DNA from: an uncultured Verrucomicrobiota bacterium
Lineage (GTDB): Bacteria; Verrucomicrobiota; Verrucomicrobiia; Limisphaerales; UBA9464
NCBI GenBank assembly: GCA_903907995.1
Contig: CAIVQH010000001.1
Coordinates: forward strand, 1 to 64,000
Direction: 5' to 3'
DNA: 64,000 nucleotides
The translations under genes and the position numbers were made by a program. Positions 1-64,000 of this stretch are shown piece by piece. How positions within the stretch are numbered: the first letter of the stretch is position 1; every line of letters begins with the position of its first letter. Below the pieces are notes generated by a model, which was not told where the DNA came from, ran no database searches, and saw only the letters and a list, made by a program, of their open reading frames with translations.

Positions 1-1
1 C

Positions 2-862
2 ACATTGAAGACGCGATTTGCCTATGCTTCAATGTTGGCGAATGTGATCCGCCACGACCGTACGGGATTAATCGTCTCGCTCAATGCGGACTGGCATGTT
101 GTAAGGGAAATTCTGGCCGACATCATATTATCCGAATTTAAAGGAGAGCTCGGAGCGTTTATCCAAAACCGCAACCTGATTCAGGCCTTAGCAGAATATG
201 ATGTTGATGTTAAGACTGGCTCATCGATTGCCAACCCCGCCAAAATTGCTGCCGCTATCGAGTATGTGGATTCTCTCCAGGTGGATGACAGGATCAGTTT
301 CATCCATAACGAACCTTCCTATATCACTGCGGCCGAGTTTTTCCACCGGGTCTATGTTGCCTATAACCGGCCACGCGGAGAACAGAAGGGCTCGGCCGAT
401 GGCACGGAAAGGGGTTATTTTGTGGTGGTGGACGGATTGGATCACATTGAAACCAAATTTCCGCTATGCGCCAAAGAGAAGCTGTTCGTCTCAGCGCTTG
501 TGACCCTGTTTAAATCCGGGAACAAGGCATGTGCGGTATTTCTTTCTGAACAGGATCCGGAGAAAGATTCGCTGGAAACAGCATCCGCACTTTTCCCGCT
601 TTCGGATCTTCTGTTGCAGTTTGATGATTTCGCGAATGAAATTGAAAGGGACGATAAGATCTATGAATTGGGGCAGGCCATACAAAAGGGCAACCGCAAG
701 CCGATTCAGAATATCTATCAGATCGCACGGATTACTGCGCTTCGAGTGCCGTTTGGTGGAGTCAGTTCTCCCGAAGGGTATATGCTTGCCCTGCAAAGCG
801 GTGTGCTTGGATTTAGGGATAATCCTGCGAAGCAGGCTCCCGGACCAGCGCCAGAATTTTAA
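2..862 (+). CDS. RecA/KaiC-like P-loop ATPase, 3' part (hypothetical)
   Basis: The open frame enters from the left edge; the first in-frame start-like codon is a TTG at 5, so the true start is probably outside the window. The visible 286 residues begin with TLKTRFAYASML, which looks like the tail of a Walker A loop (..G-x-x-K-T), followed by a hydrophobic strand GLIVSLN. A Walker-B-like strand, YFVVVDGLDHIE, lies near residue 138-149 and a second strand, ACAVFLSEQDPE, follows. This order resembles RecA/KaiC-type ATPases, but the fold is inferred from motifs only. Base composition is clearly lower in GC than the genes that follow, and no partner gene is visible. Function unknown; a NACHT-like or other STAND ATPase is an alternative. 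Confidence 0.6.
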   Translation, partial: TLKTRFAYASMLANVIRHDRTGLIVSLNADWHVVREILADIILSEFKGELGAFIQNRNLIQALAEYDVDVKTGSSIANPAKIAAAIEYVDSLQVDDRISFIHNEPSYITAAEFFHRVYVAYNRPRGEQKGSADGTERGYFVVVDGLDHIETKFPLCAKEKLFVSALVTLFKSGNKACAVFLSEQDPEKDSLETASALFPLSDLLLQFDDFANEIERDDKIYELGQAIQKGNRKPIQNIYQIARITALRVPFGGVSSPEGYMLALQSGVLGFRDNPAKQAPGPAPEF

Positions 863-1280
863 AAGCCCTTCGCCTTGTTTTCTGCGGGACAATCACGACG
901 GCAACGTAAGTGGCCGGGGAAAGTGTGCAAGCCCGCACGGGGCAACCAGGGTCTTTAGATAGCATTTTTCATCGTGGATGCCCGGGGAGCTTTGGCAATG
1001 AGGCGGTGGCCCGGTGGGCGGGGCGTTCTCCTCACCCTGACCCTGACCCTGATACCACTCTCTTCCGCTGGGAGAGGGAACACCTGTTGAACACGGCGGG
1101 TTGCCGGGCAATCATTCCAGCCAGTCCCGTGCATGGCCTGCACCATTAAATACCGTTGCTCCCCGCGGAAGTGGCCCGGATTGAGGGGGAAGGAGATTCC
1201 CGATCGGCCAGTGCTCGCGTTGCCCAAGCGAGATCGATGCCATCCGTCTTTGTTGCGGCTACGGCATTCTTGGGACGCCT
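863..1280. other. Intergenic region with a GC-rich palindromic tract
   Basis: No convincing gene lies here. Around 1030-1085 a CCCTGA triplet repeat (CTGACCCTGACCCTGA) is followed by CTCTTCCGCTGGGAGAGGG, a short imperfect hairpin. A related motif (CCCCTCAACGGGGAGAGGG) occurs at about 7705-7735. These look like copies of a small dispersed palindrome rather than a terminator, since no T-tract follows. Confidence 0.4.
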
Positions 1281-2429
1281 CTATTGTCCGCCGCGCAGGC
1301 GTTGGATGATTCCGGGCAGTGCTTGGATCACCCGGTCCACTTCCTCGGCAGTGTTGCCCCGTCCCAGCGAGAACCGCACGAGCGCGTTGGCCTCGGCGGG
1401 CGGCACGCCCATCGCCTGCAGCACGTGGCTGGGCTCCAGCGAGCCCGCGGAGCACGCCGAGCCGCTCGAGGCGCAGATGCCTTCCAGGTCCAGCACGGCC
1501 ATCAGCGCGATGCTGTCCGCACCCGCCACGGTGAAGGCGATCGTGTTCGGCAGTCGCTCGGTCGCATGCCCACGCAGCGTGACTCCGGGAATCGCCGCCG
1601 CTGCGGCCGCCAGCCGTTCTGTGTGTTCACGTAGCGGTACCGCCGGGAACACCGGCGTGGGCACGAAGCGCTCGAAGGCGGTGACGAGGCCCACGATGGC
1701 CGCGAGGTTTTCCGTGCCTGCCCGGCGCTCGTTCTCATGCCCGCCCCCGACCTGCGTCGGCAGCGGCTGGAGCGGCGAACGGATGAAGAGCGCGCCCGCG
1801 CCTTTCGGCCCGTGAAACTTGTGGGCGCAGACCGCGACCAGATCGGCCTCGAACTGGTGGATGTCGCGGAAGGGCAGCTTGCCGAAGGCCTGCACCGCGT
1901 CGGTGTGGAACTTCACGCCGCGCTCCCGGCACAGGGCGCCAATCTCCGCGACAGGTTGGAGCGTGCCGACCTCGTTGTTCGCGGCCATCACCGACACCAG
2001 TGTCGTGTCGGGCCGCAGGGCCGCCGCGACGTCCTCCACGCGCACGCGACCGTAGACGTCCACGGGCAGATACGTGACGTCGAAGCCCTCATGCTTCGCG
2101 AGGAACTGGAACGCGTGCAGCACCGCGTGATGCTCGACCGGCGTCGTGACAAGATGGCGGCCCTTGGATTTCAGCAGGCGCGCCGTGCCCAGCACGGCGA
2201 GGTTGTTGGCCTCGGTGCCGCCGCCGGTGAAGACCACCTCGCTGGGTTTGCATTTCCACAGCGCTGCGAGCCGGTAGCGCGCATCGTCGAGGGCAGCCCG
2301 CGCCGCGCGCCCGATGGAATGCACGCTGGAGGGATTGCCCCAGACCTCGCCCAGCAAGGGCTCCATCGCCGCGCGCACGGCCGGCTCGAGCGGCGTGGTG
2401 GCGTTGTAGTCGAAGTAGATCGGCGGCAT
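1281..2429 (-). CDS. nifS: Cysteine desulfurase, NifS/IscS family (382 aa)
   Basis: PLP enzyme that takes sulfur from L-cysteine, leaving alanine and an enzyme persulfide for Fe-S clusters and tRNA thiolation. The N-terminus MPPIYFDYNATTPL is the family signature. The PLP lysine is Lys204 in CAHKFHGPKG, followed by RAGTEN near 237. The catalytic cysteine is Cys326 in SSGSACSAG. I start at 2429 because an upstream in-frame Met (2465) adds 12 residues not typical of the family. Length is normal for group I enzymes. It stands alone, divergent from the propeller gene at 2595, with no iscU or iscA beside it. It could supply sulfur to the MnmA at 11.1 kb. The nifS/iscS distinction cannot be made here. 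Confidence 0.93.
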   Translation of the reverse strand: MPPIYFDYNATTPLEPAVRAAMEPLLGEVWGNPSSVHSIGRAARAALDDARYRLAALWKCKPSEVVFTGGGTEANNLAVLGTARLLKSKGRHLVTTPVEHHAVLHAFQFLAKHEGFDVTYLPVDVYGRVRVEDVAAALRPDTTLVSVMAANNEVGTLQPVAEIGALCRERGVKFHTDAVQAFGKLPFRDIHQFEADLVAVCAHKFHGPKGAGALFIRSPLQPLPTQVGGGHENERRAGTENLAAIVGLVTAFERFVPTPVFPAVPLREHTERLAAAAAAIPGVTLRGHATERLPNTIAFTVAGADSIALMAVLDLEGICASSGSACSAGSLEPSHVLQAMGVPPAEANALVRFSLGRGNTAEEVDRVIQALPGIIQRLRGGQ

Positions 2430-2594
2430 GGCGGGGAGAATCACGTGCGGACCGGCAAAGTCCATCGTGCGCGTGGGGGGGCAGAGCTCAGAGGATTGGC
2501 GCGCGAAATGCGCGCCTGCCAGAAGCGATGGATGGGCTCGCTAAGCCTCGCAATCGCGGGACGAATCGTCAGATTCGGGCGTCTCACCCTGAAC

Positions 2595-3872
2595 ATGAAT
2601 CGCCGAATATTTTTTCAGATTGCTGCACTTGCCTTGCTGTTGTCCCTGACCGTGCGGGCGGGGGATTGGCCGCAGTGGCGCGGGCCGAACCGCGACAACG
2701 TCTGGAACGAAACTGGCATTCTGCGAACTTTTCCGAACCAGGGATTGAAGTTTCGCTGGCGCACGCCGGTGGGGCCGGGTTGGACAAGCCCAGTCGTGGT
2801 CCAAGGCCGTGTTTACCTGACCGATATGCGGCTGGATAAGCCGAAGGCTTGGGAACGCCTCCTGTGCTTTAAGGAATCCACCGGCAAGCCGCTCTGGAGT
2901 CGTGAGTATGAATTGGCTTACCCGGAATTTGCGTTCAACCCCGAGCAAGGCGGCGGTCCGGCCGCGACACCGGTTGTCGAGGCCGGAAAAGTTTACTGGC
3001 AGGGCCGAAGCGGTCAGGTGGATTGTCTGGATGCGCGGAGCGGCAAAGTCATTTGGGAAATCCATTTGGACACCAAATACACAGTCGGGATACTGAGTGT
3101 CCGTGGGTCACCGCTGATTGAAGGGAATCTTTTGATCCTAGTCGCCGGCGCCCAGCCGGGTGGCTGTGTCATCGCGCTCGACAAGCATACGGGGAAAGAG
3201 GTTTGGAAGGCTTTGGATGACCCCAAGTCCAGCAGTTCACCGTTGATCGTCGTGGCCGGCGGCAAACGGCAGCTGATTGTCTGGACCGGCTCGTCCGTGA
3301 CTTCCTTGAACCCCGCTACGGGCGAAACTTACTGGCGAGAAATGATGGTGACGAGCGGCAACGATTCGATTCCCACTCCGGTGATTCAGACGAACCGGCT
3401 GCTGATTTCCGGTCTGATGTTTGAATTAAACGCCGACGCGCCAACCGCCAAGGTGCTCTGGCCGGATTCGCTGGCTCCCTCCAAAAGATTGTTGAGCAAT
3501 ACCTCAAGCCCAATGTTGCAGGGCGGCCATGTGTACTCGGCGAAATCCAGCGGCGAGCTAGTCTGCCTTGAGGCCGGCACCGGCAAGCAGCTCTGGGGGA
3601 CGACCAACGTGACGAAGTCCAAATTCGGCGCGAGCATCCACCTGACGCCCAATGGTGAGGTCACGTTTCTATTCACCGACGAAGGGAACCTGATTGTCGC
3701 GCGGCTCACTCCCGACGGTTACCACGAGCTAAGCCGTGTGCATCTGCTCAAACCAACTTCATATTTGATGAATCAAAGACTCGTGTGGGTGCCGCCGGTT
3801 TATGTGAATCGCTGCATCTTTGCCCGCAACGACGAGGAGCTGGTTTGCGCCTCGCTGGCGGCGAAACCCTGA
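2595..3872 (+). CDS. Secreted PQQ-like beta-propeller protein
   Basis: A protein of 425 aa. The start MNRRIFFQIAALALLLSLTV begins a classic signal peptide with likely cleavage after VRA-G, followed by DWPQWRGPNRDNVW, the usual opening of PVC-type PQQ-like (BamB-fold) proteins. Successive blades carry the motif pattern G-x-x-x-W near each repeat (GKPLWSREYELAY, GKVIWEIHLDTKY, GKEVWKALDD, GETYWREMM, GKQLWGTTNV). It is expected to be periplasmic. Proteins of this type bind PQQ rarely; most are scaffold or unknown. The frame is open far upstream (from 1737) but that part is antisense to the cysteine desulfurase gene and is rejected. No operon partner follows within 500 bases. Confidence 0.85.
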   Translation: MNRRIFFQIAALALLLSLTVRAGDWPQWRGPNRDNVWNETGILRTFPNQGLKFRWRTPVGPGWTSPVVVQGRVYLTDMRLDKPKAWERLLCFKESTGKPLWSREYELAYPEFAFNPEQGGGPAATPVVEAGKVYWQGRSGQVDCLDARSGKVIWEIHLDTKYTVGILSVRGSPLIEGNLLILVAGAQPGGCVIALDKHTGKEVWKALDDPKSSSSPLIVVAGGKRQLIVWTGSSVTSLNPATGETYWREMMVTSGNDSIPTPVIQTNRLLISGLMFELNADAPTAKVLWPDSLAPSKRLLSNTSSPMLQGGHVYSAKSSGELVCLEAGTGKQLWGTTNVTKSKFGASIHLTPNGEVTFLFTDEGNLIVARLTPDGYHELSRVHLLKPTSYLMNQRLVWVPPVYVNRCIFARNDEELVCASLAAKP

Positions 3873-4402
3873 GCATCACACAAATTGGGGCTGCAAAAGG
3901 GTCATAGTGTGTGCATTTTGACGTTGATGCCTGGAGGTGCGGCGCTGTTGAAGGCTGATGCCATGGGGCGTGTGCCGACGCCGGTGGCGAAGCGGGGGGA
4001 AATCTTCTGACAAGATGCGAAATCTTGATTGGGATTCGGTCAGAATGGAGATCAAGGACCTGATTGAACGGGAAAAGCTTCTTGGAGAGGCAAGCGAACC
4101 AACGTGAACTCCGCGTAAGCCGTTGAAACGGCTGGGCCTCATGGCGCACAGGTCACCGGGCTGAAGCCCGGTGCTAGTGGGATGTGGCCAGGGCAAAGGA
4201 GTGAGCCCCCAGCCTTGGTGGGCAGGGCAATTTTCATGGAGTTTTGGAAGGGTATCTTTTCGCCATTTGCGCAAATCTGCGAACGGCCCGGAGGCTGCGT
4301 GTCTCATCTCCGTAATGGCCGATCAGCTTTGGTTGAGTCGGGTTGGCCATTAAGTAAGTACCGGTTCCTCCCCAGAACCCCAGCCGTGCCTGCGACGGCC
4401 CC
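3873..4402. other. Intergenic region carrying a hairpin repeat
   Basis: About 530 bases without a supported gene. It contains the repeat at 4119-4181, described separately. The remainder (3880-4118 and 4182-4400) shows no clear promoter, RNA or coding signal that I can defend. Confidence 0.4.
4119..4181. repeat. Dispersed double hairpin: GCCGTTGAAACGGCTGGGC plus CACCGGGCTGAAGCCCGGTG
   Basis: Two adjacent palindromes, GCCGTTGAAACGGC at about 4119-4132 and CACCGGGCTGAAGCCCGGTG at about 4154-4173. The same two palindromes recur at 41185-41335 in mirrored order, which identifies a repeat family rather than chance structure. No T-tract follows, so a simple terminator is unlikely. Confidence 0.7.
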
Positions 4403-4414
4403 ATGGCTTCCACC

Positions 4415-7369
4415 ATGAAAGCATTCCCGACCCTCTCCGTGTTCCGCCTGGCGTGCGTCAGTTTCGCCACCTGGCTTGCCTGTACCCTCCCTGTGCCGGC
4501 CGATACCGGCCAGACGCAGCTATCCTCGCCGCTATTCCAGGGCAACGAGGTGAAGTTTGACTGGAATTCCGGCGGCGAACTGCAGACCGCACCCAGTCCC
4601 GACGGCCCTTGGACCACCGTGGCCGCGCCCCAGGCCAAAGCCAGCACCTCCACCGTGCCCTTCACTCCCGGAACCCTGTTTTTCCGGGTGCTGGACAAGG
4701 GCATCCCGGGCGAGGTGAAACCCATCGTGGACGGCGACGCGCGCCGTCCCTTCCGCATCCAGTCGGCCACCATCCGGAAGGGTGCCTCGGCCAATGGCAA
4801 CGCCTTCATGGAGGCGATTTTGGTGCCCGGGCAGAACCCGCCCGCGTCCTTCACCCTGCTGCAGGATGGCGAGCTGGTGACACTGCGCGACGACGGACAG
4901 GGCGGTGACGCCAAGGCCGGCGACGGCGTGTTCACGGGTGCAATCTTCGTGGATCGCAACGAGTTCGCCGCCGGCAACGACTTCATCAACGCGCTGCCGC
5001 CGGAGTTCCAGGTGCTCGGGCATTTCGACGGCCGCAGCGTGGACGCGACCAAGCCGCCGGCGCTGTTCGACCTCGATGCGTTCGACCAGGGCAAGCCAGT
5101 GCCGATCCTGCCCACGCCCTTTGACGGCACAGGCAAGCCCACGGAGGCCACCCAGCGCAAGCAGGCCGCCGCGAAACGCTCCGGGGCCAGGCCGGCCTCG
5201 CCGATCAGCCAGCAGGTGGCCATCACCAACCTCTTCCCGGTGACCAATGTGGTGTGCAATCCCGTGATCATCGGCACCAACGACGCCGCGCTGGTCACCA
5301 ACATCGTGTGCAATCCGATCGTGATCGGCACGAACCTCGACCGGGGCACGTTCGTGACCAACGTGGTGTGCGATCCGGTGGTCCTCGGCCGGTCGAACAG
5401 GTTTGCCACGAACATCGTCTGCGAGACCGTGCAGATCGGCACCCAGCCGCCCCTGCCGGTGACCAACGTGAACTGCATGGACGTGGTGATCGATCCTCCG
5501 CCGCAGCCGGGCATCACCAACGTGTGCGTGACCAACATCGTGATGAATCCCGCCCGGCTCGTGCCGCAGCTCGTCTGCGACGAGGTGAAGGTCGGGCCCA
5601 ACGGCCAGCCGACCGGCGCGGTGAACTGCAGGACCAACTTCGTGATGGTCACGGACGGCCCCGAGTTAACGACGAATGTCATGTGCTTTGACCTCGCGTT
5701 CAAGACCGCTACGAGCGCGGCCTTTGTCACGAACCTCTGCGTGACCAACGTGTTCGCGGACACCAACCCGGTGCCAGTCTTCACCAATCTCTGCACGACC
5801 AACATCGTGCTGGTGACGGATGGCGACCCGATCATCACCAACGTCTGCACGACCAACGTGGTGTTCATTCCGGCGGGTGACCCGATCACCACGAACGTGT
5901 GCGTCACCAACATTGTCTCCACGAGCACGCCGTCGCCGATCATCACGAACATCTGCCTCACGAACGTCACGTTCATCACCAACATCACCTTCACCAACAT
6001 CGTCACCGACCCGCTGGACACGAACATCGACATCTATCTCAACCGCCCGATCTTCTGGCCCAAGAGCCTGCTGATCACCGACCTCTCCGTGGTGGAGGAT
6101 CCGACCCGCACCTTTGACCCGTGCCGCCCCGACCGCGGCACGAAGCTGGGCGCGTGGACCTTCGGGAAGCTGATGAGCGACGTCTGCAACCAGCCGGTCA
6201 CGGGGATCGAGCCCGGCGAGTTCGCCCGACGCTGGCTGCGCTCGTGGATCACCGACCAGGTGATCAATTTTGACACGGTCACGAACCGCCAGGTCGAGAT
6301 CGTGAAACAGGTGCTCACCGACTGGGAGGCCGCCAGCGGCGGTCCCGACAAGCCGCTCGACATGAGCATCGCGCCCTTCCGGCTGCTGGCCATCGTCAAC
6401 CGCCTCGACCTGCGCGGAAACCCCGGCTACGGCGGCATCATCAACGACGACCCGTGCAACCCGGTGAACATCGGCGGCGAGGGCCGCTTCGTGTTCTGCC
6501 TCATCCCCGGCCTCCACGCGACGGATGGCGGCGGCACGGGTTACGGCGGTGGCGGTGGCGGCGTGTCCGGCTCCTGCGACGCGTCGCAGTTCACGGTCAT
6601 CTTCGAGTATGCCGTGCCCAAGAACACCTGCGCCGAGATCAAGTCATACGGCCTGGAATGGTACAACCTGAACCGGATGGCCTTCGGCCCGGACTACAAC
6701 GCCGCGCTCCAGCACATCACCGACCAGTTTGCCGCCGCCGGGGCCGATCCGCGCCGCAAGCCGAACCTCAGCGCGCTCAGCCAGCTCCGGGCGAACGAGC
6801 TGCTGCGCGAGCCGTGGGAACTGCGCGAGTGGCGCCTCTTCTCCAACGACAGCGACACCGGCTGGCTGCGCGAGGTGACGGTCAAGCAGACGCCGGATCC
6901 GGATCACAACTTCCAGCCGATCATCAGCGAGTACTGCGCCGCCAATGCGGGACTGATTGCGCTCCAGCAACACATCGTGCCACTCATGTGGCGCACGCCG
7001 GGCAAGCCGATGGTGCCCTTCCTCGGCGGCTCCGCCCCGATGACCACGCAGGACTTCTTCTGGGACGGCGCGCCGCGCGGCAGCATCCCGACCGACATCC
7101 GCCACAAGTTCTCACTCAACACCTGCAACGGCTGCCACGCCGGCGAAACGGGCACGCCGTTCACCCACGTCTTCCCGCGCAAGGGCGGCGAGGAGGCCAA
7201 GCTCAGTGACTTCCTCACCGGCCTGAACATGCCGAAGCTCGACCCGGCCGACCATGTCACGACGTACGTCTTCGCCGACCTGAAGCGGCGCGAGGATGAC
7301 CTGCTCAAGCTCATCAGCGAGCCCTGCTTCTTCCAGCTGTTCCAAGAACCGCCCGCCTTCACGCACTGA
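4415..7369 (+). CDS. Large secreted protein with Thr-Asn-Val-Cys repeats and a CxxCH motif
   Basis: About 984 aa from MKAFPTLSVFRLACVSF; a Met 12 bases upstream is also possible. Residues 1-32 form a signal peptide. Residues ~95-210 contain DDGQGGDAKAGDGVFTG, typical of extracellular choice-of-anchor-like domains. Residues ~270-535 are a tandem degenerate repeat of 13-28 residues, each containing TN(V/I/L)xC, about a dozen copies. Residues ~540-984 form a globular domain with APFRLLAIVNRLDLR, NTCNGCHAGETGTPFTHVFPR (one possible heme c attachment site) and other motifs that I recall from unnamed secreted proteins of myxobacteria and relatives, where the repeat block is absent. Function unknown. 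The repeat Cys residues could form disulfides in the periplasm or outside the cell. A strong terminator follows. Confidence 0.8.
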   Translation: MKAFPTLSVFRLACVSFATWLACTLPVPADTGQTQLSSPLFQGNEVKFDWNSGGELQTAPSPDGPWTTVAAPQAKASTSTVPFTPGTLFFRVLDKGIPGEVKPIVDGDARRPFRIQSATIRKGASANGNAFMEAILVPGQNPPASFTLLQDGELVTLRDDGQGGDAKAGDGVFTGAIFVDRNEFAAGNDFINALPPEFQVLGHFDGRSVDATKPPALFDLDAFDQGKPVPILPTPFDGTGKPTEATQRKQAAAKRSGARPASPISQQVAITNLFPVTNVVCNPVIIGTNDAALVTNIVCNPIVIGTNLDRGTFVTNVVCDPVVLGRSNRFATNIVCETVQIGTQPPLPVTNVNCMDVVIDPPPQPGITNVCVTNIVMNPARLVPQLVCDEVKVGPNGQPTGAVNCRTNFVMVTDGPELTTNVMCFDLAFKTATSAAFVTNLCVTNVFADTNPVPVFTNLCTTNIVLVTDGDPIITNVCTTNVVFIPAGDPITTNVCVTNIVSTSTPSPIITNICLTNVTFITNITFTNIVTDPLDTNIDIYLNRPIFWPKSLLITDLSVVEDPTRTFDPCRPDRGTKLGAWTFGKLMSDVCNQPVTGIEPGEFARRWLRSWITDQVINFDTVTNRQVEIVKQVLTDWEAASGGPDKPLDMSIAPFRLLAIVNRLDLRGNPGYGGIINDDPCNPVNIGGEGRFVFCLIPGLHATDGGGTGYGGGGGGVSGSCDASQFTVIFEYAVPKNTCAEIKSYGLEWYNLNRMAFGPDYNAALQHITDQFAAAGADPRRKPNLSALSQLRANELLREPWELREWRLFSNDSDTGWLREVTVKQTPDPDHNFQPIISEYCAANAGLIALQQHIVPLMWRTPGKPMVPFLGGSAPMTTQDFFWDGAPRGSIPTDIRHKFSLNTCNGCHAGETGTPFTHVFPRKGGEEAKLSDFLTGLNMPKLDPADHVTTYVFADLKRREDDLLKLISEPCFFQLFQEPPAFTH
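5230..6010 (+). repeat. In-gene tandem repeat encoding TN(V/I)xC units
   Basis: The DNA repeats ACCAACnTnGTnTGC-like words at irregular 40-85 base spacing through this stretch. Translation gives TNVVCNPVIIG, TNIVCNPIVIG, TNVVCDPVVLG, then shorter units such as TNLCTTNIV and TNVCTTNVV. The units become shorter toward the 3' end. Confidence 0.8.
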
Positions 7370-7405
7370 TCGCGTCCGGGGCGGCGGCCGGGTACCCAAA
7401 ACGAA

Positions 7406-7445
7406 CCGGCCCGGCGGAGGCAGCTCCGCCGGGCCGGACTTTTTT
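7406..7445 (+). terminator. Strong intrinsic terminator
   Basis: A perfect 13-bp stem, CCGGCCCGGCGGA / TCCGCCGGGCCGG, with a 6-base loop (7419-7424) is followed at once by ACTTTTTT. It sits 37 bases after the stop codon of the repeat-rich secreted protein and should end that transcript. Confidence 0.92.
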
Positions 7446-7845
7446 CGCGGAAATTGGAACAACCAAGCAACGAAGGAACAAAGGGGGAGGGCTGATCCAA
7501 AGTGTCCCACGGGGATTCGTGAAAGGATCACGGATGGCGGCGGGGCTCCGAATCTCCCCGACCGAATCGGCCCTGCAAATCGCCGCCTGACACCACCCAT
7601 AACCTTGCGCCTCCCACTCCTCCTCAGCCCAGCCCTTTTGCTGAACATTGACGAACACAACCCTGTTCTGGCGCCAGCGGAGGGTCCAAACCGAGTCCCT
7701 TCGCCCCTCAACGGGGAGAGGGTGAGGGGTGGGATGAAGAGCCGGCTTACCTTCGCCCGTTACCATGAACCCACTAAGCGATCGGTTTTAGCCGCTACAT
7801 CAATTCTGGAATTGCTCTAACGTGATGCTGTCCGCCGGTTCCACC
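7446..7845. other. Intergenic region after the terminator
   Basis: Four hundred bases without a defensible gene. It includes AACAACCAAGCAACGAAGGAAC near 7456, similar to the left end of the ~217-bp repeats at 50.2 and 51.8 kb, and CCCCTCAACGGGGAGAGGG near 7708, a small palindrome. The histidine kinase gene ends at 7846 on the other strand. Confidence 0.35.
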
Positions 7846-9156
7846 TCAGGAAGGGCTGCCGTAACGCCGTGGAAACACGGCACGAAAGGTCGTGCCCGTC
7901 GGCGCCGAACTGGCGATTTCCAGGCTCGCGTCGAGCAACTCGCACAGGCGCTTCACCACGGAAAGACCGATCCCTTCGCCGGGCTGGTCCAGGGCGGGGC
8001 CGGTTCGGGGAGCCGTGTCCCCGGGGGCCGCCAGGACCTGCGACGTTTCACCTTTGATGGCGGCGGACTTTTCATCCGATTCCTTCGCGCTCGCGGTGGC
8101 CTCCTGCAGGCCGGCCTTCAGGGACTGGCTTGCGCCCGGCAACATTCCCGGCCCGGTGTCCTGCACCATCAGCCACCAATTCTCCTTCTCCTCACCCCAG
8201 GTCACGGTCACACCGCCTTCCTCCGTGTACTTGAGCGCGTTCAGCAGCAGGTTTTTCGCGAGCCGCCGGACTTTCTCGGCGTCCCCCTCTACGGCCAGGC
8301 GCAACGGTCCCTCGGCTCGCAAAAACAAATTCCGTTCCTGGGCGAAGGGCTGGCTCCCCCGGCACAATTCGGCGATCAGCGCCGCGGCGTCGAAGCGGGC
8401 GAGCTTCCGTTTGTCCTGGCCGGCCTCCAGCCGTGCCAGCTCCATCAGCTCACCGAGCATCGTGCTCAGCCCCTGCGTGGCCCGCTGCAGGACGGCCACC
8501 GAACGAGCCCGGTCGGCCTCGGCCAGATGGGGATGGACGACCATCGAGGCCGCCATGCTGACCCCGAGGATGTCGTTGTTCAGATCGTGAACCGCCTGTT
8601 GGATGAACGCGCCGCGGCGCTGTTCCACCTCGTCCATCGTGGCCAGCGCCTTTTGGAGGTCCACCACCCGGCTGGCGGCCTCCGCCTGCTGCATCCGCTC
8701 GTATTGGGCGGCGCTCTCGCTGATGGTGTCATTGATCAGGCGGAGCAGCTGGCGCTGCGCCTCGAGCAGGGTTGCCGGCTCGATTTCGGGATGGGTGGCG
8801 CCCAGGCGGCCCAGCTCCTCGAAGACGCAAAGATGGAGGTGGCCGCACTCGGTCACGAGCTCCTTCAACCGGTAGCCCTGCTGCCAGCGATGCAGGCCGT
8901 GCTTCACCTCTTCCTCCTTTTTCTCGGCCTCGGCGGTCCGGGCGTCCGCGCCACCCGGACGGGAGCGCAGCCGGAGTTCATAGGCATCGAGGATCGGGGG
9001 GATGTGATCGAGAAATTGCCCGAGCGTGAGCGCCCGGCCGGTCATCTGTTCGGGATCGGCGCGATCCGCCGTTCGCCAGGCCAGGAGGATGGCTTCCCGG
9101 CGGGCGGAGAGGTACTCACTCAGGGTGGCCAATTGCTGGCTCGGAGTCAGGGGCAT
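7846..9156 (-). CDS. Soluble sensor histidine kinase
   Basis: 436 aa, no membrane segment. Residues ~8-135 resemble the RsbRD-type N-terminal helical domain (EYLSARREAILLAW, GLHRWQQGYRLKELV). A dimerisation helix follows with the phospho-acceptor His190 in HDLNNDILGVS. The ATPase part has the N box NLLLNALKYTEEGG (~300), G1 VQDTGPGM and G2 GEGIGLSVVKRLCE (~395-410). The HDLNN box differs slightly from the common HDxRT/HELRT types. A linker of ~45 residues between G1 and G2 is longer than usual. There is no response regulator beside it, so the partner is unknown. The final residues RRYGSPS run up to the stop at 7846. Confidence 0.9.
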   Translation of the reverse strand: MPLTPSQQLATLSEYLSARREAILLAWRTADRADPEQMTGRALTLGQFLDHIPPILDAYELRLRSRPGGADARTAEAEKKEEEVKHGLHRWQQGYRLKELVTECGHLHLCVFEELGRLGATHPEIEPATLLEAQRQLLRLINDTISESAAQYERMQQAEAASRVVDLQKALATMDEVEQRRGAFIQQAVHDLNNDILGVSMAASMVVHPHLAEADRARSVAVLQRATQGLSTMLGELMELARLEAGQDKRKLARFDAAALIAELCRGSQPFAQERNLFLRAEGPLRLAVEGDAEKVRRLAKNLLLNALKYTEEGGVTVTWGEEKENWWLMVQDTGPGMLPGASQSLKAGLQEATASAKESDEKSAAIKGETSQVLAAPGDTAPRTGPALDQPGEGIGLSVVKRLCELLDASLEIASSAPTGTTFRAVFPRRYGSPS

Positions 9157-9317
9157 GCAGGATTCAGTGCAAAGATCAACGGCGTCACGGCGGCGCGTTG
9201 GGCGCTTTTCCGGCGTTAATGGGCACTGTGTTTCTCTAGCTCCACAGAGTCAATGCGCGCGCGATTGGACCCGGTGCACTGGGGTCAACTCAGCCGGCCC
9301 AGGCCACCACGGACCCT

Positions 9318-10070
9318 TCAGCCAGCGGATTTGGCGGCTGGCAGTGTGAAATTCGGCGGGACGAACTCGCGCCGCACAAACACCACGTTGCCTCCATCCG
9401 CCCACGGCATTTCCTCGCGCACGACCACGAAGCCATGCGCCTCCAGCCAGGCCCGCAGCTCGGGATAGAGCATCACGCCGGCGTAGTTGGACAGGCGGTT
9501 GACCTCCGCATGGATGACGCGCACGCCGGGGAGCATCCGGGTCGAGGCGGCCAGGAAGCGGCCCTCAAACCCCTGCATGTCGAGCCAGAGCAGGTCCACC
9601 CGGGGCACATTTTCCCGGGCGGCCCATGTGTCCAGCGTGAGCACCGGCACCTCGATCGTGCGCTGGAAGCGGATGTGCGGGTGCAGCTTCAGGATCTCAT
9701 CGGGCGGCAGCAGCGAGCTGGACTGGTCCACATCGCTGTCGGGCCGGTCCCCGCCCCCTTCGCTCACATGAAACTGGGCGGTGCCATCCTTGTCGCCCAA
9801 AGCCAGGGGAAACGTGCGGACATTGGGCAGCGCACCGACCCGGCCATGCAGCTTCGCGTAAACCGAGGGCAGGGCCTCAAACGAATACACGCGGCCACGC
9901 GGCCATAGGCGCGAGAATTCTTCCGAATCAAACCCGTAATGGGCGCCGCAATCCACGACCACCGGATTCTCCGGCAGGAACGGGCGCAGCCATTGCTTGG
10001 GGATTTCACCGACCGGCGGCTTGCGGAAAAGCTGCCGCACCCGCTGAACCAGACCCCGGAGACTTGCCAT
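9318..10070 (-). CDS. FkbM family methyltransferase
   Basis: 250 aa from MASLRGLVQRVRQLF; an upstream open extension of 46 Arg-rich residues is judged non-coding. The S-adenosylmethionine-binding strand is VVVDCGAHYGFDSEEF, followed by acidic SFEALPSVYAKL and LDMQGFEGRFL, the signature order of FkbM-type O-methyltransferases. These modify hydroxyl groups of glycans, lipids or polyketides; the substrate here cannot be predicted. It is followed 53 bases away by a SET-domain gene on its 5' side on the same strand, but no glycan-synthesis genes are nearby. Confidence 0.85.
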   Translation of the reverse strand: MASLRGLVQRVRQLFRKPPVGEIPKQWLRPFLPENPVVVDCGAHYGFDSEEFSRLWPRGRVYSFEALPSVYAKLHGRVGALPNVRTFPLALGDKDGTAQFHVSEGGGDRPDSDVDQSSSLLPPDEILKLHPHIRFQRTIEVPVLTLDTWAARENVPRVDLLWLDMQGFEGRFLAASTRMLPGVRVIHAEVNRLSNYAGVMLYPELRAWLEAHGFVVVREEMPWADGGNVVFVRREFVPPNFTLPAAKSAG

Positions 10071-10123
10071 GGGCGACGAATACCGCAGCGGCCGGACGGT
10101 TGTCGAAACAAGTCGGCGGCGGG

Positions 10124-10546
10124 CTACACAGAAGTGCCCGGGGCGGCATCCCTCGCGACGCGGCCCAGCTTCCACGCCACGTCGGCGTCGAACGCGCGGT
10201 AATCGCATGTCAGCTCTTCGCCCGCCGCCAGATCGCGCAGGGCGACCGTGGTCACGGAGAGTCCGTCATCGGAGGGTGCGCCCGTGTTGGGCTGTTCCTC
10301 ATGGTTCATGAAGCGCGCGTGGTCGCCGCTCAGGATGAACTCCCGGGTGTCGCCCGTCAGGTAGCTGAAGTGCCGGACATAGCCCCGCGCCAGTTCCGGC
10401 AACGCGGCCCACTGAGCCAGCGTGAAGACCTGGTCAAAGCCGGCGAGAAACCGGTAGAGCGGCGTGCCCTTGGGCACCGGCCCGACTGTGAACAGGCCGT
10501 TGCCGTGGATGCCGCTCGGGGCGACGTGCGTGGGGATCAGAAGCAT
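10124..10546 (-). CDS. SET-domain protein (putative lysine methyltransferase)
   Basis: 140 aa from MLLIPTHVAPSGIHGNGLF. The sequence carries the SET landmarks: GIHGNGLFTVGPVPKGTPLY at the N-terminus, ARFMNHEEQPNT (the N-H motif of the pseudoknot) near residue 83 and GEELTCDYRAF near 115. Bacterial single-domain SET proteins methylate protein lysines; targets are mostly unknown. A TTG codon 69 bases upstream could extend the frame, but the SET start fits 10546 better. The post-SET cysteines of eukaryotic enzymes are absent. Confidence 0.85.
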   Translation of the reverse strand: MLLIPTHVAPSGIHGNGLFTVGPVPKGTPLYRFLAGFDQVFTLAQWAALPELARGYVRHFSYLTGDTREFILSGDHARFMNHEEQPNTGAPSDDGLSVTTVALRDLAAGEELTCDYRAFDADVAWKLGRVARDAAPGTSV

Positions 10547-10630
10547 TTCAGCGACAGACTCGCGGAAATGCCTGGTAAGGCAAAGGCCGGCCTTTCCAGC
10601 CTCACCGCCGTGCAAGCGCAGCCACGCGGT

Positions 10631-11041
10631 TCACAACGCCGCGTTCACGGCGTCCAGAACCTGCCGCGCGTAGGCCTCGTCGCCAAAGGTGCCGATCCGG
10701 ATGTGCAGCTCGGTGGAGGCGTCGCTGAGGCGGCGCAGGATGAAGACCACGGTGCGGTCGGTGCCGGACTTCGCCTCCAGACGGGCTTCCAGACCGTCCT
10801 TCATCGTCTTGTATTCCCGGAGTTCGAGTTTGTTGACGGCGGTCTGTACGGCGGCCCAAGTGCGGCCCATGGACGCGTTCTCAACCGTGCCGAGGTCGCC
10901 CATGCTGTAGGCGGCGACGCCGGGGGCGGTCACCGAGGTGGTCATCATGTCGGCACAGCCGGCCGACGCGATGATCACGCCCACAAGCGCAGTCAGGGCG
11001 ACTATTTTGGACCACCGTTGGAGCTGGCCATTCATTTCCAT
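10631..11041 (-). CDS. DUF3568-like lipoprotein
   Basis: 136 aa, or 134 from a second Met at 11035. The N-terminus has a basic stretch, a hydrophobic run ALTALVGVIIASAG and a lipobox cysteine at residue 29 (ASAGC). The mature part has short beta/alpha segments, GRTWAAVQTAVNKLEL and FILRRLSDASTELHIRIGTFGDE, as in small lipoproteins of the DUF3568 type, which have no assigned role. It ends 16 bases before the longest possible frame of the SET gene and lies divergent from mnmA (85 bases between start codons). Confidence 0.78.
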   Translation of the reverse strand: MEMNGQLQRWSKIVALTALVGVIIASAGCADMMTTSVTAPGVAAYSMGDLGTVENASMGRTWAAVQTAVNKLELREYKTMKDGLEARLEAKSGTDRTVVFILRRLSDASTELHIRIGTFGDEAYARQVLDAVNAAL

Positions 11042-11125
11042 GGTGCAACCTAGCCATCAGCCCGGCTTGCGCCACCGCGATTTCGGAGTGTGACTTCGGA
11101 TTTCTGATTTTGCGGATTCTCTGCC

Positions 11126-12235
11126 ATGCTCTCGCCCGTGACCGGTATGGTGAAACAGCGCGTGTTGGTGGGGATGAGTGGCGGGGTGGATTCCTCCGCC
11201 ACGGCCGCGCTCCTGCAATCGCAGGGCTTCGACGTCATCGGCGTCACGCTGAAACTCTGGCCGCAGGACTGCGTGAACCGTGCCGAGGACAAGTGCTGCG
11301 GCCCGCAGGCCGTGATGGATGCCCGGAGCGTCTGCGCCCAGCTTGGCGTGCCCTATTACCTCGTGGATGAGGCCGCGCTCTTCCAGCAGAAGGTCATCGA
11401 GTACTTCGCCGCCGAATACAAGGCCGGCCGCACGCCCAACCCCTGCGTGATGTGCAACCAGCACCTCAAGTTTGGCGTGCTGCTGGACCGCGCCCGGCAG
11501 CTCGGCTGCGACTTCATCGCCACCGGCCACTTCGCGCGGCTGGAGCGTGACGCGGCGACCGGCCGCACGCTCCTCCGCAAGGGCCGCGACACGCGCAAGG
11601 ACCAGAGCTATTTCCTCTTCAGCCTGCGGCAGGACCAGCTCGCCCGTGCAATGTTCCCGCTGGGCGAGAAGACCAAGGCCGACACCCGCGACGTCGCCCG
11701 CTCCTGCGCGCTCCGCACCGCCGACAAGGAGGAGAGCATGGAAATCTGCTTCGTGCCCGACAACGACTACGGGAAGTTCCTGGAGGAGGCGAAGCTCGCC
11801 ACCAAACACCGCGGCGACATCGTGGACACGGCCGGCCGCAAGCTCGGCGAGCACTACGGCATCGAGTTCTACACCATCGGCCAACGACGCGGACTGGGCA
11901 TCTCCTCCCGCGATCCGCTGTACGTCGTGAGCCTCGAGCCCGCGACCAACCGCGTGGTGGTGGGCGACGAATCCACGCTCAGCCGCGACACCTTCACGGT
12001 GGCCAACTGCAATTGGATTCCATGGGAAACGCCGCCCGCCTCCTTCGCGTGCTCGGCCAAGATCCGCTATAACCACGCCGGTACCGCCGCGACGGTGACC
12101 CCCGGCCCCAACGACACCGCCAGTGTGAAACTCCACGCGCCGGCCCGCGCCGTGACACCGGGTCAGGCATGTGTCTTCTACGGCGGTGATGAGGGCGATC
12201 TGGTGTTGGGCGGCGGGTGGATCACGCGGGGCTGA
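11126..12235 (+). CDS. mnmA: tRNA-specific 2-thiouridylase MnmA
   Basis: Adenylates U34 of Lys, Glu and Gln tRNAs and adds sulfur to make s2U. The PP-loop GMSGGVDSS lies at residues ~15-23. The catalytic cysteine pair is in PNPCVMCN near residue 110 and in MEICFVPDNDYG near 205, both present. The tail has the usual beta-barrel region with IGQRRGLGI and YVVSLEPATNRVVVG. An alternative start MVKQR at 11147 would begin closer to the PP-loop; neither start shows a Shine-Dalgarno sequence. The sulfur donor may be the cysteine desulfurase at 1.3 kb. Thirteen bases separate it from the next gene on the same strand, so the three genes to 14520 may be co-transcribed. Confidence 0.96.
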   Translation: MLSPVTGMVKQRVLVGMSGGVDSSATAALLQSQGFDVIGVTLKLWPQDCVNRAEDKCCGPQAVMDARSVCAQLGVPYYLVDEAALFQQKVIEYFAAEYKAGRTPNPCVMCNQHLKFGVLLDRARQLGCDFIATGHFARLERDAATGRTLLRKGRDTRKDQSYFLFSLRQDQLARAMFPLGEKTKADTRDVARSCALRTADKEESMEICFVPDNDYGKFLEEAKLATKHRGDIVDTAGRKLGEHYGIEFYTIGQRRGLGISSRDPLYVVSLEPATNRVVVGDESTLSRDTFTVANCNWIPWETPPASFACSAKIRYNHAGTAATVTPGPNDTASVKLHAPARAVTPGQACVFYGGDEGDLVLGGGWITRG

Positions 12236-12247
12236 CGCTCAATTGCT

Positions 12248-12988
12248 ATGCGTGCCTGGCTTGCATGGCTGCTCTGCTGGGGGATCTGTGCACACAAGGT
12301 AAAAGCGGACGTGCGCTGGACAATTGAACCCTATCTGTTGGTTTCACCCGACAAATCGCTCTGCCTCGTGATGCAGGAGCTTACGATCTCGACGAATGGT
12401 AAGAACTATTTTGCAACCCTGCCTGACGGCCGACGGATAGATCTCCATACCCAATTTTCCTCAAACGGCGTCTTTCGGCTTCCTGACCTCCAACCGGTTT
12501 ACTTCCTGGACTGGTTTGATCACTCGAACAGATTTGTTGCGTCGTCCGACTTCAATTCAATCGTGCGTATCTCACAATCGGAACTGGCTCCCGTCCTGCC
12601 GGTGCCGGCGGTCATGCGGTTTTACAATGCGGGAAGGGAAATCCGCTCGTATGGGGCGGGTGACCTGATCGAAGGTTTTAGGGAAGGACCTGGCTTGAAC
12701 ACTGTGAGCTGGCCGGATCACGTCGGATATACTCCTTGGCTGGATGATTTTCACGCCATGGGCCCCAACGAGGTCGAAGTGGTTACCACTCCTCGAGGGC
12801 TTTTTTGGGGAGAACACGGGATCATCCTCTTCTCCGGCAATCGCTATGTGTTCGATCTTGCCACCGGCCGGATCCTTTCGGAGAAACGCCCCATGCTGAA
12901 TGGAGTGACCACTATTGCCGTGCTGCTGCTAGGCTTCGCTCTGCTCATTGCCACGTGGTTCTTACGTCGCAAACCAGGGACTTCATGA
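12248..12988 (+). CDS. Exported hypothetical protein with C-terminal membrane anchor
   Basis: 246 aa, not recognised. The N-terminus MRAWLAWLLCWGICAHKVKA looks like a signal peptide. The middle is beta-rich (WTIEPYLLVSPDKSLCLVMQ, YFLDWFDHSNRFVASSDF), and residues ~218-236 (TTIAVLLLGFALLIATWFL) form a membrane helix followed by RRKPGTS, so most of the protein probably faces the periplasm. GC is lower than in its neighbours, which may point to recent acquisition. Its stop overlaps the next start by ATGA, which argues for a shared transcript and translational coupling. Confidence 0.75.
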   Translation: MRAWLAWLLCWGICAHKVKADVRWTIEPYLLVSPDKSLCLVMQELTISTNGKNYFATLPDGRRIDLHTQFSSNGVFRLPDLQPVYFLDWFDHSNRFVASSDFNSIVRISQSELAPVLPVPAVMRFYNAGREIRSYGAGDLIEGFREGPGLNTVSWPDHVGYTPWLDDFHAMGPNEVEVVTTPRGLFWGEHGIILFSGNRYVFDLATGRILSEKRPMLNGVTTIAVLLLGFALLIATWFLRRKPGTS

Positions 12989-14520
12989 AAACGCCCCTTT
13001 CCCTCGCCTTGGGCCTCGCATTGTTCTTATCTCTACCGTCGCTCGCCGCGACCAACGAGTGGTTCGGAATCCAAGTTGTGGACGACGCAACCGGACGCGG
13101 CGTGCCGCTGGTCGAATTGGAGACGGTGAACCACCTGCGCTACGTCACCGACAACGCCGGCTGGGTCGCCATTCAGGAGCCGGGCTGGGCCGGGCAATCG
13201 GTGTTCTTGACCATCCACAGCCACGGGTACGAGTTTTCCAAAGACGGTTTCGGCTACGCCGGCGTGGCTGTGACCAACACTCCCGGTGGGCGCGTCACTC
13301 TGAAACTGAAGCGGCGCAATGTCGCCGAACGTCTGTACCGTGTGACGGGCGAGGGCCGCTACCGCGACAGCGTGCTGCTGGGCGAGCCGGCACCGGCGGG
13401 CGAGCCCACCATCCGCGGCCTCGTGGCTGGGCAGGATTCGGTGCAGCTCGCGCCCTATCACGGGCGGCTGCTCTGGTTCTGGGGTGACACCGCGCGGCTG
13501 CGCTATCCGCTTGGACAGTTCCGCACTTCGGGCGCGTGGTCGGTGTTGCCCGGCACCGCTGGATTTGATCCGGCGCGCGACGTGGATCTGCATTACTGGA
13601 CCGACCACGAGGGCTTCAGCCGCGAGATGGTGCCGTTGAAGGCCGGTGAAAAAGGCGTCGTGTGGATCGACGGCGTGGTGACTGTGCCTGATGCCAAGGG
13701 CAAGGAACGGCTGGTCGCGCATTTCTCCCACCGGGAATCGCTCGCGAAGCAGCTCCGTCATGGGCTCGCCGTATGGAATGACGAACGCGAACTCTTCGAA
13801 CTTTCCACCACGCTACCCGAGGACGAGCAGTGGCGGTTCATCCAGGGCCATCCGGTGAAGCACACGGTGGCCGGCCGTGACTACCTGCTGTGCGGCGACC
13901 ATCTGCCGAACATCCGCGTGCCCGCGCGGCTGGAGGACGTGCTGAATCCCGCGAGCTATGAGGCCTGGACCTGCATCGGCACCAACCGCAACGCCAAGGA
14001 CGAACCCCTACCCCAGCGCGATGCAACCGGCTCCCTGCAATGGGCCTGGCGGCGCGACACGGCCCCCACGCGCAACCGCGACGAACAGCGCTGGCTGAAA
14101 GCCGGCCTCGTACAGACCAATGAACTGCACTTCCTGCCCTTCGACACGGAGTCAGACAAAGCGGTCCTGCTGCACGGCGGTTCGGTGCGCTGGAACGCCC
14201 ATCGCCAGCGGTGGATCGCCATCGCCGTGGAATCGGGAGGTACTTCCTCCGCGCTCGGGGAGGTCTGGTATGCCGAGTCACGCGACCCGCTCGGTCCGTG
14301 GCTTAAGGCGCGCAAAGTGGCCACGCACGAGCACTACTCATTCTACAATCCGGTCCACCACGATGTGCTCGACCAACAGGGCGGGCGGCTGATCCAGTTC
14401 GAGGGCACCTATTCCGAATCCTTCTCCGGCAACCCGACAGCCACCTCACGCTACGACTACAACCAGATGATGTACCGGCTCGATCTGGATGATCCGAGGC
14501 TGGCGGCGACGCACGAGTGA
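12985..14520 (+). CDS. Secreted protein with regulatory-type N-domain and a propeller-like domain
   Basis: 511 aa from MKTPLSLALGLALFLSLPSL, a signal peptide ending near SLAA. The start is fixed by the ATGA overlap with the preceding gene. Residues ~25-115 form an Ig-like or carboxypeptidase-regulatory-like beta sandwich (GIQVVDDATGRGVPLVELET). The rest contains YHGRLLWFWGDTARL and HYSFYNPVHHDVLDQQGGRLI, which resemble DUF4185-type or five-bladed propeller proteins of glycan metabolism. No catalytic residue can be named. It probably acts in the periplasm or outside the cell, together with the upstream membrane-anchored protein. Confidence 0.78.
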   Translation: MKTPLSLALGLALFLSLPSLAATNEWFGIQVVDDATGRGVPLVELETVNHLRYVTDNAGWVAIQEPGWAGQSVFLTIHSHGYEFSKDGFGYAGVAVTNTPGGRVTLKLKRRNVAERLYRVTGEGRYRDSVLLGEPAPAGEPTIRGLVAGQDSVQLAPYHGRLLWFWGDTARLRYPLGQFRTSGAWSVLPGTAGFDPARDVDLHYWTDHEGFSREMVPLKAGEKGVVWIDGVVTVPDAKGKERLVAHFSHRESLAKQLRHGLAVWNDERELFELSTTLPEDEQWRFIQGHPVKHTVAGRDYLLCGDHLPNIRVPARLEDVLNPASYEAWTCIGTNRNAKDEPLPQRDATGSLQWAWRRDTAPTRNRDEQRWLKAGLVQTNELHFLPFDTESDKAVLLHGGSVRWNAHRQRWIAIAVESGGTSSALGEVWYAESRDPLGPWLKARKVATHEHYSFYNPVHHDVLDQQGGRLIQFEGTYSESFSGNPTATSRYDYNQMMYRLDLDDPRLAATHE

Positions 14521-14533
14521 GGGGAGATGTGGC

Positions 14534-14610
14534 GTCGGAGCGCCGGTCTCCGACCCGGCGTGTTGGCTTATCGGTCGGTGGCCGCGCCGGATCGGAGATC
14601 GGCGCTCCGA
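14534..14610. repeat. Dispersed inverted repeat GTCGGAGCGCCGGTCTCCGA
   Basis: The arms 14534-14559 and 14586-14610 match at 23 of 25 positions in inverted orientation, with a 26-base spacer. The element fills the gap between two convergent genes, and no T-tract follows either arm. Confidence 0.8.
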
Positions 14611-14621
14611 AAGAGACGCCC

Positions 14622-15374
14622 TCAGTCCAACTCAATCCCCACCGGGCAGTGGTCGCTGTCCATCACGTGCGGCTGGATGAAGGCGCGCTTCAGGCGCGGA
14701 CGCAGCGACGGAGTCAGGAGCACGTAGTCGAGGCGCCAACCCACGTTCCGCGCACGGGCCGTGCCCATCGGACTCCACCAGGTATAGTGGCTGCCGCCCT
14801 TTTCGAACTCCCGAAAGGTGTCCAGAAAGCCCGCCCCGACGAAGGCATCGAAGCCCGCCCGTTCTTCCGGCGTGAAGCCGTGGTTCTTCACGTTCGCCTT
14901 CGGGTTCGCGAGGTCGATCTCGGTGTGCGCCACGTTCAGATCGCCGCACCAGATCACTGGCTTTTTCTTTTCCAGCTTTTTCAGGTAGGCGAGGAAGTCC
15001 TTGTCCCACTGCTGCCGGTACGGGAGCCGCTCCAACTCGCGCTTGGAGTTGGGGACGTACACGTTGACGACGTAAAAGTCGGCGTACTCCGCGGTCAACA
15101 CACGTCCTTCGCGGTCATGGTCGGCGTGGCCAATGCCGTGGGTGACCTTGAGCGGCTTCGTCTTGGTGAAGATGGCGGTGCCGGAATAGCCCTTCTTCTC
15201 CGCGCTGTTCCAGTGGGTCTCGTAGCCGGCGGGCCAGAGCTGCTCAATCTGGTCCGGCGAGCACTTCGTTTCCTGCAGGCACAGGATGTCGGGCGACTCG
15301 GCGGCCAGGTAGTCGAGGAAGTTCTTCCGCAGCACGGCGCGCAGGCCGTTCACGTTCCAGGAGATCAGCTTCAT
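14622..15374 (-). CDS. xth: Exodeoxyribonuclease III
   Basis: 250 aa. AP endonuclease and 3'-5' exonuclease for base-excision repair. The start MKLISWNVNGLRAV is diagnostic. Also present are LCLQETK (metal-binding Glu), YVPNS, WCGDLNVAHTEIDL (catalytic Asp and Asn), GWRLDYVL and the C-terminal SDHCPVGIEL with catalytic His. Length is typical. It is convergent with the propeller gene ending at 14520 and lies 40 bases from the helix-hairpin-helix gene on the same strand. Confidence 0.96.
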   Translation of the reverse strand: MKLISWNVNGLRAVLRKNFLDYLAAESPDILCLQETKCSPDQIEQLWPAGYETHWNSAEKKGYSGTAIFTKTKPLKVTHGIGHADHDREGRVLTAEYADFYVVNVYVPNSKRELERLPYRQQWDKDFLAYLKKLEKKKPVIWCGDLNVAHTEIDLANPKANVKNHGFTPEERAGFDAFVGAGFLDTFREFEKGGSHYTWWSPMGTARARNVGWRLDYVLLTPSLRPRLKRAFIQPHVMDSDHCPVGIELD

Positions 15375-15414
15375 GCGTGGGAGCTACGAAAGCGGGCCGG
15401 CGAAGGGAAGGCGA

Positions 15415-15810
15415 TTATTTTCCCGCCGGCGCGACGACCACGCGGGCACGCAGGCCATCAAGGGTCTTCGGGCCGATGCCGCTGACCTTCAGCAGGTCTT
15501 CGACGCGTGCATAGGGGCGATCGGCGATGATCCGCTGTGCCATCCCTTCGTTGACACGCGGCAGGAGCATCAGCTCATGCACGGAGGCGGTGTTGACGTT
15601 GATGACCTGGGTGGATTCCGCCGCAATGGCCTCGCGCGATTTCGGTTTGCCGAACTGCTGCCAGCCGAAAAAGGCCGCGCCGCCGACCAGCGCCATCCAC
15701 ACCAGACGCGTGACGATGCGCACCGCCACGCTGCGCGCGACACTGCGGCCAAAGCTGCCGACGGGATTGCTGTTGCGGCCCACGCGCTTCATCTGCCGTG
15801 CGGAAGCCAT
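15415..15810 (-). CDS. Membrane-anchored helix-hairpin-helix protein (ComEA-like)
   Basis: 131 aa from MASARQMKRVG. A single hydrophobic segment, TRLVWMALVGGAAFFGW (~residues 33-49), is followed by a linker and then a tandem helix-hairpin-helix module: INVNTASVHELMLLPRVNEGMAQRII and ARVEDLLKVSGIGPKTLDGL. This is the DNA-binding architecture of ComEA, which binds incoming DNA during transformation. Without other competence genes nearby, the role is uncertain; many bacteria have such proteins. An upstream in-frame extension of 30 residues is doubtful. Confidence 0.82.
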   Translation of the reverse strand: MASARQMKRVGRNSNPVGSFGRSVARSVAVRIVTRLVWMALVGGAAFFGWQQFGKPKSREAIAAESTQVINVNTASVHELMLLPRVNEGMAQRIIADRPYARVEDLLKVSGIGPKTLDGLRARVVVAPAGK

Positions 15811-16297
15811 GGCGTCAACCACCGGCTGGCCGCAGTTGTTCACCGCCCAGGGGAGGAATTTAATTTGGAAAACAGGAAAGCAGGAAAGGAGGGGCTTCAC
15901 GGGTGAACTGGTGTGCCAGATACGCGAAATATCGGCGTGCTGCTGACGGGTTGGCCTACAGGGCTGAAAGCCCGTCCAAAGAATGCCCGGGGTGAAGCGA
16001 GCGTGGCGAGCGCAGCCCCGGGTTACCCAGGCAATAGGAGGGTGAGCGCTGTAAGCGAGAGGCAGCCGCCTTGCTTTGGGCCGGGCCTTCAGCCCTCAAG
16101 CCTTACCAAAAACCCTCTCCTGGGGCTGCGCTCACTGCGTTCGCTCCACCCCAGGCATTCTTCGGGCGCGCTTTCAGCGCCGGAGCGGAGACAGAGACAG
16201 GATTGGTTGCCCAGTCCTGAATGGTTCTTGAAATGGGAACCACTTTGCACCCTGACGCATCTATTCCCGCTGGGCGATTTTTTAAACGGCTCTACAC
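15811..16297. other. Intergenic region filled by a large inverted repeat
   Basis: About 490 bases without a defensible gene, between the divergent HhH and tcdA genes. It carries the element at 15963-16178. The last 90 bases before tcdA are T-rich (GCGATTTTTTAAACGG near 16275) and probably hold its promoter, though I cannot assign -35 and -10 boxes. Confidence 0.45.
15963..16178. repeat. MITE-like element with 57-base inverted ends
   Basis: The left arm 15963-16019 and right arm 16122-16178 are inverted copies that agree at roughly 80% of 57 positions, enclosing 102 bases. Recognisable words are GCTGAAAGC, AAGAATGCC, GGGGTG and GAGCGCAGCCCC. No transposase gene and no clear target-site duplication are visible. 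Confidence 0.82.
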
Positions 16298-17119
16298 TTG
16301 CGGGACATGAGCGTGGACACGAGCGACTACGAATTCCGTTTCGGCGGCCTGGCTCGGCTATACGGAAAGGCCGGACTGGCGCGCCTGCGGGCGGCGCATG
16401 TGCTGGTCGTGGGCGTCGGCGGCGTCGGCTCTTGGACGGTGGAGGCGCTGGCCCGCAGCGGCGTCGGCGCGCTCACGCTCGTGGATCTCGATGAGGTGTG
16501 CGTGAGCAACGTGAACCGCCAACTCCCCGCGCTCGACGGCAACGTGGGCCGCGCCAAAGTCGAGGTGCTCGCCGACCGCGTGCGCGCGATCAATCCCCAC
16601 TGCCAGGTGGACGCTCGGATGGAATTCTTCACCGAGGAAAGCGCCGAACGCCTGCTCACGCCGCGCTACGACCACGTCGTGGATGCCATCGACAGCGTGG
16701 TCAACAAGTGCCGCCTCATCGCGCTGTGCCGGAGCAAGGGACTACCAATCGTGGCCTGCGGTGGCGCGGGCGGCCGACGGGACGCTACGCAGGTGCGCGT
16801 CGTGGACCTCGCGCGGGCGACGTACGACCGGCTGCTCAGCGAGACGCGGAAGCGCCTGCGCCAGGTGCATGACTTCCCGCGCGGCGAAAAGAAATTCGGC
16901 GTGGACTGCGTGTGTTCCGAGGAACTGCCGGTGTTCCCGCACCGTGATGGCACGGTGTGCGCGGTGGCGGAGGCACCCGGGGAAGGCGAGGCAGGAGGGC
17001 ACCGGTTGAACTGCGATTGGGGGTTCGGCTCCGCGACCTTTGTCACGGGCACCTTCGGCTTCGTGGCTGCCGGCGTGGCCGTGCGGCGGATCGCGGAGAA
17101 TGCGGCCAAGCCTGTTTGA
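16298..17119 (+). CDS. tcdA: tRNA threonylcarbamoyladenosine dehydratase TcdA
   Basis: About 273 aa; a second Met at 16307 (MSVDTSDYEFRFGGL) is an equally good start. An E1-like ATP-dependent enzyme that cyclises t6A37 of tRNA to ct6A. The nucleotide-binding loop is VLVVGVGGVGSWTVEAL (~residues 31-47), followed by LTLVDLDEVCVSNVNRQ with the expected Asp, Asn and Arg residues, DAIDSVVNKCRLI, CGGAGGRRDATQV and the Cys-containing FGVDCVCSEELPV. Length matches the family. Its stop TGA and the opposing ccsA stop share TGATCA, so the two genes meet with no gap. Confidence 0.93.
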   Translation: MRDMSVDTSDYEFRFGGLARLYGKAGLARLRAAHVLVVGVGGVGSWTVEALARSGVGALTLVDLDEVCVSNVNRQLPALDGNVGRAKVEVLADRVRAINPHCQVDARMEFFTEESAERLLTPRYDHVVDAIDSVVNKCRLIALCRSKGLPIVACGGAGGRRDATQVRVVDLARATYDRLLSETRKRLRQVHDFPRGEKKFGVDCVCSEELPVFPHRDGTVCAVAEAPGEGEAGGHRLNCDWGFGSATFVTGTFGFVAAGVAVRRIAENAAKPV

Positions 17120-19063
17120 TCACGCCACCGCCGGGCGCGGCTTGCCGCCGCCCTTTACCGGCGCGGAAGGTCCGGATGGCTTCGTCGGTGTCGCCGGCAG
17201 GTTCTTGAAACTCTGCCAGTAGCGTGGCGGCAGGCAGCCGAGGACGATGAGCAAGAGCTGGCTGCCGACGAAGGTCGCGAGCACCGGGAAGGCGCCGCTC
17301 ATGAAGCCGTAGCTGTGCAGGCCGATGCCGAGCATGTTCACGCCGAACCATGACCAGCTCGTGACGATGTTGCCCGCGATGGCGAGGGTCATCACGCCGC
17401 GCTCGCGCACCAGGCCACCCCAGCGGGCGTGCAGCACCAGCGCGTTCCACAGCACGATGATCAGCGCGCCGTTCTCCTTCGGGTCCCAGCCCCAGAAGCG
17501 GCCCCAGCTCTGGTCCGCCCAGATGCCGCCCAGCACCGTGCCCACGAAGCTGAAGAGCGTCGCGAAGCAGACGATGCCATAGACCATCCGCGCGAGGGAC
17601 TTTGCCGTGTTGCCATCGAGGCCGCGCGTGAAGAAGCCGCGCACGATGTACACAATCGCGAGGAAGCCCGCGACGAAGGTGCTGGCGTAGCCGAGCGTCA
17701 CGATGACGACGTGCGTCGCGAGCCAGAAGTTCGTGTCGAGCACGGCGCGCATCATGATCATCGTGTCGCCGTCCAGCGCGAGGTTGTGGGCGATGATGAG
17801 CGTCACAAAGCCGAGCAGGCTGCCGACCGTGAGGCCGATGGCGTTCCGCCAGAAGCGTTCCAGGATCATCCCGAGCACCACCGCGCCCCAGCCGATGAAG
17901 ATGGCCGAGGAGTAGAGGTTCGTCACCGGGGGACGCCCCTGCAGCACCATGCGGAAGATCAGGCCCGTCATGTGGATGACAAAGGCCAGGCCGACGAGGC
18001 GGAAGGCCGCCACGCGCAGCCATTCGGCGAAGTTGAACCAGAAGCCGACCGCGCAAAGGAACGCGGCGACGTAGATGATCATCGCGTTGTAGAAGGGAGC
18101 GAACCGGTTGAAGAACACCTCGCGACCGGCCTTCTTTGTCTCGGCCGGGATCGTATCGGCGCAGTAGCGCGAATATTCGGCCACGGCGGCGTTGAACTCG
18201 ATGGAGTTGCCGGTCTCGTAGGCGTCGCCGATGCGGGCCCACGCCTGGATGGCCTTGGGCAGCGGCTCGCCGCCGGTCAGATCCATCATGCGGTCGGGCA
18301 GGCGGGACCAGTCGTGACCGTTTTCGGGCGGGAGCAGCAGCGGCAGCTTTTCCCCCCGGCTGCCGATTTTGTCGTAGAATTTCGCGGCCTCCCGCACGAG
18401 CGGATCGTCCTTGGCCTCATCGGGATTCTTGCCGGCATAGCGCGTTTTCACGGCGATCAGCGCGCCTTCATTGGCCGGCAGGGACTTGTAAAAGGCCGTC
18501 ACCTCGGCGGTGAAATTGGTGGCGCTTTGTGACCGCGCGGAAACCTGCAGCGTGTTGAAGAGTTCAAGCGCGTTGCCCAGCTTCAGCACCGCCTGGTCAT
18601 AGGCGTCCCGCTGGGATTCCTCCTTCTTCACCGCGCGGCCGATCTGCTCCTGGAGCGTGGCAAAGTTCGCCTCGGTGGCGATCTGGTTCCACGAGTAGTA
18701 TTTGCCGTTCTCGCCGTGGTCCACGTTGGACTCGGGCAGCTTGAGCACCTGCTTGAGCTCCTGGCTCACCACGCGGAACACGCGGCGGTCGCGGGCGGCC
18801 TCGGGCTTGAACATCACCTCGGCCAGCCATTCGGGGGCCGACATCGTCCGCTTTTCCACCGGATCGTACGCGTCGTGGCGCTCGCGGATCTGCACGAGGG
18901 TGTTTCGCGCAAAGGAATCGAGCGGCTGGGGGCGGCCGCCGGAGAGCAGCGGCAGCCGGCCAAACTGGCCGAAGGCGAACTTGTCCTCGCGCGCCGGAAC
19001 CAGCGTGGTGAGGAACCACACCGCGAACACGGCGGGGATGAGCCAGGGCAGGTGCTTTTTCAT
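17120..19063 (-). CDS. ccsA: Cytochrome c assembly protein CcsA (System II)
   Basis: 647 aa. Exports or presents heme and, with CcsB, attaches it to apocytochromes c at the periplasmic face. After one N-terminal helix (LPWLIPAVFAVWFL), residues ~25-320 form a large soluble domain not found in small CcsA proteins but common in PVC and Bacteroidota versions. About eight membrane helices follow. The signature tryptophan-rich loop is SWGRFWGWDPKENGAL (~residues 520-535), and candidate heme-ligand histidines lie in VIHMTG, HNLALD, THVVIV and LHARWGG. Downstream partner of ccsB (126 bases apart, same strand), separated by a hairpin repeat. Confidence 0.93.
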   Translation of the reverse strand: MKKHLPWLIPAVFAVWFLTTLVPAREDKFAFGQFGRLPLLSGGRPQPLDSFARNTLVQIRERHDAYDPVEKRTMSAPEWLAEVMFKPEAARDRRVFRVVSQELKQVLKLPESNVDHGENGKYYSWNQIATEANFATLQEQIGRAVKKEESQRDAYDQAVLKLGNALELFNTLQVSARSQSATNFTAEVTAFYKSLPANEGALIAVKTRYAGKNPDEAKDDPLVREAAKFYDKIGSRGEKLPLLLPPENGHDWSRLPDRMMDLTGGEPLPKAIQAWARIGDAYETGNSIEFNAAVAEYSRYCADTIPAETKKAGREVFFNRFAPFYNAMIIYVAAFLCAVGFWFNFAEWLRVAAFRLVGLAFVIHMTGLIFRMVLQGRPPVTNLYSSAIFIGWGAVVLGMILERFWRNAIGLTVGSLLGFVTLIIAHNLALDGDTMIMMRAVLDTNFWLATHVVIVTLGYASTFVAGFLAIVYIVRGFFTRGLDGNTAKSLARMVYGIVCFATLFSFVGTVLGGIWADQSWGRFWGWDPKENGALIIVLWNALVLHARWGGLVRERGVMTLAIAGNIVTSWSWFGVNMLGIGLHSYGFMSGAFPVLATFVGSQLLLIVLGCLPPRYWQSFKNLPATPTKPSGPSAPVKGGGKPRPAVA

Positions 19064-19092
19064 GGTGGAAGGAAAGTGGGCTGTTGCTCGGC

Positions 19093-19155
19093 CTTGCTCC
19101 TGCTCTTGATCATGAGTCTCGTGCTTCGGCGATTAAGAGCAAGAGCAGGAGTAAG
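19093..19155. repeat. Hairpin repeat of CTTGCTCCTGCTCTTGATC type
   Basis: The left arm 19093-19111 and the segment 19137-19155 are inverted copies (14 of 15 positions in the core AAGAGCAGGAGTAAG). AAGAGCAAGAGCAGGAG shows the hexamer/heptamer tandem character. It lies between ccsB and ccsA and could form a hairpin in their mRNA. Confidence 0.72.
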
Positions 19156-19188
19156 ATTGTTAGCCATTGGACGTGGTCGGTGCCGGTT

Positions 19189-20490
19189 TCAGGCGGGCCG
19201 CTTCTTGCGGACAAAGGCTTCGAGATGGATGCCGAACTGCACCAGCAGCCCGAGCGCGACCATGCCGCAGCCGACGTACGGCGTGAGCCAGGACGGGTTT
19301 TTTACAACCTGCAGCGTGCTGGTGCCCCGGCTGGCGGCAGCCTGTTCCCGGCCCATCTGGTACTGGAAGAAGGTCAGCCCGCCGAACCGCAGCGGGTTGT
19401 TCATGTAGATGTCCACCTCGCGGCGGCCCACGGTCGGGTGGTCCACCAGCACGCGGCTCTGGAAATTCTTGGGAATGCCGTCCGGCTCGGCGGCGGAAAC
19501 GGTGCCGGCGTAAACCTCGTGGGTGGTCTTGAGCAGCTTGACGGTGAAGGGCTGGTAATAACGCATGGGCCGGAGCTGGAAGGTGAAGGTGCGCCCGCCG
19601 GCGGTGACGGTCTGCGGCTTGGTCAGGAGCCCGTGGATGCGCTGGGCAAGGTCCGCGCCGAACTGCTTGGACCAGCTGAACGCGGCCGAGGCGGCCATCG
19701 CCGGCTCACCCGCCCAGTCAGAAACGGCCCAGGTGCCGAGGCTCTTGCCATCGGTCCCGACGAGCTCGATGAGGGCGGTGGGGATGTTCTTGCTGTCCAT
19801 CGTCCGCGTCTCGGTGGCCGGCTGGAAGTCAAAGTTCTGGGCGATGCCGCTCGAAGCCTGCGGGGCGTTGGTCTTCTGCATCATTGGCGCGCGGAAGCTG
19901 GGCTCCGAGTTCTCCATCCACTCCTTCACACGCACGCTGAAGGGCAGCGGTTCGAGCCGGATTTCGGCCCCCGGCCGGAGCTCCGAATCGGGAATGGCGA
20001 CGACGTTGTTCATCGCCGCGTCGGTGGTGTCGCTGAGGAAGACCAGCTCGGTCTTCTGAAAGTCCTCGGAATAGTTCCGCCATTCGCCCTCGGCGAAGCT
20101 CATGCGACTCTCCCGCGCGAACATGTCCGTCGCGAGCTGGCCGACGAGCAGCAGGATGATGCCCAGGTGCGTCATCACGATGCCGGACTTCTTCCAGGCG
20201 AACTTGAAGCGCGAGATGTGCGCCGCAATAAGGTTCACCAGCAGGGACGTGCCGAGGAGGTAGCCGCCGGGCAGCGGAATCTTGATCCATTTCCAGGCGG
20301 GATCGTGCGGCGAAAACACGGAGAACCACGACCGGAAGAAGCGGGCTTGCGCCACATACAGGCCGTCCTCGGTCTGGGCCAGTGTGCCAAAGAAGATCAC
20401 GGCGATACCCAGCGCCAGCAGCGTGACGGTCAGGCGGATCGAGGTAAGCGGTGCGAGTAATCGTTTCACGAAAAAGGGAACGGACGGCAA
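19189..20490 (-). CDS. ccsB: Cytochrome c assembly protein CcsB (ResB family)
   Basis: 433 aa. System II partner of CcsA. Three N-terminal membrane helices are visible: SIRLTVTLLALGIAVIFFGTLAQ, PLPGGYLLGTSLLVNLIAAHI and SGIVMTHLGIILLLVGQLAT. They are followed by a long periplasmic domain with NNPLRFGGLTFFQYQM, the conserved ResB motif near residue 365, and a last helix LTPYVGCGMVALGLLVQFGI. It precedes ccsA on the same strand. The 5' neighbour is a duplicated-module lipoprotein 100 bases upstream. Confidence 0.93.
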   Translation of the reverse strand: MPSVPFFVKRLLAPLTSIRLTVTLLALGIAVIFFGTLAQTEDGLYVAQARFFRSWFSVFSPHDPAWKWIKIPLPGGYLLGTSLLVNLIAAHISRFKFAWKKSGIVMTHLGIILLLVGQLATDMFARESRMSFAEGEWRNYSEDFQKTELVFLSDTTDAAMNNVVAIPDSELRPGAEIRLEPLPFSVRVKEWMENSEPSFRAPMMQKTNAPQASSGIAQNFDFQPATETRTMDSKNIPTALIELVGTDGKSLGTWAVSDWAGEPAMAASAAFSWSKQFGADLAQRIHGLLTKPQTVTAGGRTFTFQLRPMRYYQPFTVKLLKTTHEVYAGTVSAAEPDGIPKNFQSRVLVDHPTVGRREVDIYMNNPLRFGGLTFFQYQMGREQAAASRGTSTLQVVKNPSWLTPYVGCGMVALGLLVQFGIHLEAFVRKKRPA

Positions 20491-20589
20491 ATCACGCAGA
20501 CTGACGCGAATGGCGGATCATGATTCGGTGCAAGTTGAGGAAATGGGGTGAATGGCCGGCCGGTTGGGACCAGTGGCGGGCATTGATGC

Positions 20590-21702
20590 TCAATATTTCA
20601 CCGACTGCACGAACTTCACGAAGTTGTCGTGCTCCTGGGTCACCAGGGCGGCGCTGCCGGTGAGCTTGTAAAACCAGGTGCGGTCGGCCCGTGACACGAT
20701 GGCGGCGAGCATCTTCTTGCCCGCCCCGGCGCCTTCGCCCGTCAGGTCGGCGACGATCGCCTTGTCACCACCGGGCAGATTCAGCGTGGTGGTGACGGTG
20801 GGAATGTCGGCCTCGCCGACCGGGCTGAGGCCGAGCTGGCCGCGCCAGCGGTTCAGGTTCGCCAGCGTGCCGCCGGCGGCGGGCCCGAGCGCGACCACGG
20901 AAAAATCTCCGCCCTCGCCGACGACGAAACTGGCGACCCGCATGGTCGAGGCCGGAACCGATTTCCAGCCGGTGGGCACATCCCATTGGGGCTGGCCGGT
21001 CGAAGGCGGCGGTGCGATGGGACCGGCCATGCCGGGCGGTGGGGTCGCGGCGGCTGCGGTCGGAGCCGGGGCGGAAGTGGTGGCCGTATCGCCGCCGTCG
21101 CCGGTGTCCACCGACTTCAGCCAGGCGAGGAACTTCGGCTTGTTCTCGGCCACCAGGGCGTCCTCGCCCGTCAGCTTGAAGAACACGGTGGCGGTGCCGA
21201 CCGACAGGATGGCGGCCAGCGTGCGGGCCTTGTACTTGTCATCCAGCGTGGGCTTGTCGCCGACGAGGTCGAAAAGCTTGCCGGTAACGCCGCCGATGGG
21301 CACGGCCTGGGTGAGGCCGGCGAGTTCGGCGTCAGTCACCGAGCCGAGCCCGAGCTGCGTGCGCCAGCGGTTCACATTGTCGAGTTCGCTGCCGGCGGTC
21401 GGGCCGAGCGGCACCACGGAGGCATCGGCGGTGCGGCCATCTGGGGCGGTAATGCTGTAGCTGGCGATGCGCATGCCACTCGCCTCCTTTTCGGTCCAGC
21501 CGGCGGGCACATTCCAGGGCGGCCGGGAGGTCCCCGCCTCCGCCGGAGCCGGTGCGGATGCGGGCGCGTCGGCGGAACTCAGGGCCGGCGCGGCGGGGGC
21601 CATGTCCTTGGGTGCCTGGTAAACCTGGACCTCCTCCTTCTTGCAGCCCAGCAGGGCGGCAAGCAACGGCACGCAAAGGAGCTGACCGGAACGAAAACGC
21701 AT
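20590..21702 (-). CDS. Lipoprotein with two copies of one module
   Basis: 370 aa. The lipobox cysteine is residue 20 (LLAALLGC). A Pro/Ala-rich linker precedes two related modules, residues ~62-200 and ~240-370. Each begins with W(N/D)VP(A/T)GW, continues with MR(I/V)ASF/SYS..VV.LGP(T/A)AG..L.N(L/V)NRWR.QLGL and ends with F(F/Y)KLTG..ALV......F..(W/F)(L/V)(K/Q)SV. The repeat is an internal duplication. The family is not recognised beyond this. Its position just upstream of ccsB-ccsA suggests a role linked to cytochrome maturation or respiration, but this is only context. Confidence 0.8.
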   Translation of the reverse strand: MRFRSGQLLCVPLLAALLGCKKEEVQVYQAPKDMAPAAPALSSADAPASAPAPAEAGTSRPPWNVPAGWTEKEASGMRIASYSITAPDGRTADASVVPLGPTAGSELDNVNRWRTQLGLGSVTDAELAGLTQAVPIGGVTGKLFDLVGDKPTLDDKYKARTLAAILSVGTATVFFKLTGEDALVAENKPKFLAWLKSVDTGDGGDTATTSAPAPTAAAATPPPGMAGPIAPPPSTGQPQWDVPTGWKSVPASTMRVASFVVGEGGDFSVVALGPAAGGTLANLNRWRGQLGLSPVGEADIPTVTTTLNLPGGDKAIVADLTGEGAGAGKKMLAAIVSRADRTWFYKLTGSAALVTQEHDNFVKFVQSVKY

Positions 21703-22797
21703 CGGCTTTAAGTAACCCTCGGCGGCGTTTGCGGCAAGCGCGGTGCTCAGGGTATGGCGTTAGCGTTTTCGATGAAGAGCAGGAAGGTTGGGAGACGGTG
21801 CGGTGAAAGATAAGGCGGAAGACCGGCAGCCATTGGTTTTCCACGGGTCGCCTCGCCCACGTTTTCCTGCCAGGCTGAGGAGCCCACGCTGAACGCAGCG
21901 AGAGTCGGGTACTTAATGTCAGTTCTCACGGTCTTCATCATCCTTTTTGCGGCGGCGCTGCATGCGAGCTGGAATGCCTTGTTGCGGGCCGGCGCCGACC
22001 GCCTGTGGTCCATGACCATTATGGCCATCGCCACCGCGAGCGTCTGTGGTGTGGCTGCTTTCCTGGTGCCGCTGCCCGCCCGGGGCAGCTGGGGATACGC
22101 GGTCTTATCCGCGCTGCTCCACGTGGGCTATAACCTGTTTCTGATCCGGACCTATAGGAGCGGTGATCTTGGCCAGACGTATCCCATCTACCGGGGCTCC
22201 TCGCCGATGCTGGTCTCGATCGGGGCCACGCTGTTTGCCGGGGAACTGCCCGATGCGGTCAGCCTGCTGGGCGTGGTGATGATCTCCGCCAGCATCCTCT
22301 CGCTGGCCTTTCAGGGAAAACGGATGTCAACGGACACCCTGCTTTATGCGTTGGGCACGGGCTGCTTCATCGGCGCCTACAGTGTCATTGATGGCATGGG
22401 CGCACGGCGGTCGGGGACACCCCTCGGCTACACGGTCTGGATGTGCCTGCTTTGGGGCGTGCTGATGCCGCCAGTCTATATGTGGCTGCGTGACGGGCGA
22501 AGCCTGGTCCGGGGGCAACGGGAGATGCTCATGGCGGCGGGCGGCGGCGTGGTTTCTTTGCTGGCCTATGGCATTGTCATCTTCGCCATGTCCACCGGTC
22601 CCATGGGACCGGTCTCGGCCCTGCGGGAAACGAGCGTGGTGTTCGCGGCCTTGCTCGGCCGCTTTTTCCTGAACGAACGGCTGACAGTTCACCGCCTCAC
22701 TGCCTGCGTCTGCATTGCCATTGGCGCGCTCTGCATCGGGCACGGCGGCAGGAATGGAAAACCCGGGCACGCTTCCGTGAGGCAGGATTTTGATCAC

Positions 22798-22940
22798 GGA
22801 AGCTCCGAACCCCAAGTTCCAAGGCCCAGAGAATTATCAAAACCCAAGCTCCAAGCAGAAAGCTCCGTCTGGGATCGATGTTTGGGATTTCGAGCTTGGA
22901 CCTTCTTTGGTGCTTGGCCCTTGGTCTTTGGAGCTTCTCC
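22798..22940. repeat. Dispersed hairpin of CTCCAAGCCCCAAG type
   Basis: The left half carries GAAGCTCCGAACCCCAAG, and the right half (22911-22937) carries TGCTTGGCCCTTGGTCTTTGGAGCTTC in inverted form. Inner words are CCCAAGCTCCAAGCAG and GAGCTTGGACC. Short 6-7 base units recur. It lies at the junction of two convergent genes and removes the expected stop of the EamA gene. Confidence 0.7.
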
Positions 22941-22943
22941 GAG

Positions 22944-25091
<2,148 letters not shown>

Positions 25092-25158
25092 GGCCAATTT
25101 GTCGGCGCAAACCTGCGGCAGCGCAAGCCGCACGGCGTTCTGGGACAGGGTTCCTGAT

Positions 25159-25233
25159 CGCAACCTTCTCCTGATCGCAATCGCTGGAAACAAGGCGATT
25201 ACGATCAGGATTAAGAAGGAGATCATGATCACG
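25159..25233. repeat. Hairpin repeat of CCTTCTCCTGATCGCAATCGC type
   Basis: The arm at about 25164-25184 and its inverted partner 25195-25219 pair over ~21 bases with a small insertion; the loop is 10 bases. The units GATTACGATCAGGATTAAG have a roughly 7-base period. It lies between divergent genes, 27 bases from the upstream end of the sensor-kinase frame. Confidence 0.75.
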
Positions 25234-25251
25234 AGACTTTAGGCGTTCTGC

Positions 25252-27786
25252 TTGGACTCGCGGCGCCAACCTGCTTCCATTGGAATGAAGCACCCTTTGA
25301 ACACGGCCGATCACTCCTCAGATTCAGGATCGGGAAAGAACCCGCCCGCTGAAAGCGCTGCCGCCGGCGTCGCGTTTCCATTCTGGCAGCGGGCCGCGCT
25401 TTTCGGCCTCGCCTTTTTCGCCTGCGCCCATCTGGGCCGATTCCTCTCCGTCCAGGACACCTCGTACGTGAGTTTCTGGCTGCCAGCGGGCGTGTACATG
25501 GGGGTGCTGCTGCTGCACGAGACGCACCAGTGGCCCGGATTGATGCTGGCCGCGCTGGGGGCCGGTCTCGCCTTTGACCTGTCGCTGGGCACGCCGCCCG
25601 TCACCGCCCTGTTCTTCTATGTCGCCAACACCCTGGAAGCGCTGCTCGGAGCGTGGCTGATGCGCCGTTTCGTGGCCCGGCGGCCCACCATCGCGACGCT
25701 CCGGGAGTTCCTCTGGCTGGCCGTGTACGCCGCCTTGCTGGCGCCCATGGCCGGTGCCAGTGTGGGTGCCGCCGCCGTCACCCTCTCCGGGCTGGGGAAT
25801 TCGTACTGGCAGGCCTGGCAAATATGGTGGTCGAGCAACGCCATGGCCATGCTGCTGATCGCCCCGCTCGTCCTGTCCTGGTGCGCGCCCGCCACGGCGG
25901 AAAGCGCCCGCCGCTGGACCCCGCAACCGGCACGCTTGCTGGAAGCGATCCTGCTGGTGACCGGGCTCATCGGCGCCACGTGGTACCTCATGGTCTTCGA
26001 CCGGGGACTGACCGCGCCCTACAAGTCGCGGCTGATGCTCTTTGTGCTTTGGGCGGGGCTCCGCTTCGGGATACGGGGTACCACGGCGATCAACCTGCTG
26101 CTATCCCTGCTGGTGGGCTTTCTCACGGTTCATTACCGGACCGGCCTGACCCCGGCCCAAATCTCGTCGGGGGAATACGTCCTGGTCATGCAGTCGTTTC
26201 TGGTGATCAACGCCCTGATCGGGCTGATCCCGGCGATCACCCTCGGCGAACGCGACCAGACCATGGTGGAGCTGCGCGCCAGCGAGGAGCGGTTCCGCAC
26301 CCTCGCCACCGCCAGCTTTGAGGGTGTCTGCCTCAGCGAAGACGGGCGGATTGTGGATGCCAATGAACCGATGCTGAAGATGTTCGGCTGCCGGCGGGAG
26401 CAGATGCTCGGCCGCGAGGTGCTGGACCTGGTGAGCCCTGAACACCGCGATCGGGCGGCGGAATGCCTGCGCTCCGGCGGGGAAGCCCGCCATGAGTATC
26501 TCCTGCTGCGGCTGGACGGTTCCCGGTTTCTCGCGGAGACCCAGACCCGGTCGACCCATGCCGGCGAGCGGACAATGCACCTCATCGCCGTGCGGGACGT
26601 GACCGCCCAGCGGCAGCTGACCACCACGCTGGAACAGCAGCGGCTCAGGCTGGCCGGCATCGTCAATTCGTCCTCGGACGGCATCATCACGGTGGATGGA
26701 GCTCACCGCATCGTTGTGTTCAACCCGGCCGCGGAACGGATGTTCGGTTGTCCGGCGGACCACGCCCTGGGCCAGCCGCTCCTGCGTTTCATTCCCGGGC
26801 TCTCGCCGGCACAGCTGGCAGAGCCGACCCAGGCGACGACGGGCGGGGCCGGCAAGGAGCCGTTCCGGCCGGGCCGCGGCCTGCGGGCCGAAGGCGGGGA
26901 GTTCCCCCTGGAAATGTCGCTGGCCCAAATTCCGCTGGGCGACCAGTGCCTGGTCACCGTGACCTGTCGCGACCTGACGGACCGGCTCCGGACGGAATCG
27001 ACGCGCCAGCGGCTGGAAACGCAGCTGCGCCAGGCGCAGAAGATGGAGGCGGTCGGCACGCTGGCCGGCGGCATCGCGCACGACTTCAACAACATCCTCG
27101 CGGCCATCATCGCCTACGCGGAGCTGGGCCGGCTGGCCGCCCCGGAGAATGCGGCGCTGCAGGAACACCTGCGCCTGCTGCTGAAATCCAGCGACCGGGC
27201 GGCCAATCTGGTCCGGCAGCTCCTCTCCTTCACCCAGCAGCAGCAGCGGGATCACCGGCGGCTCCAGCTGGCCCCGCTCGTCACTGAAGCGCTGGGGCAG
27301 CTGCGTCCCAGCCTGCCTGCCACGGTCGAGGTGCATCACGAACTTGACCCGGAGGTGCCCGAGATCCACGCCGACGCCGCCCGGCTGCACCAGGTGATTG
27401 CCAACCTTTGTCTCAACGCGGTCGAGGCCATGCGGGAAAAGCCGGGACGGATCCACGTGACTCTGGACTTCCTGCAGTTGGACGGCACTTCTCCGCGCCC
27501 GCATGTCGCCCTGCGGTCCAGCAGCTACGTGCGCCTGACCATCCGCGACGATGGCCAGGGCATGGACGCGGCCACGCTGAAACGGATCTTCGAGCCGTTT
27601 TTCACGACGAAGGAGCCGGGCAAGGGCACCGGCCTGAGCCTGGCCGTGGCCCACGGGATCATCAAACAGCACGGCGGCGCCATCACCGTCGAAAGCGAAC
27701 CGGGGAAAGGCACAACGTTCGCCATCTACCTGCCGCCGGCGCGGACGGAGGGTGGCAGCGGACCGGCTACCGAGCTCCGTCAGTAA
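25252..27786 (+). CDS. MASE1-PAS-PAS sensor histidine kinase
   Basis: Up to 844 aa; a Met at 25285 (MKHPLNTADHSSD) is the likelier start because the upstream codons abut a repeat. Residues ~30-330 contain about eight membrane helices of MASE1 type (YVSFWLPAGVYMGVLLL, WWSSNAMAMLLIAPLVLSW). Two PAS domains follow: ~345-470 (FRTLATASFEGVCLSEDG) and ~475-590 (LAGIVNSSSDGIITVDG). The phospho-acceptor is His610 in GGIAHDFNNILAAI, the HDFNN type typical of NtrB-like kinases. The ATPase boxes are NLCLNAVEAM, IRDDGQGMD and GTGLSLAVAHGIIKQHGG. Membrane sensor of an unknown signal, with no adjacent response regulator. Confidence 0.92.
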   Translation: MDSRRQPASIGMKHPLNTADHSSDSGSGKNPPAESAAAGVAFPFWQRAALFGLAFFACAHLGRFLSVQDTSYVSFWLPAGVYMGVLLLHETHQWPGLMLAALGAGLAFDLSLGTPPVTALFFYVANTLEALLGAWLMRRFVARRPTIATLREFLWLAVYAALLAPMAGASVGAAAVTLSGLGNSYWQAWQIWWSSNAMAMLLIAPLVLSWCAPATAESARRWTPQPARLLEAILLVTGLIGATWYLMVFDRGLTAPYKSRLMLFVLWAGLRFGIRGTTAINLLLSLLVGFLTVHYRTGLTPAQISSGEYVLVMQSFLVINALIGLIPAITLGERDQTMVELRASEERFRTLATASFEGVCLSEDGRIVDANEPMLKMFGCRREQMLGREVLDLVSPEHRDRAAECLRSGGEARHEYLLLRLDGSRFLAETQTRSTHAGERTMHLIAVRDVTAQRQLTTTLEQQRLRLAGIVNSSSDGIITVDGAHRIVVFNPAAERMFGCPADHALGQPLLRFIPGLSPAQLAEPTQATTGGAGKEPFRPGRGLRAEGGEFPLEMSLAQIPLGDQCLVTVTCRDLTDRLRTESTRQRLETQLRQAQKMEAVGTLAGGIAHDFNNILAAIIAYAELGRLAAPENAALQEHLRLLLKSSDRAANLVRQLLSFTQQQQRDHRRLQLAPLVTEALGQLRPSLPATVEVHHELDPEVPEIHADAARLHQVIANLCLNAVEAMREKPGRIHVTLDFLQLDGTSPRPHVALRSSSYVRLTIRDDGQGMDAATLKRIFEPFFTTKEPGKGTGLSLAVAHGIIKQHGGAITVESEPGKGTTFAIYLPPARTEGGSGPATELRQ

Positions 27787-27835
27787 GGCCGTTGCCCGAT
27801 CCCCGCCGCCACGGCTCCGGCAGCGGAGCGCACGG

Positions 27836-28870
27836 TCAGCGGGTGTGCTCGAAGAGACCCCGCCATAACGTCTCCGATCGAGCCGCGAGAAACATCAGCG
27901 CGGCCCGGGCGGGTGGGTGGAACAACGCCCGTTGCAACCAGGCGGCCCAGCGCAACCGGGAAATGAAGGCGGCGTCGCACGCCTGGCCAAGCTGCTGCCG
28001 CATTTGTGTCCAGTCCAATTCGTCCTGGCTAAACCGCAGCAGAGGAGTGATCGCCAGTTCCGCCGACTCGAAGGCCATGGACATGCCATTGCCGGTCACC
28101 GGCGGAATCATCGACAGGGAATCACCCGCACACACCTCCCGCTGGCCGAGGGCCTGCCGGGCACGCAGGGAAATGCCTGCGATGGAGCAGAAGGAAGATT
28201 CGTCGAAGCGGGCGTGGGTCAGGCGCGTATGGAGTGCCGAACCGGCGGCACCACGGAGCCAGTCGCGCCAGCGCAGCGCCAGGTCAGGGACCGCCGTCGC
28301 ACTGCGGAAGAGTCCGCAGACATTGGTCTCGCCGTCCGGCAGCCGGCAAAGGCCGACGTAGCCATCGGGCCCGAAGTGCATTTCCAGATCGGCGGTCAGC
28401 CGGACGTCGCGGGCGTGAACTTTCAGGCCGAAGAGCCGCCAGCCTTCGGCCGCCGGTTCCACCCGCCGGCCACTGGCGCGCACAATCCCTTCGCCATACT
28501 CGCCCGCCCAACGTTCACCCGTTCGCAGATCCCCGCCGAGCCGCTGAAACTCCTGGGCGAGCCATTGGTCCAGCGTGAAACGCGAGACACACAGGGCGGC
28601 TTCCGGTAGTGGGCGCGCCGCAACGGTCGCAGTCGGCGTGAAGAAGGCCGCGTTCGTCGCGGCGCAGGCTCCCAGCTGCTTCAGGCCGTCCAGCAGGCCA
28701 AGCCGGCCGAGCGAGCCCTGGCCGCGGCCGCTGATGAACTCGCCACAGACCCGGTGTCGCGGATACTGTCCGGCCTCCCAGACCGTGACCGGCACCCCGC
28801 GCTGGCGCAGGCCAATGCCGAGCGTCAACCCGGCCAGTCCGCCGCCCACGATGGTGATGGGCCTAGCCAT
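27836..28870 (-). CDS. FAD-dependent oxidoreductase of the type III PKS cluster
   Basis: 344 aa from MARPITIVGGGLAGLTLGI; the Rossmann loop GGGLAG is at residues 9-14 and a GD motif in EVCAGDSLSMIPPVTGNGMSMA lies near 245-262. Architecture matches aromatic hydroxylases and geranylgeranyl-reductase-like flavoproteins. The gene overlaps the methyltransferase by 8 bases and follows it and the polyketide synthase on one strand, so it most likely tailors the polyketide, for example by ring hydroxylation to a quinone or by alkyl-chain reduction. An upstream open extension of 31 residues is rejected. Confidence 0.87.
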   Translation of the reverse strand: MARPITIVGGGLAGLTLGIGLRQRGVPVTVWEAGQYPRHRVCGEFISGRGQGSLGRLGLLDGLKQLGACAATNAAFFTPTATVAARPLPEAALCVSRFTLDQWLAQEFQRLGGDLRTGERWAGEYGEGIVRASGRRVEPAAEGWRLFGLKVHARDVRLTADLEMHFGPDGYVGLCRLPDGETNVCGLFRSATAVPDLALRWRDWLRGAAGSALHTRLTHARFDESSFCSIAGISLRARQALGQREVCAGDSLSMIPPVTGNGMSMAFESAELAITPLLRFSQDELDWTQMRQQLGQACDAAFISRLRWAAWLQRALFHPPARAALMFLAARSETLWRGLFEHTR

Positions 28871-29567
28871 GGCGTAGCGCGGTAAAACATTGGCTGAAGA
28901 GGCCCGCCGGCTGGTCGCCCAGTTTCCAACCCGTGTTCTCCGGCCAGAGCCGGGAGAGTTCACCCGTCACGAAGCCCGCCCGCACGCTCACGACGGCGTC
29001 GTGTCGCGTGACCGCATTACATCCGATAAGCCCGAGCAGCCGTGAGGCCGTCAGCGCGAGCGTGGCCCGGCGGGGCTCGCACGCGAGAAAGAGCGATGTC
29101 CGTGAGGCGGCCAGCCGTAGCAGGGCGCGCAGCCGATCCTCGGCCAAGTGATGGAGGAACAGGTTGGCGAACATCACATCCGCCGGCGGAGCCGGCGTCT
29201 CAAACCAATCAAACACATCCGACTCCGCGACCTGAACCGACCAATTGAGTGCGGCAAACGCGCGCGGGGTTTCAGGTGAAAGCAGGTTCTGACGGTCGAT
29301 CAGCATGAGCTCGCCCGCGACGCCGAAAGCCGACCAGCGGCGGGCCAGTTCCAAAGCCAGACTCCCGTCGCCCGCGCCGAGTTCGACCACGCGCAGCGGC
29401 CGGCCCGGAACCGGTTTACCGGCAAATTGGTGGCGGAATGCCCGCGACAGGATGCCCGCGTGCCCCATGATGAAATTGAGCCGGCGCAGATCGGCGCGGG
29501 AACCGGCCGCCTTCGGGTCGGCGGCCGGCAGTTCATCCAGCAGCTCCGGTTCGAGACGTCGCTCCAT
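28863..29567 (-). CDS. SAM-dependent methyltransferase of the type III PKS cluster
   Basis: 234 aa. The SAM-binding loop is VVELGAGDGSLALELA (E62-G68), with an acidic strand end LMLIDRQNL and a post-I region MFANLFLHHLAEDRL. The last motif resembles small-molecule and lipid methyltransferases. It lies 3 bases after the polyketide synthase stop and overlaps the flavoprotein start, so the three genes form one unit. Probably methylates an oxygen or carbon of the polyketide product. Confidence 0.86.
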   Translation of the reverse strand: MERRLEPELLDELPAADPKAAGSRADLRRLNFIMGHAGILSRAFRHQFAGKPVPGRPLRVVELGAGDGSLALELARRWSAFGVAGELMLIDRQNLLSPETPRAFAALNWSVQVAESDVFDWFETPAPPADVMFANLFLHHLAEDRLRALLRLAASRTSLFLACEPRRATLALTASRLLGLIGCNAVTRHDAVVSVRAGFVTGELSRLWPENTGWKLGDQPAGLFSQCFTALRHG

Positions 29568-29570
29568 GGT

Positions 29571-30629
29571 TTACTCCACCTGCAACAGTGCGCCATGGCA
29601 GCTGAATCCCGCCCCGAACGACGAGAGCCACCACCAGCCGCCGGGCGCATTCGCGGCGAGCGCCCGCTCCAGCACGAACAGCACGAAGGGGCTGCTGAGG
29701 TTGCCATAGTCACGCAGCACACCGGCGCTCCAGGCCAGGTCGGATTCGCCGAGTACCAGCCGGGTTTGCAGGGCGGCGAGCACTTCGCGCCCCCCCGCGT
29801 GGAGGATCCAGGCCGTGATATCCGCCCGGTCCAGTCCGGCGCGTTCGAGCACTTCCTTGAGGAGGTCCGCCTCGTGCCGGGCCGCCAGCGCCGGCACTTC
29901 ACGGGTGAGAATGTTTCGCAGCATCCCGCCGCGCTGCTCGAACCGGAGACCGTCCCGGTCAGCCGGGCTGTGGATGCTTCCCGTCGTTTTCCATTCCACC
30001 CGGCGGGCATGGGCGGCTGGCTCGGCGGACAGCACGGCCGCGCCGGCACCATCACCAAAGAGGCACGCGCTGATGAGCACGCCGGGATCATTGTCGAGGT
30101 AGAAGGCCGCACTGCACACTTCGACACAGACGGACAGGACATGCTTCGCGCGCTTCGCCGTCAGCAGGGCCTCCGCAGTGCGCCAGTTCGGCAGCGCCGC
30201 GCCGCAACCCTGTCCCACCAGATCCAGCGCCACGACATCCGGTCGCAGTCCCAGCCGTTCGCCCACATAGCTGGTGAGCCCCGGACAGAGGTAACCCGTG
30301 CAGGTGCTGACCAGCACCGCATCGATGTCTGCGGCGGTGAGGCGGGCGGCGATGAGGGCGCGTTCGGCCGCCTGCGTGGCCAGGGCCGGGGCGTGCAGGG
30401 CGAAGCGGGCGTGCAAGGCGTCGGGTGTCAGCACGAACGCCTCATCCCAGTCCTTCACGGCCGCATAACGGGTGGCGATGCCGTTCTGGCCGGTGAGCAC
30501 CCGGCGCAACAGTGCCTGCGCCCGGCTGTCGAGCTGGGAGAACTGCGGGGCGCCTTGAAAGGCGTCCCAGCATTCCGCCTGCGTGATGCGGCGGGTCGGC
30601 ACGGCAGTTCCAAGTCCGGTCAGGAACAT
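29571..30629 (-). CDS. Type III polyketide synthase
   Basis: 352 aa. Condenses an acyl starter with malonyl-CoA units and cyclises the chain to a pyrone or resorcinol-type ring. The catalytic triad is present: Cys168 in VLSVCVEVCS, His277 in WILHAGG and Asn310 in DYGNLSSPFVL. LVGQGCGAAL and LFGDGAGAAV are also typical. The starter cannot be read from sequence; bacterial enzymes in a cluster with a methyltransferase and a flavoprotein often make alkylresorcinols or alkylpyrones (compare srsABC of Streptomyces). First gene of a leftward cluster; the next upstream gene on the same strand ends 71 bases away. Confidence 0.93.
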   Translation of the reverse strand: MFLTGLGTAVPTRRITQAECWDAFQGAPQFSQLDSRAQALLRRVLTGQNGIATRYAAVKDWDEAFVLTPDALHARFALHAPALATQAAERALIAARLTAADIDAVLVSTCTGYLCPGLTSYVGERLGLRPDVVALDLVGQGCGAALPNWRTAEALLTAKRAKHVLSVCVEVCSAAFYLDNDPGVLISACLFGDGAGAAVLSAEPAAHARRVEWKTTGSIHSPADRDGLRFEQRGGMLRNILTREVPALAARHEADLLKEVLERAGLDRADITAWILHAGGREVLAALQTRLVLGESDLAWSAGVLRDYGNLSSPFVLFVLERALAANAPGGWWWLSSFGAGFSCHGALLQVE

Positions 30630-30700
30630 GGGCTACCCTAGCACAGGGGCGGCCGAAGGTCAGCCCGGTTTGGCTCCGGTGTTTCCCTACCGGGGAATCG

Positions 30701-31561
30701 TCAGAGCAGCCGGCCGAAGTTGGTAGCCACCCACGCGATCAGCAGCGCCACGCCTACGCCGGCCAGCAGCAGCAGCGCGAGGCTGCCCCACCAGCTCAGC
30801 GGCATCCGCAGCGGCGAGCCGCCGGGGCCGGCCTCCTTGCGCACATATGCCCGGCCGGCGATGAGCAGGGTGGCGGCGGCGACCAGCAGCAGGGAGGAAA
30901 CGATGAGGCGGCCGTTGAGCCGGTCCCAGAACGCTTCCTCGGCCATCGCCGCCCCGCGCAGCGTGGCCAGCGCACCGAGCGTGCCCCAGACCCAGGCGGT
31001 GAACGCCACCGTGCGGCCCGTGGCCAGCGAGGCCACCGAGAAGCTCAGCGCGAACACGGCGAAAGGGAACGCGAACACCAGCCCGTAGAGCAGCTCCGGC
31101 TGCCGCAGCTCAAAGCCCGTCAGGCCGCTGTCGAGAAACACCCGCACGAGGATGTCGGCCAGGTTCGCGTTCAGCGCGAAGACGTTGGCCACCGTCAGCA
31201 GCAAAAGCCCGCCCCCGCCCACCGCCAGGCGCGCGGCGAAACGCCGGCCACGCGGCACGGGCAGCGCGAAGGTGAACTCCTCGCAGCCGGCCACCACATC
31301 CGCGCCGCCAAATGACGGCCCGGCGACGAGGGCATAGGCGGCGCCGAGCATCAGAATCCAGAGGGGATGCACCACCAGCGGCAGCAGCCACACGGCGGCA
31401 ATCCAGGCGAGGATGAAAAACAGCAGCAGCCGGGCGTGGGCGAACCATTCGCTCCAGAGCAGAGCGCGCCAGACCCGCCAGTCGGACCACACGCGCTCCG
31501 CCGGCATTTCGGGCGGGGCTTCAGCCACGAGGTTCAGGGCGGAATCGGTCGGACTGGGCAT
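30701..31561 (-). CDS. Polytopic membrane protein, ABC-2-permease-like
   Basis: 286 aa with about seven hydrophobic segments (ARLLLFFILAWIAAVWLLPLV, LWILMLGAAYALVAG, GGGGLLLLTVANVFAL, YGLVFAFPFAVFALSFSVASL, FTAWVWGTLGALATL, LIVSSLLLVAAATLLIAG, WWGSLALLLLAGVGVALLIAWVA). Loop VAGCEEFTFALPVPRGRRFAAR resembles ABC-2-type permeases, which keep that motif after the second helix. There is no ATPase gene beside it. It follows the pseudopilin gene by 16 bases on the same strand and probably belongs to the sigma-factor operon. Confidence 0.72.
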   Translation of the reverse strand: MPSPTDSALNLVAEAPPEMPAERVWSDWRVWRALLWSEWFAHARLLLFFILAWIAAVWLLPLVVHPLWILMLGAAYALVAGPSFGGADVVAGCEEFTFALPVPRGRRFAARLAVGGGGLLLLTVANVFALNANLADILVRVFLDSGLTGFELRQPELLYGLVFAFPFAVFALSFSVASLATGRTVAFTAWVWGTLGALATLRGAAMAEEAFWDRLNGRLIVSSLLLVAAATLLIAGRAYVRKEAGPGGSPLRMPLSWWGSLALLLLAGVGVALLIAWVATNFGRLL

Positions 31562-31576
31562 GCGCGGGACGCCGGT

Positions 31577-32335
31577 TTAGGGATTGGCCGGCGGGTTGTC
31601 CGTATAAAAGTCCCACGGATAATCCATCGGCTTTGGCGGCGAGGTGCCTGTCTGTTGGGGGGTGCTGCGAAAGATTTTCCGCGTCACCACGGCACCGTCT
31701 CGCTGCGCCCGGAAGGTCCGGCCCTCATAGTCCGCAAAGGGCCGGTGGTCGATGGAGTTGTGATCCGTGGCGGTGCGCACCCCATGGAGCTGGCAGACGG
31801 CGATGCCACTCTGGTTGCCCTGCGCGCTGAGCTTCTGCCAGACGGTTTTGGCCCAGCCGAGCGGATGCAGATAGGAGAACTGCACGCTCTCCTTCTTGTC
31901 GGCGATCTCCGCCTGCCAGGAGCCCGCCTCGGGATCCCCGAGATTGCCCTCGCTGTCCGGCTCCTGGGAGGCGTTGGCCAGGTTGCCCCAGGCCTGGTTG
32001 GTCTGTCCCTTGGAGTTGCGGGTCAGCTTGACGGCGGGGTCGGAGGGGCAGAGCAGCGTCCTGCCCGTGCCGAGCAGCGCCGGCCGCTGGGTGAGCCGGG
32101 TCATGGACCGGGGCCGGCGGCCGGCATCCTGGGTGTAGATCTCCACCGCGAGCGCGATCTGGTGGAGATTTCCGAGGCAGGTGGCCTGCTGGGCGCGGAT
32201 CCGGGCGTTGGCGAGCGTGGAGGCCAGCAGGGTGGCCAGCACGCCGAGGATGGCGATGACCGTCAGCAGTTCGATGAGCGTGAAGGCGCAGCACGGATTC
32301 CTGGAGGGGTAACGATGGTGATGGCGCAGCTTCAC
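31577..32335 (-). CDS. Prepilin-type (pseudopilin) protein
   Basis: About 252 aa from a GTG at 32335 that overlaps the previous stop (GTGA), a classic coupled pair. The N-terminus is basic and ends CCAFTLIELLTVIAILGVLA, the type IV prepilin cleavage site with Glu at +5 of the mature protein. The remainder is the soluble domain common in PVC type II secretion-like proteins. It should be cut by a prepilin peptidase encoded elsewhere. An upstream codon at 32383 gives a longer frame that overlaps the propeller gene more and is less likely. Confidence 0.88.
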   Translation of the reverse strand: MKLRHHHRYPSRNPCCAFTLIELLTVIAILGVLATLLASTLANARIRAQQATCLGNLHQIALAVEIYTQDAGRRPRSMTRLTQRPALLGTGRTLLCPSDPAVKLTRNSKGQTNQAWGNLANASQEPDSEGNLGDPEAGSWQAEIADKKESVQFSYLHPLGWAKTVWQKLSAQGNQSGIAVCQLHGVRTATDHNSIDHRPFADYEGRTFRAQRDGAVVTRKIFRSTPQQTGTSPPKPMDYPWDFYTDNPPANP

Positions 32336-34572
32336 GGATGGATTGGGACATGCTCCAGGCCCTGACCGGCACCGGGCAGCCATAGCCCGGTCCTGGGCGA
32401 GGCGTCGGCGTGGCTCCAGTCGAACAACAGCGAAGGCACGCGCTCCCCCGAGCCGAGAGGGTGCAACGCGGCCGAATCGGTGGCGTCGTAGAATAGGAAG
32501 GCATCGCCGGCCGGCACGACCAGCAGGTCGCCAAACGCCTGCAGATCCTCGGCGGGCGCGGCGAGCGGCAGCGTGGCGTAATGCTCAAAGGTTCCGGCCG
32601 TGCTCACCGCCCAGCTTTCCAGCGCGGGCACGTCGTTCGTGGTGGCCCCGGGCACGCCGAGCAGCACGCCGCCATCCGCCCTTACGAGCAGGGGTTGCGG
32701 CCACTGGTCCGACCGGCGCAACGAGGCGACCAGGCTAGCCTGCACGCCGTCGTAAGCCAGCGCGTGCAGATACGGCGTGGAGTCGTCGGCATTGGTCGGG
32801 TTCTGACCCGCCGCATAGACGAGCTGGCCGCCATGCGAGAGACCCTGGAGCCGGCCGGGGAACTCCACGGGCACCCGCACCACGGGGTTCGTCGCGTCGG
32901 CAAAATCCAGCACGTCGAGGAAATGCCGGGTTTCCCAGGCGCCGGGCTGCCAGTAGTTGAGGAAGAGGATGGAGCCGGTCCCGTTGCCAACGGGCGTCAC
33001 CTGGTTGGTGGTCGGCTGGTAGGTCGTCACGTCATGGCTGACGTAGAGCTTGCCGTCCGCCGCGAAGGTGTCGCTGTAGCCGCTCCAGCCACTGTCACCG
33101 AGCTGGGTGGTCGAAACCAGCCGCGGAGCCGCGGCATCCGTCACGTCGAACGCGAGGAACAGTCGGGTCTGGCTGCCCCACCAGGTCAACGAGTTCCAGA
33201 AGACCGGGACTACCGACGGCGTCAGGCCCGTGGCGAAACCCGAGCTGTTGCCGATGAAGCTGATGGCCCCTCCATTCAGGGTAAAACCCGGGAAACTCAG
33301 GATCGGCCCGCGATAAACGGGTCCGCTGCCGTCGGCGCGCTCGGTCCACACCACCACGCCATCCTGCGGCCAGCGCGCCACCAGCGGCGCACCATAATAA
33401 TTGGTCGGGTTGTCCAGCGTGGTCTGGCCGGTCACCGCGAGCGTGTTGGTCCCGGCTTCGATGACGCTCAGCCGCAGCAGGCCCGGCACGCGGACCGAGG
33501 TCCAGTTGGTGGCAGTCACCCAGTTTGTCATCAGCAGCGGTGGCTGCGGAATCTCGTGGATCTGCACGACCTCGTTGGTGACCAGCAGCGGCGGCTGCGA
33601 CGTGAAAATCTTCCGCTCAAAGATGTTGGTTTGCGGCGGCTGCGGAAGGGGATTCCCGGGGATCGGCGGGAACACGATGATGTTGGTGACCGTCACATAG
33701 CTGACCAGCGGCGGCTGCGGAATGGTCTCGACCACGGTGTTGGTCACCGATTCCTGCACCGGCGGCTGCGGCACCTTCTGCACGATCTGGTTGGAGACTG
33801 TGACCGGGTCGTTGCGCCAGGAATCAGCGCGCGACTGGACCAGGTAGAGGCGGCCCGCGTGGAGATCGGCCCCGACCACCGGGGCGGCTTCCAGTGAAAG
33901 AGTGGCCAGCGGAGTTTCGGGGTCGGCGGTGCTGGTGAGCGTGAGCTGGGGCGGTTGGGCATCCCCTGCACGCAGCTGCAGGAGCTGGTCGCCGGCGACG
34001 AACACCCAGTCCACCGGTGACACGGCTTCCGTCGGAGCACCTTCCGACCAGGCGTTGAGCACCAGTTGGCCCGGTGCGGTCAGATTTCCCAAAGCCATCG
34101 TGGCGACGCCGGTGCTGGTGCTGCTGGCAAAGGTTTGCGGCGCAACTGCCGTGCCGCCGCTATCCGCCTGTTTGGAGGGCGCAAAAGTCCTCACGCCGGC
34201 AAAGAAGGAGGCGGGCAAGCCCAGCTCGCTCTCGCTCTCGTCGTGTACGCGGAAGATTTCCGTGGCGGCATTGCCATCGCCCAACGGCAGCGTGAACGTG
34301 AGTTCACCGCTCGTGCCGTCGCTCCATTGCACCGCGCGTGGCGTCCAGGTGCCACTTTGCGCGCGCGGCCGGCCTTCGAGCGTCACCCGGCGGTGCCCGG
34401 GAGGGACATGCACCGTCACAACCAGATCCTCGCCCGCCGCCCGGATGCCGGTGACCGCCGTCGGGACGGGTGCGACCGCGGCCGCGCTGGCGACCGCCAC
34501 CTCCGCCCCGCAGACCGGCGTGGCCGACGCAAGCAGCGCGGCGAGCAGGGTGATGGGGGGCAGCGGTTTCAT
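32332..34572 (-). CDS. Secreted propeller protein with PQPP repeats
   Basis: 746 aa from MKPLPPITLLAALLASATPV (signal peptide). Residues ~260-370 hold repeated units of ~20 residues: VSNQIVQKVPQPPV, VTNTVVETIPQPPL, VTNEVVQIHEIPQPPL. The C-terminal half has beta-propeller features with LFLAFDVTDAAAPRLVSTTQLG, resembling secreted proteins with a C-terminal propeller. Function unknown; probably outer-surface. It lies in the sigma/anti-sigma operon, 124 bases after the anti-sigma gene, and its stop overlaps the prepilin start. The 124-base gap may carry a promoter. Confidence 0.82.
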   Translation of the reverse strand: MKPLPPITLLAALLASATPVCGAEVAVASAAAVAPVPTAVTGIRAAGEDLVVTVHVPPGHRRVTLEGRPRAQSGTWTPRAVQWSDGTSGELTFTLPLGDGNAATEIFRVHDESESELGLPASFFAGVRTFAPSKQADSGGTAVAPQTFASSTSTGVATMALGNLTAPGQLVLNAWSEGAPTEAVSPVDWVFVAGDQLLQLRAGDAQPPQLTLTSTADPETPLATLSLEAAPVVGADLHAGRLYLVQSRADSWRNDPVTVSNQIVQKVPQPPVQESVTNTVVETIPQPPLVSYVTVTNIIVFPPIPGNPLPQPPQTNIFERKIFTSQPPLLVTNEVVQIHEIPQPPLLMTNWVTATNWTSVRVPGLLRLSVIEAGTNTLAVTGQTTLDNPTNYYGAPLVARWPQDGVVVWTERADGSGPVYRGPILSFPGFTLNGGAISFIGNSSGFATGLTPSVVPVFWNSLTWWGSQTRLFLAFDVTDAAAPRLVSTTQLGDSGWSGYSDTFAADGKLYVSHDVTTYQPTTNQVTPVGNGTGSILFLNYWQPGAWETRHFLDVLDFADATNPVVRVPVEFPGRLQGLSHGGQLVYAAGQNPTNADDSTPYLHALAYDGVQASLVASLRRSDQWPQPLLVRADGGVLLGVPGATTNDVPALESWAVSTAGTFEHYATLPLAAPAEDLQAFGDLLVVPAGDAFLFYDATDSAALHPLGSGERVPSLLFDWSHADASPRTGLWLPGAGQGLEHVPIHP
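33530..33790 (-). repeat. In-gene tandem repeat encoding (V/I)PQPP(L/V)
   Basis: On the plus strand the word GGCGGCTGCGG recurs at irregular 40-80 base spacing through this stretch, and translation on the minus strand gives the PQPP units described for the propeller gene. Confidence 0.72.
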
Positions 34573-34696
34573 GAGCCGGACAGTGTGCCCATAAGTGTAT
34601 GGCGCAGACCATACGGATGCAAGCCAACAGCGGGACGAACTGGCAGGATGGTTCATAAGCAATGCGGGATGGGAGTGCGGTGAAACGAAATTGGCC

Positions 34697-36001
34697 TCAG
34701 TTTTTGCCCGGAGGCGGCATGGCCACGACGGCGCCGGTGGGCACGGTGATGGAGCCGGCAGTTTCCGTGGGCTCGGTGGTGATAAAGAACGCGCCGGGGG
34801 CGTTGCTCCACGCGTGGATGGGGATCACGGTCGTCCCGAGGTTGGCGACGCTGTTGCCCACGTTGTAAAAGAAGGAAATGCCCGCCGAATCGGTGACATG
34901 CTGCCAGACCACGTAGTTCGCGCTGGCGATCGGGGTGCCACTGGAAAGGACGAACGCCCCGATGCCGGTATCCGGATTGATGAACCCGAGCGGCTGCCCG
35001 TTGTTGAGCTGCAGCGAAGCCGTCGAGGCGACGCTGTTGGTGGGTGTGGCCGAGGCAGCCACGGTTGACGTGGTGCTCGTTGACGTGGTGGACGGCGTGG
35101 ACGTCGCTGGCGTGGGCGTTGTCGTCGCGGACGCGACCTCTGTATTGGGCGTGGATGGGGTTGTCGCCGGGACAGTGATGGAGCTGGAAGTCGGAGTGGT
35201 TGCCGCCACGGTGGGTTCGTGTGCGGTCGCCAGCCGGTTCGTCGCCGGCGCAACTCCGGTATTCGCCGGTGCGGGAAGCTGGCCGGTGGCCAGTTGGGCC
35301 AGGGTTTCGGGCAGGGACTGGAGACTGGGCGGCGGCAGTTCCGCGCTGTTCGTGCCGACGAGCTGGAAGACATGCAGCCGGGTCACGCCGTCCGGCAACA
35401 CCATCTGCTGCGTGAGCACCTGGTTCAGGGCGGACACCTGCGAGGCGAGCAGGTTCACCCGCTGCCGCAGCCGGACGACCTCGGCCTGCGCGACCGCCGT
35501 GGCCGGGGCGGGCGGGTTCGTCAATCCGCCGGAAGCGGGGAGCGGCATCACTTCCTGGATCACGATGTGGTTGGTCACGAAGAGGATGGGCGCATCCGCC
35601 GACGGCGCGGTCCCCAGTACCACGGCAGGGTCCGCTTCCGGCTTCGCTGGCGCCGCCAGCCATTGGTGCAGAAACGCACCCAGCGCAATACAGGCGGCCG
35701 CTGCCAGCGTACGCAGCCCCCAGGCACGCACCCCTCTCGGGAACGCCAGCAGCGGCGCCTCAGAAGCCTTCACCTCGGCGGCGATCCGACCCCACACCCG
35801 CATCGGGGCCGGCGCGGCCGGCTCCGCCAGCACGAGGGCATCCACATTGCCCTGCAGCTCGCGGACCAACGCGCGCAGGGCGGGGTCCGCCGCCAGTTTC
35901 CGTTCGAAGTCGCGGCGTTCCGCCGGCGGGAGCAGTTCCAGCACGTAGAGGCTGGCCTGTTCCCCGGCCGGGGTGTCCTGAAGGTTGCGGGCGCTATTCA
36001 T
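34697..36001 (-). CDS. Anti-sigma factor (RskA-like) with Thr/Ser/Pro-rich insert
   Basis: 434 aa from MNSARNLQDTPAGEQASLY. The N-terminal ~90 residues (ASLYVLELLPPAERRDFERKL) are the cytoplasmic anti-sigma domain. A single membrane helix follows (LRTLAAAACIALGAFLHQWLA, ~residues 120-141). The periplasmic part has a coiled-coil stretch (AQAEVVRLRQRVNLLASQV), a long Thr/Ser/Pro/Ala-rich linker (~270-340) and a C-terminal RskA-like segment ending AFFITTEPTETAGSITVPTG. The start overlaps the sigma-factor stop by 8 bases. Expected to hold the sigma factor at the membrane until an envelope signal triggers release. Confidence 0.87.
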   Translation of the reverse strand: MNSARNLQDTPAGEQASLYVLELLPPAERRDFERKLAADPALRALVRELQGNVDALVLAEPAAPAPMRVWGRIAAEVKASEAPLLAFPRGVRAWGLRTLAAAACIALGAFLHQWLAAPAKPEADPAVVLGTAPSADAPILFVTNHIVIQEVMPLPASGGLTNPPAPATAVAQAEVVRLRQRVNLLASQVSALNQVLTQQMVLPDGVTRLHVFQLVGTNSAELPPPSLQSLPETLAQLATGQLPAPANTGVAPATNRLATAHEPTVAATTPTSSSITVPATTPSTPNTEVASATTTPTPATSTPSTTSTSTTSTVAASATPTNSVASTASLQLNNGQPLGFINPDTGIGAFVLSSGTPIASANYVVWQHVTDSAGISFFYNVGNSVANLGTTVIPIHAWSNAPGAFFITTEPTETAGSITVPTGAVVAMPPPGKN

Positions 36002-36623
36002 GGCGGTCCTTGAGCAGTTGCCGCAGGGCGAGCATGCCGCGGCGGATACGGGCTTTGATGGTGCCCAGCGGTTCCCCCGTGGTGCGGGCGATCTCCTCCT
36101 GGGTGCAGCCGCGCCAGAAGGCGAGCTCGATGGCCTGTCGTTGTTCGGCGGGAAGCTTTCCAAGCGCCCGCACGATGTGCCCGGTCGTCTCGGCCCCGGC
36201 CACGCAGGTGAAACCGTCGTCGGTGTCCGGCGCGACCGTGCCGGTCGCCTCCCGATAGCCGCTGAACGCCACGTTCTGCCGGGAACGGCGCCGGAGCCGG
36301 TCCAGCGCCAGCCCGCGGGCGATCATCACCATCCAGGTGAACGGGCCCGACTTGGCGGCGTCGTAGTTCCGCGCCCGCCGCCAGAGCTGCACAAAGGTGT
36401 CTTGCAGCGCCTCCTCCGCCTCCTGCGGGTCGCCGAGCATCCGCCTCAGCAGCGCGAGCAGCGGGCCGCCCCGCCGGCGATACAGTTCCGCCAGCGCGCC
36501 GGAATGCCCCGCCGCCAGTTCCCCCAGCAACCGGGCATCCTCGGCCAGGTCCGCCACTTCCGCCGGCAGCGCCGGAGACGGGTCGACCCCGGGGAACGGG
36601 ATCGGTTGTTCGGAGGGGGACAT
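35994..36623 (-). CDS. ECF sigma factor
   Basis: 209 aa from MSPSEQPIPFPGVD. Region 2 is LAELYRRRGGPLLALLRRM...EEALQDTFVQLWRRARNY...FTWMVMIARGLALDRLRR, and region 4 is LGKLPAEQRQAIELAFWRGCTQEEIARTTGEPLGTIKARI. There is no 1.1 or 3 region, as usual for group 4 sigma factors. It forms an operon with its anti-sigma factor and probably controls it and the propeller/pilin genes. Divergent from the PH-domain gene at 36827. An upstream extension of 37 residues is rejected. Confidence 0.93.
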   Translation of the reverse strand: MSPSEQPIPFPGVDPSPALPAEVADLAEDARLLGELAAGHSGALAELYRRRGGPLLALLRRMLGDPQEAEEALQDTFVQLWRRARNYDAAKSGPFTWMVMIARGLALDRLRRRSRQNVAFSGYREATGTVAPDTDDGFTCVAGAETTGHIVRALGKLPAEQRQAIELAFWRGCTQEEIARTTGEPLGTIKARIRRGMLALRQLLKDRHE

Positions 36624-36716
36624 TCGGTGGCGGAACCGCGACCTGCGGCAGACGTTTGGCCCGTTATCCGCCAACGCCCGGGGTTTGGATGCATTTTTTT
36701 CGTGCCGAGGACACGT

Positions 36717-36856
36717 GGGAGGGCGCGGTTCCACCCGCGCCCCATATTCTCTCCGGTGGGCGTGTGGGAACGCCGAAACGCAACGCGCTTAAATCGGATA
36801 TTCCGCACACGGCCGGGGCGAAGGAAATGACGGCGCGGGTGGAACCGCGCCCTCCC
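36717..36856. repeat. Perfect 25-bp inverted repeat
   Basis: The arms 36717-36741 (GGGAGGGCGCGGTTCCACCC plus 5 bases) and 36832-36856 are exact inverted copies, 25 of 25 positions, separated by 90 bases. The right arm begins three bases after the ATG of the PH-domain gene at 36827 and encodes its first residues. Confidence 0.95.
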
Positions 36857-37465
36857 GAGCTGGATTCCGTCGCGCTTGCATTCGCCGGCGGCGCTTTGTT
36901 TGCTGGCCGCGTGAAGCCCACTTTCGACGAAGGCGCGATCCTCGCCATCGAGCGGCCCCACCCCAAGCTCTGGACCTACTACCTGCTGTGCAGCCTGGTC
37001 GTGTTGCCCGCCGCGCCGATCCTGGTTCCGGTGAATTGGTTTCGCTACCACACCATGCGTTACAAGTTCACGGCGGAAGGTGTCTCCATGAGCTGGGGCA
37101 TCCTCTTCCGCCGGCAGGTGCTGCTGAACTACGCGCGCATCCAGGACATCCATCTCCAGTCGAACTTCGTGGAGCGCTGGCTGGGGCTGGCCCGGCTGCT
37201 GGTGCAGACCGCCAGCGGCAGTTCCTCGGCGGAGATGACCATCGAAGGTCTGCCGGAGTTCGAGGCCGTGCGGGATTTTCTCTATTCCAAGATGCGCGGG
37301 GTGAAGGACCACCACCAGCCCGCACCCGCCGTGCTGGCAGCCCCTGCTGGTGTGGCCGACGTCGAACTCGCCGCCACCCTGCGGGAAGTCGCCGCGGAAC
37401 TGCGCGGCATCCGCCTGGCCTTGGGAGAGCGTACCGACCGCAAGGAGGGCGGTGGCCATGTTTGA
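36827..37465 (+). CDS. Bacterial PH-domain membrane protein (YdbS-like), first of pair
   Basis: 212 aa from MTARVEPRPPELDSV, with GAAGGAA just upstream. Two helices (~residues 47-68, LLCSLVVLPAAPILVPVNWF) are followed by a bPH2-type domain: YHTMRYKFTAEGVSMSWGILFRRQVLLNYARIQDIHLQ, then LGLARLLVQTASG. A helical tail ends the protein. bPH2 proteins are membrane-associated and of unclear role, often in pairs, as here: the next gene starts 8 bases before this one ends. The first residues are encoded by an arm of a perfect inverted repeat; a GTG at 36911 (VKPTFDEG) is an alternative start. Confidence 0.83.
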   Translation: MTARVEPRPPELDSVALAFAGGALFAGRVKPTFDEGAILAIERPHPKLWTYYLLCSLVVLPAAPILVPVNWFRYHTMRYKFTAEGVSMSWGILFRRQVLLNYARIQDIHLQSNFVERWLGLARLLVQTASGSSSAEMTIEGLPEFEAVRDFLYSKMRGVKDHHQPAPAVLAAPAGVADVELAATLREVAAELRGIRLALGERTDRKEGGGHV

Positions 37466-38399
37466 GGGCATCACCCAATGGTTGCTGCGCGTGCTGCGTG
37501 TGCCGCCACAACCGGAACCGCCCGCCGGCGCGCCGGAATCCGTCCGCATCTTCCACGCCGGACGGAATTATTTCCGCCTCCGGATCACGCTCTGGGGCTT
37601 GGGACAGTTCGTCGCTTTGGTCGCAATCGTGTTCTGGTTTCTGGCCCTTCACTTCGTCCAGAACGAGCGGGACCGCGTCCTCGAACAGGCCAGGGCCACG
37701 CCCGCGCCGGTTCCGGCAACTGTGACCCCGACGCCGGAGGAACCGGCCTTCAAACCCGCCGAGCCCGCCGACCACACCACCAACGCGACCCCCTCCGCCA
37801 AACACAAGAAACACCGTAACGACCTGCGCACGCCCGACGATTGGCGGCGGGCAGCGGTCCAGACGCCGGACTGGGTGTTCCACCTGCTCTGGGCCATCAA
37901 ACTGGTCGGCATCGCCATTTATCTCGTGCAGTTGCCGATCACCTACGGCATCCGGAAGCTCGATTACGAGCAGCGCTGGTACATCGTCACCGACAGGAGC
38001 CTGCGCCTGCGCAGCGGCGTCTGGAGCCTGCGCGAGCTGACCATGAGCTTTGCCAATCTCCAGCAGATCACCGTCGCGCAGGGGCCGCTCCAGCGCCTGC
38101 TCGGGCTGGCCGATGTGAAGGTGCAGTCGGCCGGCGGCGGCACCGGACACGGCCACTACCAGCACGGCCGAGAATCCCTGCACACGGGACATTTTCAGGA
38201 TGTGGAACACGCCGAGGAAATCCGCGACCTCATCACGGAACGGCTGCGAAAGTTCCGCGAAACCGGCCTCGGCGACCCCGACGAAAAGCAGCATCACATC
38301 ACACCGCCACCGGTTCCCACCACCGGAGATTCCGCGACCCTCGCCGCCGCGAAGGAACTGCTCACGGAGGCCAAGGCGCTGCGGGAGGCGCTTGGTTAG
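37458..38399 (+). CDS. Bacterial PH-domain membrane protein, second of pair
   Basis: 313 aa. Two membrane segments (LWGLGQFVALVAIVFWFLALHF; FHLLWAIKLVGIAIYLVQLP) are separated by a Pro/Lys-rich loop. A bPH2-type domain follows: LDYEQRWYIVTDRSLRLRSGVWSLRELTMSFANLQQITVAQGPLQ, then LLGLADVKVQSAGGG. The LR.GVW....T(M/I)....LQ.IT pattern parallels the first protein. The overlap with the first gene implies translational coupling and a complex of the two. Confidence 0.84.
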   Translation: MFEGITQWLLRVLRVPPQPEPPAGAPESVRIFHAGRNYFRLRITLWGLGQFVALVAIVFWFLALHFVQNERDRVLEQARATPAPVPATVTPTPEEPAFKPAEPADHTTNATPSAKHKKHRNDLRTPDDWRRAAVQTPDWVFHLLWAIKLVGIAIYLVQLPITYGIRKLDYEQRWYIVTDRSLRLRSGVWSLRELTMSFANLQQITVAQGPLQRLLGLADVKVQSAGGGTGHGHYQHGRESLHTGHFQDVEHAEEIRDLITERLRKFRETGLGDPDEKQHHITPPPVPTTGDSATLAAAKELLTEAKALREALG

Positions 38400-38463
38400 G
38401 AATTCATAGTCATGAATTTCGGCCGTTGGCAGCAGCCGCTCAGATTGAAGGAACGCATCCAAG

Positions 38464-38604
38464 CCGGGTAGGGCCGGCGCGCTGCGCTGGCCCCGTCGCC
38501 GAGCGCAGCGTCAGGCGACGGAACGAACGCCTACGACCTCCGCCCATCTATTCCGCCCCTTCAGGACGGGGAAAGTGCCGCAGCGCGCAGGCCCTACCGG
38601 GTGC
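38464..38604. repeat. Inverted repeat CCGGGTAGGGCCGGCGCGCTGCG
   Basis: The arms about 38464-38486 and 38580-38601 pair over ~21 bases with two differences; the middle carries GACGGAACGAACGCCTACGACC. It fills most of the 294-base gap between the PH-domain pair and the DUF6797 gene, which otherwise shows no gene. Confidence 0.75.
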
Positions 38605-38693
38605 CGAGTCGGCAAACGGATACATTACCCGTTGCGCCGCCGGCTTGCTTGTTGGCCGGCAGTGGTTGAGAATCCGTTCGTACTTCACCTGTA

Positions 38694-41108
38694 ATGAATC
38701 CGCCATCGCTGTCACTGCCTCGGCTGGGCCTTGCCGCCAGTCTCGTTTTCACCCTCGCCGGCCCCTCGCTGGCCGCCGACGCACCGCCCGTGCGCGGGCC
38801 GTTCTGGTCCGGCACCATCATGCTGGGAAAGGACCGGCCAGCCGCCATGAAAGGCCTCGCCATCACGCTCGGCGCGGCGAAGGACCACTATGTGGTCTAT
38901 GACCTCGACACGCTGCGCCTGGCGGTGGGCTGGTCGGGCGACTTCCTGAACTTCGGCAACACACTCACCAAGATCGAGTGGCCGCCGCCGCCGAGCGTGA
39001 AGGGCACCAACATCATCGTCGAGACGATGATGGGGCCTGGCTGGGCCAGCCCGGCCGGTCAACTGGCCGATTCACGCGCCCGTCAGCAGGGCCCGCTGCC
39101 GAAGGACTGGGCGCACTACGAGGGTCTGTACATCAATGGCGACCAGGTGGTGCTCAGCTACACGGTCGGCGGCGTGCCGGTGCTGGAAAGCCCTGGCTAC
39201 GACGCCGCCATGGGCCGCGAGGCGATTACCCGGACCATCCAGTTTACCAAGCCGGCCAAAGGCGTGACCCTGGTGCTGGCTTCAGGTGCCGTGCCGGGCA
39301 CCCCCACGCTGATGCTGGGTGAGCCGTTCGTTGGCAACATTGCCCTGACCAATGGCGCACATCTGAACATCGGCGGCACCGGCCTTCCGACGGATTCCAG
39401 CATCGAGACGTCGGCGGACGGTACTGTGTCGCTGAGGCTGGCCAAGGTCGCGGCCAACAAGCCCTTCCTGCTCAGCTTTGCGCGCGCAACCGGTTCCGCC
39501 TCCATCAAGAACGGCGGCAAGATCACTGACCTGCGCACCCTGACCAAGGGCGGTCCGCCCCATTGGACCGAGACGCCCATCACCCAGGGCGTGCGCGGCA
39601 CCAACGACGGCCCGTATCAGGTGGATACGATCACCGAGCCGTTCCCCAACGTTTACAATACGCGCACCTTCTGGGGCGGCTTTGACTTCCTGCCCGACGG
39701 TCGCGCGGTCATCTGCGCCTTTCACGGCGACGTGTGGATCGTCTCCGGCATCGACGACAAGCTCGACAAGCTGACGTGGAAGCGGTTTGCCACCGGCCTC
39801 TTCCAGCCGCTCGGGGTGAAGGTCCAGAAGGGCGAGATTTACGTCGCCGGCCGCGACCAGATCACGCACCTGAAGGATCTCAACGGCGACGGCGAAGCGG
39901 ATCTCTACGAGAACTTCAACAACGACACCGTGGTCACGCCGAACTACCACGAGTTCGTTCTCGATCTGCACACCGACTCCAAGGGCAACTTCTACTACTG
40001 CAAGGGCGCGCCCTGGGAGCCGAACGTCACTTCGCCGCACCAGGGCACGATGCTGAAAGTCTCGCCGGACGGTAAGAAGCTGGAGGTTTACGCCACCGGT
40101 CTCCGGGCGCCGAACGGCATGACCATCGGTCCCGACGACACCATCCTCGTCGGCGACAACCAGGGCCACTGGATGCCCTCCTCGAAGCTCAACCTGGTGA
40201 AACCCGGTGCCTTCATGGGCATGACGCCTTCCGCCCAGCGCGAGCTGACCCTGCGCTATCCGGACGGCCACGAGATCAAGGTGAACCCCAGCGATCCCGA
40301 CGCCCGCAAGGCGAACAACCTGAAGGGCTGGGAAGGCGCGATGCCGATCCCGACGAGCTATGACGAGCCGATCGCGTGGTTGCCCATGCGCTGGGACAAT
40401 TCCAGTGGTGGCCAGGTCTACGTCACCAGCGACAAGTGGGGCCCATGGAAGGGTGCGCCGCTGTTCCTGAGCTACGGCAAGTGCCTGCTCTACGGCGTGC
40501 TGATGGACGACGTGGACGGCACGAAGCAGGCCAGCATGGTGCCTTTCAACCTCAAGTTCGCCAGCGGCATCATGCGCGCCCGGTTCAATGACCACGACGG
40601 CCAGCTCTACGTCGCCGGCCTCAAGGGCTGGCAGAACTCCGCCACGCGCGACGGCGGCTTCTATCGTGTGCGTTACACCGGCCAGCCGGTGCGGATGCCG
40701 GTGAAGGCCCACGCCGCCAAAAACGGCATCGAGCTGAAGTTCAGTGCCGACCTCGACGCCAAGACCGCCGAGGACACCGGCAATTACGCGGTGGAGCTGT
40801 GGAATTACCGCTACACCGGCAACTACGGTTCGCCCGAGGTCTCCGTGAAGGAAGCCCACCAAGTACCGGTGAAGGAACCGGGCAAGCCGGGGCAGGGTCC
40901 CCAAAAGGACATGCACGACAAGCTGGAGGTGAAATCCGCCAAGCTCTCGGCCGACAAGCGCACGCTGTTCCTCGAAGTCGAGGGCATGCAGCCCGCCGAC
41001 CAGTTCAGCGTGAAGTATTCGGTGAACGCCGCGGATGGCGCGGAACTGCACTCCGAAGTCATCGGCACCATCCACAAGCTCGGCGCCGAGATGTCGGCGC
41101 TGCGGTAA
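38694..41108 (+). CDS. Secreted DUF6797-type protein with glucose/sorbosone-dehydrogenase-like propeller
   Basis: 804 aa. Signal peptide (LGLAASLVFTLAGPSLAA). Residues ~30-270 form the N-terminal DUF6797-type beta domain (YVVYDLDTLRLAVGWSGDFLNF). Residues ~310-660 form a propeller with FDFLPDGRAVICAFHGDVWIVSG, ITHLKDLNGDGEADLYENF and APNGMTIGPDDTILVGDNQGHWMP, as in PVC membrane-bound dehydrogenase-like proteins. The C-terminus (PVKAHAAKNGIELKFSADLDA) is Ig-like. There is no c-type heme motif, unlike many relatives. Probably periplasmic carbohydrate metabolism; activity unproven. An intrinsic terminator follows. Confidence 0.83.
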   Translation: MNPPSLSLPRLGLAASLVFTLAGPSLAADAPPVRGPFWSGTIMLGKDRPAAMKGLAITLGAAKDHYVVYDLDTLRLAVGWSGDFLNFGNTLTKIEWPPPPSVKGTNIIVETMMGPGWASPAGQLADSRARQQGPLPKDWAHYEGLYINGDQVVLSYTVGGVPVLESPGYDAAMGREAITRTIQFTKPAKGVTLVLASGAVPGTPTLMLGEPFVGNIALTNGAHLNIGGTGLPTDSSIETSADGTVSLRLAKVAANKPFLLSFARATGSASIKNGGKITDLRTLTKGGPPHWTETPITQGVRGTNDGPYQVDTITEPFPNVYNTRTFWGGFDFLPDGRAVICAFHGDVWIVSGIDDKLDKLTWKRFATGLFQPLGVKVQKGEIYVAGRDQITHLKDLNGDGEADLYENFNNDTVVTPNYHEFVLDLHTDSKGNFYYCKGAPWEPNVTSPHQGTMLKVSPDGKKLEVYATGLRAPNGMTIGPDDTILVGDNQGHWMPSSKLNLVKPGAFMGMTPSAQRELTLRYPDGHEIKVNPSDPDARKANNLKGWEGAMPIPTSYDEPIAWLPMRWDNSSGGQVYVTSDKWGPWKGAPLFLSYGKCLLYGVLMDDVDGTKQASMVPFNLKFASGIMRARFNDHDGQLYVAGLKGWQNSATRDGGFYRVRYTGQPVRMPVKAHAAKNGIELKFSADLDAKTAEDTGNYAVELWNYRYTGNYGSPEVSVKEAHQVPVKEPGKPGQGPQKDMHDKLEVKSAKLSADKRTLFLEVEGMQPADQFSVKYSVNAADGAELHSEVIGTIHKLGAEMSALR

Positions 41109-41137
41109 CCAGACGTTTTTCGAGCTTTGATCACAAG

Positions 41138-41168
41138 AGCCGTGGCCCACCTCGGGTCACGGCTTTTT
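41138..41168 (+). terminator. Intrinsic terminator after the DUF6797 gene
   Basis: The stem AGCCGTGgCCC / GGGtCACGGCT, with loop ACCTC, is followed by TTTTT. It lies 29 bases after the stop codon of the gene ending at 41108. Confidence 0.85.
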
Positions 41169-41184
41169 CGTAGGATCATTTCGT

Positions 41185-41335
41185 TAACACCCGGCTTCAG
41201 CCGGGCGTAGAAGCGGATCTTGGGCCCAACGGTTTCAACCGTTTCCCCGACCGCCGGTGGCGCTAGCCCGAGCAAACCGTTGAAACGGCTGGGCTGGGAG
41301 GCTGGTTGGATGCCGGGCTAATGCCCGGCGCCAAT
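41185..41335. repeat. Four-palindrome repeat cluster (same family as 4119-4181)
   Basis: In order: CACCCGGCTTCAGCCGGGCG, CCCAACGGTTTCAACCGTTT, AAACCGTTGAAACGGCTGGG and ATGCCGGGCTAATGCCCGGC. The second and third are inverted copies of one another, so the whole reads as a large mirrored structure. The copy at 4119 carries the third and first types only. Confidence 0.8.
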
Positions 41336-41419
41336 GAGAGCGAAGTGCCGCTGTGCCCGGCAACCGTGACGGATTCCACCCTCGACACCGACGTCGCCGG
41401 GTCGATTCTTTCGCCAAAC

Positions 41420-44400
41420 ATGTCTGACTTCGTCCACCTGCATCTGCACACCGAGTATTCGCTGCTCGACGCCGCGTGCCGGCTGGACCGGCTGATGGAG
41501 AAGGCCGCCAAACTGAAGCTCCCCGCGCTCGCGATGACCGACCACGGGAACATGTTTGGCGCGATCGAGTTCTACAACGCGGCGAAGAAGGCCGGCATCA
41601 AGCCCATCATCGGCTGCGAGGTGTACGTCGCCCCCGGCAGCCGGCTGGACAAGAAGCCGGGCTCCAGCACACGCGACCTGTACCACCACCTGGTGCTGCT
41701 CGCGAAAAACGAGGCGGGTTACCACAATCTCGTGCGGCTCGTCACCGCCGCCAACCTCGAGGGCTTCTACTACAAGCCGCGCATCGACAAGGAACTGCTC
41801 GCGCAGCATGCCGGCGGCCTCATCGCCCTTTCGGGCTGTCTCGCCAGCGAGCTGTCGGAGCACATCCTCAAGGACGACGAGGCGAAGGCCCGGGGCACCA
41901 TCGACTGGTTCAAGCAGGTCTTCGGGGCGGAGAACTACTATCTTGAACTGCAGAACCACGGCATTTCTGAGCAGGCGAAGGTGAACCGCTCGCTCATCCC
42001 GTGGGCGAAGGAGTTCGGCCTCAAGACGGTCGCCTCGAACGACGTCCATTACGTCGAACAGGGCCATTGGAAGGCGCATGACTGCCTCATCTGCCTCGGC
42101 ACGCAGGCACAGCTCAGCGACACGAAGCGGATGCGCTACCAGGAGGCGCAGTTCTACCTGCGCTCGGGGGATGAGATGAAGGCGCTCTTCGCCGAGACGC
42201 CGGAAGCGGTGCTCAATACCCTGCAGGTGGCCGAGCAGGTCGATATGAAGATCCGCTTCGGCAAGGGCGCCGAGCACTATCCCGTCTTCCAGCCGCCCGA
42301 GGTGTGGACCCGCGAGGGCTACCTGCGAAAGGTGCTCTGCGACGGGCTGCTGAAGCGCTACACCATCGCCGCCCATGTCGCGGGCAACGACATCGTGGTG
42401 GATGGGATCACCGACCCGAAGCGGCTCGCGTTTTTGTTTCCGCAAGCGCCGGCGGGCCTGGAAAGTAATCAGTCATCAGTGATCAGTAATCAGTCAGAGG
42501 CCGCAACGCCCACGTCTGATTCACTGAATACTGACCCACTGATTACTGATTTACTGCTCACGGACCCGCGCCATCCGCACGTCCAGGCCGCCATCAAGAC
42601 CATCCTCGACCGGCTCAGCCTTGAGCTCGGGGTGATCGAGAAGACCGGTTACATCTCCTACTTTCTGATCGTCGGCGATTTCATCCGTTGGGGGCGCGAT
42701 CACGGCATCGCGTGCGTGGCGCGTGGTTCGGCGGCCGGTTCGATGGTCACGTACCTGCTGGAGATCGCGAACGTCGATCCGCTCCGTTACGGGCTGCTCT
42801 TCGAGCGTTTCCTGAATCCCGAGCGCGTAAGCCCGCCCGACATCGATATCGACTTCGCCGACGACCGTCGCGCCGAGGTGATCGAGTACGTCCGCAACAA
42901 ATACGGCCGCGACGCCGTCGCGCAGATCATCACGTTTGGCACCATGGGCGCGAAGTCCGTGCTGCGTGACGTGGGCCGCGTGATGGGCCTGAGCTTTGGC
43001 GAGTGCGACCGCCTCGCGAAGATGATCACGGACGTAAAGTGGGGCCTGAAGGACGCGCTGGAGAAGAACGCGGAGTTCAAGACCGCCTACAACTCCGAGG
43101 AGGTCACGCGCGAGCTGGTCGATTATGCGCTCGTCCTGGAAGACCAGGCGCGCAGCGCCGGTGTGCACGCGGCGGGCGTGGTCATCGGCGCGCAGCCGCT
43201 GGTGAACCTGCTCCCGCTGAAGCAGGACGACGACGGCGGCATCGTCACGCAGTACGCGATGGGGCCGGTGGGAGATCTGGGCCTGCTGAAAATGGACTTC
43301 CTCGGGCTGAAGACGCTCACCGTCCTCCGCAACACCGTCGAGATGGTGCGGCGCACTCGGGGTTTCACGATTGATCTGGAGACGCTGCCGCTCGATGACG
43401 CCAAGACGTACGAGCTGCTGAACAACGCGCAGACGCTGGGGGTGTTCCAGCTGGAATCCGGCGGCATGCGCGACCTCTGCAAGAAGTTCCAGATCCAGTC
43501 GGTCGAGCACATCACCGCGCTCATCTCGCTCTACCGGCCGGGGCCGATGGACCTGATCCCCGACTTCATCAAGCGCCGCCACGGCGAGCAGGTCGTGGAG
43601 TATCCGCACCCGCTGCTGGAGCCGATCGCCCGGGAGACCTACGGCATCCTGATCTATCAGGAGCAGGTGATGCAGGCCACGCAGATCCTGGCCGGATACA
43701 CGCTCGGCGGCGCGGACCTGCTGCGGCGCGCGATGGGCAAGAAGAAGCTCGAGGAGATGGCCCTGCAGCGGGAGAACTTCGTGAAGGGCTGCGCCGAGAA
43801 GAACCAGATTCCCGCACCCAAGGCGAACGAGGTGTTCGACCTCCTGGAGAAATTCGCCGGCTACGGCTTCAACAAGTCGCATGCCGCCGCCTACGCCATC
43901 GTCGCGTACCAGACCGCGTACCTGAAGGCGAACTACCCGGTGGAGTTCCTCAGCGCGATGATGACGAACGACCAGGCGGACCTGGCGAAGCTCGCGCAGT
44001 TCATCGGCGAGGCGAAGGGCTTCGGCATCCCGGTGCTCGGCCCGGATGTGAACGAGTCGGATGTGAGTTTCGCGCCGGCCACGCTGAGCCGGATGGGTGG
44101 CAGCCATGGCGACAGCAACAGCACTGTGGGCGATTCCTGCGCCGACCAGTCACCGGCGGCTGGCACCGCTGACGGTTCGGCGAAGGCTCCCATTCGCTTC
44201 GGTCTGGCGGCGATCAAGGGCGTCGGCGAAATCGCCGTCCAATCCATCCTCGACGCCCGGCGCGAAGGCGGGCCCTTCACGTCGTTGCAGGATCTCTGCG
44301 AGCGCGTGGACACCCGCACGGTGAACAAGAAAGTCCTCGAAGCGCTCGTCAAGGCCGGGGCCTGCGACGCCCTTGGCGCGAATCGCGCCACGCTGTTCGT

Positions 44401-45247
44401 GCAGATCGAACACTCCCTGGCCCGCGCCGGCTCGATGGCGGCGGACAAGGCCAAGGGGCAGTCCTCGCTCTTCGACAGCTTCGACGCGGCTCCGAAGAAG
44501 AAGGTGGAAAAGCCCATCGTCCTGCCCGACTGGCCGATCGCGGAACGCCTGTCCAACGAGAAGGAACTGCTCGGCATCTACGTCAGTGGTCATCCGTTGG
44601 AGCCATACGCCAAGCTGCTCGAACGCTACGCGCTGCACACCGTGGCCGACCTGGCCGCCCAGCCCAATCGCAGCGTCGTCCGCCTCGGCGGCCTCGTGAG
44701 CGCGATCCAGCAGGGGGTGAGCAAGAAGTCGGGCAAGCCCTACGCGATGGTCACGATCGAGGATCTCACCGACACGGTGCAGCTCCTCTGCATGAACGAG
44801 AACTACGACAAGTACCGCGCGCTGTTCGTGCCCAACGCCGCCCTGCTCGTCACCGCCGAGGTCAACACCGGCGAGGACAAGCCGAAACTCTTCCCGCAGG
44901 AAATCCTGCGGCTGGAGGACGCGCCGAAGAAGTTCACCAAGCAGGTCCACCTGCGCCTGCGCGCGGGCAACCTCGACCGCACGAAGCTGGAGACGGCCCG
45001 CGGCCTGGCCGAGGCGCACGCCGGGACGGTGCCGCTGTTCCTCGCGCTGAAAATGCCCGGCGGCGAAACGGCCTTCATCGAGTGCAACGACCGCTATTTC
45101 GTCACCCCCTCGCTGCCCCTGGAGCAGGCGGTGAATGAGACCTTCGGTCCTGACACCTACTTCGCCAAGGCCGACACCGCGCTGCCCGAGCGCGCCTTGC
45201 GCAAATGGGAACGGAAGAGCAATGGCGGCGGCGGCGATGACGAGTGA
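41420..45247 (+). CDS. dnaE: DNA polymerase III alpha subunit DnaE
   Basis: 1275 aa from MSDFVHLHLHTEYSLLDAA. Replicative polymerase. The PHP domain occupies residues ~1-290 (HLHLHTEYS; HDCLICLGTQA). The palm has GRDHGIACVARGSAAGSMVTYLL and the catalytic aspartates D474 and D476 in PPDIDIDFADDRR. The fingers contain MGPVGDLGLLKMDFLGL, a helix-hairpin-helix segment follows, and an OB fold with RLGGLVSAIQQGVSKKSGKPYAM lies near 1090. Residues ~349-379 are a repeat-derived insert between PHP and palm, and residues ~887-923 a second low-complexity insert (HGDSNSTVGDSCADQ). An upstream in-frame extension of 38 residues runs through repeats and is rejected. Confidence 0.97.
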   Translation: MSDFVHLHLHTEYSLLDAACRLDRLMEKAAKLKLPALAMTDHGNMFGAIEFYNAAKKAGIKPIIGCEVYVAPGSRLDKKPGSSTRDLYHHLVLLAKNEAGYHNLVRLVTAANLEGFYYKPRIDKELLAQHAGGLIALSGCLASELSEHILKDDEAKARGTIDWFKQVFGAENYYLELQNHGISEQAKVNRSLIPWAKEFGLKTVASNDVHYVEQGHWKAHDCLICLGTQAQLSDTKRMRYQEAQFYLRSGDEMKALFAETPEAVLNTLQVAEQVDMKIRFGKGAEHYPVFQPPEVWTREGYLRKVLCDGLLKRYTIAAHVAGNDIVVDGITDPKRLAFLFPQAPAGLESNQSSVISNQSEAATPTSDSLNTDPLITDLLLTDPRHPHVQAAIKTILDRLSLELGVIEKTGYISYFLIVGDFIRWGRDHGIACVARGSAAGSMVTYLLEIANVDPLRYGLLFERFLNPERVSPPDIDIDFADDRRAEVIEYVRNKYGRDAVAQIITFGTMGAKSVLRDVGRVMGLSFGECDRLAKMITDVKWGLKDALEKNAEFKTAYNSEEVTRELVDYALVLEDQARSAGVHAAGVVIGAQPLVNLLPLKQDDDGGIVTQYAMGPVGDLGLLKMDFLGLKTLTVLRNTVEMVRRTRGFTIDLETLPLDDAKTYELLNNAQTLGVFQLESGGMRDLCKKFQIQSVEHITALISLYRPGPMDLIPDFIKRRHGEQVVEYPHPLLEPIARETYGILIYQEQVMQATQILAGYTLGGADLLRRAMGKKKLEEMALQRENFVKGCAEKNQIPAPKANEVFDLLEKFAGYGFNKSHAAAYAIVAYQTAYLKANYPVEFLSAMMTNDQADLAKLAQFIGEAKGFGIPVLGPDVNESDVSFAPATLSRMGGSHGDSNSTVGDSCADQSPAAGTADGSAKAPIRFGLAAIKGVGEIAVQSILDARREGGPFTSLQDLCERVDTRTVNKKVLEALVKAGACDALGANRATLFVQIEHSLARAGSMAADKAKGQSSLFDSFDAAPKKKVEKPIVLPDWPIAERLSNEKELLGIYVSGHPLEPYAKLLERYALHTVADLAAQPNRSVVRLGGLVSAIQQGVSKKSGKPYAMVTIEDLTDTVQLLCMNENYDKYRALFVPNAALLVTAEVNTGEDKPKLFPQEILRLEDAPKKFTKQVHLRLRAGNLDRTKLETARGLAEAHAGTVPLFLALKMPGGETAFIECNDRYFVTPSLPLEQAVNETFGPDTYFAKADTALPERALRKWERKSNGGGGDDE
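42464..42556. repeat. In-frame heptamer hairpin inside dnaE
   Basis: The left tract (42464-42498) is AGTAATCAGTCATCAGTGAT followed by CAGTAATCAGTCAGA; the right tract (42515-42556) carries TCTGATTCACTGAATACTGA, CCCACTGATTACTGATTTACTG. The unit (A/T/G)ATCAGT recurs on a 7-base period, and the halves are inverted. The length keeps the dnaE frame open: it encodes SNQSSVISNQS and, after a short spacer, SLNTDPLITDLLL. Confidence 0.88.
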
Positions 45248-45298
45248 GGAACCGACCCGCGAGACATGATCTCTCTCTGTAGAAACCCTTCCGTGTGC

Positions 45299-45366
45299 CG
45301 TAGCAGCCGACGTGAGGAGGCTCTAATTGTTCGGGAAGTGTGAGCCTCCTCACGTCGGCTGCTACG
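45299..45366. repeat. Perfect 25-bp hairpin CGTAGCAGCCGACGTGAGGA
   Basis: The arms 45299-45323 and 45342-45366 are exact inverted copies with an 18-base loop. It follows the dnaE stop by 51 bases. A decayed copy occurs at 52030-52097. There is no T-tract, so it is better read as a dispersed repeat than as a normal terminator. Confidence 0.92.
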
Positions 45367-45499
45367 CAAGAAAGAGCGGTTTGCTTCGGCAGCAAGTTGC
45401 GCAGGTTTGGCCAGCATTTTGCGCGAACTCCGTCCCCCAAATGGGCTCATTTCATAAAAACTCGTTGTCTTGGGCCGGACCGCGCCTAGTTTCGCGGCG

Positions 45500-46189
45500 A
45501 TGACGAAGACGTTCGCCGAACTGGGGTTTCCCGGGCGCCTGATTGCTGTCGAGGGCCTCGACGGCTCCGGCAAATCCACCCAGGTGCACCTGCTCCAGAA
45601 ATGGCTGGAACAGCAGGGCTGCAAGGTTTTCTTCTCCGAGTGGAACTCCTCGGCGCTCGTGAAAAGCGCCACCAGCAAGGGCAAGAAGCAGAACCTGCTC
45701 ACGCCCACGACTTTCAGCCTCATCCACGCCACCGACTTTGCCGACCGCTACGAGCGCCAACTGCTGCCGCTGCTGCGTGCCGGCTACATCGTGCTGTGCG
45801 ACCGCTACATCTTCACCGCCTTCGCCCGCGACGTGGTGCGCGGCTGCCCACCCGATTGGGTGCGCGGGGTCTATTCGTTTGCGGCGCTGCCCGACCTCAC
45901 CTTCTTCTTCCGCGCGGACCTTGAGGTGTCGCTCGCGCGCATCCTCGACAACCGGCCCGTGCTCAAGTTCCACGAGGCGGGCATGGACCTTAACCTCTCG
46001 CCCGATCCCTACGAGAGCTTCCGCCTCTTCCAAGCGCGCATCTTTGAGCAGTACCTCGCCATGAGCACCGAGTTCCACTTCACGATCATGGACGCCAACC
46101 AGCGCATCGAGGAGCAGCAGGGCCTCGTGCGGAAGCTGCTGACCTCCAAGGTGGCCATCCGGAAATTCGCCACGAACAAGGCGCTCTGA
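45500..46189 (+). CDS. Thymidylate-kinase-like protein, first of tandem pair
   Basis: 229 aa from MTKTFAELGFPGRLIAVEG. Canonical Walker A GLDGSGKST with Lys25. TDFADRYERQLLPLLRAGYIVLCDRYIFTAFARDVVRG corresponds to the dTMP-kinase region with the DR(Y/F) motif, although the usual SxxAYQG that follows it is not present (FTAFARDVVRG instead). It should phosphorylate dTMP or a related nucleotide, but the divergent DRY region leaves the substrate open. It is followed 14 bases later by a paralogue. Confidence 0.86.
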   Translation: MTKTFAELGFPGRLIAVEGLDGSGKSTQVHLLQKWLEQQGCKVFFSEWNSSALVKSATSKGKKQNLLTPTTFSLIHATDFADRYERQLLPLLRAGYIVLCDRYIFTAFARDVVRGCPPDWVRGVYSFAALPDLTFFFRADLEVSLARILDNRPVLKFHEAGMDLNLSPDPYESFRLFQARIFEQYLAMSTEFHFTIMDANQRIEEQQGLVRKLLTSKVAIRKFATNKAL

Positions 46190-46203
46190 CTTCCCCTTTC
46201 GTT

Positions 46204-46968
46204 ATGCCCGCCAGCAAGCCATCGCCCATCCGTCGTACCCAAACCCGCCCGCCGGCCTCCGTCGTTGTCCCCGAGGTCACGCCGAAGCGCTTCTACGGCC
46301 ACGGTCTTCCCGGTGAGGATCTTACCAAGCTGAACGGCAAGCTGATTGTCGTCGAGGGGGCGGACGGCTCGGGGCGCTCCACCCAGATTTCCCAGCTCGT
46401 CCAGTGGCTCGAAGGTACTGGCCACGCCACCCTGCAGGTCGGGCTCAAACGCTCCACCCTCGTCAGCGAGGAATTGGAGCAGGCGCAGAATGGCAACATC
46501 CTCTCCCGCACCACATTGTCGCTGTTTTACGCGACCGATTTCGCCGACCAGCTGGAGAATGCAATCCTGCCCGCCCTCCGGGCCGGCTTTATGGTCCTCG
46601 CCGACCGCTATATCTATACCCTCATGGTCCGTGACCTCGTGCGGGGCGTGGATGAGGCGTGGTTGCGGAATGTCTATGGCATCGCCCTCGTGCCCGACGC
46701 CGTGATCTACCTCGACGTGCGGCCGGAGCAGCTCGTCCAGCGCGTCTTCGCCAAGAACCAGTCGCTCGACTACTGGGAAAGCGGCATGGACCTCGGCCTT
46801 TCCCGCGACATGTTCGACAGCTTCCTGAAATACCAGGCGCTGATGCGCGCCGCCTTCCGCCGCCTGCAAAAGACCTACGGTTTCGCCATCGTGGATGGCG
46901 AACGCCCGCCCTCCGAAGTCAGCGAGGAGCTGAAGCAGAAAATCTCGGCGGTTCTGGCCGGACACTGA
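46204..46968 (+). CDS. Thymidylate-kinase-like protein with Arg in Walker A, second of pair
   Basis: 254 aa. A 45-residue N-terminal extension rich in Pro and Arg precedes LIVVEGADGSGRSTQISQL. The Walker A lysine is replaced by Arg58. The rest parallels the first copy: TDFADQLENAILPALRAGFMVLADRYIYTLMVRDLVRG, YLDVRPEQLVQRV. It may be a regulatory or catalytically altered partner, or a working variant; sequence alone does not decide. The two genes probably form one operon. Confidence 0.82.
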   Translation: MPASKPSPIRRTQTRPPASVVVPEVTPKRFYGHGLPGEDLTKLNGKLIVVEGADGSGRSTQISQLVQWLEGTGHATLQVGLKRSTLVSEELEQAQNGNILSRTTLSLFYATDFADQLENAILPALRAGFMVLADRYIYTLMVRDLVRGVDEAWLRNVYGIALVPDAVIYLDVRPEQLVQRVFAKNQSLDYWESGMDLGLSRDMFDSFLKYQALMRAAFRRLQKTYGFAIVDGERPPSEVSEELKQKISAVLAGH

Positions 46969-47034
46969 ACCAGCGTGGGAGCGGCGCCAAGCCCGTCGGT
47001 CATCTTGCCCGCTACCTTTACGGTCAGCGGATTC

Positions 47035-47075
47035 ACTGACCTACTCGCTTACTGACCTACTGGCTCACTCTCGGC

Positions 47076-47081
<6 letters not shown>
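47035..47081. repeat. Short tandem repeat ACTGACCTACTCGCTT
   Basis: ACTGACCTACTCGCTT is followed directly by ACTGACCTACTGGCTC and then by ACTCTCGGCTCACT. The words resemble the heptamer tracts in dnaE and the CysJ-like gene. It ends at the secA stop codon (47076). Confidence 0.65.
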
Positions 47082-50150
<3,069 letters not shown>

Positions 50151-50490
50151 TGACGGACGCGGTTCTTTACGGAGGCGAGAAGCTAGGGGCCGCGTTGTAA
50201 CCCGTCAAAGGCTTTGGCCGGGGCTGTTTTGAAGGCGTATCTGAACAACAAATGAACGAAGGAACCAAGAAAGGCGGGCGCGCATCTCTAGCCTCGCCGC
50301 GAAGTCCGCGAGGTTTTGGAGTGCGGCAGCCCTCTGCCGCTTTGATCGGGGCGCCCGACCAGAAGGAGTCATGCTTCAGTCCTTCGGCCATCCATCCGGC
50401 GGCCGAAAGCGCCAGAGGACTGGCGCAGTCCAAGACGCTACCGCGACCTTGATGCCGTTTGTTCTTCTCCGGACGGTCAGCCGTCCCGGT
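50151..50490. other. Region holding copy 1 of a long direct repeat
   Basis: About 340 bases upstream of secA and downstream of the TPR protein gene. It is mostly repeat (50232-50447). The 80 bases next to the secA start presumably include its promoter, but I cannot assign boxes. Confidence 0.5.
50232..50447. repeat. Long dispersed repeat, copy 1
   Basis: 216 bases that align along their full length with 51798-52016 in the same orientation. Diagnostic words: TATCTGAACAACAAA, GAAGTCCGCGAGG, GTGCGGCAGCCCTCTGCCGC, GCGGCCGAAAGCGCCAGAGG and AGTCCAAGACGCTACCGCGA. Internal palindromes (GCGGCAGccctCTGCCGC) suggest folding. Confidence 0.9.
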
Positions 50491-51729
50491 TCAACGAAGT
50501 GGCTCGTGAGCCAGCGGTGCCGACCAGTCGTAAGTGGGACGATTGGTGCCGCCGCTGAATGTCACTCCTTCCGGATGAAACGGCATGCCGGAAGCATCGT
50601 GCTGAGGATGGCATTGCAGGCGGACGATCCCCCATTCGGCCACGGGGCGAACCTCCCCGGGTTCGCTGATACCATTGCGATTCAGGTCGTGCCACAGGGC
50701 CAGGCCGTCCAGTTCGTGCCCTTCCAGCACGCCGTTGCCGTCATCATCCAGCGCGGCCAGCGGCTCATAGCCATCACGCCAGAAGATCCAGAAGGTGACC
50801 GCGCCGAACAATTGCAGTCCCGAGGCGATCTTGCCGGCATGCCGGGGATCCCAGACCAGCCAGGCGGCACGATCGTTGATCCAGCCCCAACGCCGGGGCA
50901 GGCCGGAACCGTCCAGATCAAAGGGCACGGTTGCAGCCGGATCAATGAGACTGGCCAGGTCGGTTTCGGCCGTTAAGGGAACTGTTACCGGTGTGATCAT
51001 CCGCCCCATGCGGGAAAGAGCGGTTTGTCTCTGTTTCAAATCCGCGATTTCTTTGGCGTCCCGGACTGGATCGAGAATTTTTAACAGATAGCCGATGGTT
51101 TCTTCGCTGAAGCAAATCCCCGGGCCAAGGTGGCGCTTTTGCCAGCCAAACCATTCTTTTTCTCGAATGGTGAGCCGAACCGTGTCCATCAACTCGTCCA
51201 CCTTCGTGCCGACTTCCTTGTTCCAAGCCACTTCAAGGGTCTTACGATACTGTCGGATCGCGTCGTTAGTTCGGCCTGCCTGATTCAGGGCCCACCCATA
51301 GCCGAGATTGGCCGGGAGGATCAGCCAGCGATCATCCTGGTTCGTCGAATTTGGAAGCAAGGCCAGCAGCCTTTCGAAATGCCTGATGGAATTGGTCGAG
51401 TGCCTGGCAATCGTCAGCTTGAGGACCAGATTGGTGGGAAGCTCGTACGCCCCCGAGGCTCCCGAATCTTCAATGAGCTGCGGCATTCCATCCTTTTTAG
51501 ACACAGCTACGTTGGTCACCTGTGTGGAAGCCGCCATGGCCTCCAGGCGTGCCAGATAATAGAGGACGCGTGCGTCATTGGTGTTCTGTGTCAGCCGACG
51601 CTCCAAATTCCCGATCAACCGGTCGATGGGAACATCTTGAGTCTCCGCATCGCCAAACATCCCGTGCAGGGGATGCGCACAGAACAACGCCATCAATAGC
51701 GTGAGGAGGGTGATGGTGACCTTCTTCAT
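50491..51729 (-). CDS. Secreted TPR-like protein with calcium-binding-like loops
   Basis: 412 aa. Signal peptide (MKKVTITLLTLLMALFCAH). Residues ~30-180 contain TPR-like helices (DRLIGNLERRLTQNTNDARVLYYLARLE; LGYGWALNQAGRTNDAIRQYRKTLE). Residues ~330-365 hold two EF-hand or dockerin-like loops: DDDGNGVLEGHEL and DLNRNGISEPGEV. The family is not recognised. GC is lower than in the surrounding genes, and it lies exactly between two direct copies of a ~217-base repeat, so it may have been acquired with them. Confidence 0.78.
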   Translation of the reverse strand: MKKVTITLLTLLMALFCAHPLHGMFGDAETQDVPIDRLIGNLERRLTQNTNDARVLYYLARLEAMAASTQVTNVAVSKKDGMPQLIEDSGASGAYELPTNLVLKLTIARHSTNSIRHFERLLALLPNSTNQDDRWLILPANLGYGWALNQAGRTNDAIRQYRKTLEVAWNKEVGTKVDELMDTVRLTIREKEWFGWQKRHLGPGICFSEETIGYLLKILDPVRDAKEIADLKQRQTALSRMGRMITPVTVPLTAETDLASLIDPAATVPFDLDGSGLPRRWGWINDRAAWLVWDPRHAGKIASGLQLFGAVTFWIFWRDGYEPLAALDDDGNGVLEGHELDGLALWHDLNRNGISEPGEVRPVAEWGIVRLQCHPQHDASGMPFHPEGVTFSGGTNRPTYDWSAPLAHEPLR

Positions 51730-51797
51730 GGACGAAGCTGCAGCGCCATGAGTTCACACCCGGGAGCAGGCGCGTTCAAATGCAAACGGCAGCCTTC

Positions 51798-52016
51798 TAA
51801 GGCCTGTATCTGAACAACAAAGAAACAAAGGAACGAAGGGAGGCGGGCACGACTTCTCCGGCGCCCTGTGAAGTCCGCGAGGTCTTGGACTGCGGCAGCC
51901 CCCTGCCGCTTTGGTCGGGGTAACCGGCAAGCGGGAGTCATACTTCGGCCCAGTGTCCATCCAACCGGCGGCCGAAAGCGCCAGAGGACTGGCACAGTCC
52001 AAGACGCTACCGCGAC
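51798..52016. repeat. Long dispersed repeat, copy 2
   Basis: 219 bases aligned with 50232-50447 in direct orientation. Contains GACTGCGGCAGCCCCCTGCCGC and GCCAGAGGACTGGCACAGTC. The ends differ slightly from copy 1, consistent with independent decay. Confidence 0.9.
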
Positions 52017-52029
52017 TCAGCTCTCCGCT

Positions 52030-52097
52030 CGTAGCAGCCGACGTGAGGCTCTGACTTCGCCGTCGTTCAGATGGAGCCTCGTCACCTCGGCTGCTAC
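52030..52097. repeat. Decayed copy of the CGTAGCAGCCGACGTGAGG hairpin
   Basis: The left arm CGTAGCAGCCGACGTGAGGCTC is intact. The right arm GAGCCTCGTCACCTCGGCTGCTAC has two changes relative to the copy at 45299. It abuts copy 2 of the long repeat 13 bases away. Confidence 0.85.
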
Positions 52098-52101
52098 CCT
52101 C

Positions 52102-54321
52102 TCAGGCTGGTGAAATCTTGACCGCGCAGTGCTTGTAGCTGGGCTGGCGGGAGTGGGGATCAAAGCTGCCGAACGTGAGCCGGTTCACCGCATCGTAGTG
52201 CATCGGGATGAACACCTGGCCCGGTTGCACCGTGGGCGTGACGAACGCCGTCGCGGTCAGGCTCGCGCGGCGGGAGCTGACCGTGACCTGCGAATGCGGC
52301 GCGATGTCCAGCCGGCGCGCGTCGTCAGGATGGATCTCCACGTAGCAGTCGGCCGGATAGAGTTTGCGCAAGATCTCGGACTTCGCGGTGCGCGTGTTGG
52401 TGTGCCACTGCGCGGAGGTGCCGCGACCGGTGAGCAGCGTGAAGGGAAACGCGGCATCGGTCGGTTCGGCGACCGGGCGCGGCTGGTCGAAGAGGAACTT
52501 CGCGCGGCCATCGGGTGTGTAAAACCGGCCGTCGGTGAACAGGCGGCGTTCCCGGTGGTCGGGCCCGGGCGAGCCTTCCGCCGCCTGCGTGCTTTCCGCC
52601 CAAGGCCATTGGATGCCGCCTTCCTGATCAATATGCCGGTAATCCCGGATGCCCGTGATGTCACACGGCTGGCCGGCGCTGAGGCGCTTGAGAATCTGGA
52701 AGGCCGCCTCGGGCGAGCGCCATTCGCGGAACATGTCGCCACAGCCCCAGGCTGCCGCAATGAGCTGAAAAATGGCGAAATCGCTCAGCGCCTCACCCGG
52801 GGCGCGCAGGACTTTTTTCACCAGTCCGAAACGCCGCTCGCTGTTAATCAGCGTGCCCTCCTTCTCGCCCCAGCCGGCCGCTGGCAGAATCAGATGGGCA
52901 CGCTGGGCCGTGTCGGTGGTATGGTAGAGATCCTGGACGACCAGGAAATCGAGCTTCTTGACCAGGTCATTGAAGCGGCCCTGATGAATCCAGGAATGCG
53001 ACGAGTTGGTCGCGATGATCCACAGCCCCTTGATGGCCCCGGACTCGATGCCGTCCACGATCTGATCGTAGGCCCACGAATTCTGCGCCGGGATGGTCTC
53101 GGTCGGAATGCCGAGTGCCTGCGCCACGGTTTGGCGATCCTCAGCCTTCGTGAAGTCGCGGCCGCCGAGCAGTGACGTGGCGTTCGCGAAGAGCCGCGAG
53201 CCCATCGCGTTGCACTGGCCGGTGATGCTGTTCGCCCCGGTACCGGGTCGGCCGATGTTCCCGGTCATCAGCGCGAGGTTGATGATGGCCTGCGCGGTGC
53301 GCGTGGCCTCGTGGCCCTGGTTCACGCCCATCGTCCACCAGAAGCTGACACGCTTCCCGGTCGCGATGAGTTCCACGCAGCGGTCGAAATCCTCCCGCGG
53401 CAGCTTCGCGGCCTCGCACGCGCGCTCCGGAGTGAACTCGGCGACAAACTGCGCGAACGCCTCGAAACCCTTCGTGTGGTCCTCCACGAACTCCCGCTTC
53501 ACCGCGCCGCGGGCGATCAGCGCGTGAGCCAGCCCGTAGAGCAGCGTAAGGTCCGACTTCGGCGCGAGCGACAGATGCAGCGTCGCGTTCATCGCCGTTT
53601 CCGTGCGGCGCGGATCCAGCACGATGATCTCCGGCCGGTGAGGATTGCGCAGCACGCGCTGCCACATGATGGGATGCGCGATGCAGGGGTTGGCGCCGAC
53701 GAAGACCAGCACATCCGACTCCTCGAAGTCGGCGTAGGTGTAGGGCGGGGCGTCGAAGCCGAAGCTCTGCTTGTAGGCCACGTGCGCGGTGGCCATGCAC
53801 TGGCGCGTGTTCGAGTCGGCGTGCAACCCGCCCATGCCGAACTTGAACAATGACCCCACGAAGGCCATCTCCTCAGTGCAGATCTGCCCCGTGCTCAGGT
53901 AGGCGATGCTGTGCTTGCCGTGACGCTCCTGAATGCCCTTGAAGCGCGTCACGAACTCGTTCATCGCCCGCACCCACGAGACCGGTTCGAGCGTGCCGGT
54001 GGCCGCATTCCGCAGCAGCGGGGCCGTGGCGCGGTCGGGCGCGGCGAGCGGGGTGAGCGCTTCCCAGCCCTTCGGGCACGCCATGCCGAGGTTCACCGGA
54101 TACTCCGGGTCCGCCGTGAGATTGACGGCCTGGCCATCTTTGAGGTGGACGTTCAGTCCGCAGCCGGTGGAGCAGAAACCGCAGACCATCGTGGTGGTCG
54201 TGTCGGGCTTCAGCCGCGTGGGCACCTGGCCCAGCCCGAACGACCCCGGCGCGCGCACGAGATCTTCGGTGAGCGGGCCGGTCCACTGTCGGAGGAGGGA
54301 ATTGATGGGGAGCTGGCTCAT
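52102..54321 (-). CDS. nasA: Assimilatory nitrate reductase, molybdenum catalytic subunit
   Basis: 739 aa from [15 protein letters not shown], fixed by an ATGA overlap with the upstream gene. Reduces nitrate to nitrite in the cytoplasm. The 4Fe-4S cysteines are C47, C50, C54 and C82 ([14 protein letters not shown]). Molybdopterin-binding signatures include [38 protein letters not shown] and the C-terminal dinucleotide-binding domain ([17 protein letters not shown]). There is no C-terminal 2Fe-2S extension as in Klebsiella-type NasA, so it is closer to the NarB/NasC size class. Last gene of the nitrate operon. Formate dehydrogenase is an alternative for this fold, but the operon makes nitrate far more likely. 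Confidence 0.91.
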
Positions 54322-56081
54322 GGCATTCCCGGCATCTTGTCCGGCGCGACCGAGGTGAAGAACAGGTATCGCTCGGAGATTTCCCCCAGCAGGCAGAGAC
54401 CCAGCGCGACGACCGCCACGACGGGCGGAGCCGCCTTTTCCGCGAAGGCGAAAGGAAGGAAGACGCCGCCCATGAGACCTGCCAGCAACCTGAGCACCAG
54501 CGCCGGTCGCAGCGTGTCGAGCTGGAGGGCGGCGGTGTGGCGCAGCTGGGTCCAAAGCTCGGAGTCCGAGTCGGCGTGCTTCAGGATCGCCAAGTCACTG
54601 GCGAGCTTGGGCAGGCTGATGAGCATTAGGGCGACCGCCAGCACCGGCGCCGGGGCGAAGGCAAACGCGAGCGCGGTCCCGAGCACCAGTGCCGAACCGA
54701 GGAAGCGCGGCGCGGTGGAACTGACCCGCCAGAATTTCCGGTGCGTGTCGGCGTACACCATCGTCTGGGCGTACAGCGCGGCCAGGCCCAGGCCGACGAC
54801 GGGCGCGCTCCAGAGCAGGACCGGAATCTCGCCGGCACGGCGGAGCCAGTCGGCAACCGACGGCGGCACAAATTTCAACTGGCTGGCCCAGTCGGCCCAC
54901 AGCAACGCCAGCGCGCCAGTTGCGGCCCCGGCGAAGGCGTTCAGCACGATGGCTTCGCGGCTGAGCCAGCTCGTCCGCCAGCCAAGCCACACGCGCCACG
55001 CCTTCGTGGGCTGGCCGAGGTGGAAGACACTGGCCAGAAGTCCGCCACTCAGCAGGGCAAAGGAGACGGCGGCCAGCCCCGGCGTGATGCCACCTGCAGG
55101 GCCCTCGATGGACAGCGCCGCCACCGCGAAAAAGCCGCCGATGCCCGCCTGGGTGAGCACAAGCATGAGCACGAGCGGCCAGTGCGCGCGCTGGGGCTTC
55201 CGTTCGCTGTGATCAGCAGCGCGGAGCGAGGCATTGGGCTTCGAGGAGATGTAGCGGGTCGTCGGCCGGGTGATCGCGGCGTCGGGCGAGTCGGGCAGCC
55301 AGCCGTTGATCCCGGCATTCTCCGTCGCAGACTTCAGGCTTTGGGCGGCCAGTTCGGTCAGATTCACCAGCGTGATGCGGATGGCCTCATTCGGGCAGGC
55401 CTGCACGCAGGCGGGCGCCTCGCCTTCCGCGAGCCGGCCGTGGCACATGTCGCACTTCCGCACGATGCCGCGCTTGGCCGAATACTTCGGCACGTCATAG
55501 GGACACTTGAGGATGCAGTAGCTGCAGCCGATGCACTGGTCGTCGAGGTGACGGACGATGCCGGTGACCGGGTCCTTGTCATAGGCCAGCACCGGGCAGC
55601 CCAGCATACAGCCCGGCTCGGCGCAGTGGTGACAGGCGGTCGTGACGGTCTGCTGGAGGGGAATGACCTTGTTGCCAGGCGAGGGCACGTACGGGAGGCG
55701 GCCGGCGGGATTTCCTTCGTCCTTTTTCACGGCCCGCTGCACCTGCGCCAGCGGCACGATCGCCTCGCCGACCAGGAAGCCGACCTCACGCCACGATTCG
55801 TCGTCGTCCAGCCCGTTCAGCGAATGGCAGGCGGTGACACAACCCTTGCAACCGGAGCACTGGTCAAGGTTGACCTCGAAGGCGAACTGCTCGCCGGGCC
55901 GCGGTGCGGTGAGCGGGATCAGGTCACGGTAGTGCGACTCCAGCAGCGGGCCGTCGTGGCGGTCGTGCGCGCGCGAGAACTTGGCCACCGCCGTGAGCTG
56001 GCGCTGCTCGGCCAGCAACTGGTCGATCAGCGTGGAGACCTGCTCCTCCGGGTTTCCGTCATGGCCGGCTTTGGGCATCAA
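54318..56081 (-). CDS. Fused DmsB-like ferredoxin and DmsC/NrfD-like membrane anchor
   Basis: 587 aa. Residues ~70-235 carry four 4Fe-4S cysteine clusters ([55 protein letters not shown]). Residues ~300-585 contain about eight membrane helices ([42 protein letters not shown]), resembling a DmsC-type anchor. It would carry electrons from membrane quinol to the nitrate reductase encoded next. In many bacteria these are two genes; here they form one protein. Its 3' end overlaps nasA by ATGA. Gap to nirA: 24 bases. Confidence 0.88.
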
Positions 56082-56105
56082 GAGATACGTTGCGGCACAC
56101 CGGGC

Positions 56106-57896
56106 TCAGGCACCGCCGAGCAGCTCCTGGAGTTTGCCGAGGTCGTGACGGGTGGTGAACGACAGGAACGTCTCGCCGGGTTGCCGGTGCCGGAGATAGC
56201 CGTTGAGGATCTTCTCCATCATGGGTTTCAGCTCCGCGACACTCACGCCGGTGAAGAGTTGCCGACCCACGGCCTGTTTGCCGCCAAAGCCGCCGCCGAC
56301 AAAGATGTGGTAACCCTCCACCGACTCGCCGCCGACCTTCACCTTCGCGCCGAGCAGGCCCAGGTCGCCCATGTAGTGCTGCGCGCAGGAATTGGGGCAG
56401 CCGGTGATATGGACATTGATCGGCTGGTCGAGCGTCACGCGCGAATCCAGCCACTTCATCAGGTCGAGCGCGTGGCCCTTGGTGTCCGCGCCGGCGAACT
56501 TGCAGTAGGAATTACCGGTGCAGGCGATGAACCCGCTCCTGAGATTCGACTGCCGCGCCTCGAAGCCGAGCTTCAGCAGCGCCTTCCTCGCCGTCTCGAC
56601 AAAGGCGTCGCGGACGTGCGGGAGGACGAAGTTCTGCCAGACCGTCAGACGGATTTCGCCGCCGCCGTAGAGGTCCGCGATCTCGGCGAGCCGCCGCAGC
56701 TGCTTCGCGGTGAGCTGGCCCACCGGGACCGTCGCGCCAATCCAGTTCAGCCCCGCCTGCTTCTGCGGATAAATCCCCACGTGCGGGTGCGCAACTTCGA
56801 GCTTTGGGTTGGGTGCTTCGACCACGGCTCCGGCGGGAACCCGCAGCAACTGATAACCCAGCAGCTTCTCCGTCTCCGCCAGGTATTGCTCGAGTGTCCA
56901 GGTTTCGAGAAGGTGCTTCAGCCGCGCCTTCTTGCGGTCGCTGCGGTTGCCGTTGGCGATGTAAACGCGGAGCAGCGCCGAAGTGACTTTGAGCACTTCA
57001 TCCGGCTTCACGAGCACGCCGAGGTCGCGGGCGAAGGCCTTGTGGCCGGTCGCACCGCCGAGCGCGACGCGGAAGTAAACGCCCTCCGCGATCTGGTCGG
57101 TGATGAGCCGGTTGCCAGCGGACCCGTCAGCCTTCGCGACCACCTTCACCGCCTTGAAGCCGATGTCATTGGTGTCCTCAACGGTCGGGATCTTGCCGCC
57201 GCCGTGGAAGGCGATGTTGAACTTGCGGGGCAGGTCGTAGAACTCGCGATGGTTCAGGATGAGCTGCCCGAGTGCGTGCGTGAGCGGCAGCGTGTCGATG
57301 AGCTCGTCGGGGTCCACACCGGCCGCCGGGTCACACGTGAGGTTGCGGATGTTGTCCGCGCCCGCGCCGCGCGTGTGCAGGCCGATCGACTGGATGCGGC
57401 GCACGAACTCGACGGTGTCCTTCGGCAGGATGAGCCGCATCTGCAGGTTCGCCCGGGTCGTGATCTGCACGTAGCCGCTCGTGAGCTGGTCGGCGACGTT
57501 CGCCAGTTCGCGGAGCTGGAAGCTGTAGAGCTGGCCACCGGGAATCCGCAGGCGTGCCATGTAGGCCTCCTTGTTGGGCGTGAGGTAGAACAGGCCCTGC
57601 CACTTGAAGCGGAAGGTGTTCTCCTTGTCCGGCGCCTGGTTCGCCGCCGCGTGCTGGAGCAGCAGCGGGTAGGCGTCCAGCGGATGCAGCTCGTGCTTGA
57701 TGCGCTCCTCGGGAATGAGGTCGTCCAAGTTCGGCTGGGCGGGTCCCGTCGGCGCGGCGGCGGGATTAGGCAGAACGTCGCCGAAGGAGAGGCCGCGGTT
57801 CTGCAGGCCGGCGAAGAGCCCTTCGAGATAGGCAGTCTGTTCGCCGGAGAGTTTCTGGCCGGCGACTTCGGAAAAGGGAATTTTGGGCGTGCTCAT
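56106..57896 (-). CDS. nirA: NirA-type siroheme nitrite reductase
   Basis: 596 aa. Six-electron reduction of nitrite to ammonium. The siroheme/4Fe-4S ligands are C459 and C465 (CTGNSYCKFA) and C500 and C504 (GCPNSCAQHY). Two ferrodoxin-like halves are visible (RIPGGQLYSFQLRELA..; NWIGATVPVGQLTAKQLRRL). Residues 17-30 (SGEQTAYLEGLFAG) match, at identical positions, the N-terminal motif of the flavoprotein encoded next to it. A sulfite reductase is the main alternative, but the nitrate transporter and nitrate reductase argue for nitrite. It begins 2 bases after the flavoprotein stop. Confidence 0.9.
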   Translation of the reverse strand: MSTPKIPFSEVAGQKLSGEQTAYLEGLFAGLQNRGLSFGDVLPNPAAAPTGPAQPNLDDLIPEERIKHELHPLDAYPLLLQHAAANQAPDKENTFRFKWQGLFYLTPNKEAYMARLRIPGGQLYSFQLRELANVADQLTSGYVQITTRANLQMRLILPKDTVEFVRRIQSIGLHTRGAGADNIRNLTCDPAAGVDPDELIDTLPLTHALGQLILNHREFYDLPRKFNIAFHGGGKIPTVEDTNDIGFKAVKVVAKADGSAGNRLITDQIAEGVYFRVALGGATGHKAFARDLGVLVKPDEVLKVTSALLRVYIANGNRSDRKKARLKHLLETWTLEQYLAETEKLLGYQLLRVPAGAVVEAPNPKLEVAHPHVGIYPQKQAGLNWIGATVPVGQLTAKQLRRLAEIADLYGGGEIRLTVWQNFVLPHVRDAFVETARKALLKLGFEARQSNLRSGFIACTGNSYCKFAGADTKGHALDLMKWLDSRVTLDQPINVHITGCPNSCAQHYMGDLGLLGAKVKVGGESVEGYHIFVGGGFGGKQAVGRQLFTGVSVAELKPMMEKILNGYLRHRQPGETFLSFTTRHDLGKLQELLGGA

Positions 57897-57898
57897 GT

Positions 57899-59749
57899 TC
57901 AGTAAACGTCCCGCTGATAGCGCTTTGCCGTCTTCAGCGCGGCGACGTATTCGGCGGCCTGCTCTTTCGTGCGTCCGCCAGCGGTCTCGATGACCGTGTG
58001 GAGGGCGGCGTCCACATCCTTGGCCATACGCTTGGCATCACCGCAGACGTAAACGTGCGCTCCGGCCTCGAGCCAGGACCACAGCTCGGCGGCCTGTTCC
58101 AGCATCCGGGTCTGCACGTAGATCTTTTTGGCCTGGTCGCGGCTGAAGGCGAGGTCGAGGCGCGTGAGGGAACCGTCCTTCGTCCACGCGGTCAGTTCCT
58201 CCTCGTAGAGGAAGTCATTCGCGCGCTGCTGGTCGCCGAAGAAGAGCCAGTTCTTTCCGCTCGCGGCGGTGGCCCGGCGCTCTTCAAGGAACGCGCGGAA
58301 CGGCGCGATGCCCGTGCCCGGCCCGATCATGATGACCGGCTTGGTCAGATCGCTCGGGAGGCGGAACCCATGCGAGACCTGCACGAACACGGGCACGGCA
58401 GTCTCACCGAGGGCCACACGGTCCGCGAGCCAGCAGGAGCAGACGCCCTTTTTGCTCCGGCCGTGGGCGTCATAGCGCACGGCGGCCACAGTGAGGTGAA
58501 CCTCGCCCGGATGCGCCTTGGGTGAGGACGAGATCGAGTAGAGCCGCGGCTGGAGCTTGCGCAGATGCGCGACAAACTCGGCGGGGGTGAACTTCGCATC
58601 GGGACAGGCCTTGAGGACGTCCACGACATCGCGGCCAAAGATCCAGCGGTCGAGGTCGGCCTTTTTCGCCGGATCGAGCAAGGCCAAGAGCTCGGTGTTG
58701 CCGGCGCGGGTCGCGGCGTCCTTCACCAGCGCAGGCGCGGGTGCGGTGATGATGTAAGTCCGCAGCAGCGCCTCGTGCAGGCTCTGCGGTCCCGGGTTCC
58801 GAGTCCCGGGTTCCGAGTCGTTCTTGCCGGGCACGCCTTCGAGAGGTTCATCGCCTTTGGCACAGAGGGCGGCGAGCAGTTCTTCGACGAGCGCGGGGCA
58901 ATTGGTCGGCACCACGCCGAGCGCATCCCCGGCCTCGTAGCTGAGGCCGGAACCCTCGAGCACGATCTCGAAGTGCCGGGTGTCCTTTTGCGAACCGGCG
59001 GTGTTCAGCCGACGGTTGGTCTTCAGGCGGGCCGGAAAGGGATTCTGACGCGAGTAAGCAATAATCAGTGGGTCAGTAATCAGTGAAGCAGTGTTCGACG
59101 TGGCCGCCTTGGTCTCGGCCGCGGCTAACTGATCACTGATCACTGTGTTACTGATTACTGACTCACCGGCCAACGCGGGCCACAACGCTTCGGTCCACGC
59201 CCGGGCGGCCGCCTCGTAATCCACGTCACACTCGCCCCGGGGGACGAGGCGTTTCGCGCCGAGCTTCTCGAGACGTTCATCGAACTTCTTCGAGGCGCCG
59301 CAGAACTCGGCGTAGTTCTTGTCGCCCAGACCCAGCACGGCGAACGCGAGGTTCTCCAGCCGGGGGGCGGTCTCGGCGCTGAGCTTCGCCCAGAAGTTCA
59401 CGGCATTGTCGGGCGGATCGCCGTCGCCCCAGGTGCTGGTGATCACCACGCAACGCGATTCCTTCGCCAGGTCGGCCGGGGCGATCGCGTTCAGTTCCCG
59501 AATGGCCGGCGCAAAGCCGCGCTTCTCGGCCTCCTTGGCGAATTTCTTCGCCAGACTCTGCGCGCTGCCCGTCTGCGAGCCGAAGGCGACGAGCAAGGGT
59601 GTCGCGGGCTTCGCCGGCGCCGCAGCGGTGCCGGGCGCACCGTGGCGGTCGTAGAAGACGCCGGCAAAGAAGCCGTTCAGCCAGGCGCGTTGTTCCGGGC
59701 TGAACGGCGCGTTGTCGGGCAACGTGGGAATGATGTTCGGATCAGGCAT
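57899..59749 (-). CDS. CysJ-like NADPH flavoprotein (electron donor to NirA)
   Basis: 616 aa from MPDPNIIPTLPDNAPFS; TGATG joins it to the porin stop. FMN domain: LLVAFGSQTGSAQSLAKKF (~residues 52-70) and AVLGLGDKNYAEFCG. FAD/NADPH part: RLYSISSSPKAH, GVCSCWLADRV, IMIGPGTGIAPFRAFLEE. The C-terminal RYQRDVY is the typical CysJ end. In CysJ it supplies electrons to a sulfite reductase hemoprotein; here the adjacent hemoprotein is NirA-like, so NADPH-linked nitrite reduction is the likelier role. Residues ~195-232 and ~310-320 are repeat-derived inserts. Confidence 0.9.
   Translation of the reverse strand: MPDPNIIPTLPDNAPFSPEQRAWLNGFFAGVFYDRHGAPGTAAAPAKPATPLLVAFGSQTGSAQSLAKKFAKEAEKRGFAPAIRELNAIAPADLAKESRCVVITSTWGDGDPPDNAVNFWAKLSAETAPRLENLAFAVLGLGDKNYAEFCGASKKFDERLEKLGAKRLVPRGECDVDYEAAARAWTEALWPALAGESVISNTVISDQLAAAETKAATSNTASLITDPLIIAYSRQNPFPARLKTNRRLNTAGSQKDTRHFEIVLEGSGLSYEAGDALGVVPTNCPALVEELLAALCAKGDEPLEGVPGKNDSEPGTRNPGPQSLHEALLRTYIITAPAPALVKDAATRAGNTELLALLDPAKKADLDRWIFGRDVVDVLKACPDAKFTPAEFVAHLRKLQPRLYSISSSPKAHPGEVHLTVAAVRYDAHGRSKKGVCSCWLADRVALGETAVPVFVQVSHGFRLPSDLTKPVIMIGPGTGIAPFRAFLEERRATAASGKNWLFFGDQQRANDFLYEEELTAWTKDGSLTRLDLAFSRDQAKKIYVQTRMLEQAAELWSWLEAGAHVYVCGDAKRMAKDVDAALHTVIETAGGRTKEQAAEYVAALKTAKRYQRDVY
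58791..58820. repeat. In-frame tandem repeat CCCGGGTTCCGAGT inside the flavoprotein gene
   Basis: CCCGGGTTCCGAGT occurs twice back to back (58791-58804 and 58805-58818). It encodes NDSEPGTRNPG on the minus strand and leaves the frame open. Confidence 0.85.
59054..59166. repeat. In-frame heptamer hairpin inside the flavoprotein gene
   Basis: The left tract (59054-59093) has ATAATCAGTGGGTCAGTAAT and CAGTGAAGCAGTG; the right tract (59126-59166) has TAACTGATCACTGATCACTG and TGTTACTGATTACTGAC. It encodes SVISNTVISDQL and SLITDPLIIA on the minus strand. Same word family as the dnaE insert. Confidence 0.87.
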
Positions 59750-61296
59750 CAGAAACGCACCAGGAGCTGGGTGTAGATCCAGTCGGCATCCTGCGAGCCG
59801 GACTTGGAGAAGGTGTCCTCGATGTAGGCCCCGCGAAAGAAGTGGCCGTAGCCAAACTCGAGGTTGGAGAACTTGGTCAGGATCACGCCGCACACCGCAT
59901 CGATCTCGGTGCCAACGAAGCTGCCGTAGCTCGGGTTGAGTCCGTACCCGAGGCCGCTGCCGGTCGCGCCCGTGTTCACGCCGCCGATGGTCGCGCCGGC
60001 CCGGGGAACGCCCGCGACGTTGTAAAAGCGGTCATGGGTGTCCGCGAGCCAGAAGAGGTGGCCCTCCAACGAGAGCGACACGCGGGGATGGGGCTTGAGC
60101 TGGAAGATGGCGCGGATGTTGTGGAGGTTCTGCCAGGACGCGAGGTCCATGTAGCCGTAAAACTTGTGGTTCGTGGGATACAGGTTGTCGAACGTGCCGT
60201 GGGTGCCGTCGTTCGGATCGCTGTCGCCGGTGGCGTAGTTGTACTCGAGCGCGATGCGCGGCGTGCCGAAGGCATCGGCAAAGGTGTAGCCGAAATTGCC
60301 GGAGACGGCGAAGGCCCGCTGGGCATCGCGCTCATTGGCGCGCACACCGGTGGCGGGCCTCTTCCAGTCACCGAATTGCCCGGCGGCCTCGACCGTGTAG
60401 TCGAAGTTGCCCCACTCGTTCGTCGCCGAGCGCAGCCGCGTGCCGATCGTGTAGATGTCGCGGGCGCTGGTGTTGTACGGGGCCGGCGTGGTGAAGGGAG
60501 CGTCGAAGTTCGCCGCGCCCGTGCCCACGTTACGCGCGAGCACGTAAAACTCGGTCCAATTTTTCGGGATCTTCTTCGTGTTGAAATAGACGCCGGAGAA
60601 ATATTCGTAGTCGTTCGACGTGTTGAAGGAGTTGTCGTCGGGCACGACCAGCCGCGTCACGAAGGCGTCCACGCCGAACCACGAGTTCTGCCAGCGCAGC
60701 TTGGCACCATCGAACACACGGCCGATGTTGTTCCAGCCGAACGCACCGACTAGCCGCTCGTCGCCATAGGAAAGCTCCTGCCGCCCGAGCTTGAGCGAGA
60801 CGGGGAACTCCTTGTGGTTGCCGATCGTGACATACGCCTGGTGCAGCTCCATCGGGCCGTCGGATTCCGGGCTGGCCCCGAGCGGCGCGTTGGGCGCGAA
60901 GCCGCGGTTGTCGCTGGTCACGCTGCTGCTGCGGCCCTCGGCGAGAAAACCCCACCACTTGTCGGTGTAGCCGAGCCGGAACAGCACCTTGTCGGCGAAG
61001 TAGCCGTTGTCGTTCGAGATGCCGCCGGGATTCGTACCCTTCGCGGTCGCGGTGGAGGCGAAGTCGCTGTTGCCCGGGGCCGCGAGGTTGTTCTCACGGA
61101 GCTCGTAGCGAAGGCGAACGGAACCGCCGACGTCCCAGTTGGCCAGGTAGGCGTCCTGGTTGCGCAGGTAGGTGTTGATGAAGCCGGGGAAGGGCTGCAA
61201 CGGCGTGGGCGGGGCGTACTGGGCATCCACCGTTGATTGGACGGCGAAGGCCAGGGCGATGGTGCTGAGGGTTGAGGTGAGACGGGCTGTGTTCAT
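59749..61296 (-). CDS. Outer-membrane porin of the alginate-export type
   Basis: 515 aa. Signal peptide (TSTLSTIALAFAVQSTVDA). The mature protein has alternating aromatic/polar strands, GSVRLRYELRENNL, KVLFRLGYTDKWWGFLAEGR, VSLKLGRQELSYGDERLVGAFGWNNIGRVFDGAKL and YTQLLVRF at the end, with a C-terminal Phe as in many barrels. LGRQELSYGDERLVG is typical of the alginate-export (AlgE-like) porins. Its place between nitrate ABC transporter and reductase genes suggests that it passes nitrate or nitrite through the outer membrane. Ligand unproven. Confidence 0.85.
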   Translation of the reverse strand: MNTARLTSTLSTIALAFAVQSTVDAQYAPPTPLQPFPGFINTYLRNQDAYLANWDVGGSVRLRYELRENNLAAPGNSDFASTATAKGTNPGGISNDNGYFADKVLFRLGYTDKWWGFLAEGRSSSVTSDNRGFAPNAPLGASPESDGPMELHQAYVTIGNHKEFPVSLKLGRQELSYGDERLVGAFGWNNIGRVFDGAKLRWQNSWFGVDAFVTRLVVPDDNSFNTSNDYEYFSGVYFNTKKIPKNWTEFYVLARNVGTGAANFDAPFTTPAPYNTSARDIYTIGTRLRSATNEWGNFDYTVEAAGQFGDWKRPATGVRANERDAQRAFAVSGNFGYTFADAFGTPRIALEYNYATGDSDPNDGTHGTFDNLYPTNHKFYGYMDLASWQNLHNIRAIFQLKPHPRVSLSLEGHLFWLADTHDRFYNVAGVPRAGATIGGVNTGATGSGLGYGLNPSYGSFVGTEIDAVCGVILTKFSNLEFGYGHFFRGAYIEDTFSKSGSQDADWIYTQLLVRF

Positions 61297-61326
61297 TGTG
61301 GGTGGGCAGGTTGAAAGGGTTTCAAA

Positions 61327-62196
61327 TCAGGCGGTGATGGCGACAGCTGTAGCGGACACGGGTGCCAACGCGGCGGGTTTCTTCTTGTGCGCGTGGACCT
61401 CGAGAAACTCGATGAGCCGGGCGCGCAGCTGGTAGTAGTCGGGATGTTCCATCACGGCCTTGCGGTCGCGTGGCCGGGGGAAATTGACCTCGATGATCTC
61501 GCCGATGCCGGCCTCGGGGCCGTCGGTCATGCAGACGATACGGTCGGAGAGGTACAGCGCCTCGTCGACGTCATGAGTCACCATCATCGCGGTGATCTTG
61601 TTCTTGCGCCACAGCTCCAGCAGCACGGCCTGCAGCTCGTAACGGGTGAGCGAGTCGAGCATGCCGAACGGCTCATCGAGCAGGAGCATCTTGGGCTTGA
61701 GCGCAAAGGCGCGGGCGATGCCAACCCGCTGGCGCATGCCCTGCGAAAGTTCGCCCGGCTTCTTGTGCATCGAATCGGCTAGGCCAACCACAGTGAGATA
61801 ATACTCGGCGATCTGCTCGCGCTCCGCCTTTTCGGCCGTGAAGAAGACCTGCTCGATGCCCAGCATCACGTTCTCCTTCGCCGTCATCCACGGCAGCAGC
61901 GACGGCGACTGGAAGACAATGCCGCGGTCAGGCCCGGGACCATCCAGTTCCTTGCCGGCCAGCACGATGCCGCCATCGGTGATGGTGCTCAGGCCGGCGA
62001 CCATCATCAGCACCGTGGATTTGCCGCAGCCCGAGTGGCCGATGACGGTGACAAACTCACCCTTGCGCAGCTTCAGGTTGAAGCCCTGCACGATGGTCTG
62101 CGGCCCCTTGGCGGAGGGATAAACCTTCTTCAGGTTGAAGATCTCGAGGTAGTCGTTCACGGGATAAGTCGGTTCGCGGATTCGTTCAGGGTTCAA
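61327..62196 (-). CDS. Nitrate-type ABC transporter ATP-binding protein, second
   Basis: 289 aa. Walker [11 protein letters not shown]-loop FQSPSLLPW, signature [14 protein letters not shown], Walker [13 protein letters not shown] and switch THDVDEAL. Energises transport with the paralogue encoded just upstream; the two overlap by 11 bases. Resembles the NrtD/SsuB/TauB class; the nitrate operon gives the substrate. The short C-terminal tail lacks the NrtC-type substrate-binding domain. Confidence 0.91.
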
Positions 62197-63103
62197 CTTC
62201 GACTTTCACGGTCTTCACCTCGGACGGACGGCGCGCGCGGCCACCACGTCCGAACAGCGGCGGGCGCCTATGCGTGATGTCCTCGGGTTCGACGTCGGGC
62301 AGCACGAGGTTGAGGGTGAGCGAGGTCCGGTTGCGGTCGCGGGCCTTGAGCAGGTAGTCGATGACCTCGTTGCGGATCTGCTTGAAGTCGTAGTTCTCGT
62401 TCACGGCGCGGCGGTCGCGCGGGTGCGGGAGCAGGACGGGAATGCTGGGGCCAAGTGTGGCGCGCGGCCCGGCGGTGAGCGGGATCACGCGGTCGGCGAG
62501 CAGGATGGCCTCGTCGGGATCGTTGGTGATGAGCCCCACCGTCTGCTTTTCCTGATGACGGATGCGTGAAATCTCGTCCTGCAACGTGGCCCGGGTGAGA
62601 GCATCGAGCGCGCCGAGCGGCTCGTCGAGCAGCAGCACCTTGGGCTGCATCGCCATGGTGCGCGCGACGCTCACGCGCTGCCGCATGCCGCCGGAGAGCT
62701 CGCTCGGGCGCTTCTCGCGGGCCGGCGTGAGATTCACCATCGCGATGAACTTCTCCGTGTGCGCCCGGCGTTGCTCCGGTGTCCATTGTGGGAACACCTG
62801 GTCCACGGCAAGGGCGACATTTTCGTAAACGGTCAGCCACGGCAGCAGGCTGTAATTCTGGAACACGAGCCCCCGGTCGGGACCGGGGCCATCCATGTCG
62901 CGGCCTTCGAGCCGGACGGTGCCGGTATCGGGTCGGATCAGGCCGGCGAGGAGCGACATGAGCGTCGTCTTGCCCGCGCCGGAATAGCCGACGATGGCGA
63001 CGAACTCACCCTGCTCGATCTCGAGGTCGATGTCCGCGAGCACCTCGGTGCGCGCTGAACTGGGACCATAACCCTTCGAGACACCTTTAAGCTGAAGAAA
63101 CAT
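62186..63103 (-). CDS. Nitrate-type ABC transporter ATP-binding protein, first
   Basis: 305 aa. Walker [11 protein letters not shown]-loop FQNYSLLPW, signature [15 protein letters not shown], Walker [14 protein letters not shown] His/Asp switch is replaced by ITNDPDEAI, with Asn in place of His before the D; this could slow hydrolysis or be tolerated because the partner subunit has a normal THD. Both ATPases together with the permease form a NrtBCD-like importer without the fused NrtC domain. Confidence 0.9.
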
Positions 63104-63104
63104 G

Positions 63105-63202
63105 TGATTTACGATGTTCGATTTGCGATTTACGACTTTTTACGAGCCATCGCGACCGCACTGCCGGCTCGTATATCGTAAATCATCAATCATAAATGAT
63201 CA
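63105..63202. repeat. Hairpin repeat of GATTTACGATTTACGA type
   Basis: The left arm TGATTTACGATGTTCGATTT and GCGATTTACGA (63105-63135) and the right arm (63170-63202) CGTATATCGTAAATCATCAA, TCATAAATGATCA are inverted relatives with a 7-base flavour. It fills the gap between the permease and ATPase genes. Confidence 0.75.
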
Positions 63203-63206
63203 GAGC

Positions 63207-64000
63207 TCACGCGGTCTTGAAGCGCCTCTCGACCACGCTCATCAGGCGGTCGAGCACGAAGCCAACGAGGCCGATGGTGAGGATGCAGAGGATGATCTGC
63301 TCGTAGACGAGCGCGTTGTACTGCTGCCAGAGGAAGCCGCCGACGCCCGGCCGGCCGGTGAGCATTTCGGCGGCGACGATCACAAGCCACGCGATGCCGA
63401 GGCTGAGGCGGAAGCCGGTGAACATGTACGGCAGCGTCGCCGGGATCATCACCTTCGTGAGTGTCTTCCAGCGGGAGAGCTTGAGCACCCGGGCGACGTT
63501 CATATAATCGGTTGGGATCGCCCGTACGCCGACGGCGGTGTTCAGCACCGTGGGCCACATCGAGCAGAGCGCGATGGTGAAGAGCGCGGCCATCTCGCTG
63601 ATGTTGACGCCCTTCACCTTGGCAAAGAACACCATCCCCAGCGGAAGCCACGCGAGCGGCGACACCGGACGCAGGATCTGGATGATCGGGTCAAACGCCT
63701 TGGTGAACGTCTTCGACAGGCCGAGGAAGAAACCGATGGGTGTGCCGAGGATCAGCGCGATCGAGTACCCCTTCGCCACGAGGATCAGAGAGAGCCAGGT
63801 GAAGCGGAGGATGCCCTGGTCCATCTCGCCGCGCTTGCCGAACGGGTCGAGCACGTAGGGCTTGCTCTCGGTCCAGGTCTTCGTCGGGTTCGGCAGGTCG
63901 CCCGCCCAGGTGGCGCTGCTGAAATACCACAGGCCGGTGATCACCGCGGCCCCGAGGAGGGGCAGCAGGAGGAAATCGAGTTTGCGCAGCGTTTCTTTCA
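63207..64000 (-). CDS. Nitrate-type ABC transporter permease, 5' end at window edge
   Basis: At least 264 aa. Reading to the edge gives KETLRKLDFLLLPLLGAAV preceded by TG at 64000-63999, so a start ATG one base outside the window is very likely. Six helices follow, with LGTPIGFFLGLSKTFTKAFDPIIQILRPVSPLAWLPLGMVFFAKVK and the EAA-type loop VARVLKLSRWKTLTKVMIPATLPYMFTGFRLSLGIAWLVIVAAEML. This is a NrtB-type inner-membrane component. The solute-binding protein is expected just upstream, outside the window. Confidence 0.92.
   Translation of the reverse strand, partial: KETLRKLDFLLLPLLGAAVITGLWYFSSATWAGDLPNPTKTWTESKPYVLDPFGKRGEMDQGILRFTWLSLILVAKGYSIALILGTPIGFFLGLSKTFTKAFDPIIQILRPVSPLAWLPLGMVFFAKVKGVNISEMAALFTIALCSMWPTVLNTAVGVRAIPTDYMNVARVLKLSRWKTLTKVMIPATLPYMFTGFRLSLGIAWLVIVAAEMLTGRPGVGGFLWQQYNALVYEQIILCILTIGLVGFVLDRLMSVVERRFKTA

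Follow-up and report, generated by a model that had tools for sequence, protein, structure and literature searches.

A heptamer hairpin in frame within dnaE of a Verrucomicrobiota bacterium as a probable gene-less copy of an element class that carries PF05635 genes

Our analysis of a 64,000-nucleotide stretch of DNA from an uncultured Verrucomicrobiota bacterium, probably of subdivision 3 (hereafter the window; its genome is G000), indicates that the hairpin of 7-nt repeats lying in frame inside dnaE is probably a MITE-like copy, lacking a gene, of a selfish element whose class is marked by two ends in inverted orientation, each an array of about five 7-nt units, and by a PF05635 gene (four-helix bundle, 23S rRNA intervening-sequence protein) in full copies. 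What is established, at the level of sequence comparison, is the layout, the tie to PF05635, the occurrence of gene-bearing and bare forms with one unit in a genus, presence or absence and unit exchange at orthologous sites, and the tolerance of in-frame copies.

The host gene, dnaE (DNA polymerase III alpha), occupies 41306..45247 on the plus strand as an open reading frame that opens at TTG 41306, the true start probably lying downstream. Its hairpin consists of a 5' arm at 42464..42494 (plus strand, 31 nt, five AGT anchors at 7-nt spacing, AGTAATC AGTCATC AGTGATC AGTAATC AGT), a loop of 28 nt at 42495..42522 (plus strand, no gene, limits inferred from the two arms), and a 3' arm at 42523..42555 (minus strand, 33 nt, five AGT anchors at 8/7/8/7 spacing), which reads on the complementary strand AGTAAATC AGTAATC AGTGGGTC AGTATTC AGT. 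The preliminary description had seen here about 93 bases of 7-base units in two inverted halves; the stretch is real, at 42464-42555, although the constant part of the unit is AGT only and the spacing is 7 or 8. It had also placed the tract between the PHP and palm domains without loss of the reading frame, and domain matches on both sides agree with this: the PHP domain (residues 44-218) precedes the insert, the polymerase alpha domain (match from residue 431) follows it, and the frame runs uninterrupted through the hairpin, which adds about 31 residues. In a computed fold of the stretch as RNA (-38.9 kcal/mol, z = -6.3) the ends pair as a stem. With one mismatch allowed, ATCAGTNATCAGT has 7 matches in the window against 0.09 expected, a number reached by none of 100 shuffles.

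Could the insert be an ancient structural loop of DnaE, repetitive by accident? In favour of such a loop, the insert is common to the sister species G003, and the PHP-polymerase linker is variable in length and sequence among the other DnaE proteins compared. Against it, most congeners have no heptamers at the site or a diverged linker; the repeat is common to G000 and G003 only, with repeat numbers that differ in frame between the two. G025, which belongs to a different family within the order, has a hairpin of other heptamers at this linker, and the DNA motif of the insert recurs in six further genes and at 29 sites where no coding was recognised. The loop is already contradicted by the occurrence of unrelated units at one linker, and we regard it as extremely improbable. 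The result that would have refuted the preliminary description, an old conserved loop in all close relatives, did not appear.

How does a bare hairpin come to be assigned to a class that carries a protein gene? PF05635 genes tend to be enclosed by heptamer arms in inverted orientation, whose unit is particular to each copy, and such arm-flanked genes were found in this genome, in its order, in named genomes of other phyla and on plasmids, mostly cyanobacterial ones. A strict-threshold tract detector returned few inverted pairs and missed the dnaE pair; it was relaxed, and an arm-pairing score was then used instead. Of 66 PF05635 loci, four were left out of arm pairing for lack of flanking sequence. 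The inverted complementarity of the flanks scored at least 16 at 47 of the 62 usable loci, including 7/7 in G000, and below 16 at the other 15, while the same score of at least 16 was obtained for only 8/372 mismatched pairs, 1/55 pairs moved outward and 4/301 windows at DnaE loci. The best tract period was 7 in 42/65 upstream and 43/64 downstream flanks, against 8/943 control windows. The arms have a median length of 31 nt; judged by length, 39/85 have five anchors, with four-anchor arms also common (23/85), and G exceeds C in 81 of 89. The information in their units is 3.6 bits against 2.65-2.85 in 12 shuffled controls; each element contributes two arms to the 85 units, which are therefore not independent, and fewer iterations were run for the controls.

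On named plasmids the arms paired at 16/18 PF05635 loci, compared with 24/306 mismatched pairs, and among flanks having a tract the period was 7 in 13/14 and 12/14; this set takes in 18 of 22 records, a duplicate Calothrix record and three Riemerella records having been left out. Another plasmid search, with the L317 protein as query, gave 22 records, which stand outside the 18-locus count. PF05635 genes occur in 89 of 116 sampled genomes of the order and, among 31 named genomes that belong mostly to other phyla, in 17. Across 17 genomes, chosen for completeness and few contigs, period-7 tract density goes up with PF05635 copy number (Spearman 0.67, p = 0.003), in a comparison where a weak difference is also seen for the period-6 control (p = 0.046); in one genome, which has four PF05635 genes, 100 kb contain no period-7 tract.

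The elements have a constant layout: a 7-nt register, an AG or AGT anchor opening each unit, the G-rich strand inward, mostly five anchors, and inverted arms. Between elements the remaining four bases of the unit vary, while within an element both arms have matching units. The dnaE insert has two inverted arms, a 7(-8) nt register, the AG/AGT anchor and five anchors per arm, with no PF05635 gene in between; since its 28-nt loop holds no such gene, it can only be a gene-less relative. Its proposed likeness to a MITE would lie in the end layout, which the PF05635 elements have as well. Orthologous sites are found occupied or empty, with no dated event, and no transposition was observed. In the congener G002 a PF05635 gene is flanked by AGTNATC arms, that is by the unit of the dnaE insert; such arms are found on none of the seven PF05635 copies of G000 itself.

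The hairpin in dnaE has company in the window, as the preliminary description had claimed, one similar tract indeed lying inside a second gene. This is a hairpin at 59053-59167 (arms at 59053..59092, plus strand, and 59128..59167, minus strand; RNA fold z = -7.6), in frame between the flavodoxin and FAD domains of a flavodoxin/FAD/NAD reductase (CysJ-like) gene at 57899..59893 on the minus strand. The same gene contains a second heptamer tract at 58788..58818, a single arm of another unit class (GGTTCCG/GGTCCCG). Between genes there are a tract at 47033..47069 (minus-strand AGT-type anchors at about 8-nt spacing, read by eye) and a hairpin with a 5' arm at 63106..63138 and a 3' arm at 63169..63200; the claim of similarity has to be narrowed for the latter, since 63106-63200 is built of a different heptamer, GATTTAC, and its fold is weaker (z = -2.7). 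Genome-wide, there are 49 exact matches to ATCAGTNATCAGT against 0 for the reversed pattern. G000 has 36 AGTNATC tracts, 7 of them in long open frames including dnaE and 29 at sites not recognised as coding, where the in-gene list was itself drawn from long open frames, so that the open-frame contrast inside and outside genes is partly circular; the genome is also rich in heptamer tracts with other units. Five anchors is the commonest count in bare AGTNATC arms (25/65), which by selection have at least three anchors and take in a few chance three-anchor runs; 3/36 tracts yielded no arm of at least four anchors.

Are such tracts kept for the benefit of the host, as binding sites of a regulator or as structural signals (terminator, G-quadruplex, mRNA processing)? 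The strong RNA folds of the tracts in the window would fit, as would the translational regulation suggested for TAACTGA repeats just upstream of starts (MacGregor 2015, PMC4679880). However, the tracts lie inside unrelated enzymes as well as between genes, their units differ between orthologous sites, and nowhere in the window is the gathering score of an Rfam family reached, which also led us to reject a known RNA family as their identity. We consider a host signal very unlikely.

Orthologous sites vary in content. For the metK-ahcY gap, G000 and G005 have a PF05635 element and G003 and G002 a bare AGT hairpin, while G004 and G007 lack heptamer arms. At one spot in a U32 peptidase gene, G000 and G003 have an AGTNATC hairpin and G005 one built of AAGTCCA. 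The two arms of an element are seen to change together only in part: for the one upstream of a transglutaminase-like gene, the 3' arm in G003 mixes GGAGAC and GGAGTC units. We found no clean target duplication at orthologous gaps in the genus or at 11 AGTNATC sites compared with G003 (10 of 31 prepared flanks, plus L038, near another site); none can be defined because the flanks are too different and most of the 11 sites are occupied in both genomes. The earlier idea that the hairpin can spread or expand, coding sites included, is supported by the 7/36 tracts in long open frames, by the lack or divergence of the dnaE heptamers in most congeners and by the repeat number that differs between G000 and G003.

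The tracts could also have arisen by simple-sequence expansion, with slippage acting anywhere and no mobility, the inverted arms formed by inversion or fold-back of one tract, and the PF05635 genes present incidentally. Repeat number in the arms does vary between sister species, most of the 11 compared AGTNATC sites are common to G000 and G003, and related Cyanothece tracts are described as differing mostly in 7-nt steps (PMC4679880). Yet orthologous gaps differ in having or lacking an entire element with its gene, and slippage leaves the period of 7, the common AG anchor, the five-anchor mode and the bracketing of one protein family unexplained. We consider this account unlikely.

How, then, might selfish elements of the proposed class move? 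No transposase was found for the heptamer-arm elements. In REP/RAYT systems short palindromes are numerous and the protein gene is present in few copies, and Y1_Tnp/RAYT was tried as a partner protein (REPIN/RAYT) and rejected: the five Y1_Tnp genes of G000 have no heptamer arms, and 0/5 of their loci have inverted short-period arms. A phage origin was likewise rejected, the L149 protein having no relative in 50,697 phage records (E 1e-5, one query). We propose that a PF05635 pentamer would bind the array, in the form of RNA or of single-stranded DNA, each subunit taking one anchor, and that the bound pentamer would hold the arms during copying or insertion. One arm might template the other by fold-back, in which case the arms would go on matching as the unit changes. 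DNA breakage and joining may be the work of a host enzyme, and at coding sites the only survivors would be copies that read through in frame at linkers. One anchor per subunit is proposed because the arms mostly have five anchors and because XCC0516 (2gsc), a solved PF05635 protein, is reported to be a homopentameric toroid (PMC4990558); each of the PDB relatives 2gsc and 2rld has five chains. The pentamer reading depends on a count of five, and arms with four anchors are common as well. The same source describes the function of the PF05635 protein as unknown and the Coxiella protein as probably not made in vivo (PMC4990558). Alternatively, spread could be RNA-templated, the PF05635 protein acting like its relative Avd, an accessory protein in diversity-generating retroelements, and a reverse transcriptase being supplied in trans. 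The G002 PF05635 protein does match the bAvd family as well (E 3e-13), and homology between Avd and PF05635 has been described (PMC10053308), but the 95.7 percent complete genome G000 contains no PF00078 reverse transcriptase match, and we find this route unlikely.

If there is one class of element here, a single testable answer would cover both the role of the IVS protein (it binds five-unit arrays) and the origin of bacterial heptamer repeats. IVS-protein genes inside CRISPR-cas loci would then be explained by insertion rather than function, and the elements would be one way in which essential proteins naturally gain peptide insertions in frame. The open literature as we searched it (by titles, opening lines of abstracts and passages, in part through the best-ranked matches only) showed no link of PF05635 genes outside rRNA to heptamer arms. 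Heptamer repeats have so far been reported piecemeal, from cyanobacteria, Beggiatoaceae, Xanthomonas and Coxiella, and these may belong to the class. More generally, we suggest as a tentative idea, somewhat less probable than its opposite, that STRR (heptamer repeats of cyanobacteria), TAACTGA, GGGAATC, the trnL P6b stems and the ends of the 23S rRNA IVS are ends or relics of one unrecognised, transposase-less mobile class, in which a PF05635 pentameric ring would read the five-anchor array, one subunit per 7-nt unit, and the arms would be copied from each other, so that units drift yet stay readable.

Among known systems, the preliminary description had pointed to Rickettsia palindromic elements, which to our knowledge have no heptamer arms. 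The likeness holds for behaviour and not for family: the dnaE insert, too, is a palindrome in frame in coding sequence, but it comes from other bacteria (its closest named DnaE relatives are Verrucomicrobiota MAGs), and better relatives are the PF05635 elements with heptamer arms. Rickettsia palindromic elements are described as palindromes of about 150 bp, in frame in many unrelated genes (PMC10969869). The Xanthomonas GGGAATC repeats are heptamers, mostly of four units, with 70 convergent inverted pairs in Xcc, some of them intragenic; they differ in having been read as G-quadruplex formers (PMC4692102). The TAACTGA repeats of Beggiatoaceae, cyanobacteria and Bacteroidetes (MacGregor 2015) are the complement of TCAGTTA, which is the unit AGTTATC and so falls within AGTNATC; 169 direct sets and one indirect set are reported, with no transmission mechanism evident to the author (PMC4679880). 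In cyanobacterial trnL P6b, heptamers build stems of Class I (TDNGATT) or Class II (NNTGAGT, a rotation of AGTNNTG), and one class has repeatedly replaced the other in place (PMC4476775); these repeats differ in lying inside a group I intron, and the available passages of that paper mention no link to PF05635. Finally, the 23S rRNA IVS with an S23p/PF05635 ORF (Coxiella, Leptospira) is alike in that a PF05635 ORF lies inside pairing inverted ends, and in Coxiella the region upstream of the ORF has GACAGAT heptamers, two to three in tandem and a further degenerate copy, in numbers that vary between strains (PMC4990558), whereas the dnaE insert lies in a protein gene rather than an rRNA gene, has no ORF, and is built of the unit AGTNATC.

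Our analysis indicates that the hairpin in dnaE (42464-42555) is best interpreted as a gene-less representative of a widely distributed class of heptamer-armed elements tied to PF05635, the four-helix-bundle family of 23S rRNA intervening-sequence (IVS) proteins. The preliminary description was borne out as to the tract itself: its 5' arm (42464-42494) consists of the units AGTAATC, AGTCATC, AGTGATC and AGTAATC and a final AGT, its 3' arm (42523-42555) has, on the complementary strand, five AGT anchors spaced 8/7/8/7, the reading frame stays open, and the site lies between the PHP and polymerase domains (Pfam). The second gene said to carry such a tract is a flavodoxin/FAD/NAD reductase, interrupted between its flavodoxin and FAD domains. 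As RNA, the two hairpins fold with z = -6.3 (dnaE) and z = -7.6 (reductase). The closest named DnaE relatives are from Verrucomicrobia MAGs, several labelled subdivision 3 or Pedosphaera. The reductase gene also has a second in-frame heptamer tract (58788-58818; unit GGTTCCG/GGTCCCG).

If one mismatch is permitted, the window contains the tandem pattern 7 times where 0.09 matches are expected. The search of the whole genome that had been proposed (G000; 5.1 Mb, 60 contigs, 95.7 percent complete) gave 49 exact matches, against 0 for the reversed pattern, and these merge into 36 distinct tracts. Seven of the 36 sit inside long open frames, namely in dnaE, the reductase and a U32 peptidase gene (confirmed by Pfam) and in pheT, uvrA, an RND pump and a DUF1549/1553 protein (named by eye from sequence). 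Anchors are spaced by 7 nt in 181 intervals and by 8 nt in 83, and the number per arm (65 arms) peaks at five, with 11, 9, 25, 11, 5, 3 and 1 arms having 3, 4, 5, 6, 7, 8 and 10 anchors. Unselected sequence totalling 464 kb (the window and 400 kb of samples) contained 16 runs of at least five AGT anchors, ten with exactly five, versus 0 after shuffling; three-anchor runs were at chance level (57 vs 70). Among 16 two-armed hairpins the frame is open in 4/4 within genes and 0/12 outside (Fisher p = 5.5e-4), a partly circular contrast, since the open frame was what identified in-gene copies; even so, a readable copy is not the default state. Within the order the triple AGTNATC unit is patchy: of 58 genomes six have it, among them G000 and G002.

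Could the insert be an old structural loop? In that case all close relatives should share it, and among the eight genomes of the genus only G000 and its sister species G003 do, their copies differing by one 15-nt (7 + 8) step; the linker in G001, G002 and G004-G007 has no heptamer arrays. At the same linker G025, from another family, has an AGTNTTC hairpin and locus L081 a GGGTCTG-type tract. The repeats in uvrA, pheT and the reductase are likewise found in G000 and G003 only; in pheT and the reductase, plain insertion is not demonstrated because linkers are of similar length in other species. In the U32 peptidase gene, G000 and G003 have an in-frame AGTNATC hairpin, G002 and G004 decayed remnants, G005 another heptamer hairpin (AAGTCCA) at the identical spot, and G006 and G007 short linkers.

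Intergenic sites are just as variable. The metK-ahcY gap holds a PF05635 gene between GTTTTCG/AGTTTTC arms in G000 and G005, bare AGT hairpins in G003 and G002, and no heptamer arms in G004 and G007, the latter with a terminator-like hairpin; the G001 contig ends there. A PF05635 element in the gap preceding a transglutaminase-like gene is shared by G000 and G003, with unit GGAGTCA in G000 (some GGAGACA within the long 3' arm) and a GGAGACA 5' arm and mixed 3' arm in G003; at this gap a GGAGACA-type tract lacking the gene is present in G002 and a more decayed one in G004, and G001, G005 and G007 are empty. In the cysD-cysN gap (L151, L293, L274, L275), G000 and G003 carry a PF05635 element whose arms are AGATGGG, G001 and G006 an ORF that looks similar, with AGATCGG-type arms, and G002, G004 and G005 show no such arms. 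Of eleven AGTNATC sites of G000 compared in G003, most have an AGT-type tract in both species, with units and loops differing; in G003 one has other heptamers and one lacks an AGT tract in the stretch read. At one locus (L028 versus L309) the two species have collinear flanks but opposite orientations of the loop between the arms. It follows that the arms change rapidly in place, the two belonging to one element remain complementary, and individual sites alternate between gene-bearing, bare and empty states.

Our starting hypothesis, which we put to the test, was that PF05635 genes are located within such repeats. All seven in G000 have an inverted pair of short-period tracts (read by eye), and the unit differs from gene to gene: GTTTTCG, GGAGTCA, AGATGGG, a 6-nt unit, GAATTAT, AAAAGGT and CCAAGCT. 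A strict tract detector found pairs at 31 of 66 loci (G000 6/7, order 14/29, named genomes 11/30, these mostly of other phyla with two Verrucomicrobiota), of period 7 in 28 of the 31, versus 5/509 DnaE-locus windows, 0/180 G000 windows and 0/5 Y1_Tnp genes. Of the 62 usable loci, 47 had a flank complementarity score of at least 16, all seven G000 loci among them, compared with 8/372 mismatched pairs, 1/55 outward-shifted pairs and 4/301 DnaE-locus windows. The best tract in the flanks of these 66 loci is of period 7 in 42/65 upstream and 43/64 downstream flanks, versus 8/943 control windows. An independent set of named, mostly cyanobacterial plasmids (18 examined of 22 records with a relative of the protein at L149) had paired arms at 16/18 loci versus 24/306 mismatched pairs, the best tract having period 7 in 13/14 upstream and 12/14 downstream flanks with a tract; one query with the same protein matched no phage record. 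A Nostoc plasmid (L351, NZ_CP046705.1) has two adjoining short four-helix-bundle ORFs, perhaps remnants of two elements. At L154 and L221 short inverted matches of 7-12 nt extend beyond the arms into host flanks, which may point to insertion at palindromic targets. Y1_Tnp genes of G000 (L157, L158, L159) have other palindromic repeats beside them, REP-like by eye, a separate repeat system.

PF05635 arms have a median length of 31 nt, and 81 of 89 have G > C when read inward. Among 85 arms, 39 have five anchors as judged by length, 23 four, 11 three, 2 two and 10 more than five, and the aligned unit reads A (64/85) G (66/85) T (66/85), then T/C/G, G/A, N and G/C/A. It carries 3.6 bits of information, more than each of the 12 shuffled controls (2.65-2.85), and AGTNATC, the dnaE unit, agrees with this consensus. 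Moreover, in G002 a PF05635 gene (E 3e-28; bAvd family also, E 3e-13) is bracketed by AGTGATC AGTGATC AGTCATC AGTGGTC AGT and ACTGATCACTGACCACTGATCACTG. We have high confidence that the heptamer-arm class is tied to PF05635, and nearly the same confidence that the dnaE insert is its gene-less relative.

Of the short-period tracts (periods 5-12) in the 464 kb, 69 in all, 32 are of period 7, versus 0/8 in one shuffle; a lower cut-off gives 41 period-7 tracts (median 31 nt) of 24 unit classes. What stays the same is therefore a register of 7 nt rather than any one sequence. The window also has 8-nt period tracts at 15867-15892, 51816-51839 and 7460-7484 (GGAAAGCA, AACAAAGG, CAACCAAG), and similar units form inverted pairs in sampled stretches L162 and L169. 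Samples were taken from 17 genomes of the order (400 kb of G000, 64-100 kb of every other genome). The nine that carry PF05635 have 0-78 period-7 tracts per Mb and the eight that do not have 0-30, over a shuffled background of about 5 (one-sided Mann-Whitney p = 0.015); tract density also correlates with PF05635 copy number (Spearman 0.67, p = 0.003). Excluding G000, the two tests give p = 0.028 and Spearman 0.61, p = 0.012. A period-9 control showed no difference (p = 0.60) and a period-6 control a weak one (p = 0.046); G112, with four PF05635 genes, had no period-7 tract in its sample.

How might such arms be maintained? Slippage alone is one account; we think it probable that the elements are mobile instead. 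Because arms are complementary yet units element-specific, one arm may serve as template for its partner, through fold-back synthesis or conversion; a joint change is directly supported only in part, the 3' arm of the transglutaminase-gap element in G003 being mixed. As to strand transfer, PF05635 is not known to have any catalytic activity, and PF00078 (reverse transcriptase) had no match in G000 (95.7 percent complete). Each of the closest relatives of known structure, 2gsc and 2rld, has five chains, and XCC0516 is a homopentameric toroid according to an excerpt of PMC4990558. Given five-anchor arms at fixed spacing and five-chain proteins, one ring could bind one array, one anchor per subunit, an argument from matching number; that five anchors correspond to the pentamer we put forward tentatively, as a possibility somewhat short of even. 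TRAP is a ring protein that binds spaced RNA triplets, and a PF05635 ring on spaced anchors would resemble it.

Related repeats are on record, here as given in excerpts of the papers. In Coxiella, the 23S rRNA IVS has two or three tandem GACAGAT units and a degenerate one upstream of the PF05635 ORF, variable among strains; its ends pair and RNase III excises it, and the authors call its function and origin unclear (PMC4990558). CPR bacteria have IVP ORFs within 16S and 23S insertions (PMC11270868). In Nostoc trnL, repeats belonging to two 7-nt classes make up the P6b stems, and replacement of one class by the other is recurrent (PMC4476775); TAACTGA repeats occur in Beggiatoaceae, cyanobacteria and Bacteroidetes, with no evident transmission mechanism (PMC4679880); and Xanthomonas campestris has 186 GGGAATC tracts, mostly of four units, and 70 convergent pairs (PMC4692102). 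Among the papers that our searches listed, none was seen to connect heptamer arms with PF05635 genes located elsewhere than in rRNA. Eighteen IVP genes found within cas loci have been interpreted as an associated function (PMC3936711). Three of our 18 plasmid copies lie between cas genes, twice cas6-cas4 and once cas10 and a cmr3-family gene (L335, NZ_CP112875.1; L338, NC_019429.1; L348, NZ_CP016476.1), and their surrounding short-period arms fit insertion; these four-helix-bundle genes are likely insertions rather than Cas proteins. In coding sequence, as in dnaE, the elements behave similarly to Rickettsia palindromic elements (PMC10969869, as excerpted).
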